DNA from: Burkholderiales bacterium 67-32
GTDB taxonomy: Bacteria > Pseudomonadota > Gammaproteobacteria > Burkholderiales > Burkholderiaceae_B
Assembly: GCA_001898625.1 (NCBI GenBank)
Contig: MKUP01000004.1
Span: forward strand, 62,001-126,000
Length of the DNA: 64,000 bases
Direction: 5' to 3'
The notes under the pieces were generated by a model that saw only the letters and a program-made list of their open reading frames with translations, was not told where the DNA came from and ran no database searches. The translations under genes and the position numbers were made by a program. Numbering within the stretch: position 1 is the first letter of the stretch; every line of letters begins with the position of its first letter. This document shows, piece after piece, positions 1 to 64,000 of this stretch.

Positions 1-1
1 G

Positions 2-979
2 CTCGACGCCGCGTTCGCGCCGCTGGGCATCGCCGTGCAGTCGCTCAACGCCTCGCTCGACCGCCAGGTCCGCGAGGCCCATTTCGATCACGGCCAGCCC
101 GGGCTGTTCCGTCAGGGCGGCATGATCCCGCCGATCTGGAGCCGTTCACGCGGCGCCGACACCCTCGTCATCGCCACCGGCTGGATCGATGAATACCAGG
201 CGGTGATCGCCCTGCCCGACAGCGGCATCCGCGACGGCGGCGACCTGCGCGGCAGGCGCCTGGGCGTCCCCTGCCGGCCGGGCGAACAGATCGACTACTG
301 GCGGGCCATGTGCCTGCGCGGCTATCACAGCGCGCTCCAGCTTGCGGGCCTCGCGCCCACCGACGTGGAATTCGTCGCGCTGCCCATCCACGAAGGCCAG
401 ATTCCCACGGGCGGCGCGTCGCAGCGGGGTTCGCTGTGGCACGGCGCGCCCCGGGCCCGGCGGCAGAGCCGCGAAGCGCTGGCCCTGGTCCGCGGCGAAG
501 TCGATGCCATCTACACCGCCAGCCCGGCCGGCGCGCAGCTGACGGCCTTCCTGGGCGCCCGGATCGTGGTCGACATCGGCGCCGCGCCGTCTCCCGCGCT
601 GCGCAGCAACAACCAGGTCCCGGCCATCCTGACGGTGGACGGCAACCTGGCGCGCACCCGGCCCGAGCTGGTCGTACGCTACCTGGCGGCCCTGTTCGAC
701 GCCGCCGACTGGGCCCGCGCCCATCCCCTGGAAGCGGACGCCATCCTGTCCGAAGACGTCGGCACCACGCGCGAATGGCTGGTCGCGGCCCATGGCAGTG
801 ACGTCGCGGCCAGGCTCGCGCCGGTGCTCGACCCCGCCCATGTCCAGGCGGTCGGCGCCCAGAAGGACTTCCTGCTCGGCCTGGGGCTGCTGGAAAAGGA
901 CTTTGACCTGCAGGCGTGGATCGCCCCGGAGTTCATCGAAGCGGCCGCCGCGACGCGAGGCTCCCATGCAACTGCCTGA
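2..979 (+). CDS. DszB-like aromatic sulfinate desulfinase homologue (5' partial)
   Basis: The frame is open from the first base, so the true start lies upstream; 325 codons are visible. The protein belongs to the periplasmic-binding-protein fold family that includes SsuA/NMT1 receptors and DszB, the 2'-hydroxybiphenyl-2-sulfinate desulfinase. The whole visible length resembles DszB: a QPxxxRxGGxIPP segment, LRGRRLGVP, DAIYxxxPxGxQL and a C-terminal WIAPEF. The DszB active-site His60 and Arg70 appear to be kept as His27 and Arg37 of the visible fragment with the same 10-residue spacing. The third catalytic residue (Cys27 in DszB) would lie outside the window, as would any signal peptide. It overlaps the next gene by 14 bases. 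It could instead be a plain ABC receptor; desulfinase function is inference. Confidence 0.75.
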   Translation, partial: LDAAFAPLGIAVQSLNASLDRQVREAHFDHGQPGLFRQGGMIPPIWSRSRGADTLVIATGWIDEYQAVIALPDSGIRDGGDLRGRRLGVPCRPGEQIDYWRAMCLRGYHSALQLAGLAPTDVEFVALPIHEGQIPTGGASQRGSLWHGAPRARRQSREALALVRGEVDAIYTASPAGAQLTAFLGARIVVDIGAAPSPALRSNNQVPAILTVDGNLARTRPELVVRYLAALFDAADWARAHPLEADAILSEDVGTTREWLVAAHGSDVAARLAPVLDPAHVQAVGAQKDFLLGLGLLEKDFDLQAWIAPEFIEAAAATRGSHATA

Positions 980-2597
980 ACCCCTTTCGTCGGTATCGCC
1001 GCCCCGGCCGCTGTCGGCCGCCGGGCGCGGCGTCGTGGCCAGCGCCCATCCGGCGGCCAGCGCGGCCGGCCGGACCATGCTCGAGCGCGGCGGCAACGCC
1101 ATGGATGCCGCCATCGCGATGGCGGCGGCGCTGGGCGTGGCGCAGCCGATGATGAGCGGCCTGGGAGGCGACAGCTTCATCCTCTGGTACGACGCCGCGA
1201 CGGGCCGGATCACGTCCGTCAACGGCTCGGGCCCGGCGCCTGCGGCGGCCGCGGACGACCCGGCGCGCACCCTGCCCATGCGGGGCCTGGGTTCGGCCTC
1301 GGTTCCCGGCGCGGTGGATGCGATGTGCCTGGCCTACGACCATCATGCCAGCGGCCGGCTGTCCTTCGGCGAACTGCTGGCGCCGGCGATCGAACTGGCG
1401 GAACGGGGATGCGAGACACCGCATTTCTGCGCCCGGTTCTTCGCTCTGAACGAAGCGCTCCTGGCGGCCGATCCCGGCGCGCGCCAGGCCTTGTTGATAG
1501 ACGGCCGCGTGCCGCGCGAAGGCGAATTGCTGCGGCAACCCGACCTCGCGCGCACGCTGGAACGCCTGGCGACGCGCGGCCGCGACGATTTCTATGGCGC
1601 GGGCCTGGGCGCCCGCCTGGCCGAACTCAGCCGCCAGACCGGCGGCCCCTTCCGAGAATCGGACTTCGACGGCGTTTTCGCCGAGATCGCGGCCCCCCTC
1701 CAGGTTCCCTACGGCGATGGGTGGGTGGTCAGCAACCCGCCCGTCGCCCAGGGCTTTGTCCTGCTGGAGGCCCTGGGCATCCTGGACCGGCTGGACCTCC
1801 CTGCGGATGACCACGCACTGCGCGCGCATTGCATGATCGAGGCGCTCAAGCACGCCTTCGCCGACCGCAACGATTTCCTGGGAGACCCCCGCTTCACGGC
1901 CAATCCGCTGCCCCAGTTGCTGGCCGCGCCGCGCCTGGACCGGGTCGCCGCCACCATCGACCCGTCGCGGGCCGCCACCGCGCTGCCGCGCGCGCGCTGG
2001 TCGCTCGGCAGCGGCGACACCACCTGCTTCGTGGCGGCCGACGCCCAGGGCAACGTGGCGAGCTACATCACCAGCATCTCGACGCCGTTCGGCGCGGGCG
2101 TGGTCGTACCCGGCACGGGCGTGCTGCTCAACAACCGCGCGGGCCGCGGATTTTCCCCGGACGCCCACTCGCCCAACCATCTCGCTCCCGGCAAGCGCAC
2201 CATGTCCACGCTGCACGTCTACATGGCCCTGGACAGCCAGCGGCGGCTGGTCATGGCGGGGGGCACCGCCGGCGGCGATGGACAGCCGCAGTGGAACCTG
2301 CAGATCCTCGACGCCGTCCTGAACCGCGGTCTGTCGCTGCGGCAGGCGGTGGACCAGCCGCGCTGGGAACTCTTTCCCGGCAGCGACCCCGCCCATCTTG
2401 CCCACCCTTACGAGATCCGCGTCGATCGCCGCCTCGACGCCACGCTGGTCGACCGGCTCCGCGCGCTGGGCCACACGATCAGCGACAAATCGCTGGGCAT
2501 GCTGGGAGCGGCGCAGGTACTGGGGATCGCGCCATCCGGGGGTTTCGTCGCCGCTGCCGATCCCCGGGCAGACGGGGCCGCGTACGCGGTCGGTTGA
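966..2597 (+). CDS. Gamma-glutamyltransferase family protein, cytosolic type
   Basis: 543 aa Ntn hydrolase of the gamma-glutamyltransferase family, which breaks the gamma-glutamyl bond of glutathione and its conjugates after self-cleavage into two subunits. The predicted nucleophile is Thr352 in the GDTTCF motif, followed by the conserved GNVxSY and PGTGVLLNN segments; the His usual two residues after Thr is Cys here. No signal peptide is visible, unlike secreted Ggt, so it resembles the YwrD-type cytoplasmic branch. The ATG start has a GAGG five bases upstream and overlaps the end of the preceding gene. Its position between a desulfinase homologue and a glutathione-dependent isomerase suggests processing of a glutathione or glutamyl adduct (inference). 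Confidence 0.9.
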   Translation: MQLPEPLSSVSPPRPLSAAGRGVVASAHPAASAAGRTMLERGGNAMDAAIAMAAALGVAQPMMSGLGGDSFILWYDAATGRITSVNGSGPAPAAAADDPARTLPMRGLGSASVPGAVDAMCLAYDHHASGRLSFGELLAPAIELAERGCETPHFCARFFALNEALLAADPGARQALLIDGRVPREGELLRQPDLARTLERLATRGRDDFYGAGLGARLAELSRQTGGPFRESDFDGVFAEIAAPLQVPYGDGWVVSNPPVAQGFVLLEALGILDRLDLPADDHALRAHCMIEALKHAFADRNDFLGDPRFTANPLPQLLAAPRLDRVAATIDPSRAATALPRARWSLGSGDTTCFVAADAQGNVASYITSISTPFGAGVVVPGTGVLLNNRAGRGFSPDAHSPNHLAPGKRTMSTLHVYMALDSQRRLVMAGGTAGGDGQPQWNLQILDAVLNRGLSLRQAVDQPRWELFPGSDPAHLAHPYEIRVDRRLDATLVDRLRALGHTISDKSLGMLGAAQVLGIAPSGGFVAAADPRADGAAYAVG

Positions 2598-2621
2598 CCA
2601 TTCGCTCGCTTAGGAGCCGCC

Positions 2622-3716
2622 ATGAATACCAGACGCCGTTCTCCCCCCGCCGTCCCCTCGCCCACCCGGCGCCGGCTGACCGCCCTGTCGTGCCTGGCCT
2701 TGGCCGCGCTGCCGCCGTGGACGCGCGTGCTGGCCGCGCAGCCGGACCAGGCGCTGCGCAAGGTGCGTGTGGGCATGCTCGACAGCCTGTCCGAGGCGCC
2801 CGCGCTGATCGCCTACGAACAGGGCTACTTCAAGGAAGAAGGGCTGGACGTGGAGTTCGTGTCGTTCAGCAACACCGCCGACATGGTGGCCCCCTTGAGC
2901 GCCCGCCAACTCGACGTCGCCTCCGGTGCGCCCACGCTGGCGCTGTTCAACGGCGCCCTGCGAGGCCTGCCGTTCAAGCTGGTCGCCGACAAGGGGCGAA
3001 ACTCTCCGGGCCACGGCTTCAATGCGCTCGTGGTGCGCAAGGATCTGGTCGACTCGGGCCGTGTCAAGAGCATCGCCGATATCAAGGGCATGAAGGTGGC
3101 GACGCCTTCCCGCCATTCCCCGATGGAACTGCAGTTGGACATGGCCCTGCGAACCGCCGGACTGGGCCTGAACGATGTCGGACTCGAGCAGCTCGCGTTT
3201 CCCAGCATGATCGCCGCGCTCACGAACAAGGCGGTGGACGCCGCGCTGATGATCGAACCCCTGGTCACGGTCATCGCCCAACGGCAGATCGGTACGCGTC
3301 TGCTGGGGTTCGACCAGACCTCTCCCGAGTTCCAGATCGCCGGCATCATCTATGGCCCCAGCCTGACCCAGGCCGACTCCGATGTCGGCAGGAAATGGAT
3401 GGTCGCCTACGTGCGCGGCATCCGCGCCTACCTCGATTCACTGGACGGCCGAGGCTCCCGCGACGTGACCGAGCGCGCGCTCAGTCGCCACATCGAAGTC
3501 TTCAAGAACCAGGAGTTGTTGAAGAAACTGGTCTACCCGGGATTCAACCCCGACGGCTACCTCAACCTGCAGACCATCAAGGACAGCATGGCGTGGTACG
3601 CGGGACTGGGGCTGCTCAAGACGCAGCCCCGGCTGACCGATCTGGTCGACTACCGCTACCTGGATTACGCCCTGGATCGCCTGGGCCGCAAGGGCCCCCG
3701 GCAAGGAGTCAATTGA
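2622..3716 (+). CDS. ABC transporter substrate-binding protein, NMT1/SsuA-like
   Basis: 364 aa periplasmic receptor. The N-terminus carries a twin-arginine-like signal (TRRRL at residues 15-19, then a hydrophobic run ending near Ala39). The mature part has the NMT1/SsuA fold signature: VGMLDSLSEAP near the start, EQGYFKEEGLDVEF, and a central SMIAALTNKAVDAALMIEP typical of nitrate/sulfonate/taurine receptors. It probably delivers its ligand to the ATPase and permease encoded two genes downstream. Family members bind sulfonates, thiamine precursors, riboflavin or aromatic acids, so the ligand is not fixed by sequence. GGAG lies upstream of the ATG. The next gene starts after one base. Confidence 0.9.
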   Translation: MNTRRRSPPAVPSPTRRRLTALSCLALAALPPWTRVLAAQPDQALRKVRVGMLDSLSEAPALIAYEQGYFKEEGLDVEFVSFSNTADMVAPLSARQLDVASGAPTLALFNGALRGLPFKLVADKGRNSPGHGFNALVVRKDLVDSGRVKSIADIKGMKVATPSRHSPMELQLDMALRTAGLGLNDVGLEQLAFPSMIAALTNKAVDAALMIEPLVTVIAQRQIGTRLLGFDQTSPEFQIAGIIYGPSLTQADSDVGRKWMVAYVRGIRAYLDSLDGRGSRDVTERALSRHIEVFKNQELLKKLVYPGFNPDGYLNLQTIKDSMAWYAGLGLLKTQPRLTDLVDYRYLDYALDRLGRKGPRQGVN

Positions 3717-3717
3717 C

Positions 3718-4791
3718 ATGACCTCCGACAGCCTCGAACAACTGCATGCCGACATGGAACGGGCGCGCCTGGTGCCCACGTGGAAATACGTCTCGCAGTT
3801 CGTATCCATGCAGCCTGTCGTCAGCTACCGGCCGTTCCTGTGGAAATGGGACCACGTGCTGGCCCATCTGATGCGGGCGGGGGATCTCGTGACCCTGGAG
3901 CGCGGCGCCGAGCGGCGATCGATGGAACATACGAATCCCGACCTGCGGGCCCAATTCTCGACCTCCCATACCCTGGCGACCGCCCTGCAACTGGTGCGCC
4001 CGGGGGAACGCGCGCCCGCCCACCGCCACCAGGCCGGCGCGGTCAGGTTCGCGGCCCGCAGCCACGGCGGCGAGGTATTCACCTGTGTCCAGGGAGAACC
4101 GCTGCGCATGGAGGAGAACGATCTCTTGCTCACGCCCTCGGGCACCTGGCACGGACACAGGAACGATACGGCGCACGACATCGTCTGGCTGGATGCGCTG
4201 GACTATCCGCTGGTCAACCTGCTGCAGGCCAGTTGGTTCGAACCGGGCGACGACGATTCGGCGCCGCCCCGGCCCGAGGGCTACACGACGGCCCGCTACG
4301 GCCATGCCCGGCCGGCCGGCTGGGACGGCGATCCTGCTCCCCAGCCCGTCATGCGCTACCGCTGGCACGACATGCGCGAGTCCATCGAACGCCTGCGCCG
4401 GGAAGACGGCAGCCCCCACGACGGCATCCTGCTGGAGTACGTCAACCCCCGGACCTCCGGCCCCACCCTGCCGACGATGTCCTGCCGCGCCCAACTCCTG
4501 AGACCCGCCGAGCACACCCGGGCGCACCGCGCCACGGCCAGCACCGTCCACTACGTGATCGAGGGCGAAGGCAGCAGCATCGTCGATGGCCAGCGCTTCG
4601 ACTGGGCCCGTGGCGACGTCTTCGTCATTCCGAACTGGGCCTGGCACGAACACCTGAATCCGCACGGCCGCGACGCCATCCTGTTCTGCATCACCGACGA
4701 GCCGGTCATGCGGGCGCTAGGCATGTACCGCGAACAACCCTATCCTGACCACGACGGCCGCCAGACGGTCGGATCCACCTTCACGCCCTAG
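3718..4791 (+). CDS. Bicupin ring-cleavage dioxygenase, gentisate 1,2-dioxygenase-like
   Basis: 357 aa, the usual length of gentisate 1,2-dioxygenase and 1-hydroxy-2-naphthoate dioxygenase. Two cupin domains are visible. The N-terminal one (about residues 90-160) has the HRH pair and the WHGH that supply the Fe(II) ligands, followed by the WLDALDYPLVN strand typical of the family. The C-terminal one (about 260-340) keeps AHRAT, HYVIEGEG and IPNWAWHEH. Such enzymes open an aromatic ring carrying adjacent oxygen functions. The start is one base after the previous stop, with AAGGAG inside that gene. The nearby GST-type isomerase would act on its maleylpyruvate-type product. The ring substrate is unknown. 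Confidence 0.88.
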   Translation: MTSDSLEQLHADMERARLVPTWKYVSQFVSMQPVVSYRPFLWKWDHVLAHLMRAGDLVTLERGAERRSMEHTNPDLRAQFSTSHTLATALQLVRPGERAPAHRHQAGAVRFAARSHGGEVFTCVQGEPLRMEENDLLLTPSGTWHGHRNDTAHDIVWLDALDYPLVNLLQASWFEPGDDDSAPPRPEGYTTARYGHARPAGWDGDPAPQPVMRYRWHDMRESIERLRREDGSPHDGILLEYVNPRTSGPTLPTMSCRAQLLRPAEHTRAHRATASTVHYVIEGEGSSIVDGQRFDWARGDVFVIPNWAWHEHLNPHGRDAILFCITDEPVMRALGMYREQPYPDHDGRQTVGSTFTP

Positions 4792-4800
4792 GAGACGGTG

Positions 4801-5652
4801 ATGAAAGCGATGCCCGAATTCGCGCTTTCCCCCGGCGCGCCGGCGGCCCCCGGACGCCGGCGCGCGATCGTCATGGAAAACCTGGGCAAGCGCTTCCTGG
4901 CCGGCAAGGGCGAATACACGGCCTTGCGCGGCGTCGATCTCGACATCCTGGACGGGGAATTCGTCTGCATCGTCGGGCCCTCCGGCTGCGGCAAGACCAC
5001 GCTGCTGCGCATCCTGGCCGGCCTGGACACGCATACCGACGGCAGGCTGGCCGTACGGCCCGCCGCCGCCGGCAGGCCGCTGACCTCGGTGGTGTTCCAG
5101 GAACACTCCATCTTTCCCTGGCTGAGCGTGTACGACAACGTGGCCTACGGCGTGCGTTCGAGCGGCATGCCCAAGCCGGAAATGAAGCGGCGGGTCGACT
5201 ACTACCTCGACAAGGTGGGCCTGCGGCCCTTCGCCCATGCCTACCCGCACCAACTCTCGGGCGGCATGAAACAGCGCGTCTCCATCGCCCGGGCGTTCGC
5301 CAACGATCCCGAGATCCTGCTGATGGACGAACCGTTCTCCGCGCTGGACGAACAGAACCGCGCGGTCATGCAGGAAGAACTGCTGCGCATCTGGGAGGAA
5401 ACGCGCAAGACGGTCGTCTTCATCACCCATTCCGTCGACGAGGCCGTCCTCCTGGCCGACCGGGTCGTCGTACTGGGCGGCCGCCCGGGCGGCGTGCGCG
5501 CCACGCTGGCCTCGCCCTTCGCCCGCCCGCGGTCCTACGCGGCCCTGCGCGCCGATCGCGCCTATGTCGATCTCGCGTCGCGGGTGGCCGCGCACATCCA
5601 GGAATCCTTCCTGCAAACCCAGTCCGACCAGACAGGAGACGGACATGGCTGA
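4801..5652 (+). CDS. ABC transporter ATP-binding protein, SsuB/TauB-like
   Basis: 283 aa cytoplasmic ATPase of a nitrate/sulfonate/taurine-type importer. Walker A GPSGCGKT (59-66), Q-loop Gln100, signature LSGGMKQ (152-158), Walker B with DEP (176-178) and the switch His210 are intact. I chose the ATG at 4801 because GGAG sits six bases before it; a GTG one codon earlier would be too close. Its last eight bases overlap the permease gene, so the two are translationally coupled. It should energise uptake of the ligand bound by the receptor at 2622. Confidence 0.93.
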   Translation: MKAMPEFALSPGAPAAPGRRRAIVMENLGKRFLAGKGEYTALRGVDLDILDGEFVCIVGPSGCGKTTLLRILAGLDTHTDGRLAVRPAAAGRPLTSVVFQEHSIFPWLSVYDNVAYGVRSSGMPKPEMKRRVDYYLDKVGLRPFAHAYPHQLSGGMKQRVSIARAFANDPEILLMDEPFSALDEQNRAVMQEELLRIWEETRKTVVFITHSVDEAVLLADRVVVLGGRPGGVRATLASPFARPRSYAALRADRAYVDLASRVAAHIQESFLQTQSDQTGDGHG

Positions 5653-6466
5653 GGACCTGATCCCCATCGAGCCCTCGCGCGACATCGGGCACGCGGAACG
5701 CCGCCGCCAGCGCCTGGAACGGCTGCTGTCCGTCGCCACGCCCCTGCTCATCCTGGCCGCCTGGGAAGCCCTGGTCCGCGCGGGGCTGGTCGACGCGCGG
5801 CTGTTCTCGTCGCCCAGCCAGATCGCCGGCACGTTCTGGGCATTGGCGCAGTCGGGCGAACTGGCGCGCCACGTCGGCATCTCGCTGGTGCGCATAGGCA
5901 TAGGCTTCGCGCTGGGCGCCATTCCGGGCGTGCTCACCGGTGTCGCCATCGGGCTCTCGCCGCTGGTCAGGGCGGTGCTGTCGCCCATCATCGCCTCGCT
6001 CTACCCCATTCCCAAGATCGCCATCTTTCCGCTGATCATGGTGATCTTCGGCATAGGCGAAGTCAGCAAGTACGTCCTGGTGGCGATCGCGGTGTTCTTC
6101 TTCATGGCGATCAACTCGGCGGCGGGCGTATTGAATGTCGAGCGCATCTATTGGGATGTCGGCCACAGCTTCCGGGTCGGCCGATTGCGCCGCATCCTGA
6201 CCATCGCCCTTCCCGGCGCGCTGCCCATGATCATCGCCGGCATCCGGCTGAGCCTGGGCGTGTCGCTGCTGGTCCTGGTCAGCGCCGAGTTCGTCGGCTC
6301 GAAAAGCGGCATCGGCTTCCTGGTCTGGGATTCCTGGCAGACCTTCAACATCGAAACGATGTTCGTCGGCATCGTGGTCATCGGCGCGCTGGGCTGGATC
6401 TTCTTCACGGTCGTGGACGAATTCGAACGGCGCTTCCTGCCCTGGGCGCCCGGCAACCGGCGCTGA
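5645..6466 (+). CDS. ABC transporter permease, SsuC/TauC-like
   Basis: 273 aa inner-membrane permease of the BPD_transp_1 family. About six hydrophobic segments are visible, beginning after a charged N-terminus near residue 30. The cytoplasmic coupling loop lies around residues 170-190 (RVGRLRRILTIALPGALP). It overlaps the end of the ATPase gene by eight bases (ATG at 5645 inside the upstream frame). With the ATPase and the receptor at 2622 it makes a complete importer of the sulfonate/nitrate/taurine class. Confidence 0.93.
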   Translation: MAEDLIPIEPSRDIGHAERRRQRLERLLSVATPLLILAAWEALVRAGLVDARLFSSPSQIAGTFWALAQSGELARHVGISLVRIGIGFALGAIPGVLTGVAIGLSPLVRAVLSPIIASLYPIPKIAIFPLIMVIFGIGEVSKYVLVAIAVFFFMAINSAAGVLNVERIYWDVGHSFRVGRLRRILTIALPGALPMIIAGIRLSLGVSLLVLVSAEFVGSKSGIGFLVWDSWQTFNIETMFVGIVVIGALGWIFFTVVDEFERRFLPWAPGNRR

Positions 6467-6477
6467 AGGGACACGCG

Positions 6478-7122
6478 ATGCTCACGCTCTACACCTATTG
6501 GCGCTCATCCACCTCGTACCGGGTGCGCATCATGCTCAACTGGAAGGGCCTGCCCTACCGGCCGGAGTACGTCAGCCTGCCGCGCATGGACCACCGCTCC
6601 GCGCCGTTTCTCGGCACCAATCCGCAGGGCCTGGTCCCCGCTTTGCGGGACGGGGATTTCGAACTGGCGCAGTCGATGGCGATCTTCGAATACCTGGAGG
6701 AACGCCATCCCTCGCCCGCGCTGCTGCCCCCGGACATCCGCCAACGCGCCTACGTGCGCATGCTGGCCAACATCGTCGCGTGCGACATCCATCCCTTGAA
6801 CAACGTCCGGATCCTGCGCCACCTGGAACAGCGCCTCGGCCTGGACGAGGCCGCCCGCAACGGCTGGTACGCCACCTGGATCGCCGCGGGCCTGCAAGCC
6901 TTCGAAGCCTCGCTGGAACACTGGGGCTGGAATGGCGACTACTGCTGCGGCGACGAACCGAGCATCGCCGACGTCTGCCTCGTGCCCCAGCTCTACAACG
7001 CGCGCCGCTTCGGCTGCGACCTGCGCCCCTATCCCCGGCTCGCCGCCATCGCGCAACGCTGCGAATCACTGCCGCCATTCGCCGCGGCGCATCCTTCCAC
7101 CCAGGCCGACGCGGTGGCCTGA
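6478..7122 (+). CDS. Maleylacetoacetate/maleylpyruvate isomerase (zeta-class GST)
   Basis: 214 aa glutathione S-transferase of the zeta class. The N-terminal thioredoxin-like domain has the diagnostic SSTSYRVRI motif (residues 10-18) whose Ser activates glutathione, then NPQGLVPAL and QSMAIFEYLEE for glutathione binding; the all-helical domain follows, with DIHPLNNVRIL and DEPSIADVCLVPQ. Family members perform glutathione-dependent cis-trans isomerisation of maleylacetoacetate or maleylpyruvate, the step after homogentisate or gentisate ring opening. That fits the bicupin dioxygenase three genes upstream. The hydrolase that would complete a gentisate route is not in this operon. Confidence 0.9.
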   Translation: MLTLYTYWRSSTSYRVRIMLNWKGLPYRPEYVSLPRMDHRSAPFLGTNPQGLVPALRDGDFELAQSMAIFEYLEERHPSPALLPPDIRQRAYVRMLANIVACDIHPLNNVRILRHLEQRLGLDEAARNGWYATWIAAGLQAFEASLEHWGWNGDYCCGDEPSIADVCLVPQLYNARRFGCDLRPYPRLAAIAQRCESLPPFAAAHPSTQADAVA

Positions 7123-7155
7123 AACCTCGTGTCCATCCAAGGAGACTTACCGACC

Positions 7156-7548
7156 ATGAAAAGCATCCACGCGCCCGAAATCAAACCCGCGCCGCCCCAG
7201 ACCTGGACCAATTGCAAGGTCCACAACGGCCAGTTCTTCATCTCGGGCATGACCGCCCACGACCTGTCCGGCGGCGTGGAAGGCGACGGCAGCATGTACG
7301 ACCAATCGCGGCGGACCTTCCAGAAGATCCGGCATCTGGTCGAGGCCTGCGGCGCCGTCATGGACGACATCATCCAGCTCAACGTGTTCGTGACCCGCAT
7401 CGAGGAAAGACAGGAGGTCTGGCGGGCGCGCAAGGAATTCTTCACCGGCGATTTCCCCTGCTGCACCCTGGTCGAGGTGACCGGACTCGCCACCCCCGCC
7501 CTGAAGGTCGAGATCAACGCCACCGGCTTCATCGGCGGTCGCGCCTGA
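7156..7548 (+). CDS. RidA/YjgF-family protein lacking the catalytic Arg
   Basis: 130 aa, the standard RidA length. RidA enzymes hydrolyse reactive enamine/imine intermediates and need an Arg (Arg105 in E. coli) in a P-x-R-S-x-VEV context. Here the aligned segment reads PCCTLVEV, placing Cys103 where the Arg should be, so imine deaminase activity is doubtful; Rid subgroups without the Arg are known but poorly characterised. AGGAGA lies ten bases before the ATG at 7156. It ends the operon; the next gene is convergent 18 bases on. It may bind or convert a ring-cleavage intermediate (inference). Confidence 0.88.
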   Translation: MKSIHAPEIKPAPPQTWTNCKVHNGQFFISGMTAHDLSGGVEGDGSMYDQSRRTFQKIRHLVEACGAVMDDIIQLNVFVTRIEERQEVWRARKEFFTGDFPCCTLVEVTGLATPALKVEINATGFIGGRA

Positions 7549-7566
7549 TCCCGCCCGGCGCCGCCG

Positions 7567-8925
7567 CTACATGTCGCGGCCCAGGTAGGCCCCGTCCCGC
7601 TCCAGGACCTGCTGCAGGGCGGCCACGTCCAGCCGGCGCGGCGCCACGCCGGCCCGCAGCGACAGGGCCGCCGCCGTGCCGGCAGCCTGGCCCATGGCGA
7701 AGCACGGGCCGGTCACGCGCGCGGCTGACTGGCCCATGTGGGTCATCGAGGCGCAGCGCCCCGCCACCAGCAGGTTGTCCACGCCCAGCGGCAGCAGCAT
7801 GCGGTACGGCAGGTGGTTGAAACCCCGCACATTGGGCACGTCGACGAACTTGAACACGATGTCGCCGGCGACGTGGGCCTCGACCGGCCAGCCGTTCACG
7901 CCTATGGTGTCCTCGAAGCTCGCGCAGCCCAGCACGTCGTCCTCGGTCAACAGGTATTCGCCGACGATGCGGCGCGTCTCGCGTATGCCGACCTGCGGCG
8001 CGATCTCCAGGATGTACGAGGCGTCGAAGCCCGGCGCGTACTCGCGCAGGAACTCGAAGAAGTCGCGGGCCTGGCGCCGGCCCTGCAGCTCGCCCTCGCT
8101 CAACTGCCAGGCATCGGTGCCGTCGATCGCGGTCCCATCGGGGTTGCTGAGCTGGGTCACGTTGGCGCGCCATTCGACCGGATTCTTTTGCGGCCGCACG
8201 ATGGGCGTCTTGCGCGCGAAGCGGCGGCCATCGCGGGTGGCCTCTTCCATCAGGCGGCCGAAATGTTCCCAGGCCCTGCCGGCGCGGGCCGGATCGACGT
8301 TGTTGACGCGGAACATGGTCGACGGATACAGCATGCCGCCGTGGCCGTCACCCTTTTCATAAGGCACGCCCGCCGCGGCCGCCATGTCGCCGTCGCCCGA
8401 GCAGTCGATATAGATCCTGCCGACCACGGCGGCGCGGCCGGATTTGGTCTCGACCAGCAGCGCGGCGATCTCGCCCGGCGAACGCATCAGCACGCCGGCC
8501 GCCTGCGCATGGAACAGCAACTGGCTGCCGCTGGAGACGACCAGGTCGTCGGCCGCCAGCTTGTAGGCCGCGTTGTCGTAGGCCTGCGCCATGATCCTGT
8601 CCTGGAACATGCGGTGCGGTTCGCACAGGCCGCCCAGTCCTTCCAGCGTGGCCAGCAGTTCGTCCGCCAGGCCGTGCACCACGCGCCGGTTGTCGCCGAA
8701 GACGTTGGCATGCAGGCCGCAGAAGTTGGTCACGCCCGCGGCCGTGCCCATGCCCCCCAGGAACCCGTAGCGTTCGATCAGCAGGGTGCGGCAGCCGTGG
8801 CGCGCCGCGGCCGCCGCCGCCGTCATGCCGGCGGGCCCGCCGCCCAGCACCACCACGTCGAATTCGCCCAGTACCGGCGTCTGCCGCGCGGGTTCGGTCA
8901 CGCTGGCCGGATGTACCGATGTCAT
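7567..8925 (-). CDS. FAD-dependent oxidoreductase (FAD_oxidored family)
   Basis: 452 aa flavoprotein. A dinucleotide-binding motif VVLGGGPAGMTAA lies at about residues 25-37, followed by LIERYGFLGGMGT. This N-terminal GG-x-GT pattern is typical of the FAD_oxidored group (PF12831). The C-terminal FAD segment LLVAGRCASMTHMGQSAARVTGPC is also characteristic. No signal peptide or membrane segment is evident, so it is probably cytosolic. The substrate cannot be read from sequence. It is divergent from the LysR gene at 9027 across a strong inverted repeat and is convergent with the 1-7548 operon, so it probably serves the same or a related catabolic route. Confidence 0.88.
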   Translation of the reverse strand: MTSVHPASVTEPARQTPVLGEFDVVVLGGGPAGMTAAAAAARHGCRTLLIERYGFLGGMGTAAGVTNFCGLHANVFGDNRRVVHGLADELLATLEGLGGLCEPHRMFQDRIMAQAYDNAAYKLAADDLVVSSGSQLLFHAQAAGVLMRSPGEIAALLVETKSGRAAVVGRIYIDCSGDGDMAAAAGVPYEKGDGHGGMLYPSTMFRVNNVDPARAGRAWEHFGRLMEEATRDGRRFARKTPIVRPQKNPVEWRANVTQLSNPDGTAIDGTDAWQLSEGELQGRRQARDFFEFLREYAPGFDASYILEIAPQVGIRETRRIVGEYLLTEDDVLGCASFEDTIGVNGWPVEAHVAGDIVFKFVDVPNVRGFNHLPYRMLLPLGVDNLLVAGRCASMTHMGQSAARVTGPCFAMGQAAGTAAALSLRAGVAPRRLDVAALQQVLERDGAYLGRDM

Positions 8926-8963
8926 TGCTCCACCTCGTCATTCAGGGAATGCGGACATGGTAT

Positions 8964-9025
8964 CTATTTCAAAACGGATTATCTGGTCTAATTCGAAGCA
9001 CCAGCTTTCGCGTTTTGGAATAGAA
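8964..9025. promoter_or_regulatory. Inverted repeat, candidate LysR operator
   Basis: Two 14-base arms, TCTATTTCAAAACG at 8964-8977 and CGTTTTGGAATAGA at 9012-9025, are inverted copies with one mismatch, separated by 34 bases. They fill the 101-base space between the divergent FAD oxidoreductase and LysR genes; the right arm ends one base before the LysR ATG. This placement fits autoregulation plus control of the oxidoreductase. Binding is inferred, not shown. Confidence 0.55.
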
Positions 9026-9026
9026 C

Positions 9027-9938
9027 ATGGATACCCTGGCCAACCTGCGCGCCTTCCTCGCCACGGTACGCGGCGGCAATTTCTCGGAAGCCGCGCGCCA
9101 GCTCGACACGGTACCCTCGGTCGTCGCCAAGCGCATCGGCCATCTCGAATGGACCCTGGGCACGCGCCTGTTCGAACGCTCCAGCCGCCGGGTAACGCTG
9201 ACCGAGGCCGGCCACAAGTTCCACGTCCGGGCCCGCGCGCTGGTCAGCGACTTCGACGACATCGCCTCGGAACTCAAGCGCGACCAGGACGCGCTGGACG
9301 GCCACATCCGGCTGCGGGCCCCGACCTCGCTCACGGTGCTGTACCTGGCCGACATCCTCGCGGCCTTCCAGCGGCGCCATGAACGGCTGACCCTGGAGAT
9401 CGCGCTGCTGGACCGGTCGGCCAATCCCGCCGAGGAAGGCTTCGACATCGCGGTCAGCGGCCGCGCCGACAGCTACGAGGGCGTGGTGGACGAACCGCTG
9501 TGCCCGCTGCGCCAGGTCGTCTGCGCCACGCCCGGCTACCTGGCGCGCCGGCCCGCCCCGCGCCATCCGCGCGACCTGGCCGACCACGACTGCCTGGTGT
9601 TCAATCCCACCGGCCACAGTTGGCACTTCAACAGCGCGAGCGGCCCCATCAGCATCGACGTACCCGCGCGCCTGGGCGCCAACGACAACTATGTGCTGTA
9701 TGCCTCCGCCCGCGCCGGCAACGGCATCGCCGTGCTGCCCACCTACGTCGCGCGGAACGCGCTGGCGGACGGCAGCCTGGTGGCGCTGTTGGAGGATCAT
9801 CCCTTGCAGGACGTGTGGCTCAAGGCCCTGATTCCGGTCCGCAAGCGCGCCTTGCCGCGCATGGAACTGCTGCTGGCCTGGCTGCGCGAACACCTGGGCG
9901 GCACGCCGCCCTGGGAAAGGCCCGGCCGCGGCGCATGA
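9027..9938 (+). CDS. LysR-family transcriptional regulator
   Basis: 303 aa. The N-terminal winged HTH (about residues 1-60) contains NLRAFLATVRGGNFSEAA and LFERSSRRVTLTEAG. The C-terminal half is the effector-binding periplasmic-like domain (about 90-295), where HIRLRAPTSL marks its first strand. It is of the CrgA/DsdC-like subgroup that has a short C-terminal tail. It probably regulates the divergent FAD oxidoreductase through the inverted repeat that abuts its own start codon. Upstream of the ATG only a weak GGAAT is seen, so translation may be low. Confidence 0.92.
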   Translation: MDTLANLRAFLATVRGGNFSEAARQLDTVPSVVAKRIGHLEWTLGTRLFERSSRRVTLTEAGHKFHVRARALVSDFDDIASELKRDQDALDGHIRLRAPTSLTVLYLADILAAFQRRHERLTLEIALLDRSANPAEEGFDIAVSGRADSYEGVVDEPLCPLRQVVCATPGYLARRPAPRHPRDLADHDCLVFNPTGHSWHFNSASGPISIDVPARLGANDNYVLYASARAGNGIAVLPTYVARNALADGSLVALLEDHPLQDVWLKALIPVRKRALPRMELLLAWLREHLGGTPPWERPGRGA

Positions 9939-9945
9939 GCCCGGC

Positions 9946-10389
9946 TTATTCCTGCCGGTTCCGCATCCAGTCGGCCGTGTTGTAGAACGAGGCCAGCAGC
10001 TTGTCGGCCAGCGCCGGTTCGACGCCGACCTGCTGCATCGCCCGCCCCATGCAGACCACCCATTGGTCTCGCTCCGTGGTGCCGATCGAGAACGGCAGAT
10101 GGCGCGCCCGCAGGCGGGGATGGCCGAAGCGGCGAATGTAGTAATCAGGACCACCCATCCAGCCGCACAGGAACCAGAACAGCTTCTCCCGGGCCTGGTC
10201 CAGCGACGGGCCGTGCGCGGCGCGCAGGTCCGCCAGGTCGGTATCCAGGTCCATCAGGTCGTAGAACCGGTCGACCAACTCGCGCACGCGCGCTTCGCCG
10301 CCGATCACGTCGAACAGGGTCTGGCCGGCCGGAGCCGGTTCCTCCGGCTCGCGTATCAATATCATCTTGTCATTCATCTCGGTATTCAT
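9946..10389 (-). CDS. Group II truncated haemoglobin
   Basis: 147 aa two-over-two globin of the trHbII (GlbO) class, cytosolic, binding haem and O2/NO. Key positions can be read: Tyr43 (B10) in FYDLMD, proximal His97 (F8) in RARHLPF, Trp110 (G8) in ERDQW, and FWFLCGWMGGP in the E helix region. Group II proteins are linked to oxygen or NO chemistry and redox stress. The gene starts nine bases after the permease stop, so the two are probably co-transcribed. A second in-frame Met at codon 5 is possible because no clear ribosome site precedes the first. Confidence 0.93.
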   Translation of the reverse strand: MNTEMNDKMILIREPEEPAPAGQTLFDVIGGEARVRELVDRFYDLMDLDTDLADLRAAHGPSLDQAREKLFWFLCGWMGGPDYYIRRFGHPRLRARHLPFSIGTTERDQWVVCMGRAMQQVGVEPALADKLLASFYNTADWMRNRQE

Positions 10390-10398
10390 CGAAAAGCT

Positions 10399-12927
10399 CT
10401 AGGCTTCCCTGAGGGTCGCCAGCGGCGGCTGGCGCAGCACGCCGCGCAGGCCCATCCATCCTCCCGCCCAGGCGCACGCCACGCCCACCAGCAGCCCGGC
10501 CGCCCACACCCAGGGATTGGGCGTCAGCGCGAAGTTGAACACATAGCGGGCCAGCAGCCACGCGATCACCGACGCGCCGGCCGCGGCCAGCACGCCCGCC
10601 GCGCCGCCGATGGCGGCCAGCTCCAGCCACTGCGCCAGCGACAACTGCCGGCGCGTGGCCCCCAGCGCGCGCAGCAGCCCGGCCTCGCGCACCCGCTCGT
10701 CGCGGGTGGAGGCCAGCGCCGCATACAGCACCAGGCAGCCGGCGGCCAGCGTGAACAGGAACAGGAACTGCACCGCCGCCACCACCTGTTCCAGCACGTC
10801 CTGCACCTGTCTCAGGATGGCGCTGGTATCGAAGATGGTCAGGTTGGGAAATTCGCGGATCAGCGCGTTGGACAGCTCGGCCTTCTCGGGCGGCAGATGC
10901 AGCGCGGTGATCCAGCTCTGCGGCATGTCGCGCAGCGCCGCCGGCGACAGGATGGCGAAGAAGTTGACCTGCATGGAATCCCAGTCCACCGCCCGCAGGC
11001 CGGTCACCTTCACGTCGACCGTGTTGCCGGCGATGTCGAACCGGAGCGTGTCGCCCAGGTTCACGCCCAGGGTCTTCGCGATGCCCTGCTCCATCGACAC
11101 TTCGGCGGCGTCGGGATCCAGCCAGCGGCCGGCCACGTCGCGGTTGTGGCCCGGCAGCTGGTCCATGTAGGACAGGTTGAACTCCCGGTCCACCAGCCGC
11201 TGCGCGCGATCGTCCTGGTAGTCGGCCGGCCCGACCCCGCGTCCGTTGATCTCGATCAGCCGCCCGCGGATCATCGGGTACAACTGCACGTGGCCCAGCC
11301 CCGCCTGCGCCAGGCGCTGCGTGACCGCCTCGCGCTGGTCCGGCTGGATGTTGATCAGGAAACGGTTGGGCGCATCGGGTGGCGCGGCGCTGCGCCAGCC
11401 CTCGACCAGGTCGCCACGGGTGATGGACAACAGCAGGATCGCCATCAGCCCCACCGCCAGGGCGCATATCTGCGCCACCGTGGCGCCACGGCGGCGGACC
11501 ACGCCCGCCAGCGCGAAACGCAGAGCCACCGGCCCGCGCTGCCATTGCCGCAGCGGTTCCAGCCAGCGCAGCCCCAGCCACGAAATGCCGGAAAACAGCA
11601 GGAAGCCAGCCAGGAATCCCCCGGCGACCATCAGGCCCAGCTTCAAGTCGCGCGCGAACCAGAGCAGCAGCAGCGCGAAGCCCACCGCGCCCACCCCGTA
11701 GCCCAGCGCGGTCCGCGCCGGAGCGATTCCAGTGTCGCGGCGCAGGACGCGGGCGGGCGCGACGTGGCGCAACTGGGCCAGCGGCGGCAGCGCGAAGCCC
11801 ATCAGCAGCCAGACACCAGCCAGGAACCCCTGTATCGCGGGCAGCGGCCCGGCGCGCGGCAGGTCGGCCGTGATCAGGCCGCCCAACGCGGCGATCAGGC
11901 CCTCGTGCGCGGCATAGCCGAGCGCGCTGCCGACGGCGGCCGCCCCCAGCGCGATGATCAGGAACTCGGCGGCGAACAGCCCGGTCAGCGTGGTCTGCGT
12001 CGCCCCCAGGCAGCGCATGACCGCCACGCTATCGAAATGCCGCAGCGTGAAGCGCCGCGCGGCCAGCGCGACGGCCACCGCCGCGATCAGGGCCGCCAGC
12101 AGCGCCACCAGCGACAGGAACTGCTGCGCCCGGTCGATGGTGCGGCGCATCTCGGGCCGGCCGGAGTCCAGCGTCTCCACGCGCTGGCCGCGCTGCGGAT
12201 GGACCTGCAGCCAGGCGGCATACTCGCGCGCCGCCGCCGGCTGCCCCGCCGCCAGCAGGCGGTAGGTGATGCGGCTGCCGAAGGTCACCAAGCCCGTCGA
12301 CGCCAGGTCGTCCTCGCGGATCATGACCCGCGGCGCCACGTTGATGAAATTCATGCCCCGATCGGGCTCCACCGTGATCACCCGGGCGATGCGGAAATGC
12401 CGGTCGCCCAGTTGCAGGTCGTCGCCCACGCGCACGTCCAGCAGCGACAGCAGTTGCGGATCCACCCAGGCGGTCCCGGGCGCGGGAATCTCGCGCGTCG
12501 GCTCATCGGGCGCGGTGGGGCCGTCGGCCACGCGCAGGCTGCCGCGCAGCGGGTAGCCCGGCCGCACCGCCTTCAGGGCCGCCAATTGCGAACGCGCGGC
12601 GTCGCCGGTCCCGACGCTGGCCATGGACGGGAACTGCAGGTTCTCGGTCACCGACAGCCCGAGCCGGCGCGCTTCGTCGCGCGGCGCCTGATCGGCCGGA
12701 TTGTCGGAAATCAGCACGACGTCGCCGCCCAGCAATTGGGCGGCGTCGCGTTCGAGCGCCTGGCGGATGCGGTCGGCCAGGAAGCCCACGCTGGAAACCG
12801 AGGCCACGGCGATGACCAGCGCCATCGCCAGCAGCCTGAGTTCCCCGGCGCGCCAGTCGCGCACGGTCATGCGCCAGGCCTGGGCCAGGAGGGACAGCGG
12901 TGAGAACGAACGGATGTCGGTGGTCAT
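10399..12927 (-). CDS. FtsX-family ABC transporter permease (YbbP-like)
   Basis: 842 aa inner-membrane protein. A first membrane segment near residue 30-50 is followed by a large periplasmic domain, then clustered membrane spans around 240-460 and again at the C-terminus, giving two FtsX domains as in YbbP. The family extracts or moves lipophilic substrates across the envelope. The usual ATPase (YbbA) and thioesterase neighbours of E. coli ybbP are not here, so the partner ATPase must be elsewhere. I chose the ATG at 12927; a GTG 20 codons upstream is possible and neither has a good ribosome site. Confidence 0.85.
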   Translation of the reverse strand: MTTDIRSFSPLSLLAQAWRMTVRDWRAGELRLLAMALVIAVASVSSVGFLADRIRQALERDAAQLLGGDVVLISDNPADQAPRDEARRLGLSVTENLQFPSMASVGTGDAARSQLAALKAVRPGYPLRGSLRVADGPTAPDEPTREIPAPGTAWVDPQLLSLLDVRVGDDLQLGDRHFRIARVITVEPDRGMNFINVAPRVMIREDDLASTGLVTFGSRITYRLLAAGQPAAAREYAAWLQVHPQRGQRVETLDSGRPEMRRTIDRAQQFLSLVALLAALIAAVAVALAARRFTLRHFDSVAVMRCLGATQTTLTGLFAAEFLIIALGAAAVGSALGYAAHEGLIAALGGLITADLPRAGPLPAIQGFLAGVWLLMGFALPPLAQLRHVAPARVLRRDTGIAPARTALGYGVGAVGFALLLLWFARDLKLGLMVAGGFLAGFLLFSGISWLGLRWLEPLRQWQRGPVALRFALAGVVRRRGATVAQICALAVGLMAILLLSITRGDLVEGWRSAAPPDAPNRFLINIQPDQREAVTQRLAQAGLGHVQLYPMIRGRLIEINGRGVGPADYQDDRAQRLVDREFNLSYMDQLPGHNRDVAGRWLDPDAAEVSMEQGIAKTLGVNLGDTLRFDIAGNTVDVKVTGLRAVDWDSMQVNFFAILSPAALRDMPQSWITALHLPPEKAELSNALIREFPNLTIFDTSAILRQVQDVLEQVVAAVQFLFLFTLAAGCLVLYAALASTRDERVREAGLLRALGATRRQLSLAQWLELAAIGGAAGVLAAAGASVIAWLLARYVFNFALTPNPWVWAAGLLVGVACAWAGGWMGLRGVLRQPPLATLREA

Positions 12928-13077
12928 GGCCGGCGGGAAAGGAGGTGGATCGAAGGCGAACGCCAGGGCGATGCGAGCCCGCGGCACGCGCGGCGCGCCC
13001 GGGCGGCCTCGGGTAGGACCGCGCCGGCCGCCCGCGGTTCACGCGGTCCCGCTACTTTACCGGAGCACGCGGCGCCC

Positions 13078-14250
13078 TCAGGCCACCGCCTTGCCCACCA
13101 CGCCCTCGACGAACCAGTCCATGTGGTCGACATCCTTCTGGCTCGGCACGCCGGACGACTGGCGCACCTTGCCCTGGTTGTCCACCAGCCGGCCGCCGAA
13201 GGGGTGGAGCGCGCCCGCCGAGATCTTGCGCCGCGCCTCGTCCACCGACGCGCGCACCGCCTGGGGCACCTTGGGCGACAGGGCCTCGAGCGCGATCATG
13301 CCGTCTTTCAGGCCGCCCATGATGGCGCGCGAGGTCCAGGTGCCGTCCAGCACTTCGCGCGCGGCCTGGACGTAGTGGTCGCCCCAGCGGTGCACGACGG
13401 CGCCGAGCTGGCGCGTCGGCGCATAGCGGCTCATGTCGGACGTATAGCCCAGCATCCACGCGCCCGCCGCCTCGGCGGCCTGCGCCACCGCGGACGATCC
13501 CGAGTGGTTGGTCAGCACGTCGGCCCCCTGGCGCAGGACAGCCTGGGCCGCGTCGCGCTCGCGCGGCGGATCGAACCAGTTCTGGGTCCAGACCACGCGC
13601 ACCTGGACCTTGGGGTTGACGCTGCGCGCGGCCAGCGTGAAGGCATTGATGCCCTGGATCACTTCCGGGATCGGCAGGGCCGCGACATAGCCCAGGACAT
13701 GGCTGCGCGTCATCGCCCCCGCCACCAGTCCGGCCAGGTAGCGGCCCTCGTAGAAGCGGATGTTGTAGGCGCCCAGGTTGCGCGCGAGGCGATAGCCCGA
13801 GGCCTGGTCGAACACCACGCCCGGGAACTCGCGCGCCACCCGCATCACCGCGTCCATGTAGCCGAAGGACGTGGTGAAGATGAGTTTGCAGCCCTGGCGC
13901 GCGAGATCGCGTATCACCCGCTCGGCGTCGGCATTCTCGGGCACGTTCTCGACCACGCGGGTGGCCACCCGCGATCCCAGCGCGGCGACCATGGCCAGAC
14001 GACCGTCCTCGTGCTGGCGCGTCCAGCCCGCATCGGTGATGGGCGACATGTAGACGAACCCCACGGACAGCGGATCGGCCGCCCAGGCCGGGCGCGGCGC
14101 GCCCAGGGCCGCGCCGGCGATGGGCACGCCCGCCGCCAGCCAGCCCAGGACGCGGCGGCGCCCCGTGCTGGCGAGGCCAGCCATGGTTTCCATTTCGTGG
14201 GGACAAGGTTGTTCACGGTGCGCAGGCGGCACCGAAACGAGGTTTTTCAC
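13078..14250 (-). CDS. BMP-family ABC transporter receptor (nucleoside-type)
   Basis: 390 aa. The Bmp/PnrA family binds purine nucleosides or related compounds in the periplasm. The mature region has the family landmarks: VGFVYMSPITDAGWT, IRDLARQGCKLIFTTSFGYMDA, EGRYLAGLVAGAMT and QGADVLTNHSG. The N-terminus has a twin-arginine motif (TGRRRVLGW) and ends in AWA. I chose the GTG at 14250 because AGGAG lies at ideal spacing before it; the ATG at 14193 would give a shorter signal. No transporter genes adjoin; the matching permeases and ATPase are at 32731-36243. Confidence 0.87.
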   Translation of the reverse strand: MKNLVSVPPAHREQPCPHEMETMAGLASTGRRRVLGWLAAGVPIAGAALGAPRPAWAADPLSVGFVYMSPITDAGWTRQHEDGRLAMVAALGSRVATRVVENVPENADAERVIRDLARQGCKLIFTTSFGYMDAVMRVAREFPGVVFDQASGYRLARNLGAYNIRFYEGRYLAGLVAGAMTRSHVLGYVAALPIPEVIQGINAFTLAARSVNPKVQVRVVWTQNWFDPPRERDAAQAVLRQGADVLTNHSGSSAVAQAAEAAGAWMLGYTSDMSRYAPTRQLGAVVHRWGDHYVQAAREVLDGTWTSRAIMGGLKDGMIALEALSPKVPQAVRASVDEARRKISAGALHPFGGRLVDNQGKVRQSSGVPSQKDVDHMDWFVEGVVGKAVA

Positions 14251-14437
14251 GCTGGTTCTCCTCGAACACGGCTTCCGGGGAAAAGATCCGGTCGGCGGGA
14301 AGCTACGCCGGGACGGACACGAACGAACGCGCCATTTTATCATTCATTGAAACGACCTATTGCTGCGATTTATTCAATTCAATTTACCAATGATCCAGCG
14401 CGGCCTATCGTGGGACCTCGACAATTCGGAGCTAGGA

Positions 14438-15889
14438 ATGACGACTCTCACCACCGCAACGGGCGCGCCTGTCGCCGACAACCAGAACTCGAAAACCGCC
14501 GGCCCGCGCGGCCCCGTGCTGATCGAGGACTTCCACCTGGTCGAGAAGCTGCAGCACTTCAACCGCGAACGCGTCCCCGAGCGCGTGGTGCATGCCAAGG
14601 GCTCGGGCGCCTACGGCGTGTTCGAGGTGACCAACGACATCACCCGCTACACCCGCGCCGACCTGTTCGCGCAGGTGGGCCGCAAGACCGACGTCTTCAT
14701 CCGCTTCTCCACCGTGGGCGGCGAGAAAGGCTCGGCCGATACCGAACGCGACCCGCGCGGCTTCGCCATCAAGTTCTACACCAACGAAGGCAACTGGGAC
14801 CTGGTAGGCAACAACACGCCGGTCTTCTTCATCCGCGACGGCATCAAGTTCCCCGACTTCATCCACACTCAGAAGCGCGACCCGCGCACCAACATGAAGA
14901 ATCCCACCGCGATGTGGGACTTCTGGTCGCTGTCGCCCGAATCGCTGCACCAGGTCACCACGCTGTTCTCCGATCGCGGCACGCCCGACGGCTATCGCGC
15001 CATGCACGGATTCGGCAGCCACACCTTCAGCATGATCGACGCCCAGGGCCGGCGCGTCTGGGTCAAGTACCACGTGCTCAGCCTGCAAGGTATTCGCAAC
15101 CTGCACCCGCGCGACGCCACCCGGCTTGCCGGCCAGGACCCGGACTACGCCCAGCGCGACCTGTTCGAGGCGATCGAACGAGGCGACTATCCCAAGTGGC
15201 GCTTCTGCATCCAGGTCATGACCGAGGAGCAGGCGCGCGCCACGCCCTACGATCCCTTCGACCTGACCAAGGTCTGGCCCCACGCGGACTTCCCGCTGAT
15301 CGAGGTCGGCGTGATCACGCTGAACCGCAATCCGGAGAACTATTTCGCCGAAGTCGAGCAGGCCGCGTTCTCGCCATCGGCCATCGTGCGTGGACTGGGC
15401 TTCAGCCCCGACAAGATGCTGCAGGCCCGCCTGTTCGCCTACCATGACGCCCACCTGTACCGCGTCGGCACCAACTACCAGGCCCTGCCGGTCAACCGCC
15501 CCCATGCTCCGGTGCGGACCTACCAGCGGGACGGCGCCATGCGCTTCGATGGCAACTTCGGCGGCGCGGCCAACTACGAACCGAACAGCGTGGCCGGCTC
15601 GCCGCGCCAGGATGCGGCGCACGCCGAACCTCCGCTGCCGCTCGCGGGCGCTGCCGACCGCTACGACCACCGCGCCGGCAATGACGACTATACGCAGGCC
15701 GGCGATCTGTTCCGGCTCATGAGCGCCGATCAGCAGGCCCTGCTGGTCGAGAACATCATCAACGCGATGAAGACCGTGCCGCGCGAAATCCAGGAACGCC
15801 AGATCGCGCATTTCGCCAAGGCGGATCCGCGGTATGGGGCAGGCGTGGCGAAGGGGCTGGGATTCGCGGCATCGTCCGCCAAGGGCTGA
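14438..15889 (+). CDS. katA: Monofunctional haem catalase, clade 3 type
   Basis: 483 aa, the length of small-subunit catalases. It dismutates hydrogen peroxide in the cytoplasm. The active-site His52 lies in [12 protein letters not shown], the catalytic Asn in VGNNTPVFF (residues 123-131), and the proximal haem Tyr in [30 protein letters not shown] is the conserved NADPH/haem region. GGAG precedes the ATG by six bases. A LysR gene follows 53 bases downstream on the same strand. The upstream region is AT-rich; I could not identify an OxyR site in it. Confidence 0.95.
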
Positions 15890-15942
15890 TCCGCACGCCT
15901 TCGCGCATTACAATGCCCGCACTGCAATGCAGAGGCGGAATC

Positions 15943-16884
15943 ATGAGGAGATTGGACATACCGGCGCTGGAAATCTTCGTCGCCGCTGTCGAAGAAAAGA
16001 GTCTGTCCAAAGCCGCGGACCGGGAGAACCTGGTGACCTCGGCCGTCAGCAAGCGCATCACCGAACTCGAGCGCCAAGTGGGCAAGGCGCTGTTGACGCG
16101 CCATGGACGCGGCGTGGAACCCACGCCCGCCGGCGTCCTGCTGTATCAGCGCGCCAAGGCCATACTCCGCAGCGTGCAACTGACCGAAGAGGCCATCGCG
16201 GGTTTCGCCGCGGACGGCCTGGCCAAGATCCGGCTGGTGGCCAATCCCTCCACCATCCTGCAATTCCTTCCGACCCACATCGCCAACTACCTGGTCAAGG
16301 CGCCGGACACGCGCATCGATCTGCTGGAAGGCCACAGCTACGACATCCCGCGCCTGGTCGCGGAAGGCAACGCCGATCTCGGCATCTACCATGCCTCCCA
16401 CCCCGCCCCCGGCGTTTCCTCCTATCCCTATCTGACGGATCGCGTGGGACTGGTCGTGCCGCAGGGACATCCGCTGGCGATCAGGAAGACGCTATACCTG
16501 GAAGAGGCGCTGGACTACGACCTGCTGGGGCACTTTCCCCGGCACTCGCTGGAAGCCTTTCTCCAACTGACCTATCAGTCGCTGTCGCGGCCGCCCAATG
16601 TCAGGATACAGGTCACCAACTTCGAAGCCCGCTGCCACATGGTGCGCGCGGGCCTGGGCATCGCCGTGGTGCCCGAGCGCATCGCCCGGGCCTATCTGGC
16701 GGACCTGAAGCTGGAGCTGCTGCGCCTGGAAGACGACTGGGCCGTGCGCCAGTTCTACATCTGCGTACGCGACGCCGGCAACATGAAGAGCGAAGTGGCC
16801 GGGCTGCTCGCCAGCCTGGCCCATGCGAGCCCCCCGGACCCGCTGATCAGCGCCCGACAAAGCGTGGCGGCCGCTTTTCCTTGA
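15943..16884 (+). CDS. LysR-family transcriptional regulator
   Basis: 313 aa. The HTH is in residues 5-65 (IPALEIFVAAVEEKSLSKAA, then AVSKRITELERQVGKALL and GVEPTPAG), followed by a substrate-binding domain with IRLVANPSTI and AGLGIAVVPE. I placed the start at 15943, after GAGGCGGA; an ATG ten codons earlier is weaker. Its last 38 bases overlap the end of the convergent crotonase gene. The target is not evident; the catalase upstream or the acyl-CoA block downstream are both possible. Confidence 0.92.
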   Translation: MRRLDIPALEIFVAAVEEKSLSKAADRENLVTSAVSKRITELERQVGKALLTRHGRGVEPTPAGVLLYQRAKAILRSVQLTEEAIAGFAADGLAKIRLVANPSTILQFLPTHIANYLVKAPDTRIDLLEGHSYDIPRLVAEGNADLGIYHASHPAPGVSSYPYLTDRVGLVVPQGHPLAIRKTLYLEEALDYDLLGHFPRHSLEAFLQLTYQSLSRPPNVRIQVTNFEARCHMVRAGLGIAVVPERIARAYLADLKLELLRLEDDWAVRQFYICVRDAGNMKSEVAGLLASLAHASPPDPLISARQSVAAAFP

Positions 16885-17623
16885 ACGACTCGATGCCTTC
16901 GCGAAAATCCTGGGTCTGGTGGATCTGCGGCTGGATCAGCGCCTCCATTTCCAGGAACTGGTCCAGGCTGGGTGTCAGCGAGAACTGGAACATCTTCTTG
17001 GCCATCGCCAGCGCGTAGGTAGGCTGCGCCGCCAGCGTGGCGGCCAGCTCGGCGGCCTGGGCCTCCAGGTCCCGGTCGGGCACGACGCGCGTCACGATGT
17101 CCATGTCGTGCGCTTCGCTGGCGGAAAAGAAGCGCGTGGTGAACACCAGCTCGCGCGCCCGCGCCATGCCGATGGCCCGGGCCAGGAAGAAGACGGCTCC
17201 CGAATCCGGCGCCAGCCCGCGGCGCGCGAAGATGCACGAGAACTTCGCCGTCTCGGAAGCCACCACCAGGTCGCAGGCCAGCATCATGCTGAGCCCTATG
17301 CCGACCGTCGCGCCGCGCACGGCGGCCACCACCGGCTTCTCGATGTCGTACAGGCCGCGGATCAACTGGTGCGTGTTCTGCTTCAGGCGCATCCGCGAGG
17401 CCTTCACGTCCAGCGGCGCCATCTTGCCGACATCCGCGCCCGCGCAGAATGTGTCGCCGGTCCCGGTCAGGACGACCGCCCGCACATCGTCGTCGCGATT
17501 GACCTCGTCGAAGGCCGCGGCCAACTGGGCGCGCATGTCGCCGGCCAGCGCGTTCTTGCGCTCGGGACGGTTGATGACGATGCGCGCGACGGCGCCTTCG
17601 CGTTGCAGTTCGATCTCGGCCAT
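16847..17623 (-). CDS. Enoyl-CoA hydratase/isomerase, PaaG-like
   Basis: 258 aa crotonase-fold enzyme. Oxyanion-hole segments are CAGADVGKM (about 67-75) and RGATVGIGLSMML (about 104-116). In the catalytic region the sequence is RRGLAPDSGAVFFLAR: the first Glu of true hydratases is absent and an Asp is present, as in PaaG-type isomerases. So a double-bond shift or ring-type isomerisation is more likely than simple hydration. The start codon overlaps the stop of the acyl-CoA ligase by one base (TAATG), so it is the last gene of a coupled chain. Confidence 0.9.
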   Translation of the reverse strand: MAEIELQREGAVARIVINRPERKNALAGDMRAQLAAAFDEVNRDDDVRAVVLTGTGDTFCAGADVGKMAPLDVKASRMRLKQNTHQLIRGLYDIEKPVVAAVRGATVGIGLSMMLACDLVVASETAKFSCIFARRGLAPDSGAVFFLARAIGMARARELVFTTRFFSASEAHDMDIVTRVVPDRDLEAQAAELAATLAAQPTYALAMAKKMFQFSLTPSLDQFLEMEALIQPQIHQTQDFREGIESFKEKRPPRFVGR

Positions 17624-19797
17624 TATTTCGCCTCTGCCAATTGGACGGATTCCTCGGACCTGCTCGCGGACGCCGGATCCGCCATCACGACCAGGGTATC
17701 GACGGCGCACACGCCCTGGCCTTGGGGAAACACCATCACGGGATTCAGGTCGATCTCGGCGATACGGCCGGCGTGGGCGGCGGCCAGCTCCGACACCGAC
17801 ACCAGCAGGCGCGCCAGCGCCTCCACGTCGGAAGCCGCCTGGCCCCGCGCGCCGCGCAGGATGTCGACGCCCTTGAGCCCGTCGATCATCGCGCGGGCGC
17901 CGTCGAGGTCGACCGGAGCCAGCGCAAACGCCACGTCGCGCAGCACCTCCACATAGACCCCGCCGAACCCCAGCATGACCATGGGCCCGAAATCCGGATC
18001 GTCCACCACCCCCACCACCATTTCCCGGCCGGCGGGCATCATCTTCTGTACCTGCACACCCTCGATGCGGGCATGCGGGGCATGCCGCCGCACATTGGCC
18101 AGCACACGCTCATGCGCCTGCGCCACGGCCTCGTCGCCAGCCACGCCCAGCACCACGCCGCCCGCCTCCGTCTTGTGCGGCACGTCGGGCGAGACGATCT
18201 TCAGCGCGACCGGCCCGCCCATGGCCCGCGCCGCCCGCACCGCTTCGCCGGCGCTGCCCGCCAGCGTCTCGGACGGCATGGGCACGGCGTAGGCCGCCAG
18301 CAGGCGCCGGGCCTCCACCTGGTCGAGCGGTCCCGCCGCCCGGCCCGCGAGCGCGAGCCGCGGCGCCGGCGGACGCGACGTATCCAGCCTAGACGCCCGC
18401 CACCGGCGCAGGAAGGCCTGGTGGTCGCATAGCCGTTTCATCGCCTGGGCGAAGTCTTCCAGCCCCAGGTGCACGCCGCCCACCTCGGCCAGGATGTCCA
18501 GGCCTTCGGGCGCGGGCTGCCCCGGCGAATGAAAGACGATGGGGCGCGGCGAGGCCGCCATGATCGTCGCCAGCCTTTCCTCGATGCTGCGTATGCGGTC
18601 CGGCAGGACCAGCGACACGATGATCAGGCCGATGTCTATGCCATCGGCCCGGGCGACCAGGTCCAGGATGTTCATCAGCGTCGATCCGCCATCCTCGACC
18701 ACGCGCGCGGTCACATCCACCGGGTTCTCGGCCGAACCGTAGTCGGGCACGATCGCGGCCAGTTGTTCCTTGAATGCCGGCACCAGCTCGGGCACCTCCA
18801 GCCCGGCCTGCTCGCAGATGTCGGCCGCCCAGCCCCCCGCGCCGCCGGAGGTCGTGATGATGCCCACCCTGGGCCCCCGCGGGACCGCGCCGGCGCTGAC
18901 GGCCGCGGCCAGCGCCAGCATCTGCTCCGGTTTGTCCACCCGGATCACGCCGTGGCGCCGGAACGCGGCGTCGTAGGCGGTATCGGCGCCGGTCAGGTGC
19001 GCGGTATGCGATACCGCCGCGCGCTGCCCCGCCCCCGAACGGCCGATCTTCGCCACGATCAGCGCCACGCCGGCATCGGCCGCCTTCGCGGCGACGGCGG
19101 CCAGCCTTCCCGGATGCTTCAGCCCTTCGACGAACATCAGGATGGCGCGCGACGTGCCCTGCCCGATCAGGTAGTCCACCACTTCCAGCAGCTCGACATC
19201 GGCTTCGTTGCCGGTGGAGACCAGATGGCGGACGGGAATGTGCTGCGCGCGCGCCCGGCTGTACAGCGCGTAGGCCATGGCGCCCGACTGCGACACGATG
19301 CTGACGCGTTCGCGCCGGGGCAGCGCGCCTGGCGGCAGCGGCGACACGACCTCCAGCGTCGGGCTGAACGTCGCCACGAGCCCCCCTTCGGCGTCCAGGT
19401 AGCCTTCGGCGTTCGGTCCCAGCACACGCATGCCCGTGCGCGCGGCGAATGCCTCGACCTCGTCCTGCAGGCGCTCGCCCACCGGGGCATGGGGACCGGC
19501 GCTGAAGATCGCCGCCGATTTGACGCCGCGCCGCGCGCACTGTTCGAGTACCTCCATCACCTGCGCGGCGGCCACGGCGATCAGCGCCAGGTCGACGGGT
19601 TCCGGCAGCGCCTCCACCGAGGGATAGGCTTTCATCCCTTGTATGACGTCGCTGCTGGGATTGACCGGATACACCGGCCCCGCGTAGCCGCCGCCCACCA
19701 GCAGCTTCAAGAGACGGCCGCGTATCTTGTTCGTGTCTTGCGAGGCGCCCACGACGGCGATGCTGCGCGGGGCGAACAGGGAAGTCAGGCTATTCAC
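17623..19797 (-). CDS. NDP-forming acyl-CoA ligase, single chain
   Basis: 724 aa fusion of a CoA-binding Rossmann domain (SIAVVGASQDTNKIRG, about 10-25), a succinyl-CoA-ligase-like domain carrying the phospho-His in AAVSHTAHL, and a C-terminal ATP-grasp domain (PHKTEAGGVVLGV, and the DLNPVMV metal-loop near the end). It converts a free acid, CoA and ATP to an acyl-CoA and ADP. The start is GTG at 19797, forming a four-base GTGA overlap with the upstream gene. A second paralogue closes the other end of this block at 27984. Substrate unknown. Confidence 0.9.
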   Translation of the reverse strand: MNSLTSLFAPRSIAVVGASQDTNKIRGRLLKLLVGGGYAGPVYPVNPSSDVIQGMKAYPSVEALPEPVDLALIAVAAAQVMEVLEQCARRGVKSAAIFSAGPHAPVGERLQDEVEAFAARTGMRVLGPNAEGYLDAEGGLVATFSPTLEVVSPLPPGALPRRERVSIVSQSGAMAYALYSRARAQHIPVRHLVSTGNEADVELLEVVDYLIGQGTSRAILMFVEGLKHPGRLAAVAAKAADAGVALIVAKIGRSGAGQRAAVSHTAHLTGADTAYDAAFRRHGVIRVDKPEQMLALAAAVSAGAVPRGPRVGIITTSGGAGGWAADICEQAGLEVPELVPAFKEQLAAIVPDYGSAENPVDVTARVVEDGGSTLMNILDLVARADGIDIGLIIVSLVLPDRIRSIEERLATIMAASPRPIVFHSPGQPAPEGLDILAEVGGVHLGLEDFAQAMKRLCDHQAFLRRWRASRLDTSRPPAPRLALAGRAAGPLDQVEARRLLAAYAVPMPSETLAGSAGEAVRAARAMGGPVALKIVSPDVPHKTEAGGVVLGVAGDEAVAQAHERVLANVRRHAPHARIEGVQVQKMMPAGREMVVGVVDDPDFGPMVMLGFGGVYVEVLRDVAFALAPVDLDGARAMIDGLKGVDILRGARGQAASDVEALARLLVSVSELAAAHAGRIAEIDLNPVMVFPQGQGVCAVDTLVVMADPASASRSEESVQLAEAK

Positions 19798-20846
19798 GTT
19801 GAAGCGGTCCTGTGGTTGGAAGATGAACCGGCGCCGTCGTCGGCGCACAGCCGGGTCCGCCAGCGGACGCGCGCGGCGTCATATTCGGCAGCCAGCCTGT
19901 CGACCAGCGCCGCCGTGGGGAGAATGTCGTCGATGCCGCCCACCCCCTGCCCCGCGCCCCAGATGTCTTTCCAGCGTTTGTGCCGGTCGCCGGCCGCGCG
20001 CACCGCGGCGGCATCGACCGCCGGAAGACGGTCCGGATCCAGCCCCGCGGCCGCGATGCTGGGTTTGAGGTAGTTGGCGGGGATGCCGGAGAAATGCGGC
20101 GTATAGACGATGTCCGCGGCCGCGGAATCGACCAGCATCCGCTTGTAGGCGGGCACGGCGGACGACTCCTGCGTGGCGATGAAGCGCGTTCCCATGTAGA
20201 CCAGGTCGGCGCCCATCACTTCCGCGGCGAAAATCGACGCGCCGTCGGTGATGGCGCCGGCCAGCACCAGCGGGCCGTCGTAGAAGGCCCGGACCTCGGA
20301 CAGCAGCGCGAAGGGGCTGAGCGCCCCCGCGTGCCCGCCCGCGCCGGCGCAGACCAGGATCAGCCCGTCCACGCCCGCCTCCAGGGCACGCCGCGCATGG
20401 CGCACGGAGGTGACGTCATGGAAGACCAGGCCGCCGTAGCCATGCACCACGCGCACGATGTCGGTGGGTGCCCCCAGGCTGCTGATGACCAGCGGCACCT
20501 CGTACCGCGCGCAACTGGCCAGGTCCGCCTGCAGCCGCTCGTTCCCCATCTTGACCACGAGATTCACCGCATGGGGGCCGACACGGGCATCGGGATACCG
20601 TTGCCGATACGCCTCCAGGCCATCCGCGATACGCCGCAACCAGACATCCAGTTCCGGCTGCGGCCGCGCGTTCAACGCGGGGCAGGCGCCCACCAGTCCG
20701 CTGCTGCACTGCGCGATGACGGTCTCCGGGTTCGATACCAGGAACATCGGCGAGCAGATGACCGGCAGGCGCAGCGCGGCGCGCAGCCGGCCGGCCACGC
20801 CGGAAGCTTCGCCTGCCGCCGGCGGCGACGGATCCCGAAGAGTCAT
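19794..20846 (-). CDS. Nitronate monooxygenase family FMN enzyme
   Basis: 350 aa TIM-barrel flavoprotein of the 2-nitropropane dioxygenase/nitronate monooxygenase family. Visible landmarks: LRLPVICSPMFLVSNPETVIAQCSSG at the N-terminus, LVCAGAGGHAG (about 180-190) and ADLVYMGTRFIATQES (about 227-242), the FMN phosphate region. Members oxidise nitronates, but several act as enoyl reductases or on other substrates. The start overlaps the Bug stop as ATGA and its stop overlaps the ligase start as GTGA. In this setting an acyl-CoA-linked oxidation/reduction is as likely as nitronate oxidation. Confidence 0.88.
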   Translation of the reverse strand: MTLRDPSPPAAGEASGVAGRLRAALRLPVICSPMFLVSNPETVIAQCSSGLVGACPALNARPQPELDVWLRRIADGLEAYRQRYPDARVGPHAVNLVVKMGNERLQADLASCARYEVPLVISSLGAPTDIVRVVHGYGGLVFHDVTSVRHARRALEAGVDGLILVCAGAGGHAGALSPFALLSEVRAFYDGPLVLAGAITDGASIFAAEVMGADLVYMGTRFIATQESSAVPAYKRMLVDSAAADIVYTPHFSGIPANYLKPSIAAAGLDPDRLPAVDAAAVRAAGDRHKRWKDIWGAGQGVGGIDDILPTAALVDRLAAEYDAARVRWRTRLCADDGAGSSSNHRTAST

Positions 20847-21832
20847 TTCGCCCCCGGGGCAGGTGCCATCAGCCGCGCCAGCAGCGGGGTCAGGTGAGCC
20901 AGTTCGTCCTTCATTTTCGCCTCCATGTCCTGCGGTGAACCGCCCAGGATCACATAGCCGTTGGCCAGCAGATAATCGTGATTCTGCTCCAGCGCGTAGC
21001 GCACCGCCTTGTTGAGCTTCGCGACGATGGCCGGCGGCGTGCCGGCCGGCGCCACGATGCCGGTCCAGGTATCGGAATCGTACCCCTCGACGCCCAGGAC
21101 TTCGCCTATGGTCGGCACATCCGCGATCAACGCCAGCCGCTTGGGACTGCCTATGCCCAGGATGCGGGTCTTGCCAGCCTTGGCATTCTCGTACACCGAT
21201 CCCACGTACGAGAACATCATCGTGGTGCGCCCCCCCAGGAAATCCGCGACCGCGGGGCCGGCCCCCTTGTAGGGCACGTGCAGGATGTCCACTCCCGCCG
21301 CATGCTTGAACATCTCGCCCGACTGGTGCAGCGAGGTCCCCACGCCGGCCGAGCCATAGCTGAGTTCGCCGGGGTGCTTCTTCGCATAGTCCACCAGATC
21401 GCGCAGGGTCTTGAACGGAGACGAGGCCAATACCACGACGGCCAGCGGCGCGGCGTTGGTCAGCCCGATCGGCGTCCAGCTCTTGATGGGGTCGTAGGGC
21501 AGGTTGGCATTGATGGCGGGATTGATCACATGGACCCCGGCGGTGGAGGCCAGAATCGTATAGCCATCGGGCGGCGCCTTGGCCACGGTCTCGGCGCCGA
21601 TGATGGCGCCCGCGCCCCCTTTGTTCTCCACCACCACGGGTTGGCCCAGCGAATCGGACATGGACTTGGCCAGCAGCCTGGCGATGTTGTCGGTAGCGCC
21701 TCCCGGGGGGAACGGCACGACCATGCGCAACGGCCTGCTGGGGTAATCCTCGGCGCGGGCGGCCCCGGTACCGCATACGGCCGCGGCAAGCAACGCCGCG
21801 GCGCAGAAACGACGACGGTCAATTCTGTACAT
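20843..21832 (-). CDS. Bug-family tripartite tricarboxylate transporter receptor
   Basis: 329 aa periplasmic receptor of the Bug/TctC family. The N-terminus IDRRRFCAAALL looks like a Tat signal with cleavage near ARAE. Family motifs: PSRPLRMVVPFPPGGATD, VVVENKGGAGAIIGA, PPDGYTI, HVPYKGAGPAV. AGGAG lies nine bases before the ATG. No TctA or TctB gene is nearby, so it must use a membrane unit encoded elsewhere. It overlaps the monooxygenase gene by four bases and so is built into the catabolic operon, suggesting that it collects the substrate of this pathway. Confidence 0.92.
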   Translation of the reverse strand: MYRIDRRRFCAAALLAAAVCGTGAARAEDYPSRPLRMVVPFPPGGATDNIARLLAKSMSDSLGQPVVVENKGGAGAIIGAETVAKAPPDGYTILASTAGVHVINPAINANLPYDPIKSWTPIGLTNAAPLAVVVLASSPFKTLRDLVDYAKKHPGELSYGSAGVGTSLHQSGEMFKHAAGVDILHVPYKGAGPAVADFLGGRTTMMFSYVGSVYENAKAGKTRILGIGSPKRLALIADVPTIGEVLGVEGYDSDTWTGIVAPAGTPPAIVAKLNKAVRYALEQNHDYLLANGYVILGGSPQDMEAKMKDELAHLTPLLARLMAPAPGAK

Positions 21833-21958
21833 GCAAACGGTCTCCTCTGAAGTGGCCTGACGGCTCTCGTGCGGGAACGCCGTTGACGCTCCGTGCGGAT
21901 GCGTCTCGACGTCCAGGCAATGGTAGGCAGGCAACAAGGATCCAGGATTGATAAAGCG

Positions 21959-21973
21959 GCAACGGAGCGTTGC
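21959..21973 (-). terminator. Short hairpin after acyl-CoA dehydrogenase
   Basis: GCAACG and CGTTGC form a perfect six-base stem with a three-base loop 20 bases past the dehydrogenase stop. On the minus strand it is followed by CGCTTTATC, a poor U-tract, so it could be a weak terminator or attenuator within the block. Confidence 0.3.
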
Positions 21974-21993
21974 GCTTGCGCCAAGCCTGCGCC

Positions 21994-23226
21994 CTAGAGC
22001 TCGCAATCGCCCTTGAGCAGTTGGCGCGCGATGGTGCGGCGCTGGATCTCTCCCGTGCCGTCCGGGATGCGCATCTGCCGCGCGAGCCGGTAGCCCTCCT
22101 CCAGCCGCAGCTCGTTCGTCAGGCCCATGGCCCCATGCACCTGGATGCTGCGATCCATGACGCGGTTGAGCATCTCCGTCGCATGGGCCTTGACCATGGA
22201 GGTCTCCTTGATCGCCGGCAATCCGCGGTCGATGCGCCAGGCGCAGTTCTGCACCATGCTCTTGGCGGCATAGATGTCCATGGCGCTGTCGGCCAGCAGG
22301 CATTGGACGGCCTGGTGCTCGCCGATGGGACGGCCGAACGTGCGGCGGACCTTCGCATAGTCGACCGCCAGCGACTGCGCCCACTTGGCCAGTCCCACGC
22401 AGGTCGCCGCCATGCTCAGGCGCCCCGCGCTGACGCCGCCCAGGGCGACGGAGAAGCCCTGGCCGACCGGCCCCAGCCTGTGGCTGTCGGGCACCCTGAC
22501 CTTGTCCAGCACGACGATGCCGATCTCCGCGCCGGCGTGCCCCATGGTGGGAATCACCGAGGGAACGTCGAAACCCACACTGCGCGTATCGACGAAGAAG
22601 CCGGTCACCCCGCCCTGGCGCTGCGCCGCCAGGCCGGGGTCCGTGACCGCGAAGACCATGGCATGATCGGCGTAGGGCGCATTGGTGATCCATTGCTTGG
22701 TGCCGCTCAGCACCCAGCCGTCGCCGTCGCGCTCGGCCCGGGTCTTGATCGCGAACACGTCCGACCCCGCGTCGGGCTCGCTCAGGCCGAAGCACAGCGT
22801 GCTTGCTCCCGACGCGATTCCGTCGCGATAGCGGGCGAACACCGCCGGGTCGAGGTGCCGCAGCACCGGCGACAGGCCGTTGGTGAACGGCGACGGCAGC
22901 ACCACCGTCTGGATGAGCTTGCGCGCGGGCCCATAGCGCGCATTGATCAGTTCCTGCACGTGGATGTTGGCCAGCGCCCCCATGCCGTCGCCCCCCAGTT
23001 CCACGGGCGCGAACAGATTGTAGAAACCCAGCTCGGCGGACCGCATGCGCACGCGGCGGCGCAATTCCAACACCTGCGGCACGAAGCGCCCATCTTCGCC
23101 GTACAGACGGCGCTCGTTCTCGAGCAGGCCCTTGTGCTCGCGCTCCAGCGGCTCCACTTCGCGGTCGATGAAACGCAGGATGCTGTCGCCCAGCGCGACG
23201 ATATCCTCGTCGATGGTGAAATCCAT
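21994..23226 (-). CDS. Acyl-CoA dehydrogenase
   Basis: 410 aa flavoenzyme that forms an enoyl-CoA from an acyl-CoA. The N-terminal helical domain, the FAD segment FGLSEPDAGSDVFAIKT and KQWITNAPYADHAMVFA, and the C-terminal IQVHGAMGLTNEL are typical. At the usual catalytic-Glu position the sequence reads IPDGTGEIQRR, so Asp replaces Glu, as in the ACAD10/11-like branch; bulky or branched acyl groups are therefore plausible. GGAGG precedes the ATG at good spacing. The thiolase-like gene lies 43 bases upstream. Confidence 0.92.
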   Translation of the reverse strand: MDFTIDEDIVALGDSILRFIDREVEPLEREHKGLLENERRLYGEDGRFVPQVLELRRRVRMRSAELGFYNLFAPVELGGDGMGALANIHVQELINARYGPARKLIQTVVLPSPFTNGLSPVLRHLDPAVFARYRDGIASGASTLCFGLSEPDAGSDVFAIKTRAERDGDGWVLSGTKQWITNAPYADHAMVFAVTDPGLAAQRQGGVTGFFVDTRSVGFDVPSVIPTMGHAGAEIGIVVLDKVRVPDSHRLGPVGQGFSVALGGVSAGRLSMAATCVGLAKWAQSLAVDYAKVRRTFGRPIGEHQAVQCLLADSAMDIYAAKSMVQNCAWRIDRGLPAIKETSMVKAHATEMLNRVMDRSIQVHGAMGLTNELRLEEGYRLARQMRIPDGTGEIQRRTIARQLLKGDCEL

Positions 23227-23269
23227 GCAAACTCCTCCAGTGATCGGAATCCGGCCCAGGCGCGAGCGG

Positions 23270-24442
23270 TCAGAGCGTCTCCCGCGTTCCCAGGATCGCG
23301 GTGGACTGGCTGGACAGCGTGCCGCCGTTCCCGTGGACCAGCGCCAGGTGCGCGCCATCGACCTGGCGCTCGCCGCATGCGCCGCGCAACTGCCTGACGG
23401 CTTCGATGGTGATGAAGACGCCATACATCCCGGGGTGGACGCACGACAGCCCTCCGCCGTTCGTGTTCACCGGCAGGCTCCCCCCCGGAGCGATCGCACC
23501 GCCCTCGACGAAGCGCCCCGCCTCTCCCTTCGGACAGAACCCCAGGTCTTCCAGGAACAGCAGCGTGTTGATCGTGAAGGCGTCGTACAGTTCGAGCACG
23601 TCGATGTCGGCGGGCCCGACGCCCGCCATCTCATAGGCGCGGCGGCCCGACTCCGCCGCCGCCGTCACGGTCAGGTCCGGCATGGCCGAGATCTGCTTGT
23701 GCCAGATCGCCGTCGCGTTGCCCAGCACATACGCGGGTTCGCGCGGCAGGTCACGCGCGCGGTCCGCGCGCACCATCACATAGGCGCCGGCGCCGTCCGT
23801 CACCAGGCAACTGTCGCGCACCGTCAACGGGTCGGACACCATGCGGGAAGCGAGCACATCCGCCACGGTCAGCGGATCCCGCATGAAGGCCTCGGGATTG
23901 AGGCGCGCCCATTGCCGCGCGGCCACCGCGACGTGGGCCAGTTGCTCCCGCGTCGTGCCGTATTGATGCATGTGGCGGGCGGCGGCCAGCGCATACGACG
24001 TCAGCGGCGGCAGCGGCTCGTAGGGGTCCTCGTAGGGATGCGGTTCGAGCTGGCGGCGCGCGCGCTTGATGGCGGCGCGATTGATCGTGGCCGTCCGCTG
24101 GGTGCTGCCGTAGCAGACCAGCACCGCATCGCACTGGCCCGAGGCCAATGCCAGCATCGCGGGCATCATGTGGGCCACGAAGCTGGAGCCGCCTATCATC
24201 GTGCTGTCGACGAAGCGGGGCCGCAGTCCCAGGTACTCCACCACCGACAAGCCCCACATCGCCGACGAACTGCTGGCCGTCGCCAGCCCATCGATCTGGT
24301 CCATGGTCAACCCGGCATCGGCCACGGCCAGGCGGCTCGCCTCGGCCAGGATCTCCATTTCCGTGCGGCCTCGCGCCTCCCCGCAGCCGGCCTGGCCCAC
24401 GCCGACGATGGCGACGGCACCTCGCAGATCGGCGGGGCTCAT
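23270..24442 (-). CDS. Thiolase-like protein without nucleophilic Cys (Ltp2-like)
   Basis: 390 aa thiolase-superfamily protein of the lipid-transfer-protein/SCP-x group. The position of the nucleophilic Cys of thiolases reads IGGSSF (83-88) with no Cys. The C-terminal half has ELYDAFTINTLL (285-294), NTNGGGLSC (327-334) and HPGMYG (336-341), plus HGNGG (370-374). This pattern matches thiolase-like aldolases such as Ltp2, which need a DUF35 partner, rather than true thiolases. The gene for a DUF35 protein overlaps it upstream as ATGA. I infer a retro-aldol carbon-carbon cleavage of a beta-hydroxyacyl-CoA. Confidence 0.88.
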   Translation of the reverse strand: MSPADLRGAVAIVGVGQAGCGEARGRTEMEILAEASRLAVADAGLTMDQIDGLATASSSSAMWGLSVVEYLGLRPRFVDSTMIGGSSFVAHMMPAMLALASGQCDAVLVCYGSTQRTATINRAAIKRARRQLEPHPYEDPYEPLPPLTSYALAAARHMHQYGTTREQLAHVAVAARQWARLNPEAFMRDPLTVADVLASRMVSDPLTVRDSCLVTDGAGAYVMVRADRARDLPREPAYVLGNATAIWHKQISAMPDLTVTAAAESGRRAYEMAGVGPADIDVLELYDAFTINTLLFLEDLGFCPKGEAGRFVEGGAIAPGGSLPVNTNGGGLSCVHPGMYGVFITIEAVRQLRGACGERQVDGAHLALVHGNGGTLSSQSTAILGTRETL

Positions 24443-24843
24443 CGCTCGTCTCCCCGGGCCGGATCGAACACCACGACGGGGCCCTCGTCTCCGGCGGCTA
24501 TCCGCGCCCGCACGCGCATGCCGATGGCGATGCGATCCAGCGCCACGCCCTCGATGCGACTCATCATGCGCACCCCCTCGTCCAGATCGACCAGGGCGAC
24601 GTTGTAGTCGCCGCCATCCTCGGCCTTCCTGCGGACGATGCTCGTGGAATAGACCGTTCCCGTCCCGGCCGGGGCCACCCAGTCCAGCCGCGGCGATCCG
24701 CAGTGGACGCACAGGACGCGCGGGTAGAAGACATGCCGGTCGCAGGCGCCGCAACGCTGGATCAGGAAACGTCCTTCGGCGAGGTGGGTGAAATAGGCGC
24801 GCTGCGCGCCCGGCGCGGACTGCTCTGCATTCATCGTTGCCAT
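24439..24843 (-). CDS. Zn-ribbon/OB-fold protein (DUF35 family)
   Basis: 134 aa. A rubredoxin-like zinc ribbon with two Cys pairs (RCGACDR and CVHCGS, about residues 28-48) is followed by an OB-fold that contains VALVDLDEGVRMMSRIEG. DUF35 proteins act as obligate partners of thiolase-like enzymes. I chose the ATG at 24843, nine bases after AGGAG; an ATG three codons upstream would overlap the MaoC stop as ATGA but leaves no room for the ribosome site. Its tail overlaps the thiolase-like gene. Confidence 0.9.
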   Translation of the reverse strand: MATMNAEQSAPGAQRAYFTHLAEGRFLIQRCGACDRHVFYPRVLCVHCGSPRLDWVAPAGTGTVYSTSIVRRKAEDGGDYNVALVDLDEGVRMMSRIEGVALDRIAIGMRVRARIAAGDEGPVVVFDPARGDER

Positions 24844-24848
24844 GGAAC

Positions 24849-25745
24849 TCATCTCCTGGAGACTTCGTCCTGCGCCGCGCGCAGGCAAACCTTGCCGTTG
24901 TCCAGCACTTTGACCTGGCGTGCCTGCACCCAGGCGCGGAACGAAATCACGCCGCCGTCGCGCCAGACCTCCACGGAAATGGTCTCGCCCGGAAAGAGCG
25001 GCGCGGAAAAGCGCGTTTCGATCGACGCGATACGTGCCGGGTCGTAGCCGCAGGCGGCCTGCAATATCGCGTGGCCCGCCACGCCGAAGGTGCACAGGCC
25101 GTGCAGGATCGGACGCGGAAAACCCGCCTTGGCGGCGACGTCGGGATCGGCATGCAGCGGGTTGTAGTCGGCGTTGAGCCGGTACAGCAGCGCGGCCTGC
25201 GGCAGCGTGGGCAGATGCACCACCGCATCCGCCGGCCGCTCGGGTATGGGGTGCGGCTGCCGCACCGGCCCCGACGGCCCGCCGAAGCCTCCATTGGCGC
25301 GGCAGAACGACGTGGCGGTCAAGGTGGCGACCGGATCGCCCGTGCTGTCGTCCACGATGCGGCGCTCGGTGTAGACCAACGCCCCCCGCCCCTCGCCCTT
25401 GTCGATGACGTCGACGATGCGGGTGCGGCCACGCAACGTCGCCTGCGGCGGCAGCGGGCGATGCAGCGTGACGCCCTGCTCGCCGTGCAGCACCTGGTTG
25501 CGGACGATGCCGCTGGCCGGATCGGCGTTCCAGGCGCCGGGGTGACAAAGCACCACGGGAAAGGTGGGCAGGACGCGCAAGTCCTTCTCGTAGACGAAGG
25601 GCAGTTGCTCCCGGTCGACGGGATCCATGCCCAGCCCCACCCCCAGCGCGTAGAGCATCGCGTCCTTGCTCGTGTAGCGCTGCACGACATCCTCGAACGG
25701 CCAGGACAGCAGCCGATCGCGGTCGATGCGCAATGGCTGGTCCAT
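24849..25745 (-). CDS. MaoC-type enoyl-CoA hydratase 2
   Basis: 298 aa double hot-dog protein. The second half holds the hydratase-2 motif YRLNADYNPLHADP followed by AGFPRPILHGLCTFG (about residues 190-220), with the catalytic Asp and His. The first half carries a degenerate hot-dog. This is the layout of eukaryotic-type hydratase 2 and of steroid/bile-acid side-chain hydratases, forming (3R)-hydroxyacyl-CoA. The SDR stop overlaps a GTG two codons upstream, which could be the real start. It sits directly before the DUF35/thiolase-like pair. Confidence 0.92.
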   Translation of the reverse strand: MDQPLRIDRDRLLSWPFEDVVQRYTSKDAMLYALGVGLGMDPVDREQLPFVYEKDLRVLPTFPVVLCHPGAWNADPASGIVRNQVLHGEQGVTLHRPLPPQATLRGRTRIVDVIDKGEGRGALVYTERRIVDDSTGDPVATLTATSFCRANGGFGGPSGPVRQPHPIPERPADAVVHLPTLPQAALLYRLNADYNPLHADPDVAAKAGFPRPILHGLCTFGVAGHAILQAACGYDPARIASIETRFSAPLFPGETISVEVWRDGGVISFRAWVQARQVKVLDNGKVCLRAAQDEVSRR

Positions 25746-25747
25746 GG

Positions 25748-26665
25748 TCACAGCGCTTCCCAGGCAAACACGTTACGGGTGCGTTCGAGCGGCGTCAGCG
25801 ACGTCTTCCAGGCGGCCGGCAACTGCTCGGCCAGCGCCTGCGGCGTCCAGCCGTCGCCGCGGTGCAGGGTCCGTATCGGGCGAGGCTGGTTGTACAGGTA
25901 GATCTCGTTGCCTCGCGCACCGAATATCTGGCCCGTGACGTCCGCCGCCGCGTCGCTGGCCAGAAACACCGCCAGCGGGGCGATCTGGTCCGCGCGGGTC
26001 TGCGTCCGGCGCCTCTCCATCGCCGCGGCTTTCTCTTCGGGCGAAGCGCCGGGCACCGATTCGATCATCCGACTGAACGCGCTGGGCGCGATGCAATTGG
26101 AGCGGACGTTGAAGCGGTTCATGTCCATTGCGATCGAACGCGACAAGCCGGCGATGCCGAGCTTGGCGGCGGCATAGTTCGCCTGGCCTATGCTGCCGAT
26201 CAAACCGCTGGTCGACACCATGTGGACGAAGGCGCCGCCGTTCTGTTCGCGAAAATGCGCGGCCGCGGCGCGGCTCACGTAGAAACTGCCATATAGGTGG
26301 ACCTTGACCACCGCATCCCATTCGGCGGGGTCCATCTTGTGGAAAATGGTGTCGCGCAGGATGCCCGCGTTGTTCACCACGATGTCGATGCGGCCGAAGT
26401 TCTCGACCGCGCTGGCGACCATGGCCTGGGCCGACTCCCAATGCGCCACGCTATCGAAGCTGGGAACGGCCCGCCCGCCCAGGGCACGGATGTCGTCCAC
26501 CGTCTGCTGGGCCGGCGTCGCATCGGCGCCGCCGCCGTCCAGCGCGGCCCCGATGTCGTTCACCACCACCGCCGCGCCCTGCGCCGCCAGGCCCAATGCG
26601 ATCTCCCGGCCGATGCCCCGCCCGGCCCCGGTCACCACCGCAACCTTTCCTTCCAGCATTCCCAT
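25748..26665 (-). CDS. Short-chain dehydrogenase, 3-hydroxyacyl-CoA dehydrogenase-like
   Basis: 305 aa SDR. Cofactor motif TGAGRGIG (about 11-18), NNAG, and the catalytic Ser plus YAAAK (STSG...QANYAAAK). The length and the insert VVNDIGAALDGGG, with a C-terminal extension after EIYLYNQPRP, resemble the dehydrogenase part of peroxisomal multifunctional enzyme 2 (HSD17B4). AGGAG lies eight bases before the ATG. It overlaps the MaoC gene region, mirroring the dehydrogenase-hydratase fusion of MFE-2, so oxidation of a (3R)-hydroxyacyl-CoA is likely. Confidence 0.9.
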   Translation of the reverse strand: MGMLEGKVAVVTGAGRGIGREIALGLAAQGAAVVVNDIGAALDGGGADATPAQQTVDDIRALGGRAVPSFDSVAHWESAQAMVASAVENFGRIDIVVNNAGILRDTIFHKMDPAEWDAVVKVHLYGSFYVSRAAAAHFREQNGGAFVHMVSTSGLIGSIGQANYAAAKLGIAGLSRSIAMDMNRFNVRSNCIAPSAFSRMIESVPGASPEEKAAAMERRRTQTRADQIAPLAVFLASDAAADVTGQIFGARGNEIYLYNQPRPIRTLHRGDGWTPQALAEQLPAAWKTSLTPLERTRNVFAWEAL

Positions 26666-26794
26666 CCTGTCCGCTCCTTTGATCGTGGGCCGGCACCCCG
26701 GCAATTAGTTGTCTTTCACAAATAATAGGCGCTTGTCCACCCGAAAGGGTTCACTTTGCAGAACATGAGCCTTGCACATCCGACAAAGCGCCGT

Positions 26795-27946
26795 CTATCT
26801 CTCGCCCCGCTGTGAAAACGTCCGCTCGAACACGCCTTCGGCGATCCGGTTCTTCAGGATCTCTATCGATCCGCCCGCGATCATCCAGCCCCGGCACCGG
26901 CGCACGCAGTACTCCACCAGCGATTCCTGGCTATAGCCGATGCCGCCCATCACCTGCAGGGCGTCGTTGGCGATGTCGAAGCCGGCCTGGTTGCAATAGG
27001 CCTTCGCGATGGCCGTGTCGGTCGCGGACGGGAATCCGGTATCGGCGCCGGCCGCCGCGCGGTACAACAGCAGTTGGCCCGCGTCCAGGCGCATCTTCAT
27101 GTCGGCGAACTTCCATTGCAGCCCCTGGAACTCGCACAGCAGGCGCCCGAACTGCCGGCGCTGCAACGCCCACCCGCGCGCCTCCTCGAAGGCATACCGG
27201 CCCAGCGCGAGCGAGCGGGCGGTATTGCCGATGCGCTCGACGTTGAATCCCGAGATCTGCTTCTTGAATCCCCCCTCGCCCAGTACCACCAGCTCGTCGG
27301 GAACATGGACGTCGTCGAAATAGATCTGCACCCATTCCTCGCCCGACATGAAACGCGAAGGCTGGCCGCGGCGCACGCCGGGCGCCTGGGTGTCGATCAG
27401 CACCGAGCCGATTCCTCCCGTGCCGGGGCCGAACCGCACATAGGCCAGGATCAGGCTGGCGTGAGGCCCGTGCGTGGTGAAGATCTTCGAACCGTTGATC
27501 CGGTAGCCGTTGCCGTCGCGCGTGGCCGTCGTCTGCAACTCCGTCACCGCCGACCCCGCGCCCGGCTCGGTCATGCCCACCGAGATCAGCGCCTTACCCG
27601 CCAGCAGCGGCGCGAGATGGCGTTCCTTCTGCAAGGGCGAGCCATATTCCGCCAACACGCGTATCGGTCCGAAGTTGCCGGCCTGGATCACGTCGGCGCT
27701 GCGTGGACATACCGACGCCACCGCCTCGATCGCCAGCACCGCGTCCATCAGCGATCCGCCCTGCCCGCCATCCTGCTCGGCGATGGTGATGCCCAGCAGG
27801 CCCTGCTCGGCCATGGCTTGCGCCACGTCCCAGGGATATTCGTCCGAATGGGCCCTCGCCACCGCCCCCGCCCGCAGGTGCTTTTCGGCGAAGCGCCGCA
27901 CCGCGGTCTGGAAATCCACTTGCTGCGATGTCAGATTGAAATCCAT
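26795..27946 (-). CDS. Acyl-CoA dehydrogenase (second copy)
   Basis: 383 aa. FAD-binding VGMTEPGAGSAVTELQTTA and the C-terminal QVMGGIGYSQESLVEYCVRRC are clear. At the usual catalytic position the sequence reads GWMIAGGSIEIL, where Ala-Gly replaces the Glu of the short/medium-chain enzymes. The base may lie elsewhere, as in isovaleryl-type enzymes, or this chain may be the non-catalytic half of a heteromer with the dehydrogenase at 21994. It follows the acyl-CoA ligase with a 37-base gap and is separated from the SDR gene by 129 bases. Confidence 0.9.
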   Translation of the reverse strand: MDFNLTSQQVDFQTAVRRFAEKHLRAGAVARAHSDEYPWDVAQAMAEQGLLGITIAEQDGGQGGSLMDAVLAIEAVASVCPRSADVIQAGNFGPIRVLAEYGSPLQKERHLAPLLAGKALISVGMTEPGAGSAVTELQTTATRDGNGYRINGSKIFTTHGPHASLILAYVRFGPGTGGIGSVLIDTQAPGVRRGQPSRFMSGEEWVQIYFDDVHVPDELVVLGEGGFKKQISGFNVERIGNTARSLALGRYAFEEARGWALQRRQFGRLLCEFQGLQWKFADMKMRLDAGQLLLYRAAAGADTGFPSATDTAIAKAYCNQAGFDIANDALQVMGGIGYSQESLVEYCVRRCRGWMIAGGSIEILKNRIAEGVFERTFSQRGER

Positions 27947-27983
27947 GCTTGTCTCTCGTCTCGTTGATATCGTTGCCGCCGCG

Positions 27984-30086
27984 CTAGGCGAAGCGCAGCA
28001 GCCCGTCGACGGCGACCACGCGCTGCTCCTGCACGAACAGCGGATTGATCTCGGCCTCGTGTACCTGCGGCGAGCCGATCTCCGCCAGGCGGGAGAATCC
28101 GGCGATGGCGCGTGCCAGCGCCTCGCAGTCGGCCAGGGGCAAACCCCGGAAGCCACGGACCAGGCGGGTGGCCCGGACCTCCTCGATCATCTCCCGGGCC
28201 CCTTCCAGGTCGACGGGCGCCAGCCGGACGGAATAGTCGTGCGCGATCTCGGCCGCGATGCCTCCCGCTCCCAGGACCACCACCGGCCCCACCAAAGGAT
28301 CCCGCCGGAAGCCCAGCATCAGCTCCAGCAGCTTTCCTTCCATCTGCTGCACCAGCAGTTCTTCCACCGGCACACCGGCGCCATGGCTCTCCACGCGGGC
28401 CTTCAGAGATGCGATCGCCGTGCGCAGGTGAGCCTGGTCGCGGATGCCGGTCTGCACGCCGCCCAGTTCGGTCTTGTGCGCCACCAGCCGGGACGACAGC
28501 TTGATCGCGACGGGATAGGGAACGGCATGCCCGGGGGCGTCCGGCGTGATGCGCTGGGCCGTGGCCACGGGCACGCCCAGGCTGGCGAAGACCTGGCAGG
28601 CCTCGAACTCCGTCAGGTTGCCCCGCACGGGTATGCCCGCCGGCCAGGCGAGTCCTTGCGGGCGCGGCGAGGAAACGGGTGGCCGCCAATGCAGGAACGC
28701 GGCCAGCGCATCCGCGCAGGACTCGGGGCTGCGAAACGCCGCGATGCCGTGCTGCTGCAGCAGGGCCAGCGACCGCGGCGCCTCCGGGGCCAGGAACACC
28801 GCCAGCGGCTTGTCCGCCGGCTTCGACGCCTCCACCAGCGGCCGGACGGCCAACTGCGGATGGAACTGCGCCGACGACCCCACCACGCTCAGGACGGCGT
28901 CGCACCAGTCGCTGGCGAGCATCTGCTCCAGCAGATCCTTGTACTGGGCGCTGGTCGCGGCCAGAGTCAGGTCGATCACCGGGGTCTGGCGTATCGCGAC
29001 CCCGCGCGCGGCCATGCGGGCAACGAACTCGGCGGGCGGCGCCACCGCGACGACGCCCTCCAGTCCCAATCTGTCGACGACCGTGGCGGCGCCCCCGCCC
29101 GTGGTGGTGATGACGCCCACTCGGGGCGCGCGCGCCTCCCGGCCCACCGGCATCACATGCTGCATGGCCAATGGCGCCAGTTCGAACAGCGTTTCGAGCA
29201 TCTGCACGCGCAACGCGCCATGGGCGCGCAGGAAGGCATCGACGGCGGCGTCGTTGCCGGCGATGGCGCCCGTGTGCGACTCCGACAGGGCCCCGCCTTG
29301 CTCGGAACGACCCAGTTTGTAGACCAGGACCGGCTTACCGGCGCGATGGGCCTGGTCCAGCGCGCGGCCCAGTTCGGGCCCGTCGCGCAGCGTCTCCAGG
29401 AACAAGGCGATCACCCGCGTCGCCTCGTCATCGGCCAGGGCGGTAACCAGTTCGCCGACCTTGATGTCGGCTTCATTCCCCACCGACACCAGCTTGGCGA
29501 AACCCAGGCCCCGCGTGGCGGCCCGGGACAGCAGCGCGCCCATCATGGAACCGCTCTGCGACACCAGCGACACGCCGCCGCGCACCAGTTCGTCCATCTC
29601 GAACACGGCATTCACCGAGATGATGGTGCCGGTGTGGACGTCGGCCACGCCTATGCTGTTGGGACCGATCAGCCGCACGCCCAGTTCGCGCGCCCGGGCC
29701 AGCAGGGCTTCCTGGCGCAGACGGCCGCCCGCGCCGGTTTCGGCAAATCCGTCGGAGAAGACCGTCATGACCTTGACGCCCTTGGCCGCGCACTGCTCGA
29801 GGACTTCGACGACGTGCGCGCCCGGCACCATGACGAACGCGTGGTCGACCACGCCCGGCACGCGGTCCAGGCTGGCGTACGCCGGCTCGCCGCCGATTTC
29901 CGCTCGCGACGCATTCACCAGATGGATGCGTCCGGGATAGCCGTGCCGGCGCATGAAGCGCAGCGGGCGCGCGGAATTTTTCCCGAGGTCTCCCGAAATT
30001 CCCACCAGGGCCACGGCCCTGGGCGAAAAAATGGCGTCGAACAGCGTGATGTCGCTTTCTTGTAATGCGATTTCGGGAATAGCCAT
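27984..30086 (-). CDS. NDP-forming acyl-CoA ligase, single chain (second copy)
   Basis: 700 aa with the same domain order as the ligase at 17623: CoA-binding (RAVALVGISGDLGKNS), ligase domain with SESHTGAIAG carrying the presumptive phospho-His, and ATP-grasp (VAHKTELGGVQTGI; EINPLFV). It leads the minus-strand acyl-CoA block. The two copies are clearly diverged, so they are not a recent duplication and may activate different acids (for example a substrate and a released side product). ATG start; the upstream side faces the penicillin-acylase gene. Confidence 0.9.
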   Translation of the reverse strand: MAIPEIALQESDITLFDAIFSPRAVALVGISGDLGKNSARPLRFMRRHGYPGRIHLVNASRAEIGGEPAYASLDRVPGVVDHAFVMVPGAHVVEVLEQCAAKGVKVMTVFSDGFAETGAGGRLRQEALLARARELGVRLIGPNSIGVADVHTGTIISVNAVFEMDELVRGGVSLVSQSGSMMGALLSRAATRGLGFAKLVSVGNEADIKVGELVTALADDEATRVIALFLETLRDGPELGRALDQAHRAGKPVLVYKLGRSEQGGALSESHTGAIAGNDAAVDAFLRAHGALRVQMLETLFELAPLAMQHVMPVGREARAPRVGVITTTGGGAATVVDRLGLEGVVAVAPPAEFVARMAARGVAIRQTPVIDLTLAATSAQYKDLLEQMLASDWCDAVLSVVGSSAQFHPQLAVRPLVEASKPADKPLAVFLAPEAPRSLALLQQHGIAAFRSPESCADALAAFLHWRPPVSSPRPQGLAWPAGIPVRGNLTEFEACQVFASLGVPVATAQRITPDAPGHAVPYPVAIKLSSRLVAHKTELGGVQTGIRDQAHLRTAIASLKARVESHGAGVPVEELLVQQMEGKLLELMLGFRRDPLVGPVVVLGAGGIAAEIAHDYSVRLAPVDLEGAREMIEEVRATRLVRGFRGLPLADCEALARAIAGFSRLAEIGSPQVHEAEINPLFVQEQRVVAVDGLLRFA

Positions 30087-30266
30087 GCAGTATCCGTTCG
30101 TATCCTTGCCTCGACCCGGTCAATCTAAATGAAGGCCCCCGGGCGAGGCTTGAAAAAACGGAAAAGGTGCATTCATCGCCCGGGACCGGGCACAATGTCG
30201 CCCGGACAGCCCCTCGACGCTTCCCGCCCCATCGTTGCCCGCTCTCGCAGGACGAGACGCCCAACC

Positions 30267-32711
30267 ATGATCTCTCCCCATTCCCGACGCCGGATCCTCC
30301 GCCGTGCCACCTTCGCGGGCACGGCCATCGTCCTGATCGCCGCAACGGGCCTCACGGCCGCCTGGCTCACCCTGCGCGCCAGCCTGCCCCAGGTCGACGG
30401 AGAACGCAGCGCGGCCGGCATGGCCCAGCCCGCCACGATCGCGCGCGATGCCCAGGGCAGCGTCACCATACGCGCCGCCAACCGCACCGACGCCGCCTAC
30501 GCCACCGGCTTCGCCCATGCGCAGGACCGCTTCTTCCAGATGGACCTGGTGCGGCGCTCGGCCGCCGGCGAACTGGCGGCGCTGGTGGGCGAGGCGGCGG
30601 TGCCGCTGGACCGGCGCGTGCGGGTGCATCGGTTCCGCGCACGCGCGGAGCGCGCCTATGCCGCGCTGCCGCCCACCCACCGCACCCTGCTGGAGCGCTA
30701 CGCGGCGGGCGTCAACGCCGGCCTGGAAGCGTTGGGCGCCCGGCCGTTCGAATACGTCCTGCTGGGCGGGCCGCCCCAACCCTGGCAGCCCGCCGACACG
30801 CTGCTGGCGATCTATGCGATGTATCTGGACCTGCAGGGCGGCGAGCTGATGCGGGTACGTTCGCGCGATGCGCTGCGCGAGCTGCTGCCGGGCCCGTTGC
30901 TCGCGGCGCTGCTGCCGGCGCGCAGCCGCTGGGATGCGCCATTGGACCGCCCTCCCTCTTCCGCGGGGTCGGCTCCGCCGGATCCGGCGCTGGTCGAGGC
31001 GCATCCCGACTGGATTGACCGCCCTCGTCCGCCGCGCACGAACGGCGCGATTCCCGCCGAACTGATGGTGGATGCCGGAACCGCCTCGTCGGCGCTGGGC
31101 AGCAACGGCTGGGCCATCGATGCGCGCCATGGCGCCGACGGCCGCGCGCTGGTGGCCAACGACATGCACCTGGGCCTGCGCCTGCCGAACATCTGGTATC
31201 GGCTGACCCTGGAATTTCCTTCGGCCTCGGGCCCGCGGCGCATCAGCGGCGTCAGCCTGCCCGGCGCCCCCATCGTAGTGGCGGGCAGCAATGGCGACGT
31301 CGCCTGGGGCTTCACCAACAGCTACGGCCATTTCATCGACCTGGTGAAGCTGGAGTCCGATGCCGCCGACCCCTCGCGCTACCGGGGTCCGGCGGGCGCC
31401 TGGGAACGCGCGGCCGAAACGGTCGAGCGCATCGACGTGAAGGGGGCGCCGCCCGTCATGCTGCCCGTGCGCGAGACACCATGGGGACCGCTGCGGCAAA
31501 ACGGCGAAAAGGCGTATGCGATACGCTGGATCGCCTACCTGCCGGACGCCGCCGATGTGAGACTGGCCGGCATGGAGGACGCGCGCGACATCGGGCAGGC
31601 GATGCACGTCGCGCAGACCGCCGGCATCCCCACGCAGAACCTCGTGGTGGCGGATCGCGCCGGCAACATAGGCTGGACGCTGGCCGGCCCGCTGCCCACC
31701 TCCACGCTGGACCCCTTGGGCTTTCCGGTTACGGCCGCGCACGCCGACGCGCCGCTCGGCCGTCTCGCGCCTTCGGACTATCCCTCCGTGACCGAGCCGG
31801 CCTACGGGCGGCTCTGGACCGCCAACAGCACACAGCTCGCGGACGAAGACACCCAGCGCAGAATCGGCGACGGCGGCGCCGATGTGGGTGCCCGCGGGAC
31901 GCAGATACGCAACGCGCTGTTCGCCGGCGAACGCTTCAACGAGCGCGACCTGCTCGCCATCCAGTTGGACGACCGGGCCGCCTGGGTCGCGTTCCTGCGC
32001 GAGCAGGCCCTGGCCGAGCTGGACGAGGCCGCCGTCGCCGGCCATCCGCAACGGGCCGCCTTCCGGCGCATCCTGCAATCCTGGAACGGGCGCGCCGATG
32101 CGGGCAGCACCGGCTACGCGCTGCTGCGTGCCTACCACGACGCCTTGTACGACGCCTGGTTCGGCGCGTTGGACGAGAAGCTGGCCGCCATCGACGGCGG
32201 GCTGTCGATGCGCCGCGCCTCGTCGCGCGTGCTGGCCACCATGGAAAGCCTGGTGCGCGCCCGGGCGTGGAAGCCGGCCTATGCTGCGGACTGGCGCGCC
32301 TTCATGCTCGAACGCATCGACACGGCCATCGCCTCGGTCGCCGCCGGCGACCGCCCGCTGGACGACATCCGCTGGGGCGACCGCAACCGCCTCGCCATGG
32401 AACATCCCCTGGCCCGGGTGCTGCCCGCGGCCGTCAGGCCCTGGCTGTCGGCGCCCGTCCGCCCCATGCCGGGCGACATCCACATGCCGCGCATCCAGGG
32501 TACGTCGTTCGGCGCATCCGAGCGTTTCGTGGTGTCGCCGGGACATGAGGAACACGGACTGATGGAAATGCCGGGCGGCGCCTCGGGCCATCCGCTGTCG
32601 CCCTTCTTCCTGGCCGGCCACTCGGCATGGACGGATGGCGAGGCCACGCCCTTCCTGCCCGGCCCCGATGTCCATCGCCTGACGCTGGTCCCCGCCGGGT
32701 CCGGCCACTGA
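30267..32711 (+). CDS. Penicillin acylase family Ntn hydrolase
   Basis: 814 aa exported amidase. One N-terminal hydrophobic segment (about residues 12-35, after RRRILRRA) acts as signal or anchor. The alpha part has the helix motif AYATGFAHAQDRFFQMDLVRR. The predicted self-cleavage nucleophile is Ser279 in LGSNGWAI, followed by NDMHLGLRLPNIWY. Members cleave penicillins, aculeacin or N-acyl-homoserine lactones; the ligand cannot be assigned, but quorum-signal degradation is a fair possibility. The start at 30267 was chosen because the upstream 46 codons are Arg/Pro-rich and precede the hydrophobic segment. It is flanked by unrelated minus-strand genes. Confidence 0.9.
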   Translation: MISPHSRRRILRRATFAGTAIVLIAATGLTAAWLTLRASLPQVDGERSAAGMAQPATIARDAQGSVTIRAANRTDAAYATGFAHAQDRFFQMDLVRRSAAGELAALVGEAAVPLDRRVRVHRFRARAERAYAALPPTHRTLLERYAAGVNAGLEALGARPFEYVLLGGPPQPWQPADTLLAIYAMYLDLQGGELMRVRSRDALRELLPGPLLAALLPARSRWDAPLDRPPSSAGSAPPDPALVEAHPDWIDRPRPPRTNGAIPAELMVDAGTASSALGSNGWAIDARHGADGRALVANDMHLGLRLPNIWYRLTLEFPSASGPRRISGVSLPGAPIVVAGSNGDVAWGFTNSYGHFIDLVKLESDAADPSRYRGPAGAWERAAETVERIDVKGAPPVMLPVRETPWGPLRQNGEKAYAIRWIAYLPDAADVRLAGMEDARDIGQAMHVAQTAGIPTQNLVVADRAGNIGWTLAGPLPTSTLDPLGFPVTAAHADAPLGRLAPSDYPSVTEPAYGRLWTANSTQLADEDTQRRIGDGGADVGARGTQIRNALFAGERFNERDLLAIQLDDRAAWVAFLREQALAELDEAAVAGHPQRAAFRRILQSWNGRADAGSTGYALLRAYHDALYDAWFGALDEKLAAIDGGLSMRRASSRVLATMESLVRARAWKPAYAADWRAFMLERIDTAIASVAAGDRPLDDIRWGDRNRLAMEHPLARVLPAAVRPWLSAPVRPMPGDIHMPRIQGTSFGASERFVVSPGHEEHGLMEMPGGASGHPLSPFFLAGHSAWTDGEATPFLPGPDVHRLTLVPAGSGH

Positions 32712-32730
32712 CGGGCCGGCGCAGTTCACT

Positions 32731-33657
32731 CTAGCGTTCGGGCAGGAAAGGCCGGCCCAGCGAGCGCGGCATGTTCCGGCGCATCCAGCCCGGATTGCCA
32801 CCTCGCAAGGCCAGCACGGCGATGGTGCAGACGTAGGGCAGCATGGCCAGGAATTGCGACGGCACCTGCACGCCCATGCCTTGCAGCTGGAACTGCAGCA
32901 TGGTCAGGCCGCCGAACAGATACGCGCCCAGCAGGATACGCAAAGGATGCCACATGCCGAAGGCGATCAGCGCCAGCGCCATCCAGCCCCGGCCGGCCAC
33001 CATGCCTTCGCTCCACAACTGCGTGTAGACCACCGACAGGTACGCCCCCGCAAGCCCGCAGCACAGGCCGCCCGCGAGGATCGCCAGCGTGCGTATCCAG
33101 CCCACCGGATAGCCGAGCGCATGCGCCGACTCCGGCGACTCCCCCACCGCCCGCAGCAGCATGCCGGCCCGCGTGCGGTACAGAAACACCGTCAACAGGC
33201 AGGCCAGCGCCATCGTCGCGTATACCAGCGGGTGCAATGCGAACACGGTGCCGCCCAGTCCCGGGATGTCCCGCAGCCACGGCAGCCCGGCCTGGCCCTG
33301 CGCGAGCGAACGCCCCGCGTAGGACACGCCGGCGAAGGCCGACAGCCCCGACCCCAGCAGCATGATCGCCAGGCCGCTGCCGTACTGGCTGGCATTGAAC
33401 ACCACGACCAGCAGCGCGAACATGGCGGCCAGCAGGGCACCCGCCCCCGCCCCCGCCGCCAGTCCCCACGTGGGGCTGCCGGTGTGGAAGGCCACCGCGA
33501 AGCCGGCGGCGGCGGCCAGCAGCATCATGCCCTCGGCCCCGAGATTGATCACGCCGGCGCGTTCATGGATGGCCAGCCCGAGCGCCGCCAGCGCCAGCGG
33601 CGTGCCGGCGTTCAGCGTCGCGGCCAGGAGTTGCAGCAGGCTTTCCACGCCGCTCAC
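32731..33657 (-). CDS. ABC transporter permease, nucleoside/BMP type (second permease)
   Basis: 308 aa, about eight to nine membrane spans, of the BPD_transp_2 family (YufQ/NupC-like partner of BMP receptors). INLGAEGMMLLAAAA near residue 40 and RAVGESPESAHALGYPV near 190 are the conserved cytoplasmic loops. The start is GTG, forming a GTGA four-base overlap with the first permease. With the adjoining permease and twin ATPase it makes an importer for nucleosides or similar compounds, lacking a receptor in the operon. Confidence 0.92.
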   Translation of the reverse strand: MSGVESLLQLLAATLNAGTPLALAALGLAIHERAGVINLGAEGMMLLAAAAGFAVAFHTGSPTWGLAAGAGAGALLAAMFALLVVVFNASQYGSGLAIMLLGSGLSAFAGVSYAGRSLAQGQAGLPWLRDIPGLGGTVFALHPLVYATMALACLLTVFLYRTRAGMLLRAVGESPESAHALGYPVGWIRTLAILAGGLCCGLAGAYLSVVYTQLWSEGMVAGRGWMALALIAFGMWHPLRILLGAYLFGGLTMLQFQLQGMGVQVPSQFLAMLPYVCTIAVLALRGGNPGWMRRNMPRSLGRPFLPER

Positions 33658-34727
33658 CTCGCCACGGCCGCGGGGCCGCGCCAACGGATGCGATAGCGCA
33701 CCAGCGTATCGCCCAGCAGCAGCAAGGCCAGTGCCAGCCCCTGGAACACACCGACGATGGAAGCCGGCAGGCCCAGGCGGGATTGCGCCAGTTCCCCGCC
33801 TATGTAGAGGACCGCCATGACGAGGCCGGCCAGCAGCGCGCCGGCCGGATGCAGGCGCCCCAGGAAGGCCGCGATCACCGCCGCGAAGCCATAGCCCGGC
33901 GACACCGAGGTCGTGAGCCGCTGCATCGGCCCCGCGACTTCGCCTATGCCGGCCAGCCCGGCCAGCGCGCCGCACGCCAGCATGGAAGTCCACAGGGCCT
34001 GGCGCGGGGAGTACCCCGCATAGCGGGCGGCGGCGGGCGCGGCGCCCGTCACGCGCAGGCGGAAGCCCGGATGGGATCGCGCCAGGAACAGCCAGGCTGC
34101 GCCGGTGGCCGCGAGCGCCAGCCACAGCCCGGCGTGGGCGCGCGTGCCCTCCCAGAGCACGGGCAGCACGGCCGCCTCGTCGAACGATCGGGACTGCGGG
34201 AAGTTGTAGCCATAAGGATCGCGCCAGGGCCCGAACACCAGATAGCCGAGCAGGAGCTGCACCACATAGGTCAGCATCAGGCTGACCAGCATTTCATTGG
34301 CGCCGAACCGGTCCTTGAACCAGGCCGTCAGCGCGGCCCACAGCATGCCTCCCAGCATGCCCGCGGCCATGACCAGCACCACGTAGCCCCGCCACGTGTC
34401 CGGCCCGGCCAGCAGGGCCACGCCGCCGCCCGCGATGGCGCCCGCGATCAACTGCCCTTCGGCGCCGATGTTCCAGACATTGGCCCGGAAGCACAGCGAC
34501 AGGCCCACCGCGCACAGGACCAGCGGCACCGCCTTGACCGCGAGTTCGCCCCACGCGTAGACCCCGTTGAAAGGCTCGACCAGGAACAGCCGCAGCCCCT
34601 GCCAGGCATCGATGCCCAGCATCGCGAACAGCGCGGCGCCGCCCAGCATGGTCAGCGCCAGCGCGGCCAGCGGCGACAGCCAGGCCGCCAGCCGCGAAGC
34701 GGAAGCACGCGGCTCAAGCTGGATCAT
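33654..34727 (-). CDS. ABC transporter permease, nucleoside/BMP type (first permease)
   Basis: 357 aa, BPD_transp_2 family (YufP/NupB-like). The cytoplasmic motif FRANVWNIGAEGQLIAGAIAG lies at about residues 80-100 and FRLRVTGAAPAAARYAG at about 222-238. Roughly ten hydrophobic segments are visible. GGAGGG precedes the ATG; the gene overlaps the ATPase end by 14 bases and the second permease start by four, so all three are coupled. Confidence 0.92.
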   Translation of the reverse strand: MIQLEPRASASRLAAWLSPLAALALTMLGGAALFAMLGIDAWQGLRLFLVEPFNGVYAWGELAVKAVPLVLCAVGLSLCFRANVWNIGAEGQLIAGAIAGGGVALLAGPDTWRGYVVLVMAAGMLGGMLWAALTAWFKDRFGANEMLVSLMLTYVVQLLLGYLVFGPWRDPYGYNFPQSRSFDEAAVLPVLWEGTRAHAGLWLALAATGAAWLFLARSHPGFRLRVTGAAPAAARYAGYSPRQALWTSMLACGALAGLAGIGEVAGPMQRLTTSVSPGYGFAAVIAAFLGRLHPAGALLAGLVMAVLYIGGELAQSRLGLPASIVGVFQGLALALLLLGDTLVRYRIRWRGPAAVAR

Positions 34728-36243
34728 GAGCCCACCCTCCTTCCATCCACCGGCCCAGCATGTCGGCCGTGACCTGGGCGCGCGCCACCGCCGGCGACAG
34801 CCGCCCGCCCGCCATCACGGCCAGCCGGTCGCACAGCGCGAGCAGTTCGTCCAGGTCCTCGGAAATGATCAGGGCCGCGCCGCCGGCGTCGCGCAGATCG
34901 ATCAGCGCCTGGTGGATGCGTGCGGCCGCGCCAATGTCCACGCCCCAGGTCGGCTGCGCCGCCAGCAGTACGCGCGGCGCCCCGTCGAGCTCGCGGCCCA
35001 CCATGAATTTCTGCAGATTGCCGCCGGACAGGCTGCGTGCCGGCGCGCGCGGCGACACCGCTCGCACGCCGTGGCGCGCGATGACGCGAGCGGCGGCCTC
35101 GACCAGTCCGCGCCGCCGTATCCAGCCTCCGGATGACACTTGCCCGGATGCCATGGTCAGCAGCATGTTCTCGTCCAGCCCCATTTCGGGCACGCATCCG
35201 CGCCCCAGGCGTTCCTCCGGAATCGCACGCAGTCCCAGCTCGCGCCGCGCGGCCGGCCGCAGCCGGCCGATGGGCTGCCCCATCAGGCGCATGGCATCGT
35301 GCGGCATGCCGATCTCCTCGCCCGACAAGGCCGACAGCAGCAGCGACTGGCCGTTGCCCGACACCCCCGCCACGCCCAGTATCTCGCCGGCTCGCAACTC
35401 GAACGAGACTTCGCGCAAGCCCACGCGCTGGCCGGCCGGAACGGGCATCGACAGATTCTTCACGCTCAACACCGGATCGCCCGCCGGCCGCGGCGAGGCG
35501 CTTCGGACATCGTCCACCGCGATCCCCAGCATCAAGGTGGCCAGCTCTTCCTGCGCCATCGCGCGCGGATCGACCACGGCCACCGAACGGCCCGCCCGCA
35601 GCACCGTGCAGCGATCGCACAGTTCCCGGATCTCCGCCAGCTTGTGGCTGATGTAGGCCACGCTGCACCCCTCCGCCGCCAGTTGCCGCAAGGTCGCGAA
35701 CAAGGCCGTCCTGGCCTCGGGCGACAGCACCGACGTGGGCTCGTCCAGAATCAGCAGGCGCGGGCGCGCGGCCAAGGCACGCAACAGCTCGACGCGCTGG
35801 TGTTCGCCCACCGACAGGTCGCCCACATAGGCTTCGGGATCCAGGCCCAGGCGATAGCGCTCGATCAGAGGAGCCAGCCAGGCGCTCGGAGCGGCGCCGC
35901 GCGAGACCTCGCGCGCGAGTCCGGCCGGTAGTCCCAGCAGCACGTTCTGCGCCACGGTCAGCGTGTCGAACAAAACGAAGTGCTGGAAGACCATGCCCAC
36001 GCCCAACGCGCGCGCATCGTCCGGCGCGCGCAGTGCCACCGGCCGGCCATCCCACAGGATCTGCCCCGCGTCCGGCGCCAGCGCGCCGTACGCGATCTTC
36101 ATCAAGGTCGACTTGCCCGCCCCGTTCTCGCCCAGCACCGCGTGGATCTCGCCCGGCGCGATGGCCAGCGAGACCTCGTCGTTCGCGAGGACGCCGGGAT
36201 ACCGTTTGGTGATCCCGCGCAGTTCGAGTCGAGGAACGGCCAT
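34714..36243 (-). CDS. ABC transporter ATPase with two ATP-binding domains, nucleoside type
   Basis: 509 aa. Domain one: Walker A GENGAGKST (about 38-46), signature LSVGEHQRVELL and Walker B LLILDEPTSVL. Domain two (from about 250): a degenerate Walker A, GVSGNGQS (about 292-299), and LSGGNLQKF. This arrangement is shared by simple-sugar and nucleoside importers (YufO, RbsA). First gene of the three-gene importer operon. No clear ribosome site precedes the ATG. The nearest suitable receptor is the BMP protein at 13078. Confidence 0.93.
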   Translation of the reverse strand: MAVPRLELRGITKRYPGVLANDEVSLAIAPGEIHAVLGENGAGKSTLMKIAYGALAPDAGQILWDGRPVALRAPDDARALGVGMVFQHFVLFDTLTVAQNVLLGLPAGLAREVSRGAAPSAWLAPLIERYRLGLDPEAYVGDLSVGEHQRVELLRALAARPRLLILDEPTSVLSPEARTALFATLRQLAAEGCSVAYISHKLAEIRELCDRCTVLRAGRSVAVVDPRAMAQEELATLMLGIAVDDVRSASPRPAGDPVLSVKNLSMPVPAGQRVGLREVSFELRAGEILGVAGVSGNGQSLLLSALSGEEIGMPHDAMRLMGQPIGRLRPAARRELGLRAIPEERLGRGCVPEMGLDENMLLTMASGQVSSGGWIRRRGLVEAAARVIARHGVRAVSPRAPARSLSGGNLQKFMVGRELDGAPRVLLAAQPTWGVDIGAAARIHQALIDLRDAGGAALIISEDLDELLALCDRLAVMAGGRLSPAVARAQVTADMLGRWMEGGWAHDPA

Positions 36244-36313
36244 GGGGACGGGGCGGGTGGACAGGAGGCGCCATTGTAGACCGCCCCTCTCCTGTGCTCC
36301 GGCCCCCTGGGCC

Positions 36314-36763
36314 TCATCGGTACAAGGGCGGAGGCCGGCAGTCCTTCCGGATGCGCGGCACGTCGCGCAAGCCGTTCAGGACCATCCATTGATGTCGTCC
36401 GGTCGCGCTGCCCCGCTCCTGGGCCAGATGGGCCCAGTGCATCGCCTCGCACGGATCGGCCTTCACGCCGGCGCCATACAGCGCCGGACCGGCCAGCAGG
36501 ACCGAGGCCAGCATTTCCTGGGCCTCCAGGTCGCCCCGCGTCGCAGCCTGCCTCAGCCGCATCAGCATGACGCCGTAATTGCCCTCGGAGCGGGCCTCCA
36601 ATGCCAATTGATAGAACTGCTCGGAGGTGGCGATCTCCGAAAGCGGTGGCGCGGCCGACGCGGCGGGCACCAGGACCGCCGCGGCAAGCAGCCACGGCGC
36701 CAGGCGCGAACCGGTCCGGCCCAGGGAACAGCCGATGCGGGGAAAGATGTGCGAGCGCTTCAC
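36314..36763 (-). CDS. Small exported Sel1/TPR-like protein, function unknown
   Basis: About 149 aa. A GTG start is assumed from the basic N-terminus (KRSH) and AAAGGAGAC upstream. A signal peptide ends near SAAP (about residues 35-39). The mature part has helical-repeat character: EQFYQLALEARSEGNYGVML then LRQAATRGDLEAQEMLA and MHWAHLAQERGSATG, resembling degenerate Sel1/TPR repeats. Two Cys residues are present in the mature part. I do not recognise a function. It is divergent from the LysR at 36875. Confidence 0.65.
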   Translation of the reverse strand: MKRSHIFPRIGCSLGRTGSRLAPWLLAAAVLVPAASAAPPLSEIATSEQFYQLALEARSEGNYGVMLMRLRQAATRGDLEAQEMLASVLLAGPALYGAGVKADPCEAMHWAHLAQERGSATGRHQWMVLNGLRDVPRIRKDCRPPPLYR

Positions 36764-36832
36764 TGCCGTCTCCTTTGACGTGCCTATTGGGCCCGTCGCC
36801 GCGCTTTGGCACAATGCGGTTCTATGCCTCAT

Positions 36833-36853
36833 GCCTTCGGCTGTCCCGAAGGC
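36833..36853 (+). promoter_or_regulatory. Perfect 8-bp hairpin ahead of LysR gene
   Basis: GCCTTCGG at 36833-36840 and CCGAAGGC at 36846-36853 are perfect inverted copies around a five-base loop, 21 bases before the LysR ATG. It could be an autoregulatory operator or a leader RNA hairpin near the ribosome site. Confidence 0.45.
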
Positions 36854-36874
36854 AAACCGCCACGGAGAATCTCC

Positions 36875-37780
36875 ATGCGTCTCGATCTCGCGGACCTGCG
36901 CCTGTTCCTCGCCATCGTCGATGCCGGCAGCATCACGCAAGGCGCCGCGCGCGCGAACCTGGCGCTGGCCTCGGCCAGCGAACGCCTGCGCAACATCGAG
37001 GCCGATGCCGGCGTGCAGTTGCTGGAGCGCCGGCATCGCGGCGTGGTGGCCACCGAAGCCGGCGAGGCGCTGGCCCACCATGCCAGGCTGATCCTGCGCC
37101 AACGGGAACTGATGCAGGGCGAACTGCTGGACTTCGCCTCCGGCGCCCGCGGCACCATCCGCATCCACGCCAACACCGCGGCCCTGACGGCCTTCCTGCC
37201 GCGCAAGCTGGCCCCGTGGATGGCCACCCGCCCGCACCTGAACGTGGACATCCGCGAACGCACCAGCAAGGAAATCGTCAAGGCCGTCGCCGGCGGACTG
37301 GTCGAAGCGGGCATCACCTCCGACCAGGTCGACGCCCAGGAACTGCGCCTGCATCCCGTCGCCACCGACCACCTCGTCCTGATCGCCGCCGCCGGCCATG
37401 CTTTGTCGCAGCGGCGCGTGGTCCCGTTCTCGGAAATCCTGCGCGAACCCTTCGTGGGCCTGGCCCCCGGCAGCGCCTTGCAGGACCACATCGACGAACA
37501 TGCGCGGCGCGCCGGCCAGGCGCTGGCCCTGCGCATCAGGATGAACACCTTCGGCGGCCTGTGCGAGATGGTGTCGCACGGCGTGGGCGTGGCCATCGTC
37601 CCCGACAGCATCGCCCAGAGTTATCGCCGCCGCCATCCCTACCTGCGCATCGCGCTCGCGGACGGCTGGGCCCACCGCCGCCTGTGCCTGTGCTTTCGCG
37701 ACTGGGCCGGCCTGTCGGCCCCGGTCCGGGACCTGCTGAGCCACCTTGCCGGCGATGCAGGTGTCCCGTCGCTTCCATAG
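36875..37780 (+). CDS. LysR-family transcriptional regulator
   Basis: 301 aa. HTH at residues 1-60 (LADLRLFLAIVDAGSITQGAA and ASERLRNIEADAGVQLLERR). Effector domain from about 88 (TIRIHANTAALTAFLPRKLA) with HGVGVAIVPDSIAQ near 230. The start at 36875 is preceded by ACGGAGA. It is divergent from the small exported protein gene, its likely target if LysR convention holds; otherwise the target is not apparent. Confidence 0.92.
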   Translation: MRLDLADLRLFLAIVDAGSITQGAARANLALASASERLRNIEADAGVQLLERRHRGVVATEAGEALAHHARLILRQRELMQGELLDFASGARGTIRIHANTAALTAFLPRKLAPWMATRPHLNVDIRERTSKEIVKAVAGGLVEAGITSDQVDAQELRLHPVATDHLVLIAAAGHALSQRRVVPFSEILREPFVGLAPGSALQDHIDEHARRAGQALALRIRMNTFGGLCEMVSHGVGVAIVPDSIAQSYRRRHPYLRIALADGWAHRRLCLCFRDWAGLSAPVRDLLSHLAGDAGVPSLP

Positions 37781-37829
37781 GGCGGCGTTGTGATATCCGT
37801 GTCCCAGCGCTCGCGCCGGATCCGCACAC

Positions 37830-38162
37830 TTAGAGAAGCGCTTCGATTCCCTTGCGCCGGATAACGTTCAACAGCGCCAGCGCAGGGCCTTTCGCTTGCG
37901 TCGCACCGCGCTCGAGCTGCGAGACATAGCCCGGCGTCATATTGAGATACCGGGCAAGCGCGGCTTGACTGAGATGAGCCTTCTCGCGCACTTCCCGCAC
38001 TTGAGCCGCGGTAATAGGCTCCGAGGTAGGCAGCGCATCCGCTCCGAGGTGGCGGGCAGTGATTTTCTGATGCGTCGCCCTGTCCATGATCCCCAACCGG
38101 TGCTGGGAGTCGGCCATTTCCAGAAGTTCACTGGCCAAGCGGCCAGGCTTGCTCGTCGTCAT
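37830..38162 (-). CDS. XRE-family HTH regulator, orphan HigA-like antitoxin
   Basis: 110 aa. The C-terminal half is a Cro/CI-type HTH (about residues 52-100: TAAQVREVREKAHLSQAALARYL and TPGYVSQLERG), the arrangement of HigA2/MqsA-like antidotes whose toxins are RelE-type. GGGAG lies seven bases before the ATG. No toxin-sized reading frame with RelE character adjoins on either side, so it may be the remnant of an addiction module or a stand-alone regulator. Its G+C is visibly lower than that of its neighbours, suggesting acquisition. Confidence 0.85.
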   Translation of the reverse strand: MTTSKPGRLASELLEMADSQHRLGIMDRATHQKITARHLGADALPTSEPITAAQVREVREKAHLSQAALARYLNMTPGYVSQLERGATQAKGPALALLNVIRRKGIEALL

Positions 38163-38198
38163 GTGTCGTCTCCCCATAGGACGGAAACATCCCACCAA

Positions 38199-38227
38199 AT
38201 AAAAAACGGCGCCCCACAGGACGCCGT
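38199..38227 (-). terminator. Rho-independent terminator of the rpsO-pnp unit
   Basis: On the minus strand a hairpin with arms ACGGCG (38222-38227) and CGCCGT (38206-38211) is followed by a run of six T. It lies about 180 bases past the pnp stop and 37 bases before the XRE start, so it separates the two transcripts. Confidence 0.75.
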
Positions 38228-38262
38228 CAGCACTACACCCCTCCCCCAAGACCCAGGGCACA

Positions 38263-38408
38263 GCGGATCCGGCTCCGCCGGTCCGCCAGTGCCGCCCGGG
38301 GGACCCGCCGCTGGGCCGCCCCAAGGCGGGTCCCCGCCCCCTCGGGGGGCTGCCGCGTAGCGGCTGGGGGCTCACCATGCTGGGCGCGCGTAAGCGCGTA
38401 GGGGGGAC
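38263..38408. repeat. Multi-hairpin G+C-rich intergenic repeat
   Basis: A chain of inverted repeats fills the space between the XRE gene and pnp: GCGGATCCGGC/GCCGGTCCGC (38263-38286, one bulge), GGGGACCCGCC/GGCGGGTCCCC with perfect 11-base arms (38299-38309 and 38325-38335), a CCCC/GGGG stem around 38336-38350, and CCGC-GTA-GCGG. I recall very similar intergenic elements dispersed in Bordetella, Achromobacter and related genomes; only one copy is in this window, so dispersion is prior knowledge. Confidence 0.6.
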
Positions 38409-40511
38409 TTACCCTTCAGCAGCAATAGCCTTCATCGACAGACGCAGGCGGCCCTTGTCATCGGCCTCGATGACCTTGACGCGAACCTGCTGGCCGACCT
38501 TCAGCACATCGTTGATGTTGGCGATGCGGTGGTTGGCGATTTCCGAGATGTGCAGCAGGCCGTCGCGGCCCGGCAGCACCTGGACGATGGCGCCGAAATC
38601 CAGCAGGCGCAGCACGGCGCCTTCGTAGATCTGGCCCACTTCCACGTCGGCGGTCAGGTCGGCGATGCGACGCTGCGCTTCCTTGGCGCGGTCCAGGTCG
38701 GCGCTGGAGATGACGATGGTGCCGTCGTCCGAGATGTCGATCTGCGTGCCGGTTTCCTCGGTCAGCGCACGGATGGTGGCGCCGCCCTTGCCGATCACGT
38801 CGCGGATCTTCTCGGGGTTGATCTTCATGGACAGCATGCGCGGCGCGAACGCCGACAGCTCGCCGCGCGAACCTTCGAGGGCCTCGCGCATCTTTTCCAG
38901 GATGTGCAGGCGGCCTTCGCGGGCCTGGGCCAGCGCCACCTGCATGATTTCCTTGGTGATGCCCTGGATCTTGATGTCCATCTGCAGCGCGGTCACGCCG
39001 CCGACGGTACCGGCCACCTTGAAGTCCATGTCGCCCAGGTGATCTTCGTCACCCAGGATGTCGGTCAGCACGGCGAACTTGCCGCCGTCCTTGATCAGGC
39101 CCATGGCCACGCCGGCCACGTGATCCTTGACCGGCACGCCGGCGTCCATCATGGCCAGCGAACCGCCGCACACGGACGCCATCGACGACGAACCGTTCGA
39201 CTCGGTGATTTCCGACACCACGCGGATGGTGTACTGGAAGTCCTGCGGCGCGGGCAGCAGCGACACCAGGGCGCGCTTGGCCAGGCGGCCGTGGCCGACT
39301 TCGCGGCGCTTGGGCACGCCGATGCGGCCGGTTTCGCCGGTGGCGAACGGAGGCATGTTGTAGTGGAGCATGAAGCGATCACGGTACTCGCCCATCAGTG
39401 CGTCGATGATCTGCTCGTCCTGCTTGGTGCCCAGCGTGGCGATCACCAGGGCCTGGGTTTCGCCGCGGGTGAACAGCGCGCTGCCGTGCGCGCGGGGCAG
39501 CACGCCCAGGCGGATGCTGATCGGGCGCACCGTGCGGGTGTCGCGGCCGTCGATGCGGGGCTCGCCGTTCAGGATCTGGCCGCGCACGATCTGCGCTTCG
39601 AAGTCGAACAGGATGTTGTCCACTTCGACGCCGTCCACCGCGGTACCCGAGGCCTCGGCCTGGGCAGCCAGCTTGGCGCGCACGTCGGCATAGACTTCGC
39701 GCAGCTTGGTGGTGCGCTCCTGCTTGGAGCGGATCTGGTAGGCGGCCTTCAGGCCTTCGTCGGCCACGGCGCGCACCGAGGCGATCAGGGCCTCGTTCTT
39801 GGCGGCGGGCTTCCAGTCCCATTCGGGCTTGCCGGCTTCGCGCACCAGGTCGTTGATGGCGTTGATGACGGTCTGCATCTGCTCGTGGCCGTAGACCACG
39901 CCGCCCAGCATGACTTCTTCGGACAGTTGCTGGGCTTCGGATTCGACCATAAGCACGGCGGCGTCGGTGCCGGCCACCACCAGGTCCAGCTTGGAGGTCT
40001 TGAGCTGCGAGGCGGTGGGGTTCAGCACGTACTGGTCATCGATCCAGCCCACGCGCGCGGCGCCGATCGGGCCGTTGAACGGGAGGCCGGAAATGGCCAT
40101 GGCGGCCGACGAACCGATCATCGCGGCGATGTCGGGATCGATCTCGGGATTGACCGACAGCGTGTGGATGACCACATGCACGTCGTTGTAGAAACCTTCG
40201 GGGAACAGCGGACGCAGCGGCCGGTCGATCAGGCGCGAGGTCAGCGTTTCCTTTTCGGAGGGCTTGCCTTCGCGCTTGAAGAAGCCGCCCGGAATGCGGC
40301 CGGCGGCGTAGGTCTTCTCGATGTAGTCGACGGTGAGCGGGAAGAAATCCTGGCCGGGCTTGGCCTTCTTGGACCCGACCACGGTTGCCAGCACGACGGT
40401 GTCCTCGATGGACACCACTACCGCGCCCGAAGCCTGGCGAGCAACCTCGCCGGTTTCGAGCGTGACGGTATGCTGGCCATATTGGAAGGTTTTTGTGACT
40501 TTATTGAACAT
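38409..40511 (-). CDS. pnp: Polyribonucleotide nucleotidyltransferase
   Basis: 700 aa phosphorolytic 3'-5' exoribonuclease and degradosome component. Two RNase PH domains flank a helical linker (second core with [27 protein letters not shown] and [18 protein letters not shown]), then a KH domain ([20 protein letters not shown]) and an S1 domain ([28 protein letters not shown]). The ATG at 40511 has AGGA eight bases upstream; the ATG three codons earlier has none at proper spacing. Conserved neighbour of rpsO. The protein is complete. Confidence 0.98.
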
Positions 40512-40545
40512 GACAGGCATCCTTTGCGATTGCCCTTCTGAAACG

Positions 40546-40580
40546 AAAATGCCTGTGACAGGCGGTCCCTGACACAGGCA
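40546..40580 (-). terminator. Hairpin between rpsO and pnp, attenuator-like
   Basis: TGCCTGTG (40550-40557) and CACAGGCA (40573-40580) form a perfect eight-base stem with a 15-base loop, followed on the minus strand by TTTTCGTTT. It lies 140 bases after rpsO and 35 bases before pnp. E. coli has a terminator and RNase III site at the equivalent place. Confidence 0.6.
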
Positions 40581-40718
40581 CTCTCATATTTCAGGAGGGG
40601 GTTGCTAGAGTGCCGGCTGCGTCGCGCCCGAACAGGAAGCGACGAAACCGGCAACCACCGGAAACGCGGAGTGGCGCTGCGACGGCAGCGCCCGCCAGGT
40701 TCCCGATCCCCTGGAAAT

Positions 40719-40988
40719 TCACTTACGCAGACCGAGCTTCTCGATCAGGGCGCGGTACGCGTCGGCGTTGCGGCCCTTCAGGTAGTCGAGCAGCTTGCGA
40801 CGACGGCTGACCATGCGCAGCAGCCCACGACGGGAATGGTGGTCTTTGGTGTGCTCTTTGAAATGGCTGGTCAATTCGTTGATCCGGGCGGTCAGGAGAG
40901 CGACCTGCACTTCGGGGGATCCGGTATCACCCTGGGCGCGTTGGAATTCGGTAACGATATTGGCCTTGTTGATGTCGGCGACGGACAT
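40719..40988 (-). CDS. rpsO: 30S ribosomal protein S15
   Basis: 89 aa, the exact family length. It binds 16S rRNA early in assembly of the small subunit platform. Diagnostic segments: [53 protein letters not shown] lies eight bases before the ATG. First gene of the rpsO-pnp unit. Confidence 0.98.
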
Positions 40989-41084
40989 TTTTTTTCCTCT
41001 CGGACTGGCGGCAAGGCCGAGGCGCCCTGCCGTGAAAGTTGACGACCCGGCCGCTACGCTTTTATCTGGCTGCGGCCGGCGGGG

Positions 41085-41113
41085 GTAATACGCGCTAACG
41101 ATCAGTGTTTCAA
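41085..41113 (-). promoter_or_regulatory. Candidate sigma-70 promoter for rpsO
   Basis: On the minus strand TTGAAA (41108-41113) and TATTAC (41085-41090) are separated by exactly 17 bases, about 100 bases before the rpsO start. Matches are five of six at -35 and four of six at -10. Confidence 0.5.
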
Positions 41114-41151
41114 ATAAGCAAAAAACCGAAAGTTAGCCGGGAAGTATAGCC

Positions 41152-42447
41152 TTATTCCGGTAATTTTGCCATTTTGCAACGCGTGGGCAGCGTCAGGTCG
41201 GCGGCTGACACCTTCAGCGTGGTCTCGAAACCATAGCCGCTGCCTTCCACGTCGCGCCGGACCGTGCCGACCCCCAGCTTCTGCATGGTGAAGACATACA
41301 GGGGCTTGATGGCCTGGTGGTCGTCGGGCCGCATCCACAGGTCCGCGCCCTCCACCGCCCACCGCATGCCCGACAACTGGCGCGCGACGGCCACGGCATC
41401 GACCTTGCCGGCCCGCTCCAGCGCCGCCGCCAGCATGTCGGTCATGTGCAGCATCCGCGCGTTCAGGTAGTCGTCGCCCGGCCGCGGGAACATGCGCCGA
41501 TAGGCGTCGTAGGCACGGTCCATGCCGGGTTCGCCGGCGTTGTAGTGCCATTCGGCCACCGCGCGCACCTTGCCCACGCCGGCCTCCCCCAGCGCGGCCG
41601 GCGCGCCCAGCGCATTGCCGTAGAACGTATAGAAGCTGCCTTTGAATCCCGCTTCCCGCGCGGCCTTCACCAGCAGCGTCAGGTCATTGCCCCAATTGCC
41701 GGTGATGACGGTGTCGGCGCCGCTGGACAGGATCTTGGCCGCATAGGGCGAGAAATCCTTGACCTTACCTATGGCGTGGAACTCGTCGGCCACGACCTCG
41801 ACGTCGGGCCGCTTCTCGGCCAGCATCGCCCGGGCGCTGCGCGCCACTTCCTGGCCGAAGCTGTAGTCCTGGTTGATCAGGTAGACCTTGCGCACCTCGC
41901 GGTCGCGCCGCATGACCTCGGTCAGGGCCGCCATCCGCATGTCGGAACTGGCATCGAAGCGGAAGTGCCAGGGGCTGCACTTTTCGTTGGTCAAGGCGGG
42001 ATCGACGGCCGAGTAGTTCAGGAACACCATGCGCTGGCCGGGATTGCGCTGGTTGTGGCGATTGACGCCCTCGATCAGGCCCGCCGCCACGGCCGAGCTG
42101 TTGCCCTGCATGACGATGCGTATGGACTGGTCGGCCGCGCCGCGCAGCAGCAGCAGGGCTTCGTCGATCTGGTTCTTGCTGTCGAAGGGAACGAGTTCGA
42201 GCTTGTGCGCACCGTCGGCCAGCTTCACGCCGCCCCGGGCGTTGACGCGTTCGACCGCGAAGCGCAGGTTGCGCATGATGGCCTCGCCGGTATTGGCGAA
42301 GGGCCCGGACATGGCCTCGATCACGGCGATGCGCACCGGCGCGCCCACCTCCCCCTGCGCCCAGGCGGGCATGGAACCCGCGCAACCCAGCACAAGTCCT
42401 ACAATCAGCGAACCACAGCCACGCCTGCGTGACAGAAACACGGTCAT
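41152..42447 (-). CDS. ABC transporter receptor, branched-chain amino acid (LivJ) type
   Basis: 431 aa Peripla_BP_6 protein with a signal peptide ending near PAWA (about residue 30). Features: VRIAVIEAMSGPFANTGE at the mature start, FAVERVNARGG, KVYLINQDYSFGQEVA and ADTVITGNWGNDLTLLVKAA. Ligands of this family include amino acids, amides and aromatic acids. GGAG lies immediately before the ATG and six bases before a GTG two codons on, so the true start may be 42441. No Liv permease or ATPase genes are adjacent; it is a stand-alone receptor. Confidence 0.9.
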   Translation of the reverse strand: MTVFLSRRRGCGSLIVGLVLGCAGSMPAWAQGEVGAPVRIAVIEAMSGPFANTGEAIMRNLRFAVERVNARGGVKLADGAHKLELVPFDSKNQIDEALLLLRGAADQSIRIVMQGNSSAVAAGLIEGVNRHNQRNPGQRMVFLNYSAVDPALTNEKCSPWHFRFDASSDMRMAALTEVMRRDREVRKVYLINQDYSFGQEVARSARAMLAEKRPDVEVVADEFHAIGKVKDFSPYAAKILSSGADTVITGNWGNDLTLLVKAAREAGFKGSFYTFYGNALGAPAALGEAGVGKVRAVAEWHYNAGEPGMDRAYDAYRRMFPRPGDDYLNARMLHMTDMLAAALERAGKVDAVAVARQLSGMRWAVEGADLWMRPDDHQAIKPLYVFTMQKLGVGTVRRDVEGSGYGFETTLKVSAADLTLPTRCKMAKLPE

Positions 42448-42481
42448 CTCCGGTCGTCAATCCAAGAACAAGGTGAATTGT

Positions 42482-42994
42482 ATGAGTATCGCCCTCCTCC
42501 TGCGCCGTGGCGCCTGCCTGCTGGGCATGGCGGCGCTGCTCACGGCCTGCGCCAGCCCGGCCGGCATCCAGCCGGGCGAATCCGGCTCGGCCGTCACGGC
42601 CCGCCTGGGCCGGCCCACGCTCGAGCGCCCCCTGCCGAACGGCGGCCAGCGCCTGATCTATTCCAGCCAGCCCATGGGGCAATACGCCTGGATCACCGAC
42701 GTCGGTCCCGACGGCAAGGTCATCGGCACCACCCAGGCGCTGACCAGCGAACGCTTCCGCATGCTGGATTCGGGACACTGGGATACCGAGCGGCTGCTGT
42801 TCGAGTTCGGCCCTCCGGCCGAGATCACCCGCGTCGGCCTGAGGGGCGAGCAGATCGTCTGGGGCTACCGCTTCCGCGAGGACGGCGTGTGGAATTCGCT
42901 GATGTACGTCTACGTCACCGACAAGGGCGTGGTCACGCGCTACCACCCCGGGCCCGACCCGCTGATGGAGCCCCGCTTCCAACTGGGCATGTAA
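42482..42994 (+). CDS. Small lipoprotein of unknown function
   Basis: 170 aa. A signal peptide with lipobox LLTAC (Cys23 approx.) indicates outer- or inner-membrane lipidation. The mature part has SAVTARLGRPTLERPLPNGGQRLIYSSQPMGQYAW and a repeat-like second copy LLFEFGPPAEITRVGLRGEQIVWGYRF, recalling SmpA/BamE-like folds where a short 'GxP' turn recurs. AAGGTGA precedes the ATG. Head-to-head with the LivJ-type gene (34 bases apart). Function is not known. Confidence 0.85.
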   Translation: MSIALLLRRGACLLGMAALLTACASPAGIQPGESGSAVTARLGRPTLERPLPNGGQRLIYSSQPMGQYAWITDVGPDGKVIGTTQALTSERFRMLDSGHWDTERLLFEFGPPAEITRVGLRGEQIVWGYRFREDGVWNSLMYVYVTDKGVVTRYHPGPDPLMEPRFQLGM

Positions 42995-42997
42995 GCC

Positions 42998-43867
42998 TCA
43001 GTCTTCGCCCTTGAACGCGGCGATGATGGCATCGGCCACGGCCCGCACGCGGGCCGTGCGGTTCAGGTCGGCGTGCAGCACCAGCCAGACGTCCAGGCGC
43101 TCGGTCCGCTCGGGCCAGACGCGCACCAGGTCCGGGTCGTCCTGCGCCATCAGCACGGCCAACTCGCCCAGGCCCAGGCCCGCCCGCACCGCCTCCAGCA
43201 TCATCAAGCCCGAATTGACCTCCAGCGCCACCCGCGCATTGCCGGTCGACACCCCGCCCAGCCGGCCGCCGTCCAGCGGCCCGATCGGGCGGTCGTACCG
43301 GATCACGTCGTGGCCCTTGAGCGCCGCGTCCATCGCGGGCTCGCCCCGGCGGCGCAGGTAATCGCGCGAGGCATAAACGCCTATCTGCCTGCGCGCCAGC
43401 CGCCGCGCGATCAGGTCCGGACTCGTGGGCTTGACCGTGCGCACGGCGATGTCGGCCTCGCGCCGGGTCAGGTTGGTGACCTGGGTGGAGGTGCCCAGCA
43501 CGACCTTGATGTCCGGGTGGGCCTCGCGCAGCGTCCGCAGCGCCGGGATCACATAGAAGCTCGCCATGGTGTCCGAGGTGGCCACGCGCACCACACCGCA
43601 CAGCTTGTCGTCCAGGCCCTGCATCTGCCGCTGAAGCTGGTCGGCGGCCTGCTCCATCCGTTCGGCGGCGGCGCCGGCCAGCTCCCCGGCCGGCGTGGGC
43701 ACGTAGCCGCCGGGCGTGCGCAGGAACAGGCGGGCGCCCAGCGCCGCTTCGAGGGCGGCGAGGCGGCGGCCGGCCGTGGCCTGGTCCACTTCCAGCAGCG
43801 CCGCGGCGCCCCGCAGCGTGCCCGCGCGCCGGATGGCCAGGAAGATCCGGGCATCGTCCCAGTTCAT
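42998..43867 (-). CDS. LysR-family transcriptional regulator
   Basis: 289 aa. HTH: WDDARIFLAIRRAGTLRGAAALLEVDQATAGRRLAALE, a Thr-Leu-Arg-Gly variant found in the subgroup of LysR proteins paired with transporters. Effector domain from about 90 (VVRVATSDTMASFYVIPALR). I chose the Met at 43867, which begins the canonical MNWDD; upstream codons look non-coding. Divergent from the MFS transporter at 44002, its probable target. Confidence 0.92.
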   Translation of the reverse strand: MNWDDARIFLAIRRAGTLRGAAALLEVDQATAGRRLAALEAALGARLFLRTPGGYVPTPAGELAGAAAERMEQAADQLQRQMQGLDDKLCGVVRVATSDTMASFYVIPALRTLREAHPDIKVVLGTSTQVTNLTRREADIAVRTVKPTSPDLIARRLARRQIGVYASRDYLRRRGEPAMDAALKGHDVIRYDRPIGPLDGGRLGGVSTGNARVALEVNSGLMMLEAVRAGLGLGELAVLMAQDDPDLVRVWPERTERLDVWLVLHADLNRTARVRAVADAIIAAFKGED

Positions 43868-43905
43868 CACGCGCGCTTCGCACCAGCCGGGCGTCTTTCC
43901 AGGCA

Positions 43906-43919
43906 ATGCATTTTTGCAT
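43906..43919. promoter_or_regulatory. Palindrome between LysR and MFS genes
   Basis: ATGCA-TTTT-TGCAT is a perfect palindrome with five-base arms in the 134-base divergent region; another TGCATTTT follows 43929. It is a candidate LysR operator. Confidence 0.4.
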
Positions 43920-44001
43920 CATCACACTGCATTTTCACCCCTTTTTCCGCATCATTCCGGCGCCTAGGATAACGCCTTCCCTTGCTTTTCGGACGACGAT
44001 C

Positions 44002-45405
44002 GTGCGGTATCCCTGCCCCAACATTCCCCTCTCCCCCGCGCCCGCGCGGCAGGCATCGGCCGACCCCCTGCCGCTGGCCGCGCTGGCGGTAGGCTTCATC
44101 ATGGCCATGCTCGACGTCACCGTGGTCAACGTGGCGCTGAGCGACATCGCGCGCAGCCTGGAGGTCTCCCTGTCGGGCCTGGTCTGGGTGATCGACGGCT
44201 ATACGCTGGCCTTCGCCGCCATGCTGCTGGTCGGCGGTGCGCTGGCCGACCGCCTGGGCGCCCGCGCCGTGTATCTGGCGGGACTGGCCGTCTTCACGCT
44301 GGCCTCGGTGGCGTGCGGCCTGGCCCAGGACGGCCTGGCGCTGGTCGGCGCGCGCCTGGCGCAAGGCGTGGGCGCTTCCCTGTTCGTGCCCAGTTCGCTC
44401 AGCCTGCTGGTCCACACCTACGCCGACGAACGCATCCGGGCACGGATGGTGGCGCTCTGGTCGGCCATCGTCACGCTGTCGGTCGCGGCCGGCCCCCTGG
44501 TGGGCGGGCTGCTGATCGCGCATTTCGGCTGGCGCAGCGTCTTCCTGATCAACGTTCCCATCGGCATCGCCGGCGCGCTGCTTACCCTGAAGCTGGTGCG
44601 GCCCGCTCCCGCCCGGCCGCGCGCGCTGAACCCGGCCAGCCAATCGCTGGGCATCACGGCGCTGGCGGCCCTGTGCTACGCGCTCATCCAGGGCCCCGAG
44701 CGGGGTTGGACCGCGCCCCCCATCCTGCTGGCGGCGGCCCTGGCCCTGGCGGCCGGTGCCCTGCTGGCCTGGCGCGAGCAACGCGCCGCCTCGCCGCTGG
44801 TGCCCCGGCAACTGCTGGCCGCGCCGCGCTTCCTGCCCGCCAACGCCCTGGGATCGCTGGCCAGCTTCGCGGTATACGGCCAGTTGTTCCTGCTCAGCCT
44901 CTACCTGCAGCGGGCACGCGGCGCCGGGCCGCTGGACACCGGTCTCCAATTGATGCCGCTGATGCTCATCCTGGTGCTGGGCAACCTGCTGTCTGGCCGG
45001 CTTTCCAGCCGGCGCGGCACGCGCTTCCCGATGCTGGCCGGCGCCGGCCTAGCCACGCTCGCCACGGCGGTGGCCGCTGTCGATAGCCTGGCGCTGCCCT
45101 ACTGGCTGCTGATGGCGCTGCTGGTCTGCGGCAACCTGGGCGCGGCCATCGCCATCCCCGCCATGACCGCGACCGTGATGCAGGCCGGCGGCAAGGAACA
45201 CGCCAACAGCGCCGCGGCCATCCTGAACGCCAACCGGCAGATCGGCACGCTGCTGGGCGTCGCCGTCATGGGCAGCCTGTTGCATGGGTTGCCCGACTGG
45301 ACGGACAGCCTGCCGGCGGGCCTGGCCGTGGTCGCCGCGGCCTATGGCGCGGCCTGGCTGATCGTCCTGCGTACACGGGAAGCACAGCATCCCGTCCCGC
45401 GCTGA
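44002..45405 (+). CDS. MFS multidrug transporter, DHA2 (EmrB/QacA) family
   Basis: 467 aa, about fourteen membrane spans as in the DHA2 group of drug:H+ antiporters. Motif D1/A regions: ALAVGFIMAMLDVTVVNVALSDIA (span 1, with the family LDxTVVNVALP-like signature), WVIDGYTLAFAAMLL, GALADRLGARAVYLAGL, and the antiporter motif C near LSVAAGPLVGGLL. The start GTG at 44002 is tentative; the upstream ribosome site is weak. Divergent from a LysR gene that may sense its substrates. Confidence 0.9.
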   Translation: MRYPCPNIPLSPAPARQASADPLPLAALAVGFIMAMLDVTVVNVALSDIARSLEVSLSGLVWVIDGYTLAFAAMLLVGGALADRLGARAVYLAGLAVFTLASVACGLAQDGLALVGARLAQGVGASLFVPSSLSLLVHTYADERIRARMVALWSAIVTLSVAAGPLVGGLLIAHFGWRSVFLINVPIGIAGALLTLKLVRPAPARPRALNPASQSLGITALAALCYALIQGPERGWTAPPILLAAALALAAGALLAWREQRAASPLVPRQLLAAPRFLPANALGSLASFAVYGQLFLLSLYLQRARGAGPLDTGLQLMPLMLILVLGNLLSGRLSSRRGTRFPMLAGAGLATLATAVAAVDSLALPYWLLMALLVCGNLGAAIAIPAMTATVMQAGGKEHANSAAAILNANRQIGTLLGVAVMGSLLHGLPDWTDSLPAGLAVVAAAYGAAWLIVLRTREAQHPVPR

Positions 45406-45414
45406 AGCGGCCGC

Positions 45415-46437
45415 TCAGGGAGCCTGGTCGCCACGCAGCGACCCCGCGCTGACCAGCCGGCGATTGGCCGCGTAGTCATCCCGCACCGCCACGCGGAAAT
45501 CCTCCACGCTGCCCGCGGCGGGCAGGTTGTAGGCGCTTTCGAGCCGTTCGGCCAGCGTTCCGCCCGCCAGCGCGCGATGCACCGCGGCATTGATGCTCTC
45601 CTGTACCGGCCGGGGCGTGCCGGCGGGCGCGAACAAGCCGAACAACGACATCAGATTGGCCTGGGGATAGCCCAGCTCCTCCAGAGTCGGCACACCGGGC
45701 AGCGCGCCCAGCCTGGCGGGCGCGCCCACCGCCAGCGCCTTCAGCCGCCCCGTCCGCACATAATCCAGTTGCAGCGCCGCGACGTTGGTCGACAGCACCT
45801 CGAAGCGCCCGCTGAGCGCGTCGTTCAATTGCGGCCCGCCGCCATGATAGGGAATGTGGGTGATACGCGCGCCGCTTGCCGCGGCCACCTGCGCCATCAC
45901 CATGTGGCCGGTCGTGGCGACGCCCGAACTGGCCCAGCGGATCGCCCCGGGCCGGCGCCGCGCCTCGTCCACCAGATCGGCGAAATCGCCGCCGGTGAAG
46001 GCCGGCGTGCCGGCCACCAGCACCGGCGTGCGCATGACGGCGGCAACGGGCGCGATCTCCCGCAGGGGGTCATGGTCGGCCGACGGCCGGCTCAACAAGG
46101 GATTGAGCGTGAGCGGCGTCAACGCGGAAAAGGCCAGGGTATGGCCGTCGGGCGCCGCGCGCGCCACGGTCTCCATCCCCACGCTTCCACCCGCGCCGCC
46201 CTTGTTCTCGACCCAGGCCGGCACACCGAGGTCCCGCGACAACTCCTCGGCCAAGATGCGTGCGATGGTGTCGCTCACGCCGCCGGGCGGATAGACGACC
46301 ACCAGCCGGATGGCCCGCGTCGGCCAGGCCCGTCCGTCCGCCGCCGCGCCGGCACGCGGGCCCGCCCCGGCCAGCGGCAGGACGGCCGCGGCCAGCAGGA
46401 CGCGGCGGCGCGCCGCCCGGACGTGCGCGGCCGTCAT
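45415..46437 (-). CDS. Bug-family receptor
   Basis: 340 aa. Signal region ARRRVLLAAAVLPLAG has RRR, compatible with Tat. Motifs: PTRAIRLVVVYPPGGVSDTIARI, ENKGGAGGSVG, APDGHTL, HIPYHGGGPQLNDAL (the usual PYKG is PYHG). The ATG overlaps the LysR stop as ATGA, so regulator and receptor form a two-gene operon. No permease adjoins. Confidence 0.9.
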   Translation of the reverse strand: MTAAHVRAARRRVLLAAAVLPLAGAGPRAGAAADGRAWPTRAIRLVVVYPPGGVSDTIARILAEELSRDLGVPAWVENKGGAGGSVGMETVARAAPDGHTLAFSALTPLTLNPLLSRPSADHDPLREIAPVAAVMRTPVLVAGTPAFTGGDFADLVDEARRRPGAIRWASSGVATTGHMVMAQVAAASGARITHIPYHGGGPQLNDALSGRFEVLSTNVAALQLDYVRTGRLKALAVGAPARLGALPGVPTLEELGYPQANLMSLFGLFAPAGTPRPVQESINAAVHRALAGGTLAERLESAYNLPAAGSVEDFRVAVRDDYAANRRLVSAGSLRGDQAP

Positions 46438-47348
46438 CGCGCCGCCGCCAGCCGCCGTGCCAGGGCGGCGAAGTGCTGCGCCGGCAGGTTGTCCTCGCCG
46501 CGGCGGGACACCAGCGTCAGCGGCGCATCCAGCCGTTCGGCCCGCGCCAGCGGCAGATAGGTCACGGCATGCGCGTGCGCGCCGCTGATGGACTTGGGCA
46601 CGACCGACACGCCCGCTCCCGCCGCCACCAGATTCAGATTGGTCATCATGCGATCGACCTCGGCGGCGATGCGTGGCCGCAACCCCTGGCTTTCGCACAG
46701 CGCGAGCAGGTTGGCGTACAGGCCCGGCGCGCCCGGCTGGCGCACGAGAATGATCTTCTCCTGGCACAACTCGGCCAGCGAAATCGCCCGGGGGCGGCTC
46801 GTCTGCCGGTCCCGGGCGAGCGGGTGATCGCACGGCACGGCGGCCACCGCGGGTTCGGTCAGCAGGGTTTCGAACACCAGTCCGTCGGGCCGCGACACCG
46901 GCACGCGCAGCAGGCCGCAATGCAGGCGTCCGGCGGCGATGGCGGCGGTCAGTCCCGCGGCGTTGTCCTCGTGAATATCCAGCTCCACGCCCGGATAGTC
47001 TCGACGATAGACGCGCAGCGCCTCCGGCGTGAACGCGTGCGCGGCGGCCGAGCTGGTGAAACCCACGGCCAGCAGCCCTTCCTGGCCGTTGGCCACGCGC
47101 GCCATGCGCTGGCGCATCTGCGCATAGCCTTCCAGCAGGTTCTCGGCCTCGCGCAGGAAGTGCCGGCCGGCGTCGGTCAAGGCCACGCCCCGCGGGTGAC
47201 GGCGCAGCAGTTCCACCCCCAGCTCGCGCTCCAGCGCCTTGATCTGCTGGCTGAGCGGGGGCTGCTGGATGCCGAGCTGCTCGGCGGCGCGCGTCATGTG
47301 ACCGGTCTCGGCAACCGTGACGAAGTAACGCAGGTGGCGCAAGTCCAT
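46434..47348 (-). CDS. LysR-family transcriptional regulator
   Basis: 304 aa. HTH: MDLRHLRYFVTVAETGHMTRAAEQLGIQQPPLSQQIKALE, the BenM/CatM-type opening. Effector domain from about 90 (LLAVGFTSSAAAHAFTPEALRVYR), like BenM/HcaR aromatic-acid regulators. The upstream sequence is AAAAAAT directly before the ATG with a TATATA four bases further up and no ribosome site, so it may be translated from a leaderless mRNA. It is divergent from the tannase-like gene. Confidence 0.92.
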   Translation of the reverse strand: MDLRHLRYFVTVAETGHMTRAAEQLGIQQPPLSQQIKALERELGVELLRRHPRGVALTDAGRHFLREAENLLEGYAQMRQRMARVANGQEGLLAVGFTSSAAAHAFTPEALRVYRRDYPGVELDIHEDNAAGLTAAIAAGRLHCGLLRVPVSRPDGLVFETLLTEPAVAAVPCDHPLARDRQTSRPRAISLAELCQEKIILVRQPGAPGLYANLLALCESQGLRPRIAAEVDRMMTNLNLVAAGAGVSVVPKSISGAHAHAVTYLPLARAERLDAPLTLVSRRGEDNLPAQHFAALARRLAAAR

Positions 47349-47383
47349 ATTTTTTATATATCGAGTCTCCGCTTTTATTGTAT

Positions 47384-47413
47384 TTGACGTACCGAGCGGC
47401 ACGCTCGCATCAT
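47384..47413 (+). promoter_or_regulatory. Possible promoter for the tannase-like gene
   Basis: TTGACG (47384-47389) and CATCAT (47408-47413) are 18 bases apart, about 50 bases ahead of the tannase-like ATG, in the region shared with the divergent LysR gene. The -10 match is only four of six. Confidence 0.35.
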
Positions 47414-47464
47414 CCCGCCGTGCACGCGCCCCGTCTCGAGAGGGCCGGCCATGGAGACGATACG

Positions 47465-50140
47465 ATGACCGCACCCCGCCCCTTTCCCGCCCTGCCCCTG
47501 CTGCTTGCCGCTCTCGCGGCCCTGGCCGGTTGCGGCGGCGGCGATGGCGACTCGCCCGCCGGCAATCCGCCCGAAGAACCCCCGGCCGCCTCCGGCCCGC
47601 CCTATGCACCCGCGCTGGCCTGCGCCTCTCTGTCCGCACGCGGCTTTTCCCCGGCCCAGCTGACACTGCCCTCGGGCGGCGCGACGGTATCTGAAGCGGT
47701 GGACGTCGCCGCCGATGCCGAAGGCAACGGCCTGGGCGCCTACTGCCGCATCCGCGGCGTCATCAAGCCGGTGAACGCCGGTTCGCCCGACATCAATTTT
47801 GCCCTGAACCTGCCGCTGCGCTGGAACGGCAAGACCATCCACTTCGGCGGCGGCGGCTTCAACGGCCGGCTCATCGACGGCACCGAGACCATACGCTTCG
47901 GCCCCGCCGACAAACCCGCCCCGCTGGCCCTGGGCTATGCCACCTACGGCGACGACTCCGGCCACCAGAGCGGCAGCATCACCGACGGCAAGTTCGCCGC
48001 CGACGACGAGGCCCTGTCCAACTACGGCGGCCAATCGCTGAAAAAGACCCGCGACGTCGCCGCGCAACTGGTAAGAGCCTACTACGACATGGCGCCCAAG
48101 CACGCCTATTTCCTGGGCACCTCCACCGGCGGCCGCGACGCGCTGGCGCACATCCAGCGCTGGCCCACGGACTACGACGGCGTCGTCGCCAACGAGCCCG
48201 CGCTCAATTACTCCGGCACGCGCCTGTCCAACGTCGCGCTCGGCCGCGCCCTGTACGCCAACGGCGGAGCCGGCTGGCTCAACGTGGCCAAGACGCTGAT
48301 GGTGCAGAACACGGTCAAGCAGGCCTGCGACAAATTGGACGGCGCGGTCGACGGCATCGTCAGCAACGTGGAAAGCTGCCGGCTGCTGAACGCCTCCAAC
48401 CTGGCGGCCATGCGCTGCCCCTCGGGCAGCGACGAAGGCGATCACTGCCTGTCCGCCGCGCAACTGGCCACGATCCGCACACTCGAGGCACCGCTGGAAT
48501 TCTCCGCCTACCGGCTCGCCAACGGCGTCGAACGCGCGGGCGGCTACAACATCCTGGAAGGCGCGCTGGTGGCCGGCCCCTACACCTCGCGGGACCTGGG
48601 CACGCGCCGCGCGCCCGGCAACCCGGCGACCTCGGCCGATGCCAACATGTACGTGACGGGCGACCAGTGGGTCAAGTATTTCGTCACCCGCTCGGCCACC
48701 TTCGACACGCTGGGCTTCGACCCGCAGAACCCCGGCTCGTATACCGAGCGCGTGCAAGCCGTGTCCGCGATCACCGACGCCACCGATCCCGACCTGCGCC
48801 TCTTCCTGTCCCGCGGCGGCAAGCTCATCATGCTGCACGGCCTGGCCGACGAAGTCATCAGCCCCAACTCCACCATCGACTACTACCAGCGCGTGGTGGC
48901 TACCGTGGGGCAGGAAGCCGTGGACCGGGGCGTGCGCTTCTATACCGTTCCCGGCATGGGCCACGGCACCGGCGTATTCATTCCCAACTGGGATTCGCTG
49001 GCCGCGCTGGAAGGCTGGGTGGAGCAAGGCCTGCCCCCGGGCACGCCGGTGGCGGTCGACGCGGTGGCCGGGACCTACGGCCGCACGCGGCCCCTGTGCC
49101 AGTACCCCGCCTGGCCCAAGTACCGTGGCAGCGGCAGCCAGGACGCCGCCGTCAACTACAGTTGCGTGCAGGAAACGGGCGACCCGCTGGCCTGCCCCAA
49201 TCTGCCCGCCGCGGTCACCCGCTACAAGGGCGGTAACACGCAGGGAGAAGAGCTGACCGTGACCGTGGACCCCGGCTCGATGCGCTACACCGTCACGATC
49301 GACGCGAGCGTGCAGCGCGCGGCCGGCACCGTGCGCGAGGGCAGCCTGCGCGCGCAATCGACCTGCACCTACACCAGCGACGAGGGCGGCGCGGCCTTTG
49401 CATTCGCCGCCGGCGGCGTGCTGCAGGGCGGTGTGCTGCCGGCTTCGGGCGGTGGCTTCGCGCCGCTGCTGGCCTTCGCCACCACGTTCGAGAACACGGG
49501 TTCGCCCACGGTCTTCAATCCGGTCGCCGACATCTACAACCTGATCGGCGTCCATCATGGCGCGGGTGGGACGCCCACGGCCTACAAGGCCTCGGGCCGG
49601 CTGCGCAACGCCGGCACCTTCCAACTGTGCCGGGATCCGGCCACCGGCGGCTTCATGACCTACGACGCCGCGTGCACGTCCACCGCCAAGGGATACATCA
49701 CCTACAACGCCGGACGCGGGGCCTTCGATCTGCTGGCGACACCGCCCGCCAATCCCGCCACCACCACCGGCGGCACCCCCGCGGGGTCCATGGTGATCGG
49801 GCTGGTCAATGGCAATGCGGTACCGCTGCAACTGGTGCGGGAGTCGGCCACCAGCTACGGCATGCGCCTGTATGCGCTGCAACAGTCGCTGGCTTCCGGC
49901 GCGGCCGACGGGGTCTACACCGTCGCCGGCACCGGTGCGCGCAATCTCGAAGCCACCCTGTCCGGCGCCACGCTGGACCTGGACGGCGGCACGATGGCCG
50001 TGGCCTACGACACCCCGGTACCGGGCGTCGCCCAGGCCGGCGCGTCGGGCAGCGACCATTTCCTCTTCACCCACGGTATCCTGGGCTACGCCTCGGGCAC
50101 GGGATCGACCGCCATCTTCGCCACTGGAGTCCGCCATTGA
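47465..50140 (+). CDS. Tannase/feruloyl esterase-family lipoprotein with C-terminal extension
   Basis: 891 aa. Lipobox ALAGC (Cys23). The catalytic domain (about 50-550) has the serine motif LGTSTGGRDA (Ser220), the acid in HGLADE (Asp462) and the base in PGMGHG (His500), plus a lid with the LDGAVDGIVSN calcium-loop-like segment (291-301). Canonical members have a Cys before the Ser and another after the His that form a disulfide (CS-D-HC motif); both are replaced here (Thr219, Gly501). A 300-residue C-terminal region with beta-rich Gly/Thr sequence is not part of the usual family. Probably an extracytoplasmic ester hydrolase of plant-type phenolic esters; substrate unknown. Confidence 0.9.
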   Translation: MTAPRPFPALPLLLAALAALAGCGGGDGDSPAGNPPEEPPAASGPPYAPALACASLSARGFSPAQLTLPSGGATVSEAVDVAADAEGNGLGAYCRIRGVIKPVNAGSPDINFALNLPLRWNGKTIHFGGGGFNGRLIDGTETIRFGPADKPAPLALGYATYGDDSGHQSGSITDGKFAADDEALSNYGGQSLKKTRDVAAQLVRAYYDMAPKHAYFLGTSTGGRDALAHIQRWPTDYDGVVANEPALNYSGTRLSNVALGRALYANGGAGWLNVAKTLMVQNTVKQACDKLDGAVDGIVSNVESCRLLNASNLAAMRCPSGSDEGDHCLSAAQLATIRTLEAPLEFSAYRLANGVERAGGYNILEGALVAGPYTSRDLGTRRAPGNPATSADANMYVTGDQWVKYFVTRSATFDTLGFDPQNPGSYTERVQAVSAITDATDPDLRLFLSRGGKLIMLHGLADEVISPNSTIDYYQRVVATVGQEAVDRGVRFYTVPGMGHGTGVFIPNWDSLAALEGWVEQGLPPGTPVAVDAVAGTYGRTRPLCQYPAWPKYRGSGSQDAAVNYSCVQETGDPLACPNLPAAVTRYKGGNTQGEELTVTVDPGSMRYTVTIDASVQRAAGTVREGSLRAQSTCTYTSDEGGAAFAFAAGGVLQGGVLPASGGGFAPLLAFATTFENTGSPTVFNPVADIYNLIGVHHGAGGTPTAYKASGRLRNAGTFQLCRDPATGGFMTYDAACTSTAKGYITYNAGRGAFDLLATPPANPATTTGGTPAGSMVIGLVNGNAVPLQLVRESATSYGMRLYALQQSLASGAADGVYTVAGTGARNLEATLSGATLDLDGGTMAVAYDTPVPGVAQAGASGSDHFLFTHGILGYASGTGSTAIFATGVRH

Positions 50141-51471
50141 AAACCCTGACCCGACTCTCCCTGCTGGCCGCGCTGGCCCTCGGCGCCGCCACGGCCCACG
50201 CCGCCTCCGATCGCGCGCGGCCCGCCCCCTGCCCCAAGGACGTCCCGACCGACGCGCGTTGCTATAACGGGCAGGACAGCGAAGGGGCCTACTACTGGAT
50301 CGCGATTCCCCGCGACTGGAACCGGGTGCTGGTCATGCACGCCCACGGCGGTCCCGATCTCGGTCCGTCCACCCTGAAACGCAGCCAGGCAGACCTGACC
50401 CGCTGGGCGGTGACCGTGAAGGCGGGCTATGCCTGGGCCGGCTCGTCCTACCGCCGCGGCGGCTATGGCGTGACCATGGCGGCCGAGGACACCGAGCGTC
50501 TACGGCGCCTGTTCGTGCGGCAATTCGGCCAGCCTCGCCGCACCCTGCTGCACGGGCAGAGCTACGGCGGCGGCGTCGCCTCCAAGGCGGCCGAGCTGTA
50601 TGGCACCATCGAAGGCCGGCCCGGCCCCTACGATGCCGTGCTGCTGACCAGCGGCGTGCTGGGCGGCGGCAACACCGCCTACGACTTCCGCCTGGACCTG
50701 CGCGTGGTCTACCAATACGTCTGCCGCAACCATCCGCGCCCCGACGAACCGCAATACCCGCTGTGGATGGGCCTGCCCAAGGATTCCACGCTGACCCGCG
50801 CGGACCTGGCCGCGCGCATCAAGGCATGCACGGGCGTCGGCATGCCGGCCGCGCAGCGCAGCCCCGAACAGGCAGCCCGGCTCAAGACCATCCTGTCGGT
50901 GGTGAAGATTCCCGAACGCACCTTCGTGTCCAACATGAACTGGGCCACCTGGCTGTTCCGGGACCTGACGCAGGAACGGCTGGACGGCCGCAATCCCTTC
51001 GGCAACGAGAAAGTGGTGTACGGCGGCTCGGCGGACGACGCCGCGCTGAACGCCGGCGTGGCCCGCTACCGGGCGGATCCGCTGGCCGTGGGGCGGCTCA
51101 TGGTGGACAGCACGCCCACGGGCAGGCTCGCGATGCCCGTGCTGACCCTGCACGCCATCCACGATCCGACGGCCTTCGTCGAACTCGAATCGGCCTACCG
51201 CGAAATCGTCGACCGCGCGGGCAGCGGCGACCGGTTGGTGCAGACCTTCTCGGACGACGCCGAGCACAGTTACCTGAGCGAGCCCCAGTATCCCGCCGTG
51301 TTCACCGCGCTGATGGACTGGGTGGACAAGGGGGAGAAGCCGACGCCCGAGAAAGTGGCGCGGCTCTGCAAGGGCTATGAACGGGACTACGGCCACGGCG
51401 GCAAACAGACCTGCCGCATCCAGGTCGGCTACCAGCCGCCGCCGCTGTCCTCCCGGGTCCCGCCGCGCTAG
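50137..51471 (+). CDS. Secreted alpha/beta hydrolase
   Basis: 444 aa. Signal peptide (MKTLTRLSLLAALALG, cleaved near AHAA). Nucleophile elbow LLHGQSYGGG (Ser142), HAHGGPD as oxyanion region (68-74), and a late DDAEHSY supplying the His. The start is TTG, overlapping the tannase-like stop as TTGA (four bases), so it is translated by coupling. It ends convergent with a Bug gene, overlapping by four bases. Likely a second esterase of the same two-gene operon; substrate not known. Confidence 0.87.
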   Translation: MKTLTRLSLLAALALGAATAHAASDRARPAPCPKDVPTDARCYNGQDSEGAYYWIAIPRDWNRVLVMHAHGGPDLGPSTLKRSQADLTRWAVTVKAGYAWAGSSYRRGGYGVTMAAEDTERLRRLFVRQFGQPRRTLLHGQSYGGGVASKAAELYGTIEGRPGPYDAVLLTSGVLGGGNTAYDFRLDLRVVYQYVCRNHPRPDEPQYPLWMGLPKDSTLTRADLAARIKACTGVGMPAAQRSPEQAARLKTILSVVKIPERTFVSNMNWATWLFRDLTQERLDGRNPFGNEKVVYGGSADDAALNAGVARYRADPLAVGRLMVDSTPTGRLAMPVLTLHAIHDPTAFVELESAYREIVDRAGSGDRLVQTFSDDAEHSYLSEPQYPAVFTALMDWVDKGEKPTPEKVARLCKGYERDYGHGGKQTCRIQVGYQPPPLSSRVPPR

Positions 51472-52439
51472 GGTTCGATGCCCAGGCTGCGGATGAACGG
51501 CACCCAGGTCGCGCGCTCGTTCTTCTCGAACGCCAGGGCCTGGGCCGGCGTGGAAGGCGCGATGATCTCGGCCGTCTGGCGCTGGGCGAACTGGACGACC
51601 TGCGGGTCGGCCAGGACACGGTTCAGCCCCGCGTTGAGCCTGGCGACGATCGCGGCGGGCGTACCCGCCGGGGCGAACACGTTGTTCCACGTGTAGCCCT
51701 TGAAAGCCGGCAAACCGGCCTGGGCGAACGTCGGGACATTGGGTGTCGAGGCGCCGCGCCGGTCGATGCCGTTGGCCAGCACCTTGACCTTCCCCTGCTC
51801 CACCAGGCCCGCCATGCTGGGCAGCGTCACCAGCATCATGTCGACCCGGCCCGCGGCCAGGTCGGCGGCGGCCACGGCCGCGCCCTTGTAGGGCACGTGC
51901 ATCAGGTCGATACCCGCGGCGCGCGCGAACGCGGCACCGGCGATGTGGTTGATCGAGCCCACTCCGCTGGACGAATACGTCATCGACTGCGAGCGTCCCT
52001 TGGCTGCTTTGACCAGATCGGCCAGCGAACCCGGACCACCCGTCGGCACCGCCAGCGCCAGCGGCGTGCGCGAGACCAGGCCGATGGGCATCAGGTCACG
52101 CTCCACGTCGAACGGCAGTGATTTCTGCAGCCCGACGTTCATGACCAACTGCGAGCTGGTCCCGAAGCCCAGGGTATAGCCATCGGGCGCCGCCTTGGCG
52201 ACATAGTCGGTGCCGACCACGCCGCCCGCGCCAGGTTTGTTCTCGACGATCACCGGCTGGCCCAGTTCGCCGTACAGGGTCTTGGCCAGTTCCCTGGCCA
52301 TCGCGTCGTTCACGCTGCCCGGCCCGAACGCCACGATGAGCCGGATCGGCCGCGCCGGATAGGCCGGCTCCTGCGCCCGCAGCGCGGGCGACGTGGACAA
52401 CATGGCCGTCCCCAGGACGGCAAGCAGAATGGTCCGCAT
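51468..52439 (-). CDS. Bug-family receptor
   Basis: 323 aa. Signal peptide ends near ALRAQ. Motifs: PARPIRLIVAFGPGSVND (GPGSVND in place of the usual PPGGxxD), ENKPGAGGVVGT, APDGYTL, HVPYKGAAVAAADLA. AGGAG six bases before ATG. Nine bases after the stop of the next Bug gene upstream, so both receptors are co-transcribed. The variant ligand loop suggests a different ligand from its neighbour. It overlaps the end of the convergent hydrolase gene by four bases. Confidence 0.92.
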   Translation of the reverse strand: MRTILLAVLGTAMLSTSPALRAQEPAYPARPIRLIVAFGPGSVNDAMARELAKTLYGELGQPVIVENKPGAGGVVGTDYVAKAAPDGYTLGFGTSSQLVMNVGLQKSLPFDVERDLMPIGLVSRTPLALAVPTGGPGSLADLVKAAKGRSQSMTYSSSGVGSINHIAGAAFARAAGIDLMHVPYKGAAVAAADLAAGRVDMMLVTLPSMAGLVEQGKVKVLANGIDRRGASTPNVPTFAQAGLPAFKGYTWNNVFAPAGTPAAIVARLNAGLNRVLADPQVVQFAQRQTAEIIAPSTPAQALAFEKNERATWVPFIRSLGIEP

Positions 52440-52448
52440 ATCGATCTC

Positions 52449-53438
52449 CTATTCGGGCAGGATGCCCAGTTCCCGGATGGTGCGCCCCCAGCGGTCCTTG
52501 TCCTCGGCCAGGGCGGTCTTGAACGCGGCCGACGACATGCCTGGATACTCCAAGCCCATCGAGTCGAGCTGGCGTTCGACCTCGGGCAGGCGCATGACGC
52601 GGTCGAGTTCCCGCCACAGCGTCTCCCGGATCTCGGGCGCGAGGCCCCGGGGCCCGAGCACGCCGTACCAGTTGACCACGCGGAACCCGCGCACCGTCTC
52701 GCCCACCGTGGGGACATCGGGCAGCACACGGGCGCGCTTGTCCTCGGTCACCGCCAGTATCCGCAGCTTGCCGGCACGCACGTGCGGCAACAGCAGCGAG
52801 CTGCCGCCCGCGAACAACTGGGTCTCGCCCTGCAGGAGCGAGGTCACGGCCGGGCCGCCGCCCTTGTACGGTACGTGCAACAGGTCGATGCCGACCGTGC
52901 TTGCCAGCGAGGCCAGGGCCAGGTGATTGATGCTGCCTATGCCGCCCGAGCCATAGGTGATCCTGCCGGGATTCGCGCGCGCATGCGCGATCAGGTCCGA
53001 CAGGCTGCGGAACGGCGACGAGGCGGGCACGGCGATCGCGGTGGTCGCATAGACCAGCATGCACACCGGCTCGAAGGACGCCACCGGGTCGAACGGCAAC
53101 TGCTTGTACAGCGCGCCGGCCATCGCATGCGTAGACACGCCGCCCATCTCCAGCGTGTAGCCGTCGGCGGGCGCGCGGGCGACGGCCGCCGCCCCTATCG
53201 TTCCACCCGCCCCGGGAAGATTCTCGACCACGACGGCCTGCCCCGCGGACGGAAAGAGCTGCTTGCCCACCAGGCGCGCGAGGATGTCGGTGGTGCCGCC
53301 CGCCGCGAACGACGAGATCAGCCGCACCGGACGGCCCGGATAGCCGGGGGCCGCGCCGGTGGCGGCGACAACCGGGCGCAGCATCGAGCCGGCGGCGAGC
53401 GCCAGCATGGCGCGTCGGGATAAGGTGCAAGTCCCCAT
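52449..53438 (-). CDS. Bug-family receptor
   Basis: 329 aa. N-terminus LSRRAMLALAAGSML looks like a Tat signal. Motifs: PGRPVRLISSFAAGGTTD, VVENLPGAGGTIGAAA, APADGYTL, HVPYKGGGPAVTSLL. I chose the ATG at 53438, six bases after GGAG; an ATG seven codons earlier lacks a ribosome site. Divergent from the IclR gene and likely controlled by the palindrome at 53539. Confidence 0.92.
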   Translation of the reverse strand: MGTCTLSRRAMLALAAGSMLRPVVAATGAAPGYPGRPVRLISSFAAGGTTDILARLVGKQLFPSAGQAVVVENLPGAGGTIGAAAVARAPADGYTLEMGGVSTHAMAGALYKQLPFDPVASFEPVCMLVYATTAIAVPASSPFRSLSDLIAHARANPGRITYGSGGIGSINHLALASLASTVGIDLLHVPYKGGGPAVTSLLQGETQLFAGGSSLLLPHVRAGKLRILAVTEDKRARVLPDVPTVGETVRGFRVVNWYGVLGPRGLAPEIRETLWRELDRVMRLPEVERQLDSMGLEYPGMSSAAFKTALAEDKDRWGRTIRELGILPE

Positions 53439-53538
53439 CGGGTCTCCTTCATTCTTCATGGTCGCGCCCCTCTGGGGGGGTCGCCGGGGCGCAGTATAGG
53501 AGCGCCCCCGGCCGCCGAAGCCACTCCGCGCGCGTGCA

Positions 53539-53553
53539 TTCCGCGCCACGGAA
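53539..53553. promoter_or_regulatory. Candidate IclR operator, copy 1
   Basis: TTCCGCGCCACGGAA: five-base arms TTCCG/CGGAA around CGCCA, between the divergent Bug (52449) and IclR (53624) genes. The identical 15 bases recur at 54405. IclR-family sites are often palindromes with TTCCG-type arms. Confidence 0.6.
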
Positions 53554-53623
53554 CGGGGCGATTCCAGCAAAGGCCGGCCCGGCGCTATGATCGGGGCGCC
53601 AGCACACGGAGGAAACGGCAGGC

Positions 53624-54400
53624 ATGTCCGAAACGAACGCGATCGGGCCGGTAGTCCGGGCGTTGAACATCCTGCGGGCGCTGAATCACCAGCCGCAGAG
53701 TTCGCTCCAGTCCCTGCACCAGGCCACCGGACTGCCCAAGTCCACCATCCACCGCCTGCTGGCCACGCTCAAGAGCGAGGGCTACGTGCGCGCCGACGTG
53801 GTCAAGGGCACGTACACGCTGACCGAGAAGGTCCTGTGCCTGAGCGAAGGCTTCTCCGAACCCGAACTGGTGGTGGAAGTCGGCGCGCCCATCGTGCTCA
53901 AGAGCACGCGCGCCACCGGACTGCCGCTGGCCCTGGGCACCCTGGACCGCGGCCACATCGTCGTTCGCTACAGCTCCATGCCCTACAGCCCCATCGGGTC
54001 CGAGCACACCACGGTCGGCCACGTCCACGACCTCTTGCATTCCGGCATGGGGCAGGCCTACCTGGCCTATTGCAGCCAGGCCGAACGCGACCGCCTGCTG
54101 CAATGGATGCAGGCTTCGCTGCCCGAGCCGGGCCTGTGGCCGCCGGTGGAACAGGACATCCAGCATCAACTGGCTGTCACGCGCCGACGCGGCTACGGCC
54201 TGCGCAAGGGCCAGGGCCGCGGCTCCAGCACCACGCTGGCGGTGCCGCTGGCCCACGGCGAGCGCGTGCTGGGCGTGCTGTCGCTGACCACCTTCGGCTC
54301 GCTGCTGACCCCGGAGCGCCTGCGCGAATGCGTGAACCACCTCGACCGGACGCGCCAGGAAATCTGCGCCGCCGTCGGCGCGCGGCTGGCCCAAGGCTGA
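53624..54400 (+). CDS. IclR-family transcriptional regulator
   Basis: 258 aa. HTH in residues 5-65 (VVRALNILRALNHQPQSSLQSLHQATGLPKSTIHRLLATLKSEGYV). The IclR effector domain follows, with PLALGTLDRGHIVVRY, HTTVGHVHDLLHSGMGQAYLAY and YGLRKGQGRGSSTTLAVPL, where an acidic/aromatic ligand is normally bound. GGAGG before the ATG. The same 15-bp palindrome lies upstream and four bases downstream, so it probably controls both the Bug pair and the hydrolase gene. Confidence 0.93.
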   Translation: MSETNAIGPVVRALNILRALNHQPQSSLQSLHQATGLPKSTIHRLLATLKSEGYVRADVVKGTYTLTEKVLCLSEGFSEPELVVEVGAPIVLKSTRATGLPLALGTLDRGHIVVRYSSMPYSPIGSEHTTVGHVHDLLHSGMGQAYLAYCSQAERDRLLQWMQASLPEPGLWPPVEQDIQHQLAVTRRRGYGLRKGQGRGSSTTLAVPLAHGERVLGVLSLTTFGSLLTPERLRECVNHLDRTRQEICAAVGARLAQG

Positions 54401-54404
54401 CGCG

Positions 54405-54419
54405 TTCCGCGCCACGGAA
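54405..54419. promoter_or_regulatory. Candidate IclR operator, copy 2
   Basis: Exact second copy of TTCCGCGCCACGGAA, four bases past the IclR stop and 109 bases before the hydrolase start. Its exact identity with the copy at 53539 is unlikely to be chance. Confidence 0.6.
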
Positions 54420-54528
54420 AGAAGCGGCGGCACGGTACCGGGCCGCCGCCGCGCGGACTTAAGCTGTCGTGCCGCGAGGCGGCCCGTGCGCCGCCCCGCT
54501 CCCACTCTCGTCAGGACTGGAGCCTCGC

Positions 54529-55503
54529 TTGAAACTCGCCAGCTACGCCACCTTCGACCGGCCCGACACCGCGCGCGTCGGATTCGTGATCTCCGACTCC
54601 GAACTGGTCGATGCCGAAACCGCATGCCGCCAATTCGCCCCCGACTTCCAGGGCCCCCTGGACATGCACCGGCTGATCGAAGCCGGCCCCGATTTCTGGG
54701 AACAGCTGCGGCAGGTGCATGCCGCGCTGGGCCAGGCCGGGCTGCCGCGCCTGCCCATGGACACGGTCCGCTTCCTTCCCGCCGTGCCGCGTCCCTCGAA
54801 GCTGTGCTGCCTGGCCCTGAACAACAGCGCCAACACCGACCGCATCGTCAAGGGCCCCAAGCACCCGGCGGTCTTCACCAAACCCTGGTCGGCGCTGGTC
54901 GGCCACGGCGAACCGATACGCCTGAAGCCCCACTACGGCCGCGTGCACCCGGAGCCCGAACTGGCGATCGTGATCGGCAAGCTGGCGCGCGACATCGACG
55001 CGGCCGACGCCTATGACCATGTGTTCGGCTACACCATCCACAACGACCTGACCTCGCCCACCATGCGCGACGAAGACAGCTTCCACTACCGCGCCATCCA
55101 CCCGGCGCTGGAAGGCGAAGGCATCCGCTACGTCGAAAGCCATGTCTCGTACAGCGGCCGCTACAAGGGTTCGGACACGTTCTCCCCGCTGGGCCCGTGG
55201 ATCGTCACCCGCGACGAGATCCCCAACCCGCACGCGCTGGACATCTCGTGCCACGTCCGCGAAGAACAGTACGCCAGCGACAACACGGCGAACCTCTTCC
55301 ACAAGCTGCCCGAGGTCCTGGCCTTCGTCTCCAGCTACATGACGCTGGTGCCGGGCGACGTGGTGTCGATGGGCACGGCGCTGGCCTCGGGCGGCAAACC
55401 CGGCCGGGCGGTCCAGAACGCCGACCTGAACAAGATCGGCGGCCCCGTCAGCGTCACCGTGGCGGGGATAGGCAAGCTCAGCAACCCTGTGCAGGCGGGC
55501 TGA
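54529..55503 (+). CDS. Fumarylacetoacetate hydrolase family protein
   Basis: 324 aa. FAH-fold enzyme; metal ligands Glu/Glu in HPEPELAIVIG and Asp in IHNDLTS, and VPGDVVSMGTA at the end. Members hydrolyse fumarylpyruvate, acylpyruvates or 2-oxo-hepta-dioates of aromatic catabolism. The TTG start is placed by GGAG seven bases before it and the natural N-terminus KLASYATF. It follows the IclR gene and carries its own operator copy. It could finish a gentisate-type route whose other enzymes are at 3718 and 6478, but that is inference. Confidence 0.9.
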   Translation: MKLASYATFDRPDTARVGFVISDSELVDAETACRQFAPDFQGPLDMHRLIEAGPDFWEQLRQVHAALGQAGLPRLPMDTVRFLPAVPRPSKLCCLALNNSANTDRIVKGPKHPAVFTKPWSALVGHGEPIRLKPHYGRVHPEPELAIVIGKLARDIDAADAYDHVFGYTIHNDLTSPTMRDEDSFHYRAIHPALEGEGIRYVESHVSYSGRYKGSDTFSPLGPWIVTRDEIPNPHALDISCHVREEQYASDNTANLFHKLPEVLAFVSSYMTLVPGDVVSMGTALASGGKPGRAVQNADLNKIGGPVSVTVAGIGKLSNPVQAG

Positions 55504-55509
55504 CGCTTC

Positions 55510-55929
55510 CTACTGCTGCGACAGCGGCAGGCCGCGGCTGCCGGCATAGAAAACGATCAGCACCACGCCCTGGTCACCGGTCACGCCGCGGTGGTATTCG
55601 CCCACCATTTCCGGCAGGACATCGCCCTGCTTGAGCAGCCGGGTCTCGCCGGTTTCCTTTTTCTCGACCGTGAGTTCTCCCGACAGGACATAGGCCGCGT
55701 TCGGGATGGGATGGGTATGCCAGGGCAGCGCGCTGTGGGCGGGAATCGTGATCCTGAGCACGGTCAGCATCGGCGCGCCCGACGGATAGGCCACGTAGGG
55801 ACGGCCGTCCCACGACGCGCCGCTCTCCATCAGCTTCTCGACCTGCACGCCGGGCGATTCCGCCGCCATGCCCATCCCCCCGGCCAGCGCCAATACCAGC
55901 GCGGCCAGTCCCCCCACGATCCGTTTCAT
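55510..55929 (-). CDS. Exported cupin-domain protein
   Basis: 139 aa. Signal peptide (MKRIVGGLAALVLALAG, cleavage near MAAES). The single cupin has the metal motif WHTHPIPNAAYVLSGEL (about 69-85) and EYHRGV (111-116). AGGGGA seven bases before the ATG. Small secreted cupins may bind metals or modulate a substrate; function not known. Convergent with the FAH gene (six bases apart). Confidence 0.87.
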   Translation of the reverse strand: MKRIVGGLAALVLALAGGMGMAAESPGVQVEKLMESGASWDGRPYVAYPSGAPMLTVLRITIPAHSALPWHTHPIPNAAYVLSGELTVEKKETGETRLLKQGDVLPEMVGEYHRGVTGDQGVVLIVFYAGSRGLPLSQQ

Positions 55930-56041
55930 GGCGATGTCCCCTTGCCTTTTATTGTGCGGCGGCCCATGTGCCGTCCGGATCGCACGATACCACCGACGGC
56001 GGTGCCGGCGTAGCGCCGCGTGAAGGCGCCCGGCTACCCGT

Positions 56042-56863
56042 TCAAAACCTCGGATCGCTCATGACGGAGTGGATCAGCGACGGGCTGCGTTCCAGCGCGA
56101 GGCTGATCTGGCGCGCTGTCTCGCGCAGCCTCGGCAGGCGGGTCTTCACCAATTCGTCCATGTCCACCCGGGCGATATTGCTGGAGCAGTTGACGGCCGC
56201 CACCGTGCGGCCATTGGCGTCCCTGACCGGCACCGCCACGGCCAGCACGCCGTACTCGAACTGGTCCTGGATCCGTGCATAGCCCCTCTCGCGCGTGGCC
56301 TCGAGCGCCCGCGCGATGTCCGCGGGATCGCTGTAGGTCTTGGACGTATAGGTGGGAAACGGTCCGCCCCGCAGGTATTCGCGCAGCAGCGGCTCGCTCA
56401 GGCTGGCCAGCAGCACGTGGCCCAGCGAAGTCGCATAGGCCGGCGAGCGATAGCCCACGCCGGCGCGAAAGCCCTTGGTTTCCTTGCTGGGCGCGTGGGC
56501 AACGTAGACCACGTCGTTCCCGTCCAGGACGGCCAGCGACGCCGAATCGTGGAACTCCTCGACGAGGTCCTGCAGGAAAGGCTGCGCCACCTGCCTCAGG
56601 TTCATGGACATCAGGAACGCGGACCCCAGCGCCAACACCTTGGGGCGCAACAGGAAGCGGCGGCCGTTCATGCCGACGAACCCCAGTTCCTTCAAGGTGA
56701 GCAGACAGCGGCGCGCCGTGGCTGGCGCCATGCCGGTCACGGCCGCGACTTCGCTCAGGTTCATTTCCGGGCGCTCCGCCGTGAATGCCTGGATCACTTC
56801 CAGCCCGCGGGCCAGCGCGGCGACGAAATCGCCCGAGTCCTTGATGGTCTTGCTTTCGTTCAT
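56042..56863 (-). CDS. IclR-family transcriptional regulator (PcaR/PobR-like)
   Basis: 273 aa. HTH with ALARGLEVIQAFTAERPEMNLSEVAAVTGMAPATARRCLLTLKELGFV (about 17-65), the arrangement of PcaU/PcaR/PobR regulators of aromatic catabolism. Effector domain from about 95, with YVAHAPSKETKGFRAGVGYRSPAYATSLGHVLLASL. Last gene of an operon with retro-Claisenase, Bug and SMP-30 genes. It probably acts on the tandem site at 59661. A GTG eight codons upstream is an alternative start. Confidence 0.92.
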   Translation of the reverse strand: MNESKTIKDSGDFVAALARGLEVIQAFTAERPEMNLSEVAAVTGMAPATARRCLLTLKELGFVGMNGRRFLLRPKVLALGSAFLMSMNLRQVAQPFLQDLVEEFHDSASLAVLDGNDVVYVAHAPSKETKGFRAGVGYRSPAYATSLGHVLLASLSEPLLREYLRGGPFPTYTSKTYSDPADIARALEATRERGYARIQDQFEYGVLAVAVPVRDANGRTVAAVNCSSNIARVDMDELVKTRLPRLRETARQISLALERSPSLIHSVMSDPRF

Positions 56864-56946
56864 GGGGATTGCATTGATCCGGGACACTGCACCGCGCGGA
56901 TTTTACCCGGCGGCGCCGCCACGGCCCGCTCCCATGAACACCGCGG

Positions 56947-57711
56947 TCACGCAGCGGGTTCCTTCATCCTGGCCAAGCCTTCGAGCGCAAGGCCGTACCC
57001 CAGCACGTCATGCAGGCGCGCCTTGAGCTCCTGGTTCAGGCACACGCGGGTATAGCGCCGCACCAGCCGGGGCTGCTTCATCAGTTCGGCGGCAAGCTCC
57101 CGGGCCCGTGGCATCAGGCCGGCTGCCGGCAGTACCTCGTTCACCAGGCCCATGTCCAGCGCCTGCCGCGCGCCGATCTCCTGTCCGGTCAACAGGAAAT
57201 AGTGGCCCCGCGCCCGTCCCATCAGCAGCGGCATGACCAGGTGCATGCCGTCGCCCGGCACCATGCCACCGCGGAAGTGCGCCGTATCCTGGATCGTTGC
57301 GGTCTCGGCGGCCAGCACGATGTCGCCCAGCAGCGGAATCTCGGCATGGCGCACCGCCGGTCCGTTGATGATGCTGATCACGGGCACGTCGATGTCGAGC
57401 AGGTTGATGAGCAGGTGCCGGCCTTCCCAGTAGATCGGATCGTAGATGGTCGGCGTCATCGAATTGCGATTGACGTGGCCCCCCGGTGCCACGGGGGGAC
57501 CGCTGAAGGCATCGCCCGTTCCCGTCATGATGACCACCTCGTTCTCGCGGTCGCGTCCCACGTCCAGGAAGGCTTGCTCGAACTCCCGGTGCGATTGCAG
57601 GTTCCATTGGAGCGGACCGCCCTGGTGGTGGAAATGCATCTCCAGCACCCCGTCCTCGCGGATCATCCTGATAGTCTCGAATTTGTTTGCGTAGTCGTCG
57701 AATTGGCTCAC
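56947..57711 (-). CDS. 6-oxocamphor hydrolase-like retro-Claisenase (crotonase family)
   Basis: 254 aa. The sequence follows Rhodococcus 6-oxocamphor hydrolase (CamK) throughout: DGVLEMHFH near residue 20, RENEVVIMTGTGDAF (55-69), NGPAVRHAEIP (116-126), AHFRGGMVPGDGMH (144-157) and YFLLTGQEIGAR (171-182). His122, His145, Asp154 and Glu244 coincide by number with the catalytic set reported for that enzyme, and Trp36 with its Trp40. It should cleave a non-activated cyclic or acyclic beta-diketone hydrolytically, a C-C bond cleavage. The start is GTG, with AGGA seven bases upstream. No CoA substrate is needed, which sets it apart from true enoyl-CoA hydratases. Confidence 0.87.
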   Translation of the reverse strand: MSQFDDYANKFETIRMIREDGVLEMHFHHQGGPLQWNLQSHREFEQAFLDVGRDRENEVVIMTGTGDAFSGPPVAPGGHVNRNSMTPTIYDPIYWEGRHLLINLLDIDVPVISIINGPAVRHAEIPLLGDIVLAAETATIQDTAHFRGGMVPGDGMHLVMPLLMGRARGHYFLLTGQEIGARQALDMGLVNEVLPAAGLMPRARELAAELMKQPRLVRRYTRVCLNQELKARLHDVLGYGLALEGLARMKEPAA

Positions 57712-57737
57712 GGTTCATTCCTGCTGGTGAAAAGGCA

Positions 57738-58712
57738 TCACAGCTTGATGCCGGCGGACTGGATGGACTGCCGCCAGCGTTCGGTATCGCTGCGCATGAG
57801 GTCGCCGAAATCGGCGCGGCTGTCGCCCCCGGGCGTCAACGCCTGGGGTAGGAGCACTTCCTCGACGAAATGCCGGTCTCGCAGCACGGCCTGTACGTCG
57901 GCGTGGATCTTGTCCAGGATGCCGGCCGGCGTCCCGGCGCGGCCCGCCAGGCCGAACCAGACGTTGACGGCAAATCCCGGCACCCCCGCCTCGGCAACGG
58001 TGGGCAGGTCCGGACGCAGGGATACGCGCTGCTGCGTGGCCACCGCCAGGATGCGAACCGTCCCGGCCTTCTCCTGCTGCTGGAATGCGCCCAGCGTGCC
58101 GATGTAGAGACTGACCTGCCCGCCTATCATGTCGGTGGTGACCTGCGCGGTTCCCTTGTAGGGAACGTGCAGCATGCGCGTGCCGCTGAGCTGCTGGAAC
58201 GCTTCCATCGCGACGTGCGGATAGGACCCGGGGCCGAGCGATCCATACGGTGTGTTCGGATGCGCCTTCAGGTAGGCGACCAGTTCCTTCACGCTGTGCA
58301 CGGGCAGCTTGCTCGAAACCACCAGGATGGGAACCTGCCGCGCGACCACGGTGATGGACGCGAAGTCCTTCAACGGGTCGTACGCCATGTCCGCATGCAG
58401 CGAGGGCAGGATGACGAACGGCGCGCTGTCCGCCAGCACCAGGGTGTAGCCGTCGGGCTGCGCCTTGGCGACCGCGGCCGCGCCTATCATGCCCGAGGCG
58501 CCGCCGCGGTTCTCGACGATCACGGGCTGGCCCCATCGGGTGCTCAGCTGCGAGGCGATGCTGCGCGCGACGGTATCCGTGGCGCCGCCCGGCGTATAGG
58601 GCACGACGATGCGCACCGGCCGGTCGGGGTAGCCGGCCGGCTCGGCATGCGCGCCGGCTACGCCGGCCAGCAGCGCGGCACAGGCCAGGCGGCGAACGAT
58701 GGAAGTCTTCAC
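57738..58712 (-). CDS. Bug-family receptor
   Basis: 324 aa. Signal peptide ends near AHAEP. Motifs: PDRPVRIVVPYTPGGATDTVARSI, VENRGGASGMIGAAA, QPDGYTL, HVPYKGTAQVTTDMI. GTG start with AAGGAGGAG upstream (spacing about six). Lies between the SMP-30 and retro-Claisenase genes in one operon, so it probably brings in the operon's substrate. Confidence 0.93.
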   Translation of the reverse strand: MKTSIVRRLACAALLAGVAGAHAEPAGYPDRPVRIVVPYTPGGATDTVARSIASQLSTRWGQPVIVENRGGASGMIGAAAVAKAQPDGYTLVLADSAPFVILPSLHADMAYDPLKDFASITVVARQVPILVVSSKLPVHSVKELVAYLKAHPNTPYGSLGPGSYPHVAMEAFQQLSGTRMLHVPYKGTAQVTTDMIGGQVSLYIGTLGAFQQQEKAGTVRILAVATQQRVSLRPDLPTVAEAGVPGFAVNVWFGLAGRAGTPAGILDKIHADVQAVLRDRHFVEEVLLPQALTPGGDSRADFGDLMRSDTERWRQSIQSAGIKL

Positions 58713-58733
58713 GATGTCTCCTCCTTGGAGTCT

Positions 58734-59645
58734 TTATCCCAGGAATTCGGGCTCCGGCAATCCCTGCACGCCGGGCCTGACCGCCAGCACGTTGCCCGCC
58801 AGCGGCTGCTGTGCCAGTTCCTTTTCCTGCATGCGGCGCCTGGCGGTGGTGATGTAGAGAATGTCGAGGTCGGGCCCGCCGAAGCACAGACTCGACACGC
58901 GGCGCACCGGCAGGTTGATGACGGTGTCGATGCGGCCGCGCGGGTCGTAGCGCGTCACGCACCAGCCGTCCATGTTGGCGCTCCAGAAGCAGCCGTCGGC
59001 ATCCACCGTGGAGCCGTCGCAGATGCCCCTGCCCAGCGGGACGTCGGCGAAATGGCGGCGGTTGTGGATGGCCCCGTCCACCGAGTCGTAGTCGAAGACA
59101 TCGATCCGGCAGCTGAATGAATCGGTCATGTACATCAGGCGGTTGTCGGGGCTGAACGACATGCCGTTGATGGCGGTGATGCCCTCCATGACCAGCGTCG
59201 TGCGCAGGTCGGGGTCCAGCCTGAACAGCCGCCCGCGCGGCGTATAGGCGGCAGCCTCGACCGTGCCGGACCAGAAGCGGCCATGCCGGTCGACCTTGCC
59301 GTCGTTGAACCGGTTGCCCGGACGCTCGGCGTCGGGCCGCGCGATCTCGGACAAGGTCCCGGTCTCGGGCGAAAAGAAATAGAAGCCCGAACGCATTCCC
59401 ACCACCAGGCCTCCCTGGGCCCGCAGGCCGATGCTGCCGACCTCCTCGTGCATCTTCCAGCTCTGCTTGTCGCCACTGGCCGGGTCCAGCCGGTGGATGA
59501 ACTGCCCGATGCCGTCCACCCACCACAGCTTCTGGTGGCGATGGTCCCAGACGATGGACTCGCCCAGGATGTCCTGTCCCGCGTCGGCGATATCGATGAC
59601 GGACCCGACCATGTCGATCGGCCTCGTCGTGCTGCGCACTGTCAT
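58734..59645 (-). CDS. SMP-30/gluconolactonase family lactonase
   Basis: 303 aa six-bladed propeller. Metal ligands: Glu in GESIVW (28-33), Asn/Asp in NRFNDGK (about 111-117), Asn in NGMSFSPDN (about 160-168) and Asp in DGSTVDADG (about 209-217). Members hydrolyse lactones of sugars or other ring compounds. GGAAGAG lies before the ATG. It is the first gene of the four-gene operon and could open a lactone formed upstream of or downstream from the beta-diketone cleavage. A luciferin-regenerating or organophosphatase role cannot be excluded. Confidence 0.9.
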   Translation of the reverse strand: MTVRSTTRPIDMVGSVIDIADAGQDILGESIVWDHRHQKLWWVDGIGQFIHRLDPASGDKQSWKMHEEVGSIGLRAQGGLVVGMRSGFYFFSPETGTLSEIARPDAERPGNRFNDGKVDRHGRFWSGTVEAAAYTPRGRLFRLDPDLRTTLVMEGITAINGMSFSPDNRLMYMTDSFSCRIDVFDYDSVDGAIHNRRHFADVPLGRGICDGSTVDADGCFWSANMDGWCVTRYDPRGRIDTVINLPVRRVSSLCFGGPDLDILYITTARRRMQEKELAQQPLAGNVLAVRPGVQGLPEPEFLG

Positions 59646-59660
59646 GCCCTCTTCCTTTTT

Positions 59661-59692
59661 TTCGCTAGACGAATATTTTTTCGATTAACGAA
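59661..59692. promoter_or_regulatory. Tandem palindromes, candidate IclR operator
   Basis: Two copies of TTCG-N5-CGAA: TTCGCTAGACGAA (59661-59673) and TTCGATTAACGAA (59680-59692), 19 bases apart (about two helical turns), both extended by T-runs and ATA. They lie 16 to 47 bases ahead of the SMP-30 gene start. Confidence 0.6.
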
Positions 59693-59774
59693 TAAATGGT
59701 GCGCGTGCCGGAAGAAGAAGTCAAGGGGGATGGGAAATGGTCCGCGACGGGACGCAGGAGAAAATCTGAAGGAG

Positions 59775-59793
59775 GCCGCCGCGAACGGGCGGC
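59775..59793 (-). terminator. G+C-rich hairpin after class II aldolase
   Basis: GCCGCC/GGCGGC form a six-base stem 22 bases past the aldolase stop, followed on the minus strand by a mixed C/T stretch (CCTCCTTC) and later ATTTTC. A weak terminator candidate. Confidence 0.35.
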
Positions 59794-59814
59794 TTCCGGT
59801 ACCGGGAAAACGGG

Positions 59815-60528
59815 TCAGGCGTCGATATCCACTTCCTCGCACCACAGGTCCCAGCACCGCTTGAGCTGGCCGCGGTTGGTCTCGGTGGCGAGGTCGGATT
59901 CGGTCTCGGACAGGTAGCGCACGCGGTCCGACACCCGCATCGCCCCCAGTTGCATGCCCGCGTTGACCTCGGCGTAGACCGCCCGGTAGATGGCTTCCTC
60001 CAGGCTGGTTCCCACCATGGTCGATCCATGGCCGACCATCAGCACCGCGCTGGCGGGCCCCAGGGTGTCGGCCAGGTGGCGGCCCAGGTCGTGGTCGCGT
60101 ATCAGCATGTCGGTCTCGCGGCCGGTGGCCTCGCGGATGTCGAACTTCGCGGTCCGCGTCAGGAACCCGGCCATGTGAAACATGGGCTTGACCGACACGT
60201 CGGTGGCGGCGATGGTGATCATGGCCGCCGAATGGCTGTGGACCACGGCCTGGACGTCGGGACGGGTGCGGTAGATCTCGCCGTGGATGAAGCGTTCCAG
60301 GTACAGGCGCCGGGTATCGCCGCCCACCGGATTCGATTCCTCGTCCAGCTCGACGATGTCCGCTTCCTTGACTAGGTTGGGCGCCCGGTTGCACGAGATC
60401 AGGTAGTGGCCCGCGATCTCGGGGTGGCGGCAACTGACGTGCCCGAACCCGTCGACGATGCCCTTCAGGTAAAGAATGCGGTTGGCCCGCGCCAGGTTGC
60501 GGCGCGCCTCCAGCACGATTTCGTTCAT
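59815..60528 (-). CDS. Class II aldolase/adducin family protein
   Basis: 237 aa. Zn ligands His97 and His99 in VVHSHSA (95-101), Glu84 in HGEIY and a late His in GHGST. The family includes fuculose/rhamnulose phosphate aldolases and non-phosphorylated substrates. The start is the ATG at 60528, seven bases after GGGGAG. Nothing identifies the substrate; adjacent Bug and SMP-30 genes suggest a sugar-acid- or lactone-related pathway. Divergent from the Bug gene at 60687 across an ATCAAT-type palindrome. Confidence 0.9.
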   Translation of the reverse strand: MNEIVLEARRNLARANRILYLKGIVDGFGHVSCRHPEIAGHYLISCNRAPNLVKEADIVELDEESNPVGGDTRRLYLERFIHGEIYRTRPDVQAVVHSHSAAMITIAATDVSVKPMFHMAGFLTRTAKFDIREATGRETDMLIRDHDLGRHLADTLGPASAVLMVGHGSTMVGTSLEEAIYRAVYAEVNAGMQLGAMRVSDRVRYLSETESDLATETNRGQLKRCWDLWCEEVDIDA

Positions 60529-60588
60529 GAGCATGCTCCCCGTGTTCCGCTCGTTGTATCGATTTCGTATTGTGCACCCGAAGAGTTC

Positions 60589-60603
60589 ATCAATTTTATT
60601 GAT
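60589..60603. promoter_or_regulatory. Palindrome ATCAAT-TTT-ATTGAT, candidate operator
   Basis: Perfect six-base arms around TTT (60589-60603), followed by a third ATCAAT at 60611-60616, in the 158-base divergent region of the aldolase and Bug genes. No regulator gene is adjacent; the nearest are IclR at 56042 and LysR at 61677. Confidence 0.45.
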
Positions 60604-60686
60604 CTTCGACATCAATCTGGCTGACCGACTTGACGGCCGGCCTGTGAAATACTCGGACCCAAGAAGAGAACATCCGGAGGATACAC

Positions 60687-61661
60687 ATGACCCACACTCC
60701 CCTCGCTCGCGGGCTGGCCCTGATCGGCGGCGGCCTGGCGCTTTCGCTCACGCTGGCCGCCACCGCGGCCGACACCTGGCCCGCCAAGCCCATCACCTTC
60801 GTCGTGCCCTCGTCGCCCGGCGGCGGCACCGACATCTACGCCCGGCTGCTGGCCGAAGGCGTGGGCAAGGAGCTCAAGCAGACCGTCGTGGTCGAGAACA
60901 AGCCCGGCGCCAGCGGCAACATCGGCGCGGCGGCGGCGGCGCGCGCCGCGCCCGACGGCTACACCTTCCTGGTCTCGGCCACGCCGGCGATCGCGGTCAA
61001 TCCCTATCTGTACAAGAACCTGCCCTACGACGCCGAGAAGGACCTCGTGCCGGTGGCCCGCGGCGTGGACGCGCCCCTGGTCTACGTCGTACCGCCCGGC
61101 TCGCGCTTCAAGACGCTGGACGACCTGCTGGCCGCCGGCAAGAGCGAGCCCGGCAAGCTGGCGTTCGGATCGGCCGGCCACGGCTCGCCCACCTTCCTGG
61201 GCGTGAAGGTCATGGAAGAAAAGACCGGCGCCGCGTTCACGCACGTGCCGTACAAGGGCATGGCGCCGACCATGCAGGACTTCCTGGGCGGACGCCTGGA
61301 CTTCCTGCAATCGGACGTCGCCTCGGTGCTTCCCCACATCAAGTCGGGCAAGGCCGTCCCGCTCGCCATCAGCAGCAAGTCGCCGCTGTTCCCGAAGGTA
61401 CCGGTGTGGACCGACAAGGGCCTGCCGGACGTGCCGCAGTCCTTCAGCGTGATGGCGCCCGCGGGCACGCCCGAGGCCGTCATCCAGAAGATGAGCCAGA
61501 CCGTGGTCAAGACCATGCAGGAGCCGTCGGTCAAGCAGCGCCTGATCGAGCAGGGCTACCTCCCGGTCTCGGACACGCCAGCCAAGTTCAGCCAGCAGTT
61601 GAAGGCCGAGCGCGCGATGTGGAAGTCGCTGATCGAACGCAACCACATCACGGTCGAATAA
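60687..61661 (+). CDS. Bug-family receptor
   Basis: 324 aa. Signal peptide ends near ATAAD. Motifs: PAKPITFVVPSSPGGGTDIYAR, VENKPGASGNIGAAA, APDGYTF, HVPYKGMAPTMQDF. GGAGG before the ATG. It stands alone on the plus strand, divergent from the class II aldolase gene and 15 bases from the end of the LysR gene at 61677. Confidence 0.93.
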   Translation: MTHTPLARGLALIGGGLALSLTLAATAADTWPAKPITFVVPSSPGGGTDIYARLLAEGVGKELKQTVVVENKPGASGNIGAAAAARAAPDGYTFLVSATPAIAVNPYLYKNLPYDAEKDLVPVARGVDAPLVYVVPPGSRFKTLDDLLAAGKSEPGKLAFGSAGHGSPTFLGVKVMEEKTGAAFTHVPYKGMAPTMQDFLGGRLDFLQSDVASVLPHIKSGKAVPLAISSKSPLFPKVPVWTDKGLPDVPQSFSVMAPAGTPEAVIQKMSQTVVKTMQEPSVKQRLIEQGYLPVSDTPAKFSQQLKAERAMWKSLIERNHITVE

Positions 61662-61676
61662 ACCCGTGGCCGGCGC

Positions 61677-62603
61677 TCAGCCCTGCCCGATGCGGGCGAG
61701 CGCCTTCCTGAGCCAGGTCGCTCCGGCATCCTTCCTGTGCCGGGAATGCCAGTGCTGGTGGACAACGTAGCTGGGCGACTCGAACGGCAGGTCCACCGCC
61801 ATCAGCGGCGCGAAGCGCATCAGTGCGCGGCTCAGCCGGGCCGGCACGACGGCCACCAGATCGCTGTCGGCCAGCAGGTGCTCGATGCCGGCGAAGCTCG
61901 ATTGCTCCAGGCGGATATTGGGCCGTGCGCCCAGCTTCTCGGCCGCATGGTCTTCCCAGCGTTGCCGGTTGCGGCCCCTGCTGGCCACCGACAGGTGCGG
62001 CAGCCGCAGGAAATCCTCGACCGGCATGCCGGCCCGCAGCACGGGATGGCTGGCCCGCCCCAGGCAGACATAGTGCTCGCGGTACAGCCGCTGCCGGATG
62101 ACCGACTTGCCCATGGTGGGCACATGGCCCAGCACCAGGTCCAGCGTGCCGGACTCCAGGTGCCAGGGCGTCTCGGCCGTGATCTCGATCTGCTCCAGGC
62201 TGACGCCGGGGGCCTCGCCCGCCAGCAGCGAGCGCACGCCGGGCATCAGCACATAGACGCCGATCTCGCTCATCGCCACCCGGAAGTGGCGGGTCGCCAC
62301 CGCGGGGTCGAAGGCGTCGCCCTCCAGCGCGCTGGCCTGCAGCAGTTGCTGGGCCTGCTTGAGCCCCGGGTAGATGGACTCGGCCTTGATGGTCGGGATC
62401 ATGCCGACGGCGCTGCGCACGAACAGATCGTCCCGGTAGATCTCGCGCAGCCGGGCCAGCGCCATGCTGACGGTGGAAGGGTTCATTCCCAGGCGGGCGG
62501 CCACACGCGCGATGCTCGCAACCTCGTATAGCGCGGTGAATATGCTGATCTGGCGGTAGTCGGGAAAATTCCTGGCGTCCGCGCCCTTGCGATCGTCGTC
62601 CAT
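61677..62603 (-). CDS. LysR-family transcriptional regulator
   Basis: 308 aa. HTH: FPDYRQISIFTALYEVASIARVAARLGMNPSTVSMALARLREIYRDDLFVRSAVGM, the NodD/SyrM/LeuO-like subgroup with long spacing. Effector domain from about 100 (HFRVAMSEIGVYVLMPGV). Start ATG at 62603, 14 bases after the next LysR stop. The two LysR genes may be co-transcribed. Likely targets are not evident; the Bug gene at 60687 converges on it. Confidence 0.92.
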   Translation of the reverse strand: MDDDRKGADARNFPDYRQISIFTALYEVASIARVAARLGMNPSTVSMALARLREIYRDDLFVRSAVGMIPTIKAESIYPGLKQAQQLLQASALEGDAFDPAVATRHFRVAMSEIGVYVLMPGVRSLLAGEAPGVSLEQIEITAETPWHLESGTLDLVLGHVPTMGKSVIRQRLYREHYVCLGRASHPVLRAGMPVEDFLRLPHLSVASRGRNRQRWEDHAAEKLGARPNIRLEQSSFAGIEHLLADSDLVAVVPARLSRALMRFAPLMAVDLPFESPSYVVHQHWHSRHRKDAGATWLRKALARIGQG

Positions 62604-62617
62604 GGTCGGAAAGCGCC

Positions 62618-63520
62618 TTAGTCTTCGTCCAGTTCCGCGAACCGGTCGACCAGATGGTCGACCAGGGCCCGCACGGCGGGCAGCAGCCCGCGCCGCGATG
62701 CGAACACCGCATGGATGATCTCGCGCGGAGGCGCCCAGCCCGGGATGACGTGGACCAGTTCGCCGCTGACCAACTCGTCGCGCACCATCATCGCCGGAAG
62801 CTGCACCATGCCCGCCCCCGCCACCGCGGCCGCGCGCAGCGCCGGCATGCCGCGCGTGATCAACCGGGGATGGTGGCGCACGGCGGCATGCGCACCATCG
62901 GGGCCGAACAGGTTCCAGACATACTCCTGTTGCGGCACGCCCAGCGCCAGGCTGGGCAGGCCCGCCAGGTCGGCGGGCACGCGGGGGATGCCGTTCCTGA
63001 GCAATTCCGGGCAGGCCACGAGGTATTGCCCGCGGTTCGCCAGCACGCGCATGACCAGCCCGCTGTCCTCCAGCGGCGGTGGGCGCACGCGCAGCGCGAT
63101 GTCCACGCCTTCTCCCACCACGTCCACCCGCCGGTTGGTTTCCTCCAGGTGGACCTCCACGCGGGGATGGGCGACCATGAATCCGGCCACCATCCCGGCC
63201 ACCCGCGCATCCAGCAGCGCCACCGGGCACGCCAGGCGCACGATGCCGCGCGGCTCGGCATGCATGACCGCGATGGCGTCGTCGGCGGCCTCGGCCTCCA
63301 CCAGCATGGCCTTGCAGTGGCCATAATAGGTCTGGCCGATCTCCGTCACCGCGAAGCGGCGCGTCGAACGCTGGATGAGCCGGACCCCCAGGCGTTCCTC
63401 CAGCAACGCGATGCGGCGGCTGAGCTTGGACTTGGGTATGCCCAGGGCGCGGCCGGCCGGGGCGAAGCCGCCGTGGTCCACCACCTGCACGTAGTAGTAG
63501 AGATCGTTGAGGTCTTGCAT
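62618..63520 (-). CDS. LysR-family transcriptional regulator, pirin-linked
   Basis: 300 aa. HTH: DLNDLYYYVQVVDHGGFAPAGRALGIPKSKLSRRIALLEERLGVRLIQRSTRR, as in regulators that are commonly divergent from pirin genes. Effector domain from about 90 (GIVRLACPVALLDARVAGMV). The ATG at 63520 is nine bases after AAGGA; an ATG two codons upstream is closer to it. The divergent gene at 63638 encodes pirin, its most likely target. Confidence 0.93.
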   Translation of the reverse strand: MQDLNDLYYYVQVVDHGGFAPAGRALGIPKSKLSRRIALLEERLGVRLIQRSTRRFAVTEIGQTYYGHCKAMLVEAEAADDAIAVMHAEPRGIVRLACPVALLDARVAGMVAGFMVAHPRVEVHLEETNRRVDVVGEGVDIALRVRPPPLEDSGLVMRVLANRGQYLVACPELLRNGIPRVPADLAGLPSLALGVPQQEYVWNLFGPDGAHAAVRHHPRLITRGMPALRAAAVAGAGMVQLPAMMVRDELVSGELVHVIPGWAPPREIIHAVFASRRGLLPAVRALVDHLVDRFAELDED

Positions 63521-63568
63521 GATCATCGTTCCTTAAATAGAACGCTCCATGCGAATTCTGCCATCTAC

Positions 63569-63618
63569 CGGGAGTTTCGTCCCGTCCATATGATGTCTCC
63601 ATCGACCGTTACCACGGT
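63569..63618. promoter_or_regulatory. Inverted repeats and -10 box in LysR/pirin region
   Basis: CGGGA-N6-TCCCG (63569-63584) and ACCGT-TACC-ACGGT (63605-63618) are inverted repeats; TATGAT (63589-63594) is a good -10 box on the pirin strand but no convincing -35 precedes it. Confidence 0.4.
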
Positions 63619-63637
63619 TCCCTACCAGGAGATCGGC

Positions 63638-64000
63638 ATGAAGAAGATACTCGGCGTCTACAGCGCTCCCCGGCCCCATTGGGTGGGCGACGGGTTTCCC
63701 GTGCGCTCGCTGTTCGGCTACGACGGCCTGGGCCGCCACCTCAGTCCCTTCCTGCTGCTGGACCATGCCGCGCCGACGCCCTTTCCGCCCGCCACCCGCC
63801 CGCGCGGAGTGGGCCGCCATCCGCACCGGGGGTTCGAGACCGTCACCGTCGTCTACCAGGGCGAGGTCGAGCATCGCGACTCCACCGGCGCCGGCGGCCT
63901 GATCGGCCCGGGCGACGTGCAATGGATGACGGCGGCCGGCGGGATCCTGCACGAGGAGTTCCACTCGCGCGCCTTCACCGAGCGCGGCGGCACCATAGAA
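63638..64000 (+). CDS. Pirin family protein (3' partial)
   Basis: 121 codons are visible; the gene runs off the window. Pirins are bicupin metal proteins, some with quercetinase activity or redox sensing. Visible landmarks: RPHWVGDGFPVRSLF, DHAAPTPFPP, RHPHRGFETVTVVYQGEVEHRDS with the first metal-binding histidines, and GPGDVQWMTAAGGILHEEF. AGGAG lies before the ATG. Divergent from a LysR gene. The C-terminal cupin is outside the window. Confidence 0.92.
   Translation, partial: MKKILGVYSAPRPHWVGDGFPVRSLFGYDGLGRHLSPFLLLDHAAPTPFPPATRPRGVGRHPHRGFETVTVVYQGEVEHRDSTGAGGLIGPGDVQWMTAAGGILHEEFHSRAFTERGGTIE

Follow-up and report, generated by a model that had tools for sequence, protein, structure and literature searches.

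Organization of the gene cluster

The window, which is the whole stretch of 64,000 nucleotides that was analyzed, begins with a row of eight ORFs, all read from the + strand (positions 2–7548). This confirms the layout described earlier from the letters of the DNA (the sequence-only reading). Neighboring genes in the row overlap or are at most 33 bp apart, and the eight genes look like a single operon. The operon extends upstream of the window. The gene at the edge, which encodes a homolog of the desulfinase DszB (window positions 1–979; ORF 2–979, with the 5′ end cut by the edge), starts 77 bases ahead of it, and the whole gene covers L009:11924–12979 (+ strand) in the numbering of this locus. 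The true first gene of the operon encodes a PF04909 amidohydrolase (L009:10807–11922, + strand). It is located fully outside the window, and its end is 1 bp from the start of the DszB-like gene. With the amidohydrolase counted, the operon would contain nine genes. Two more features are located outside the window, an intergenic candidate operator recognized by its half-sites (L009:10613–10806) and a divergent citrate-synthase/HTH gene (L009:9341–10612, − strand) that is conserved beside the block.

Conservation of the gene block

The order of the nine genes and the divergent citrate-synthase/DNA-binding gene is kept in alphaproteobacterial (Reyranella-type) loci, and a rearranged version of the block is found in two Burkholderiales MAGs. 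Overall, the block is present in three separate bacterial lineages. It is complete and in order in L011–L014 and L017, and partial in L015, with no isomerase match near the block, and on the short contig L016. The proteins of L013, L014 and L017 share 56–75% identity with those of the window (44–45% for the Rid protein) in the same gene order, and therefore the grouping of the genes is not due to chance. Homologs (E ≤ 1e-10) of the DszB-like, GGT-like, binding, isomerase or Rid proteins were found at 0 of 73 more distant, lower-identity dioxygenase loci. The sequence-only reading would have been refuted, by its own account, if the DszB-like and dioxygenase genes were not conserved together, and the two genes do stay together across the block loci. 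Searches of plasmids gave no further block, with one record for the amidohydrolase (E ≤ 1e-15, 25% identity), two for the GGT-like protein (E ≤ 1e-60, about 37% identity), and 92 for MabB (E ≤ 1e-50), none of them at 60% identity or above. No description of this gene set was found in the open-paper literature.

Enzymes and importer of the operon

The first gene of the window encodes, by its sequence, a genuine DszB homolog, and it is a candidate aromatic sulfinate desulfinase. In a phmmer search of the Protein Data Bank, only two DszB sequences match at E ≤ 0.1 (best E 9e-26). Residues Cys12, His53, Arg63, Gly65 and Gly66 are invariant in 10 aligned sequences, and they correspond to the catalytic residues C27, H60 and R70-x-G-G73 of DszB (PDB entries 2de2/2de3). 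The parts of PMC6100217 considered here describe the roles of these residues, with the cysteine giving a proton to the ring carbon. The desulfinase homology claimed in the sequence-only reading is therefore upheld by both the matches and the residues. No signal peptide is apparent by eye at the N terminus. Some relatives, at 38–43% identity, are encoded near SfnB/DszC-like or SsuD-like monooxygenases. Among the few neighborhoods inspected, sulfur genes are present in some but not all, and the flavin-enzyme scores there are all under the curated cut-offs. In contrast to the DszABC system for dibenzothiophene desulfurization, no DszA or DszC homolog is found among the operon genes. Dsz desulfurization keeps the carbon skeleton of dibenzothiophene intact, whereas this block continues to ring cleavage. 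The involvement of sulfur rests on homology, and the reaction may be desulfination or another ipso-protonation.

The best PDB sequence matches of the amidohydrolase are amidohydrolase-related dinuclear oxygenases (AibH2, SfbO and PtmU3), a class with few described members (PMC10811679). Its residues D6, H8, H199, E263, D321, H324 and D326 are equivalent to the six metal ligands of AibH2 plus the D342/E313 position, a set that the mononuclear AibH1 also has except for the last residue (D326). As all six AibH2 ligands are present, the protein may be a dinuclear-metal oxygenase, a possibility missed in the sequence-only reading. Its DxH and EGGG motifs, compared to HxH and HGGG in three decarboxylase-type paralogs (L171, L172, L174), disfavor a decarboxylase. 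In a soft control with PF04909 proteins of the same genome (the 30 of 48 matches that have loci), the position of E263 is His in 21 of the 30 rows and Glu in one (L179, visibly in the wrong frame), with the N-terminal columns blank or misaligned in most rows (L158, L161, L164–L166, L170 and L179 are among those unusable). The AlphaFold model is poor (pLDDT 59), and its fold matches in the PDB do not separate the two roles, being oxygenases and decarboxylases alike. When aligned by structure, the AibH1H2 and SfbO-type chains are 18–21% identical to the protein. No literature was found for DitZ, another fold match. As a difference from AibH2, SfbO and PtmU3, the conserved block encodes neither a Rieske ferredoxin nor a reductase. 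A Rieske gene (L009:5628–6815, 395 aa, opposite strand) is near the block only in L011 and L012 of seven loci.

The next gene (positions 966–2597, + strand; Pfam 405.6 bits) encodes an Ntn hydrolase of the γ-glutamyltransferase (GGT) family, apparently cytosolic (no signal peptide by eye) and a candidate amidase/acylase. It scores 297.7 bits with the NCBIfam GGT equivalog, below the cut-off of 357.85, and its best PDB match is the cephalosporin acylase 2nlz. The Ntn threonine (T352) and the oxyanion glycines (G436, G437) are kept. On the other hand, the γ-glutamyl-binding residues R114, N411, Q430 and D433 of E. coli GGT are replaced by S/A, S, R and R in five copies, the equivalent of D433 being taken from an ungapped reading where HMMER places a gap. 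BhGGT (2nlz) and the Thermoplasma protein 2i3o also belong to the Ntn-hydrolase family and have NGSG replacing the R114 region, but the protein here is encoded in an aromatic operon. It may still hydrolyze γ-glutamyl groups, because the R109S mutant of B. licheniformis GGT retains 85% activity, as stated in the portion of PMC8062742 considered.

The bicupin dioxygenase (positions 3718–4791, + strand) passes the MabB equivalog model NF049978 (677.5 bits, cut-off 650). Five of the seven bicupin copies scored do so (the others at 676.6, 674.1, 674.3 and 665.0 bits), while those of L015 (618.6) and L016 (617.7) are below the cut-off. With the gentisate model TIGR02272, the window protein reaches 267.5 bits (cut-off 442.1). 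These scores fit the 5-aminosalicylate 1,2-dioxygenase (MabB) family of ring-cleaving enzymes, and a gentisate dioxygenase is rejected on their basis, even though the closest solved relative (3bu7) is in the gentisate dioxygenase superfamily. His102, His104 and His145, which we take to be the metal ligands of the cupin site, are invariant in eight aligned bicupins, including two distant ones. The ring-opening bicupin dioxygenase of the sequence-only reading is thus retained, with the 5-aminosalicylate family now added. Nitrogen would therefore be as central to the operon as sulfur.

The zeta-class GST (positions 6478–7122, + strand) passes TIGR01262 (262.7 bits, cut-off 171.05), the model for maleylpyruvate/maleylacetoacetate isomerases. 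Its best PDB matches are the maleylpyruvate isomerase entries 2v6k and 2jl4, and from its sequence it is assigned to this enzyme. The Rid-family protein (positions 7156–7548, + strand; Pfam Ribonuc_L-PSP), with PA3499 as its best PDB match, may deaminate or tautomerize the compound formed by ring cleavage. At the position of Arg105, the conserved arginine that RidA imine deaminases need to hydrolyze imines, the three lineages have Cys, Cys or Ser instead, which is a weak point of the proposed pathway.

The importer comprises a periplasmic NMT1-type solute-binding protein (positions 2622–3716; Pfam NMT1, 64.2 bits; N terminus signal-peptide-like by eye), an Ssu/Tau/Nrt-type ATPase (positions 4798–5652; Pfam ABC_tran) and an SsuC/TauC-type permease (positions 5642–6466; Pfam BPD_transp_1), all on the + strand. 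The binding protein is below the cut-off of SsuA_fam (87.9 bits, cut-off 163.5) and the permease below that of SsuC (131.7 bits, cut-off 347). The ATPase is under the cut-offs of all the NCBIfam models listed. The importer would thus be tied to aliphatic sulfonate/taurine importers at the superfamily level only.

Proposed pathway and alternatives

The sequence itself establishes which genes are present, how closely they are spaced, how they are conserved, which families they belong to and which active-site residues they keep. We infer the substrate, the order of steps, all of the activities (desulfination, oxygenation and deamination included) and the regulation. The chances are about even that the operon is dedicated to the catabolism of an imported aminosalicylate-type aromatic compound with an amide group and, probably, a sulfur-containing substituent. 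The binding protein and ABC importer would take the compound into the cell, where three apparently cytosolic enzymes would strip its side groups. The amidohydrolase-fold protein would probably act as an O2-using dinuclear-metal oxygenase, or otherwise as a hydrolase, the DszB-like protein would protonate the ring carbon and so remove a sulfinate, and the amide would be the target of the GGT-like Ntn hydrolase. The MabB-type bicupin would then open the resulting 5-aminosalicylate-like ring. The amino-dienoate product would be deaminated, possibly with the help of the Rid protein, and isomerized to fumarylpyruvate by the glutathione-dependent maleylpyruvate isomerase, and a hydrolase encoded elsewhere would split this to pyruvate and fumarate. 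Against this pathway are the missing arginine in the Rid protein, the lack of an electron donor and a last hydrolase in the block, and the L015 and L016 bicupins under the MabB cut-off. Also against it are the missing isomerase match in L015, the lack of DszA or DszC partners, the importer scores below the sulfonate cut-offs, the DszB-relative neighborhoods that show no sulfur genes, and the poor amidohydrolase model with its mixed fold matches.

The sequence-only reading had suggested that a fumarylacetoacetase (FAH)-type hydrolase near position 54529 could carry out the last step. The ORF exists (54469–55503, next to one judged IclR-like on visual inspection), but it is 47 kb away, outside the conserved block, and is judged to be unlinked. 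A closer FAH-family gene (L009:6797–7675) adjoins the block in just two of the seven block loci, L011 and L012, and no fumarylpyruvate hydrolase is found in the conserved block.

Comamonas sp. QT12 has a mab cluster that converts 3-aminobenzoate first to 5-aminosalicylate and then to cis-ACOHDA, and the later steps have been ascribed to a putative deaminase and a putative hydrolase. No DszB, GGT, amidohydrolase or importer is named for this cluster in the parts of PMC9584955 considered here. The two clusters share a ring-cleaving dioxygenase of the NF049978 family, as judged by model score rather than by the Comamonas MabB sequence. The mabA gene of QT12, for 3-aminobenzoate 6-monooxygenase, has no counterpart in the block.

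A rather unlikely alternative is a plain nitrogen-aromatic pathway, in which an N-acylated aminosalicylate is degraded, no sulfur is involved, the DszB-like protein is a decarboxylase acting by ipso-protonation, and the amidohydrolase is a hydrolase. The family of the bicupin, the lack of DszA and DszC, and the distance of the importer from sulfonate importer models all favor it, and the proton donation described for DszB (PMC6100217, same parts) would in principle suit decarboxylation. However, DszB is the sole PDB match of the DszB-like protein, some of its 38–43% relatives are in organosulfur neighborhoods, and the amidohydrolase has the DxH and EGGG motifs. An ordinary gentisate operon (dioxygenase, isomerase and FAH) carrying passenger genes would share the bicupin fold and the maleylpyruvate isomerase with this block. 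This explanation is very improbable, as the dioxygenase here is of another subfamily by its TIGR02272 score, there is no FAH in the block but three extra upstream enzymes, and the partner genes recur in three lineages and are absent from the 73 lower-identity loci.

The sequence-only reading had also suggested a glutathione adduct, with GGT taking γ-glutamate off an aromatic glutathione conjugate before the C–S bond is cut. GGT- and GST-family genes do share the operon with a DszB homolog. However, the GGT-like protein has lost the γ-glutamyl contacts, has no apparent signal peptide and scores under the GGT equivalog cut-off, the GST-like protein matches maleylpyruvate isomerase best, and no dipeptidase or C–S (β-) lyase is found among the operon genes. 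The residues and the isomerase match leave this idea unsupported and exclude it as the leading reading, and we give it hardly any credence. Of that interpretation as a whole, the DszB homolog and its co-conservation with the dioxygenase are kept, while the glutathione adduct and the FAH link are not.

Catabolism of an aminosalicylate-type compound with a sulfur substituent would represent a conserved and so far uncharacterized pathway in which a ring cleavage of the 5-aminosalicylate type is coupled to chemistry of the desulfinase type. Should the amidohydrolase prove to be an oxygenase, the small class of dinuclear oxygenases to which it would belong would gain a catabolic role on aromatics. 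Moreover, 5-aminosalicylate is the drug mesalamine and also arises from azo dyes and aminobenzoates, and the genes may therefore be environmental markers. The conserved divergent citrate-synthase/HTH gene points to a sensor of an unusual type, which would presumably regulate the operon.

A more specific version, which we regard as improbable, is a natural route for N-acylated, sulfur-linked aminosalicylates. The amidohydrolase-fold dinuclear-metal oxygenase would replace the flavin enzymes DszC/DszA and oxidatively free a sulfinate, the DszB-type enzyme would take off SO2, the Ntn amidase would free the amine, and the MabB-type dioxygenase would open the ring, with control by a citrate-synthase-fold/DNA-binding sensor.

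Organization and distribution of the gene block

The eight genes that the sequence-only reading placed at positions 2-7548 are confirmed, with almost gapless spacing. The first of them, encoding the DszB-like protein, starts 77 bases upstream of the window edge. A PF04909 amidohydrolase gene (L009:10807-11922, L009 being this locus with the DNA upstream of the window) ends 1 bp before that start, and the apparent operon therefore has nine genes. They encode, in order, the amidohydrolase, the DszB-like protein, a GGT-like protein, an NMT1-type binding protein, a bicupin dioxygenase, an ABC ATPase, a permease, a GST-like isomerase and a Rid protein. A convergent FAD oxidoreductase gene (7567-8925) closes the unit downstream, with a LysR gene (at 9027) beyond it. 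On the upstream side, a divergent gene (L009:9341-10612, minus strand) encodes a protein that combines HTH_17 at the N terminus with a citrate-synthase-like domain. Farther upstream, about 3 kb from the operon, genes for an FAH-family hydrolase, a Rieske-domain protein and a TctC receptor lie in a row (L009:4598-7675, minus strand).

From its sequence, the block reads as a route by which an aminosalicylate-like compound would be imported, stripped of side groups, opened at the ring and converted to fumarylpyruvate. A sulfur component is considered because of the DszB homology and the surroundings of some relatives of that protein.

The block is rare. In a scan for bicupin relatives with one genome per species, 80 of 104 confirmed loci were kept. 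Bicupin identity is 68-97% in seven of these (L011-L017) and 34-45% in the other 73, mostly from Bacillota. The kept loci were queried by tblastn with 18 proteins of our locus (E ≤ 1e-10). All nine operon genes are present in order, together with the divergent citrate-synthase/HTH gene, in the Pigmentiphaga-type loci L011 and L012, the Reyranella loci L014 and L017, and L013 from a Rhodospirillales MAG. L015, from a Burkholderiales MAG, has seven of the nine in order and the divergent gene; its Rid-family gene (35% identity) is relocated beside the bicupin gene, and the isomerase has no tblastn match there. L016 is a 5.4-kb contig running from inside the DszB-like gene to inside the ATPase gene, and the part covered agrees with L015. 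The block proteins are 87-98% identical among L013, L014 and L017 and 94-98% between L015 and L016, so the seven loci represent three lineages rather than seven independent cases. Alcaligenaceae bacterium SAGV5 and Pigmentiphaga kullae K24 are the nearest relatives with a name, as far as this block is concerned.

Among the 73 lower-identity loci, several of them on contigs so short that absence there is incomplete evidence, the same search found no DszB-like, GGT, binding-protein, isomerase or Rid match, one weak amidohydrolase match (L039, 25%) and one permease match (L070). The cut-off of the MabB (5-aminosalicylate 1,2-dioxygenase) model is passed in one of 399 genomes sampled from the order, the source genome itself, and in four of 11 genomes of the genus, the source genome included. 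The source genome is also the sole match to the amidohydrolase profile (E ≤ 1e-40) among 398 genomes of the phylum, where the DszB-like profile (E ≤ 1e-60) has seven matches. No description of this gene combination was found in the literature, as judged on titles and abstract openings and mostly without subscription papers. This 6.66-Mb genome, G000, of which the window is C4:62001-126000, holds large families, with 29 NMT1-type, 48 PF04909 and six MabB/gentisate-dioxygenase-type matches.

Putative ring opening and later steps

With the curated model for 5-aminosalicylate 1,2-dioxygenase the bicupin reaches 677.5 bits, above the cut-off of 650; with the gentisate model it has just 267.5 bits, below the cut-off of 442.1. 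The runner-up protein for the MabB model in the order-wide search reaches 278 bits, and the subfamily is thus well separated. Five of the seven scored copies exceed the MabB cut-off, those of L015 and L016 being below it. The reference enzyme of the model is MabB of Comamonas sp. QT12, and the likeness here is through the model score. In a later paper, 3-aminobenzoate is converted to 5-aminosalicylate and then to cis-ACOHDA, from which the authors proposed a deaminase and a hydrolase for the route to fumarate and pyruvate; knockouts of the deaminase and the hydrolase still degraded the substrate (PMC9584955).

The GST-like protein exceeds the maleylacetoacetate isomerase cut-off, and its nearest relative is maleylpyruvate isomerase. 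For the Rid protein, a role as deaminase is suggested by the precedent of AmnE, a Rid-family enzyme that deaminates 2-aminomuconate in 2-aminophenol breakdown, with Arg117 reported in its clefts (PMC6742747). The Rid protein of the operon has no equivalent of Arg105 in any of the three lineages. In another study, Arg105 is linked to imine hydrolysis, and the functions of subfamilies without it are called unknown (PMC4433059). On the sequences compared, the missing Arg105 is a real weakness of the putative deamination step. There is no final hydrolase within the conserved block. The FAH-family hydrolase and Rieske-domain protein upstream of the operon are also found near it in L011 and L012, and are absent from the other five block-bearing loci; the FAD oxidoreductase and LysR genes, too, accompany the block in just these two of the seven loci, L011 and L012.

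In the GGT-like protein, both the threonine nucleophile and the oxyanion glycines are retained. In five copies, the positions of Escherichia coli R114, N411, Q430 and D433 (numbering counted from T391, with D433 read ungapped) are Ser or Ala, Ser, Arg and Arg, respectively. Serine at the R114 position is described as tolerated in some GGTs (PMC8062742). The best solved relative of the protein is annotated as a cephalosporin acylase. The earlier suggestion that the compound is handled as a glutathione adduct is not supported.

The DszB-like protein and the amidohydrolase

Among PDB sequences (E ≤ 0.1), the DszB-like protein matches two DszB sequences only (E 9e-26 and 2e-24). The neighbouring binding protein, taken as a control, has 13 sequence matches, including THI5, nitrate-transport and sulfonate-binding proteins, with DszB not among them. 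The equivalents of DszB C27, H60, R70 and G73, the roles of which are described in PMC6100217, are invariant in ten aligned copies.

The neighbourhoods of DszB-family genes favour organosulfur chemistry for the family, with all flavin-enzyme scores below the curated cut-offs and few neighbourhoods compared. DszB-like relatives were found by tblastn in 87 plasmid records, from which five neighbourhoods were taken; three of these carry annotation (Variovorax, Allorhizobium and Sinorhizobium meliloti). An SfnB/DszC-like gene lies within about 7 kb of the DszB relative in the Variovorax and Allorhizobium plasmids (296 bits each, where the SfnB model has a cut-off of 430.9), with cysteine dioxygenase and cystathionine lyase genes further along in Variovorax. 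In S. meliloti, the acyl-CoA-dehydrogenase-fold neighbour scores similarly across several models and weakly against SfnB. Neighbours of three DszB relatives from genomes were also scored; that in L141 is SsuD-like (298.7 bits, cut-off 518.2), that in L140 is an aldo/keto reductase, and that in L149, from the source genome, has no match. An SfnB/DszC- or SsuD-like flavin partner is absent from our operon.

On the S. meliloti plasmid, the acyl-CoA-dehydrogenase-fold gene is located between two DszB-like genes (L123:8989-12319), and tandem DszB-like pairs also occur in genomes G465, G469, G550 and G764. The source genome has a second DszB-like gene (L149, G000:C12:306647-307675), beside which a 181-aa protein has no NCBIfam match.

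The top four PDB sequence matches of the amidohydrolase are 8sm7, 8sm8, 8sm9 and PtmU3 (6omp), followed by AibH2 (6m1w chain B) in fifth place and gamma-resorcylate decarboxylase in sixth, all with modest E-values (9e-9 to 6e-7). The paper that describes the first three (PMC10811679) gives them a dinuclear metal site, and presents SfbO as a monooxygenase that depends on O2 and uses Mn/Fe or Fe/Fe. The metal ligands reported for AibH2 are D25, H27, H211, E265, D337 and H340 (PMC7782822). All six copies of the amidohydrolase have these ligands, and also the residue of the D342 position, as D6, H8, H199, E263, D321, H324 and D326. AibH1, the mononuclear zinc subunit, has all of this set except the D342 equivalent, and the set is therefore suggestive and not proof. 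The predicted model is poor, and its fold search matched oxygenases and decarboxylases alike. Histidine is at the place of E263 in 21 of 30 other aligned PF04909 matches of the source genome (30 of 48, several rows being unusable), and no usable row among these 30 has the full ligand set. A second amidohydrolase of this genome (L136, G000:C13:205405-206535) has the same oxygenase-type ligands, with Glu at the place of D326.

The divergent intergenic region and its candidate regulator

The 194-bp intergenic region (L009:10613-10806) contains six TTGAT/ATCAA half-sites, and stretches of 194 bp within the 64-kb window have at most three. The corresponding counts are six in L011 and L012, four in L015, three in L017 and two in L013 and L014. 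With AT-richness uncorrected, the count is reached in 0.2-0.3% of same-length background from the same locus for our locus, L011, L012 and L015, in 1.3% for L017, and in about 3% for L013 and L014. A TTGAT..AATCAAT.TTGAT module can be aligned across the three lineages.

The citrate-synthase/HTH protein would be the natural candidate to bind this module. Both of its domains are found in all five copies scanned, with HTH_17 in L015 at 25 bits, under the Pfam cut-off of 27. In this gene, kept divergent in L011-L015 and L017, two histidines of active-site type, H250 and H324, do not vary among the four copies aligned, and the third catalytic position of citrate synthase, usually Asp, appears to be Glu in all of them.
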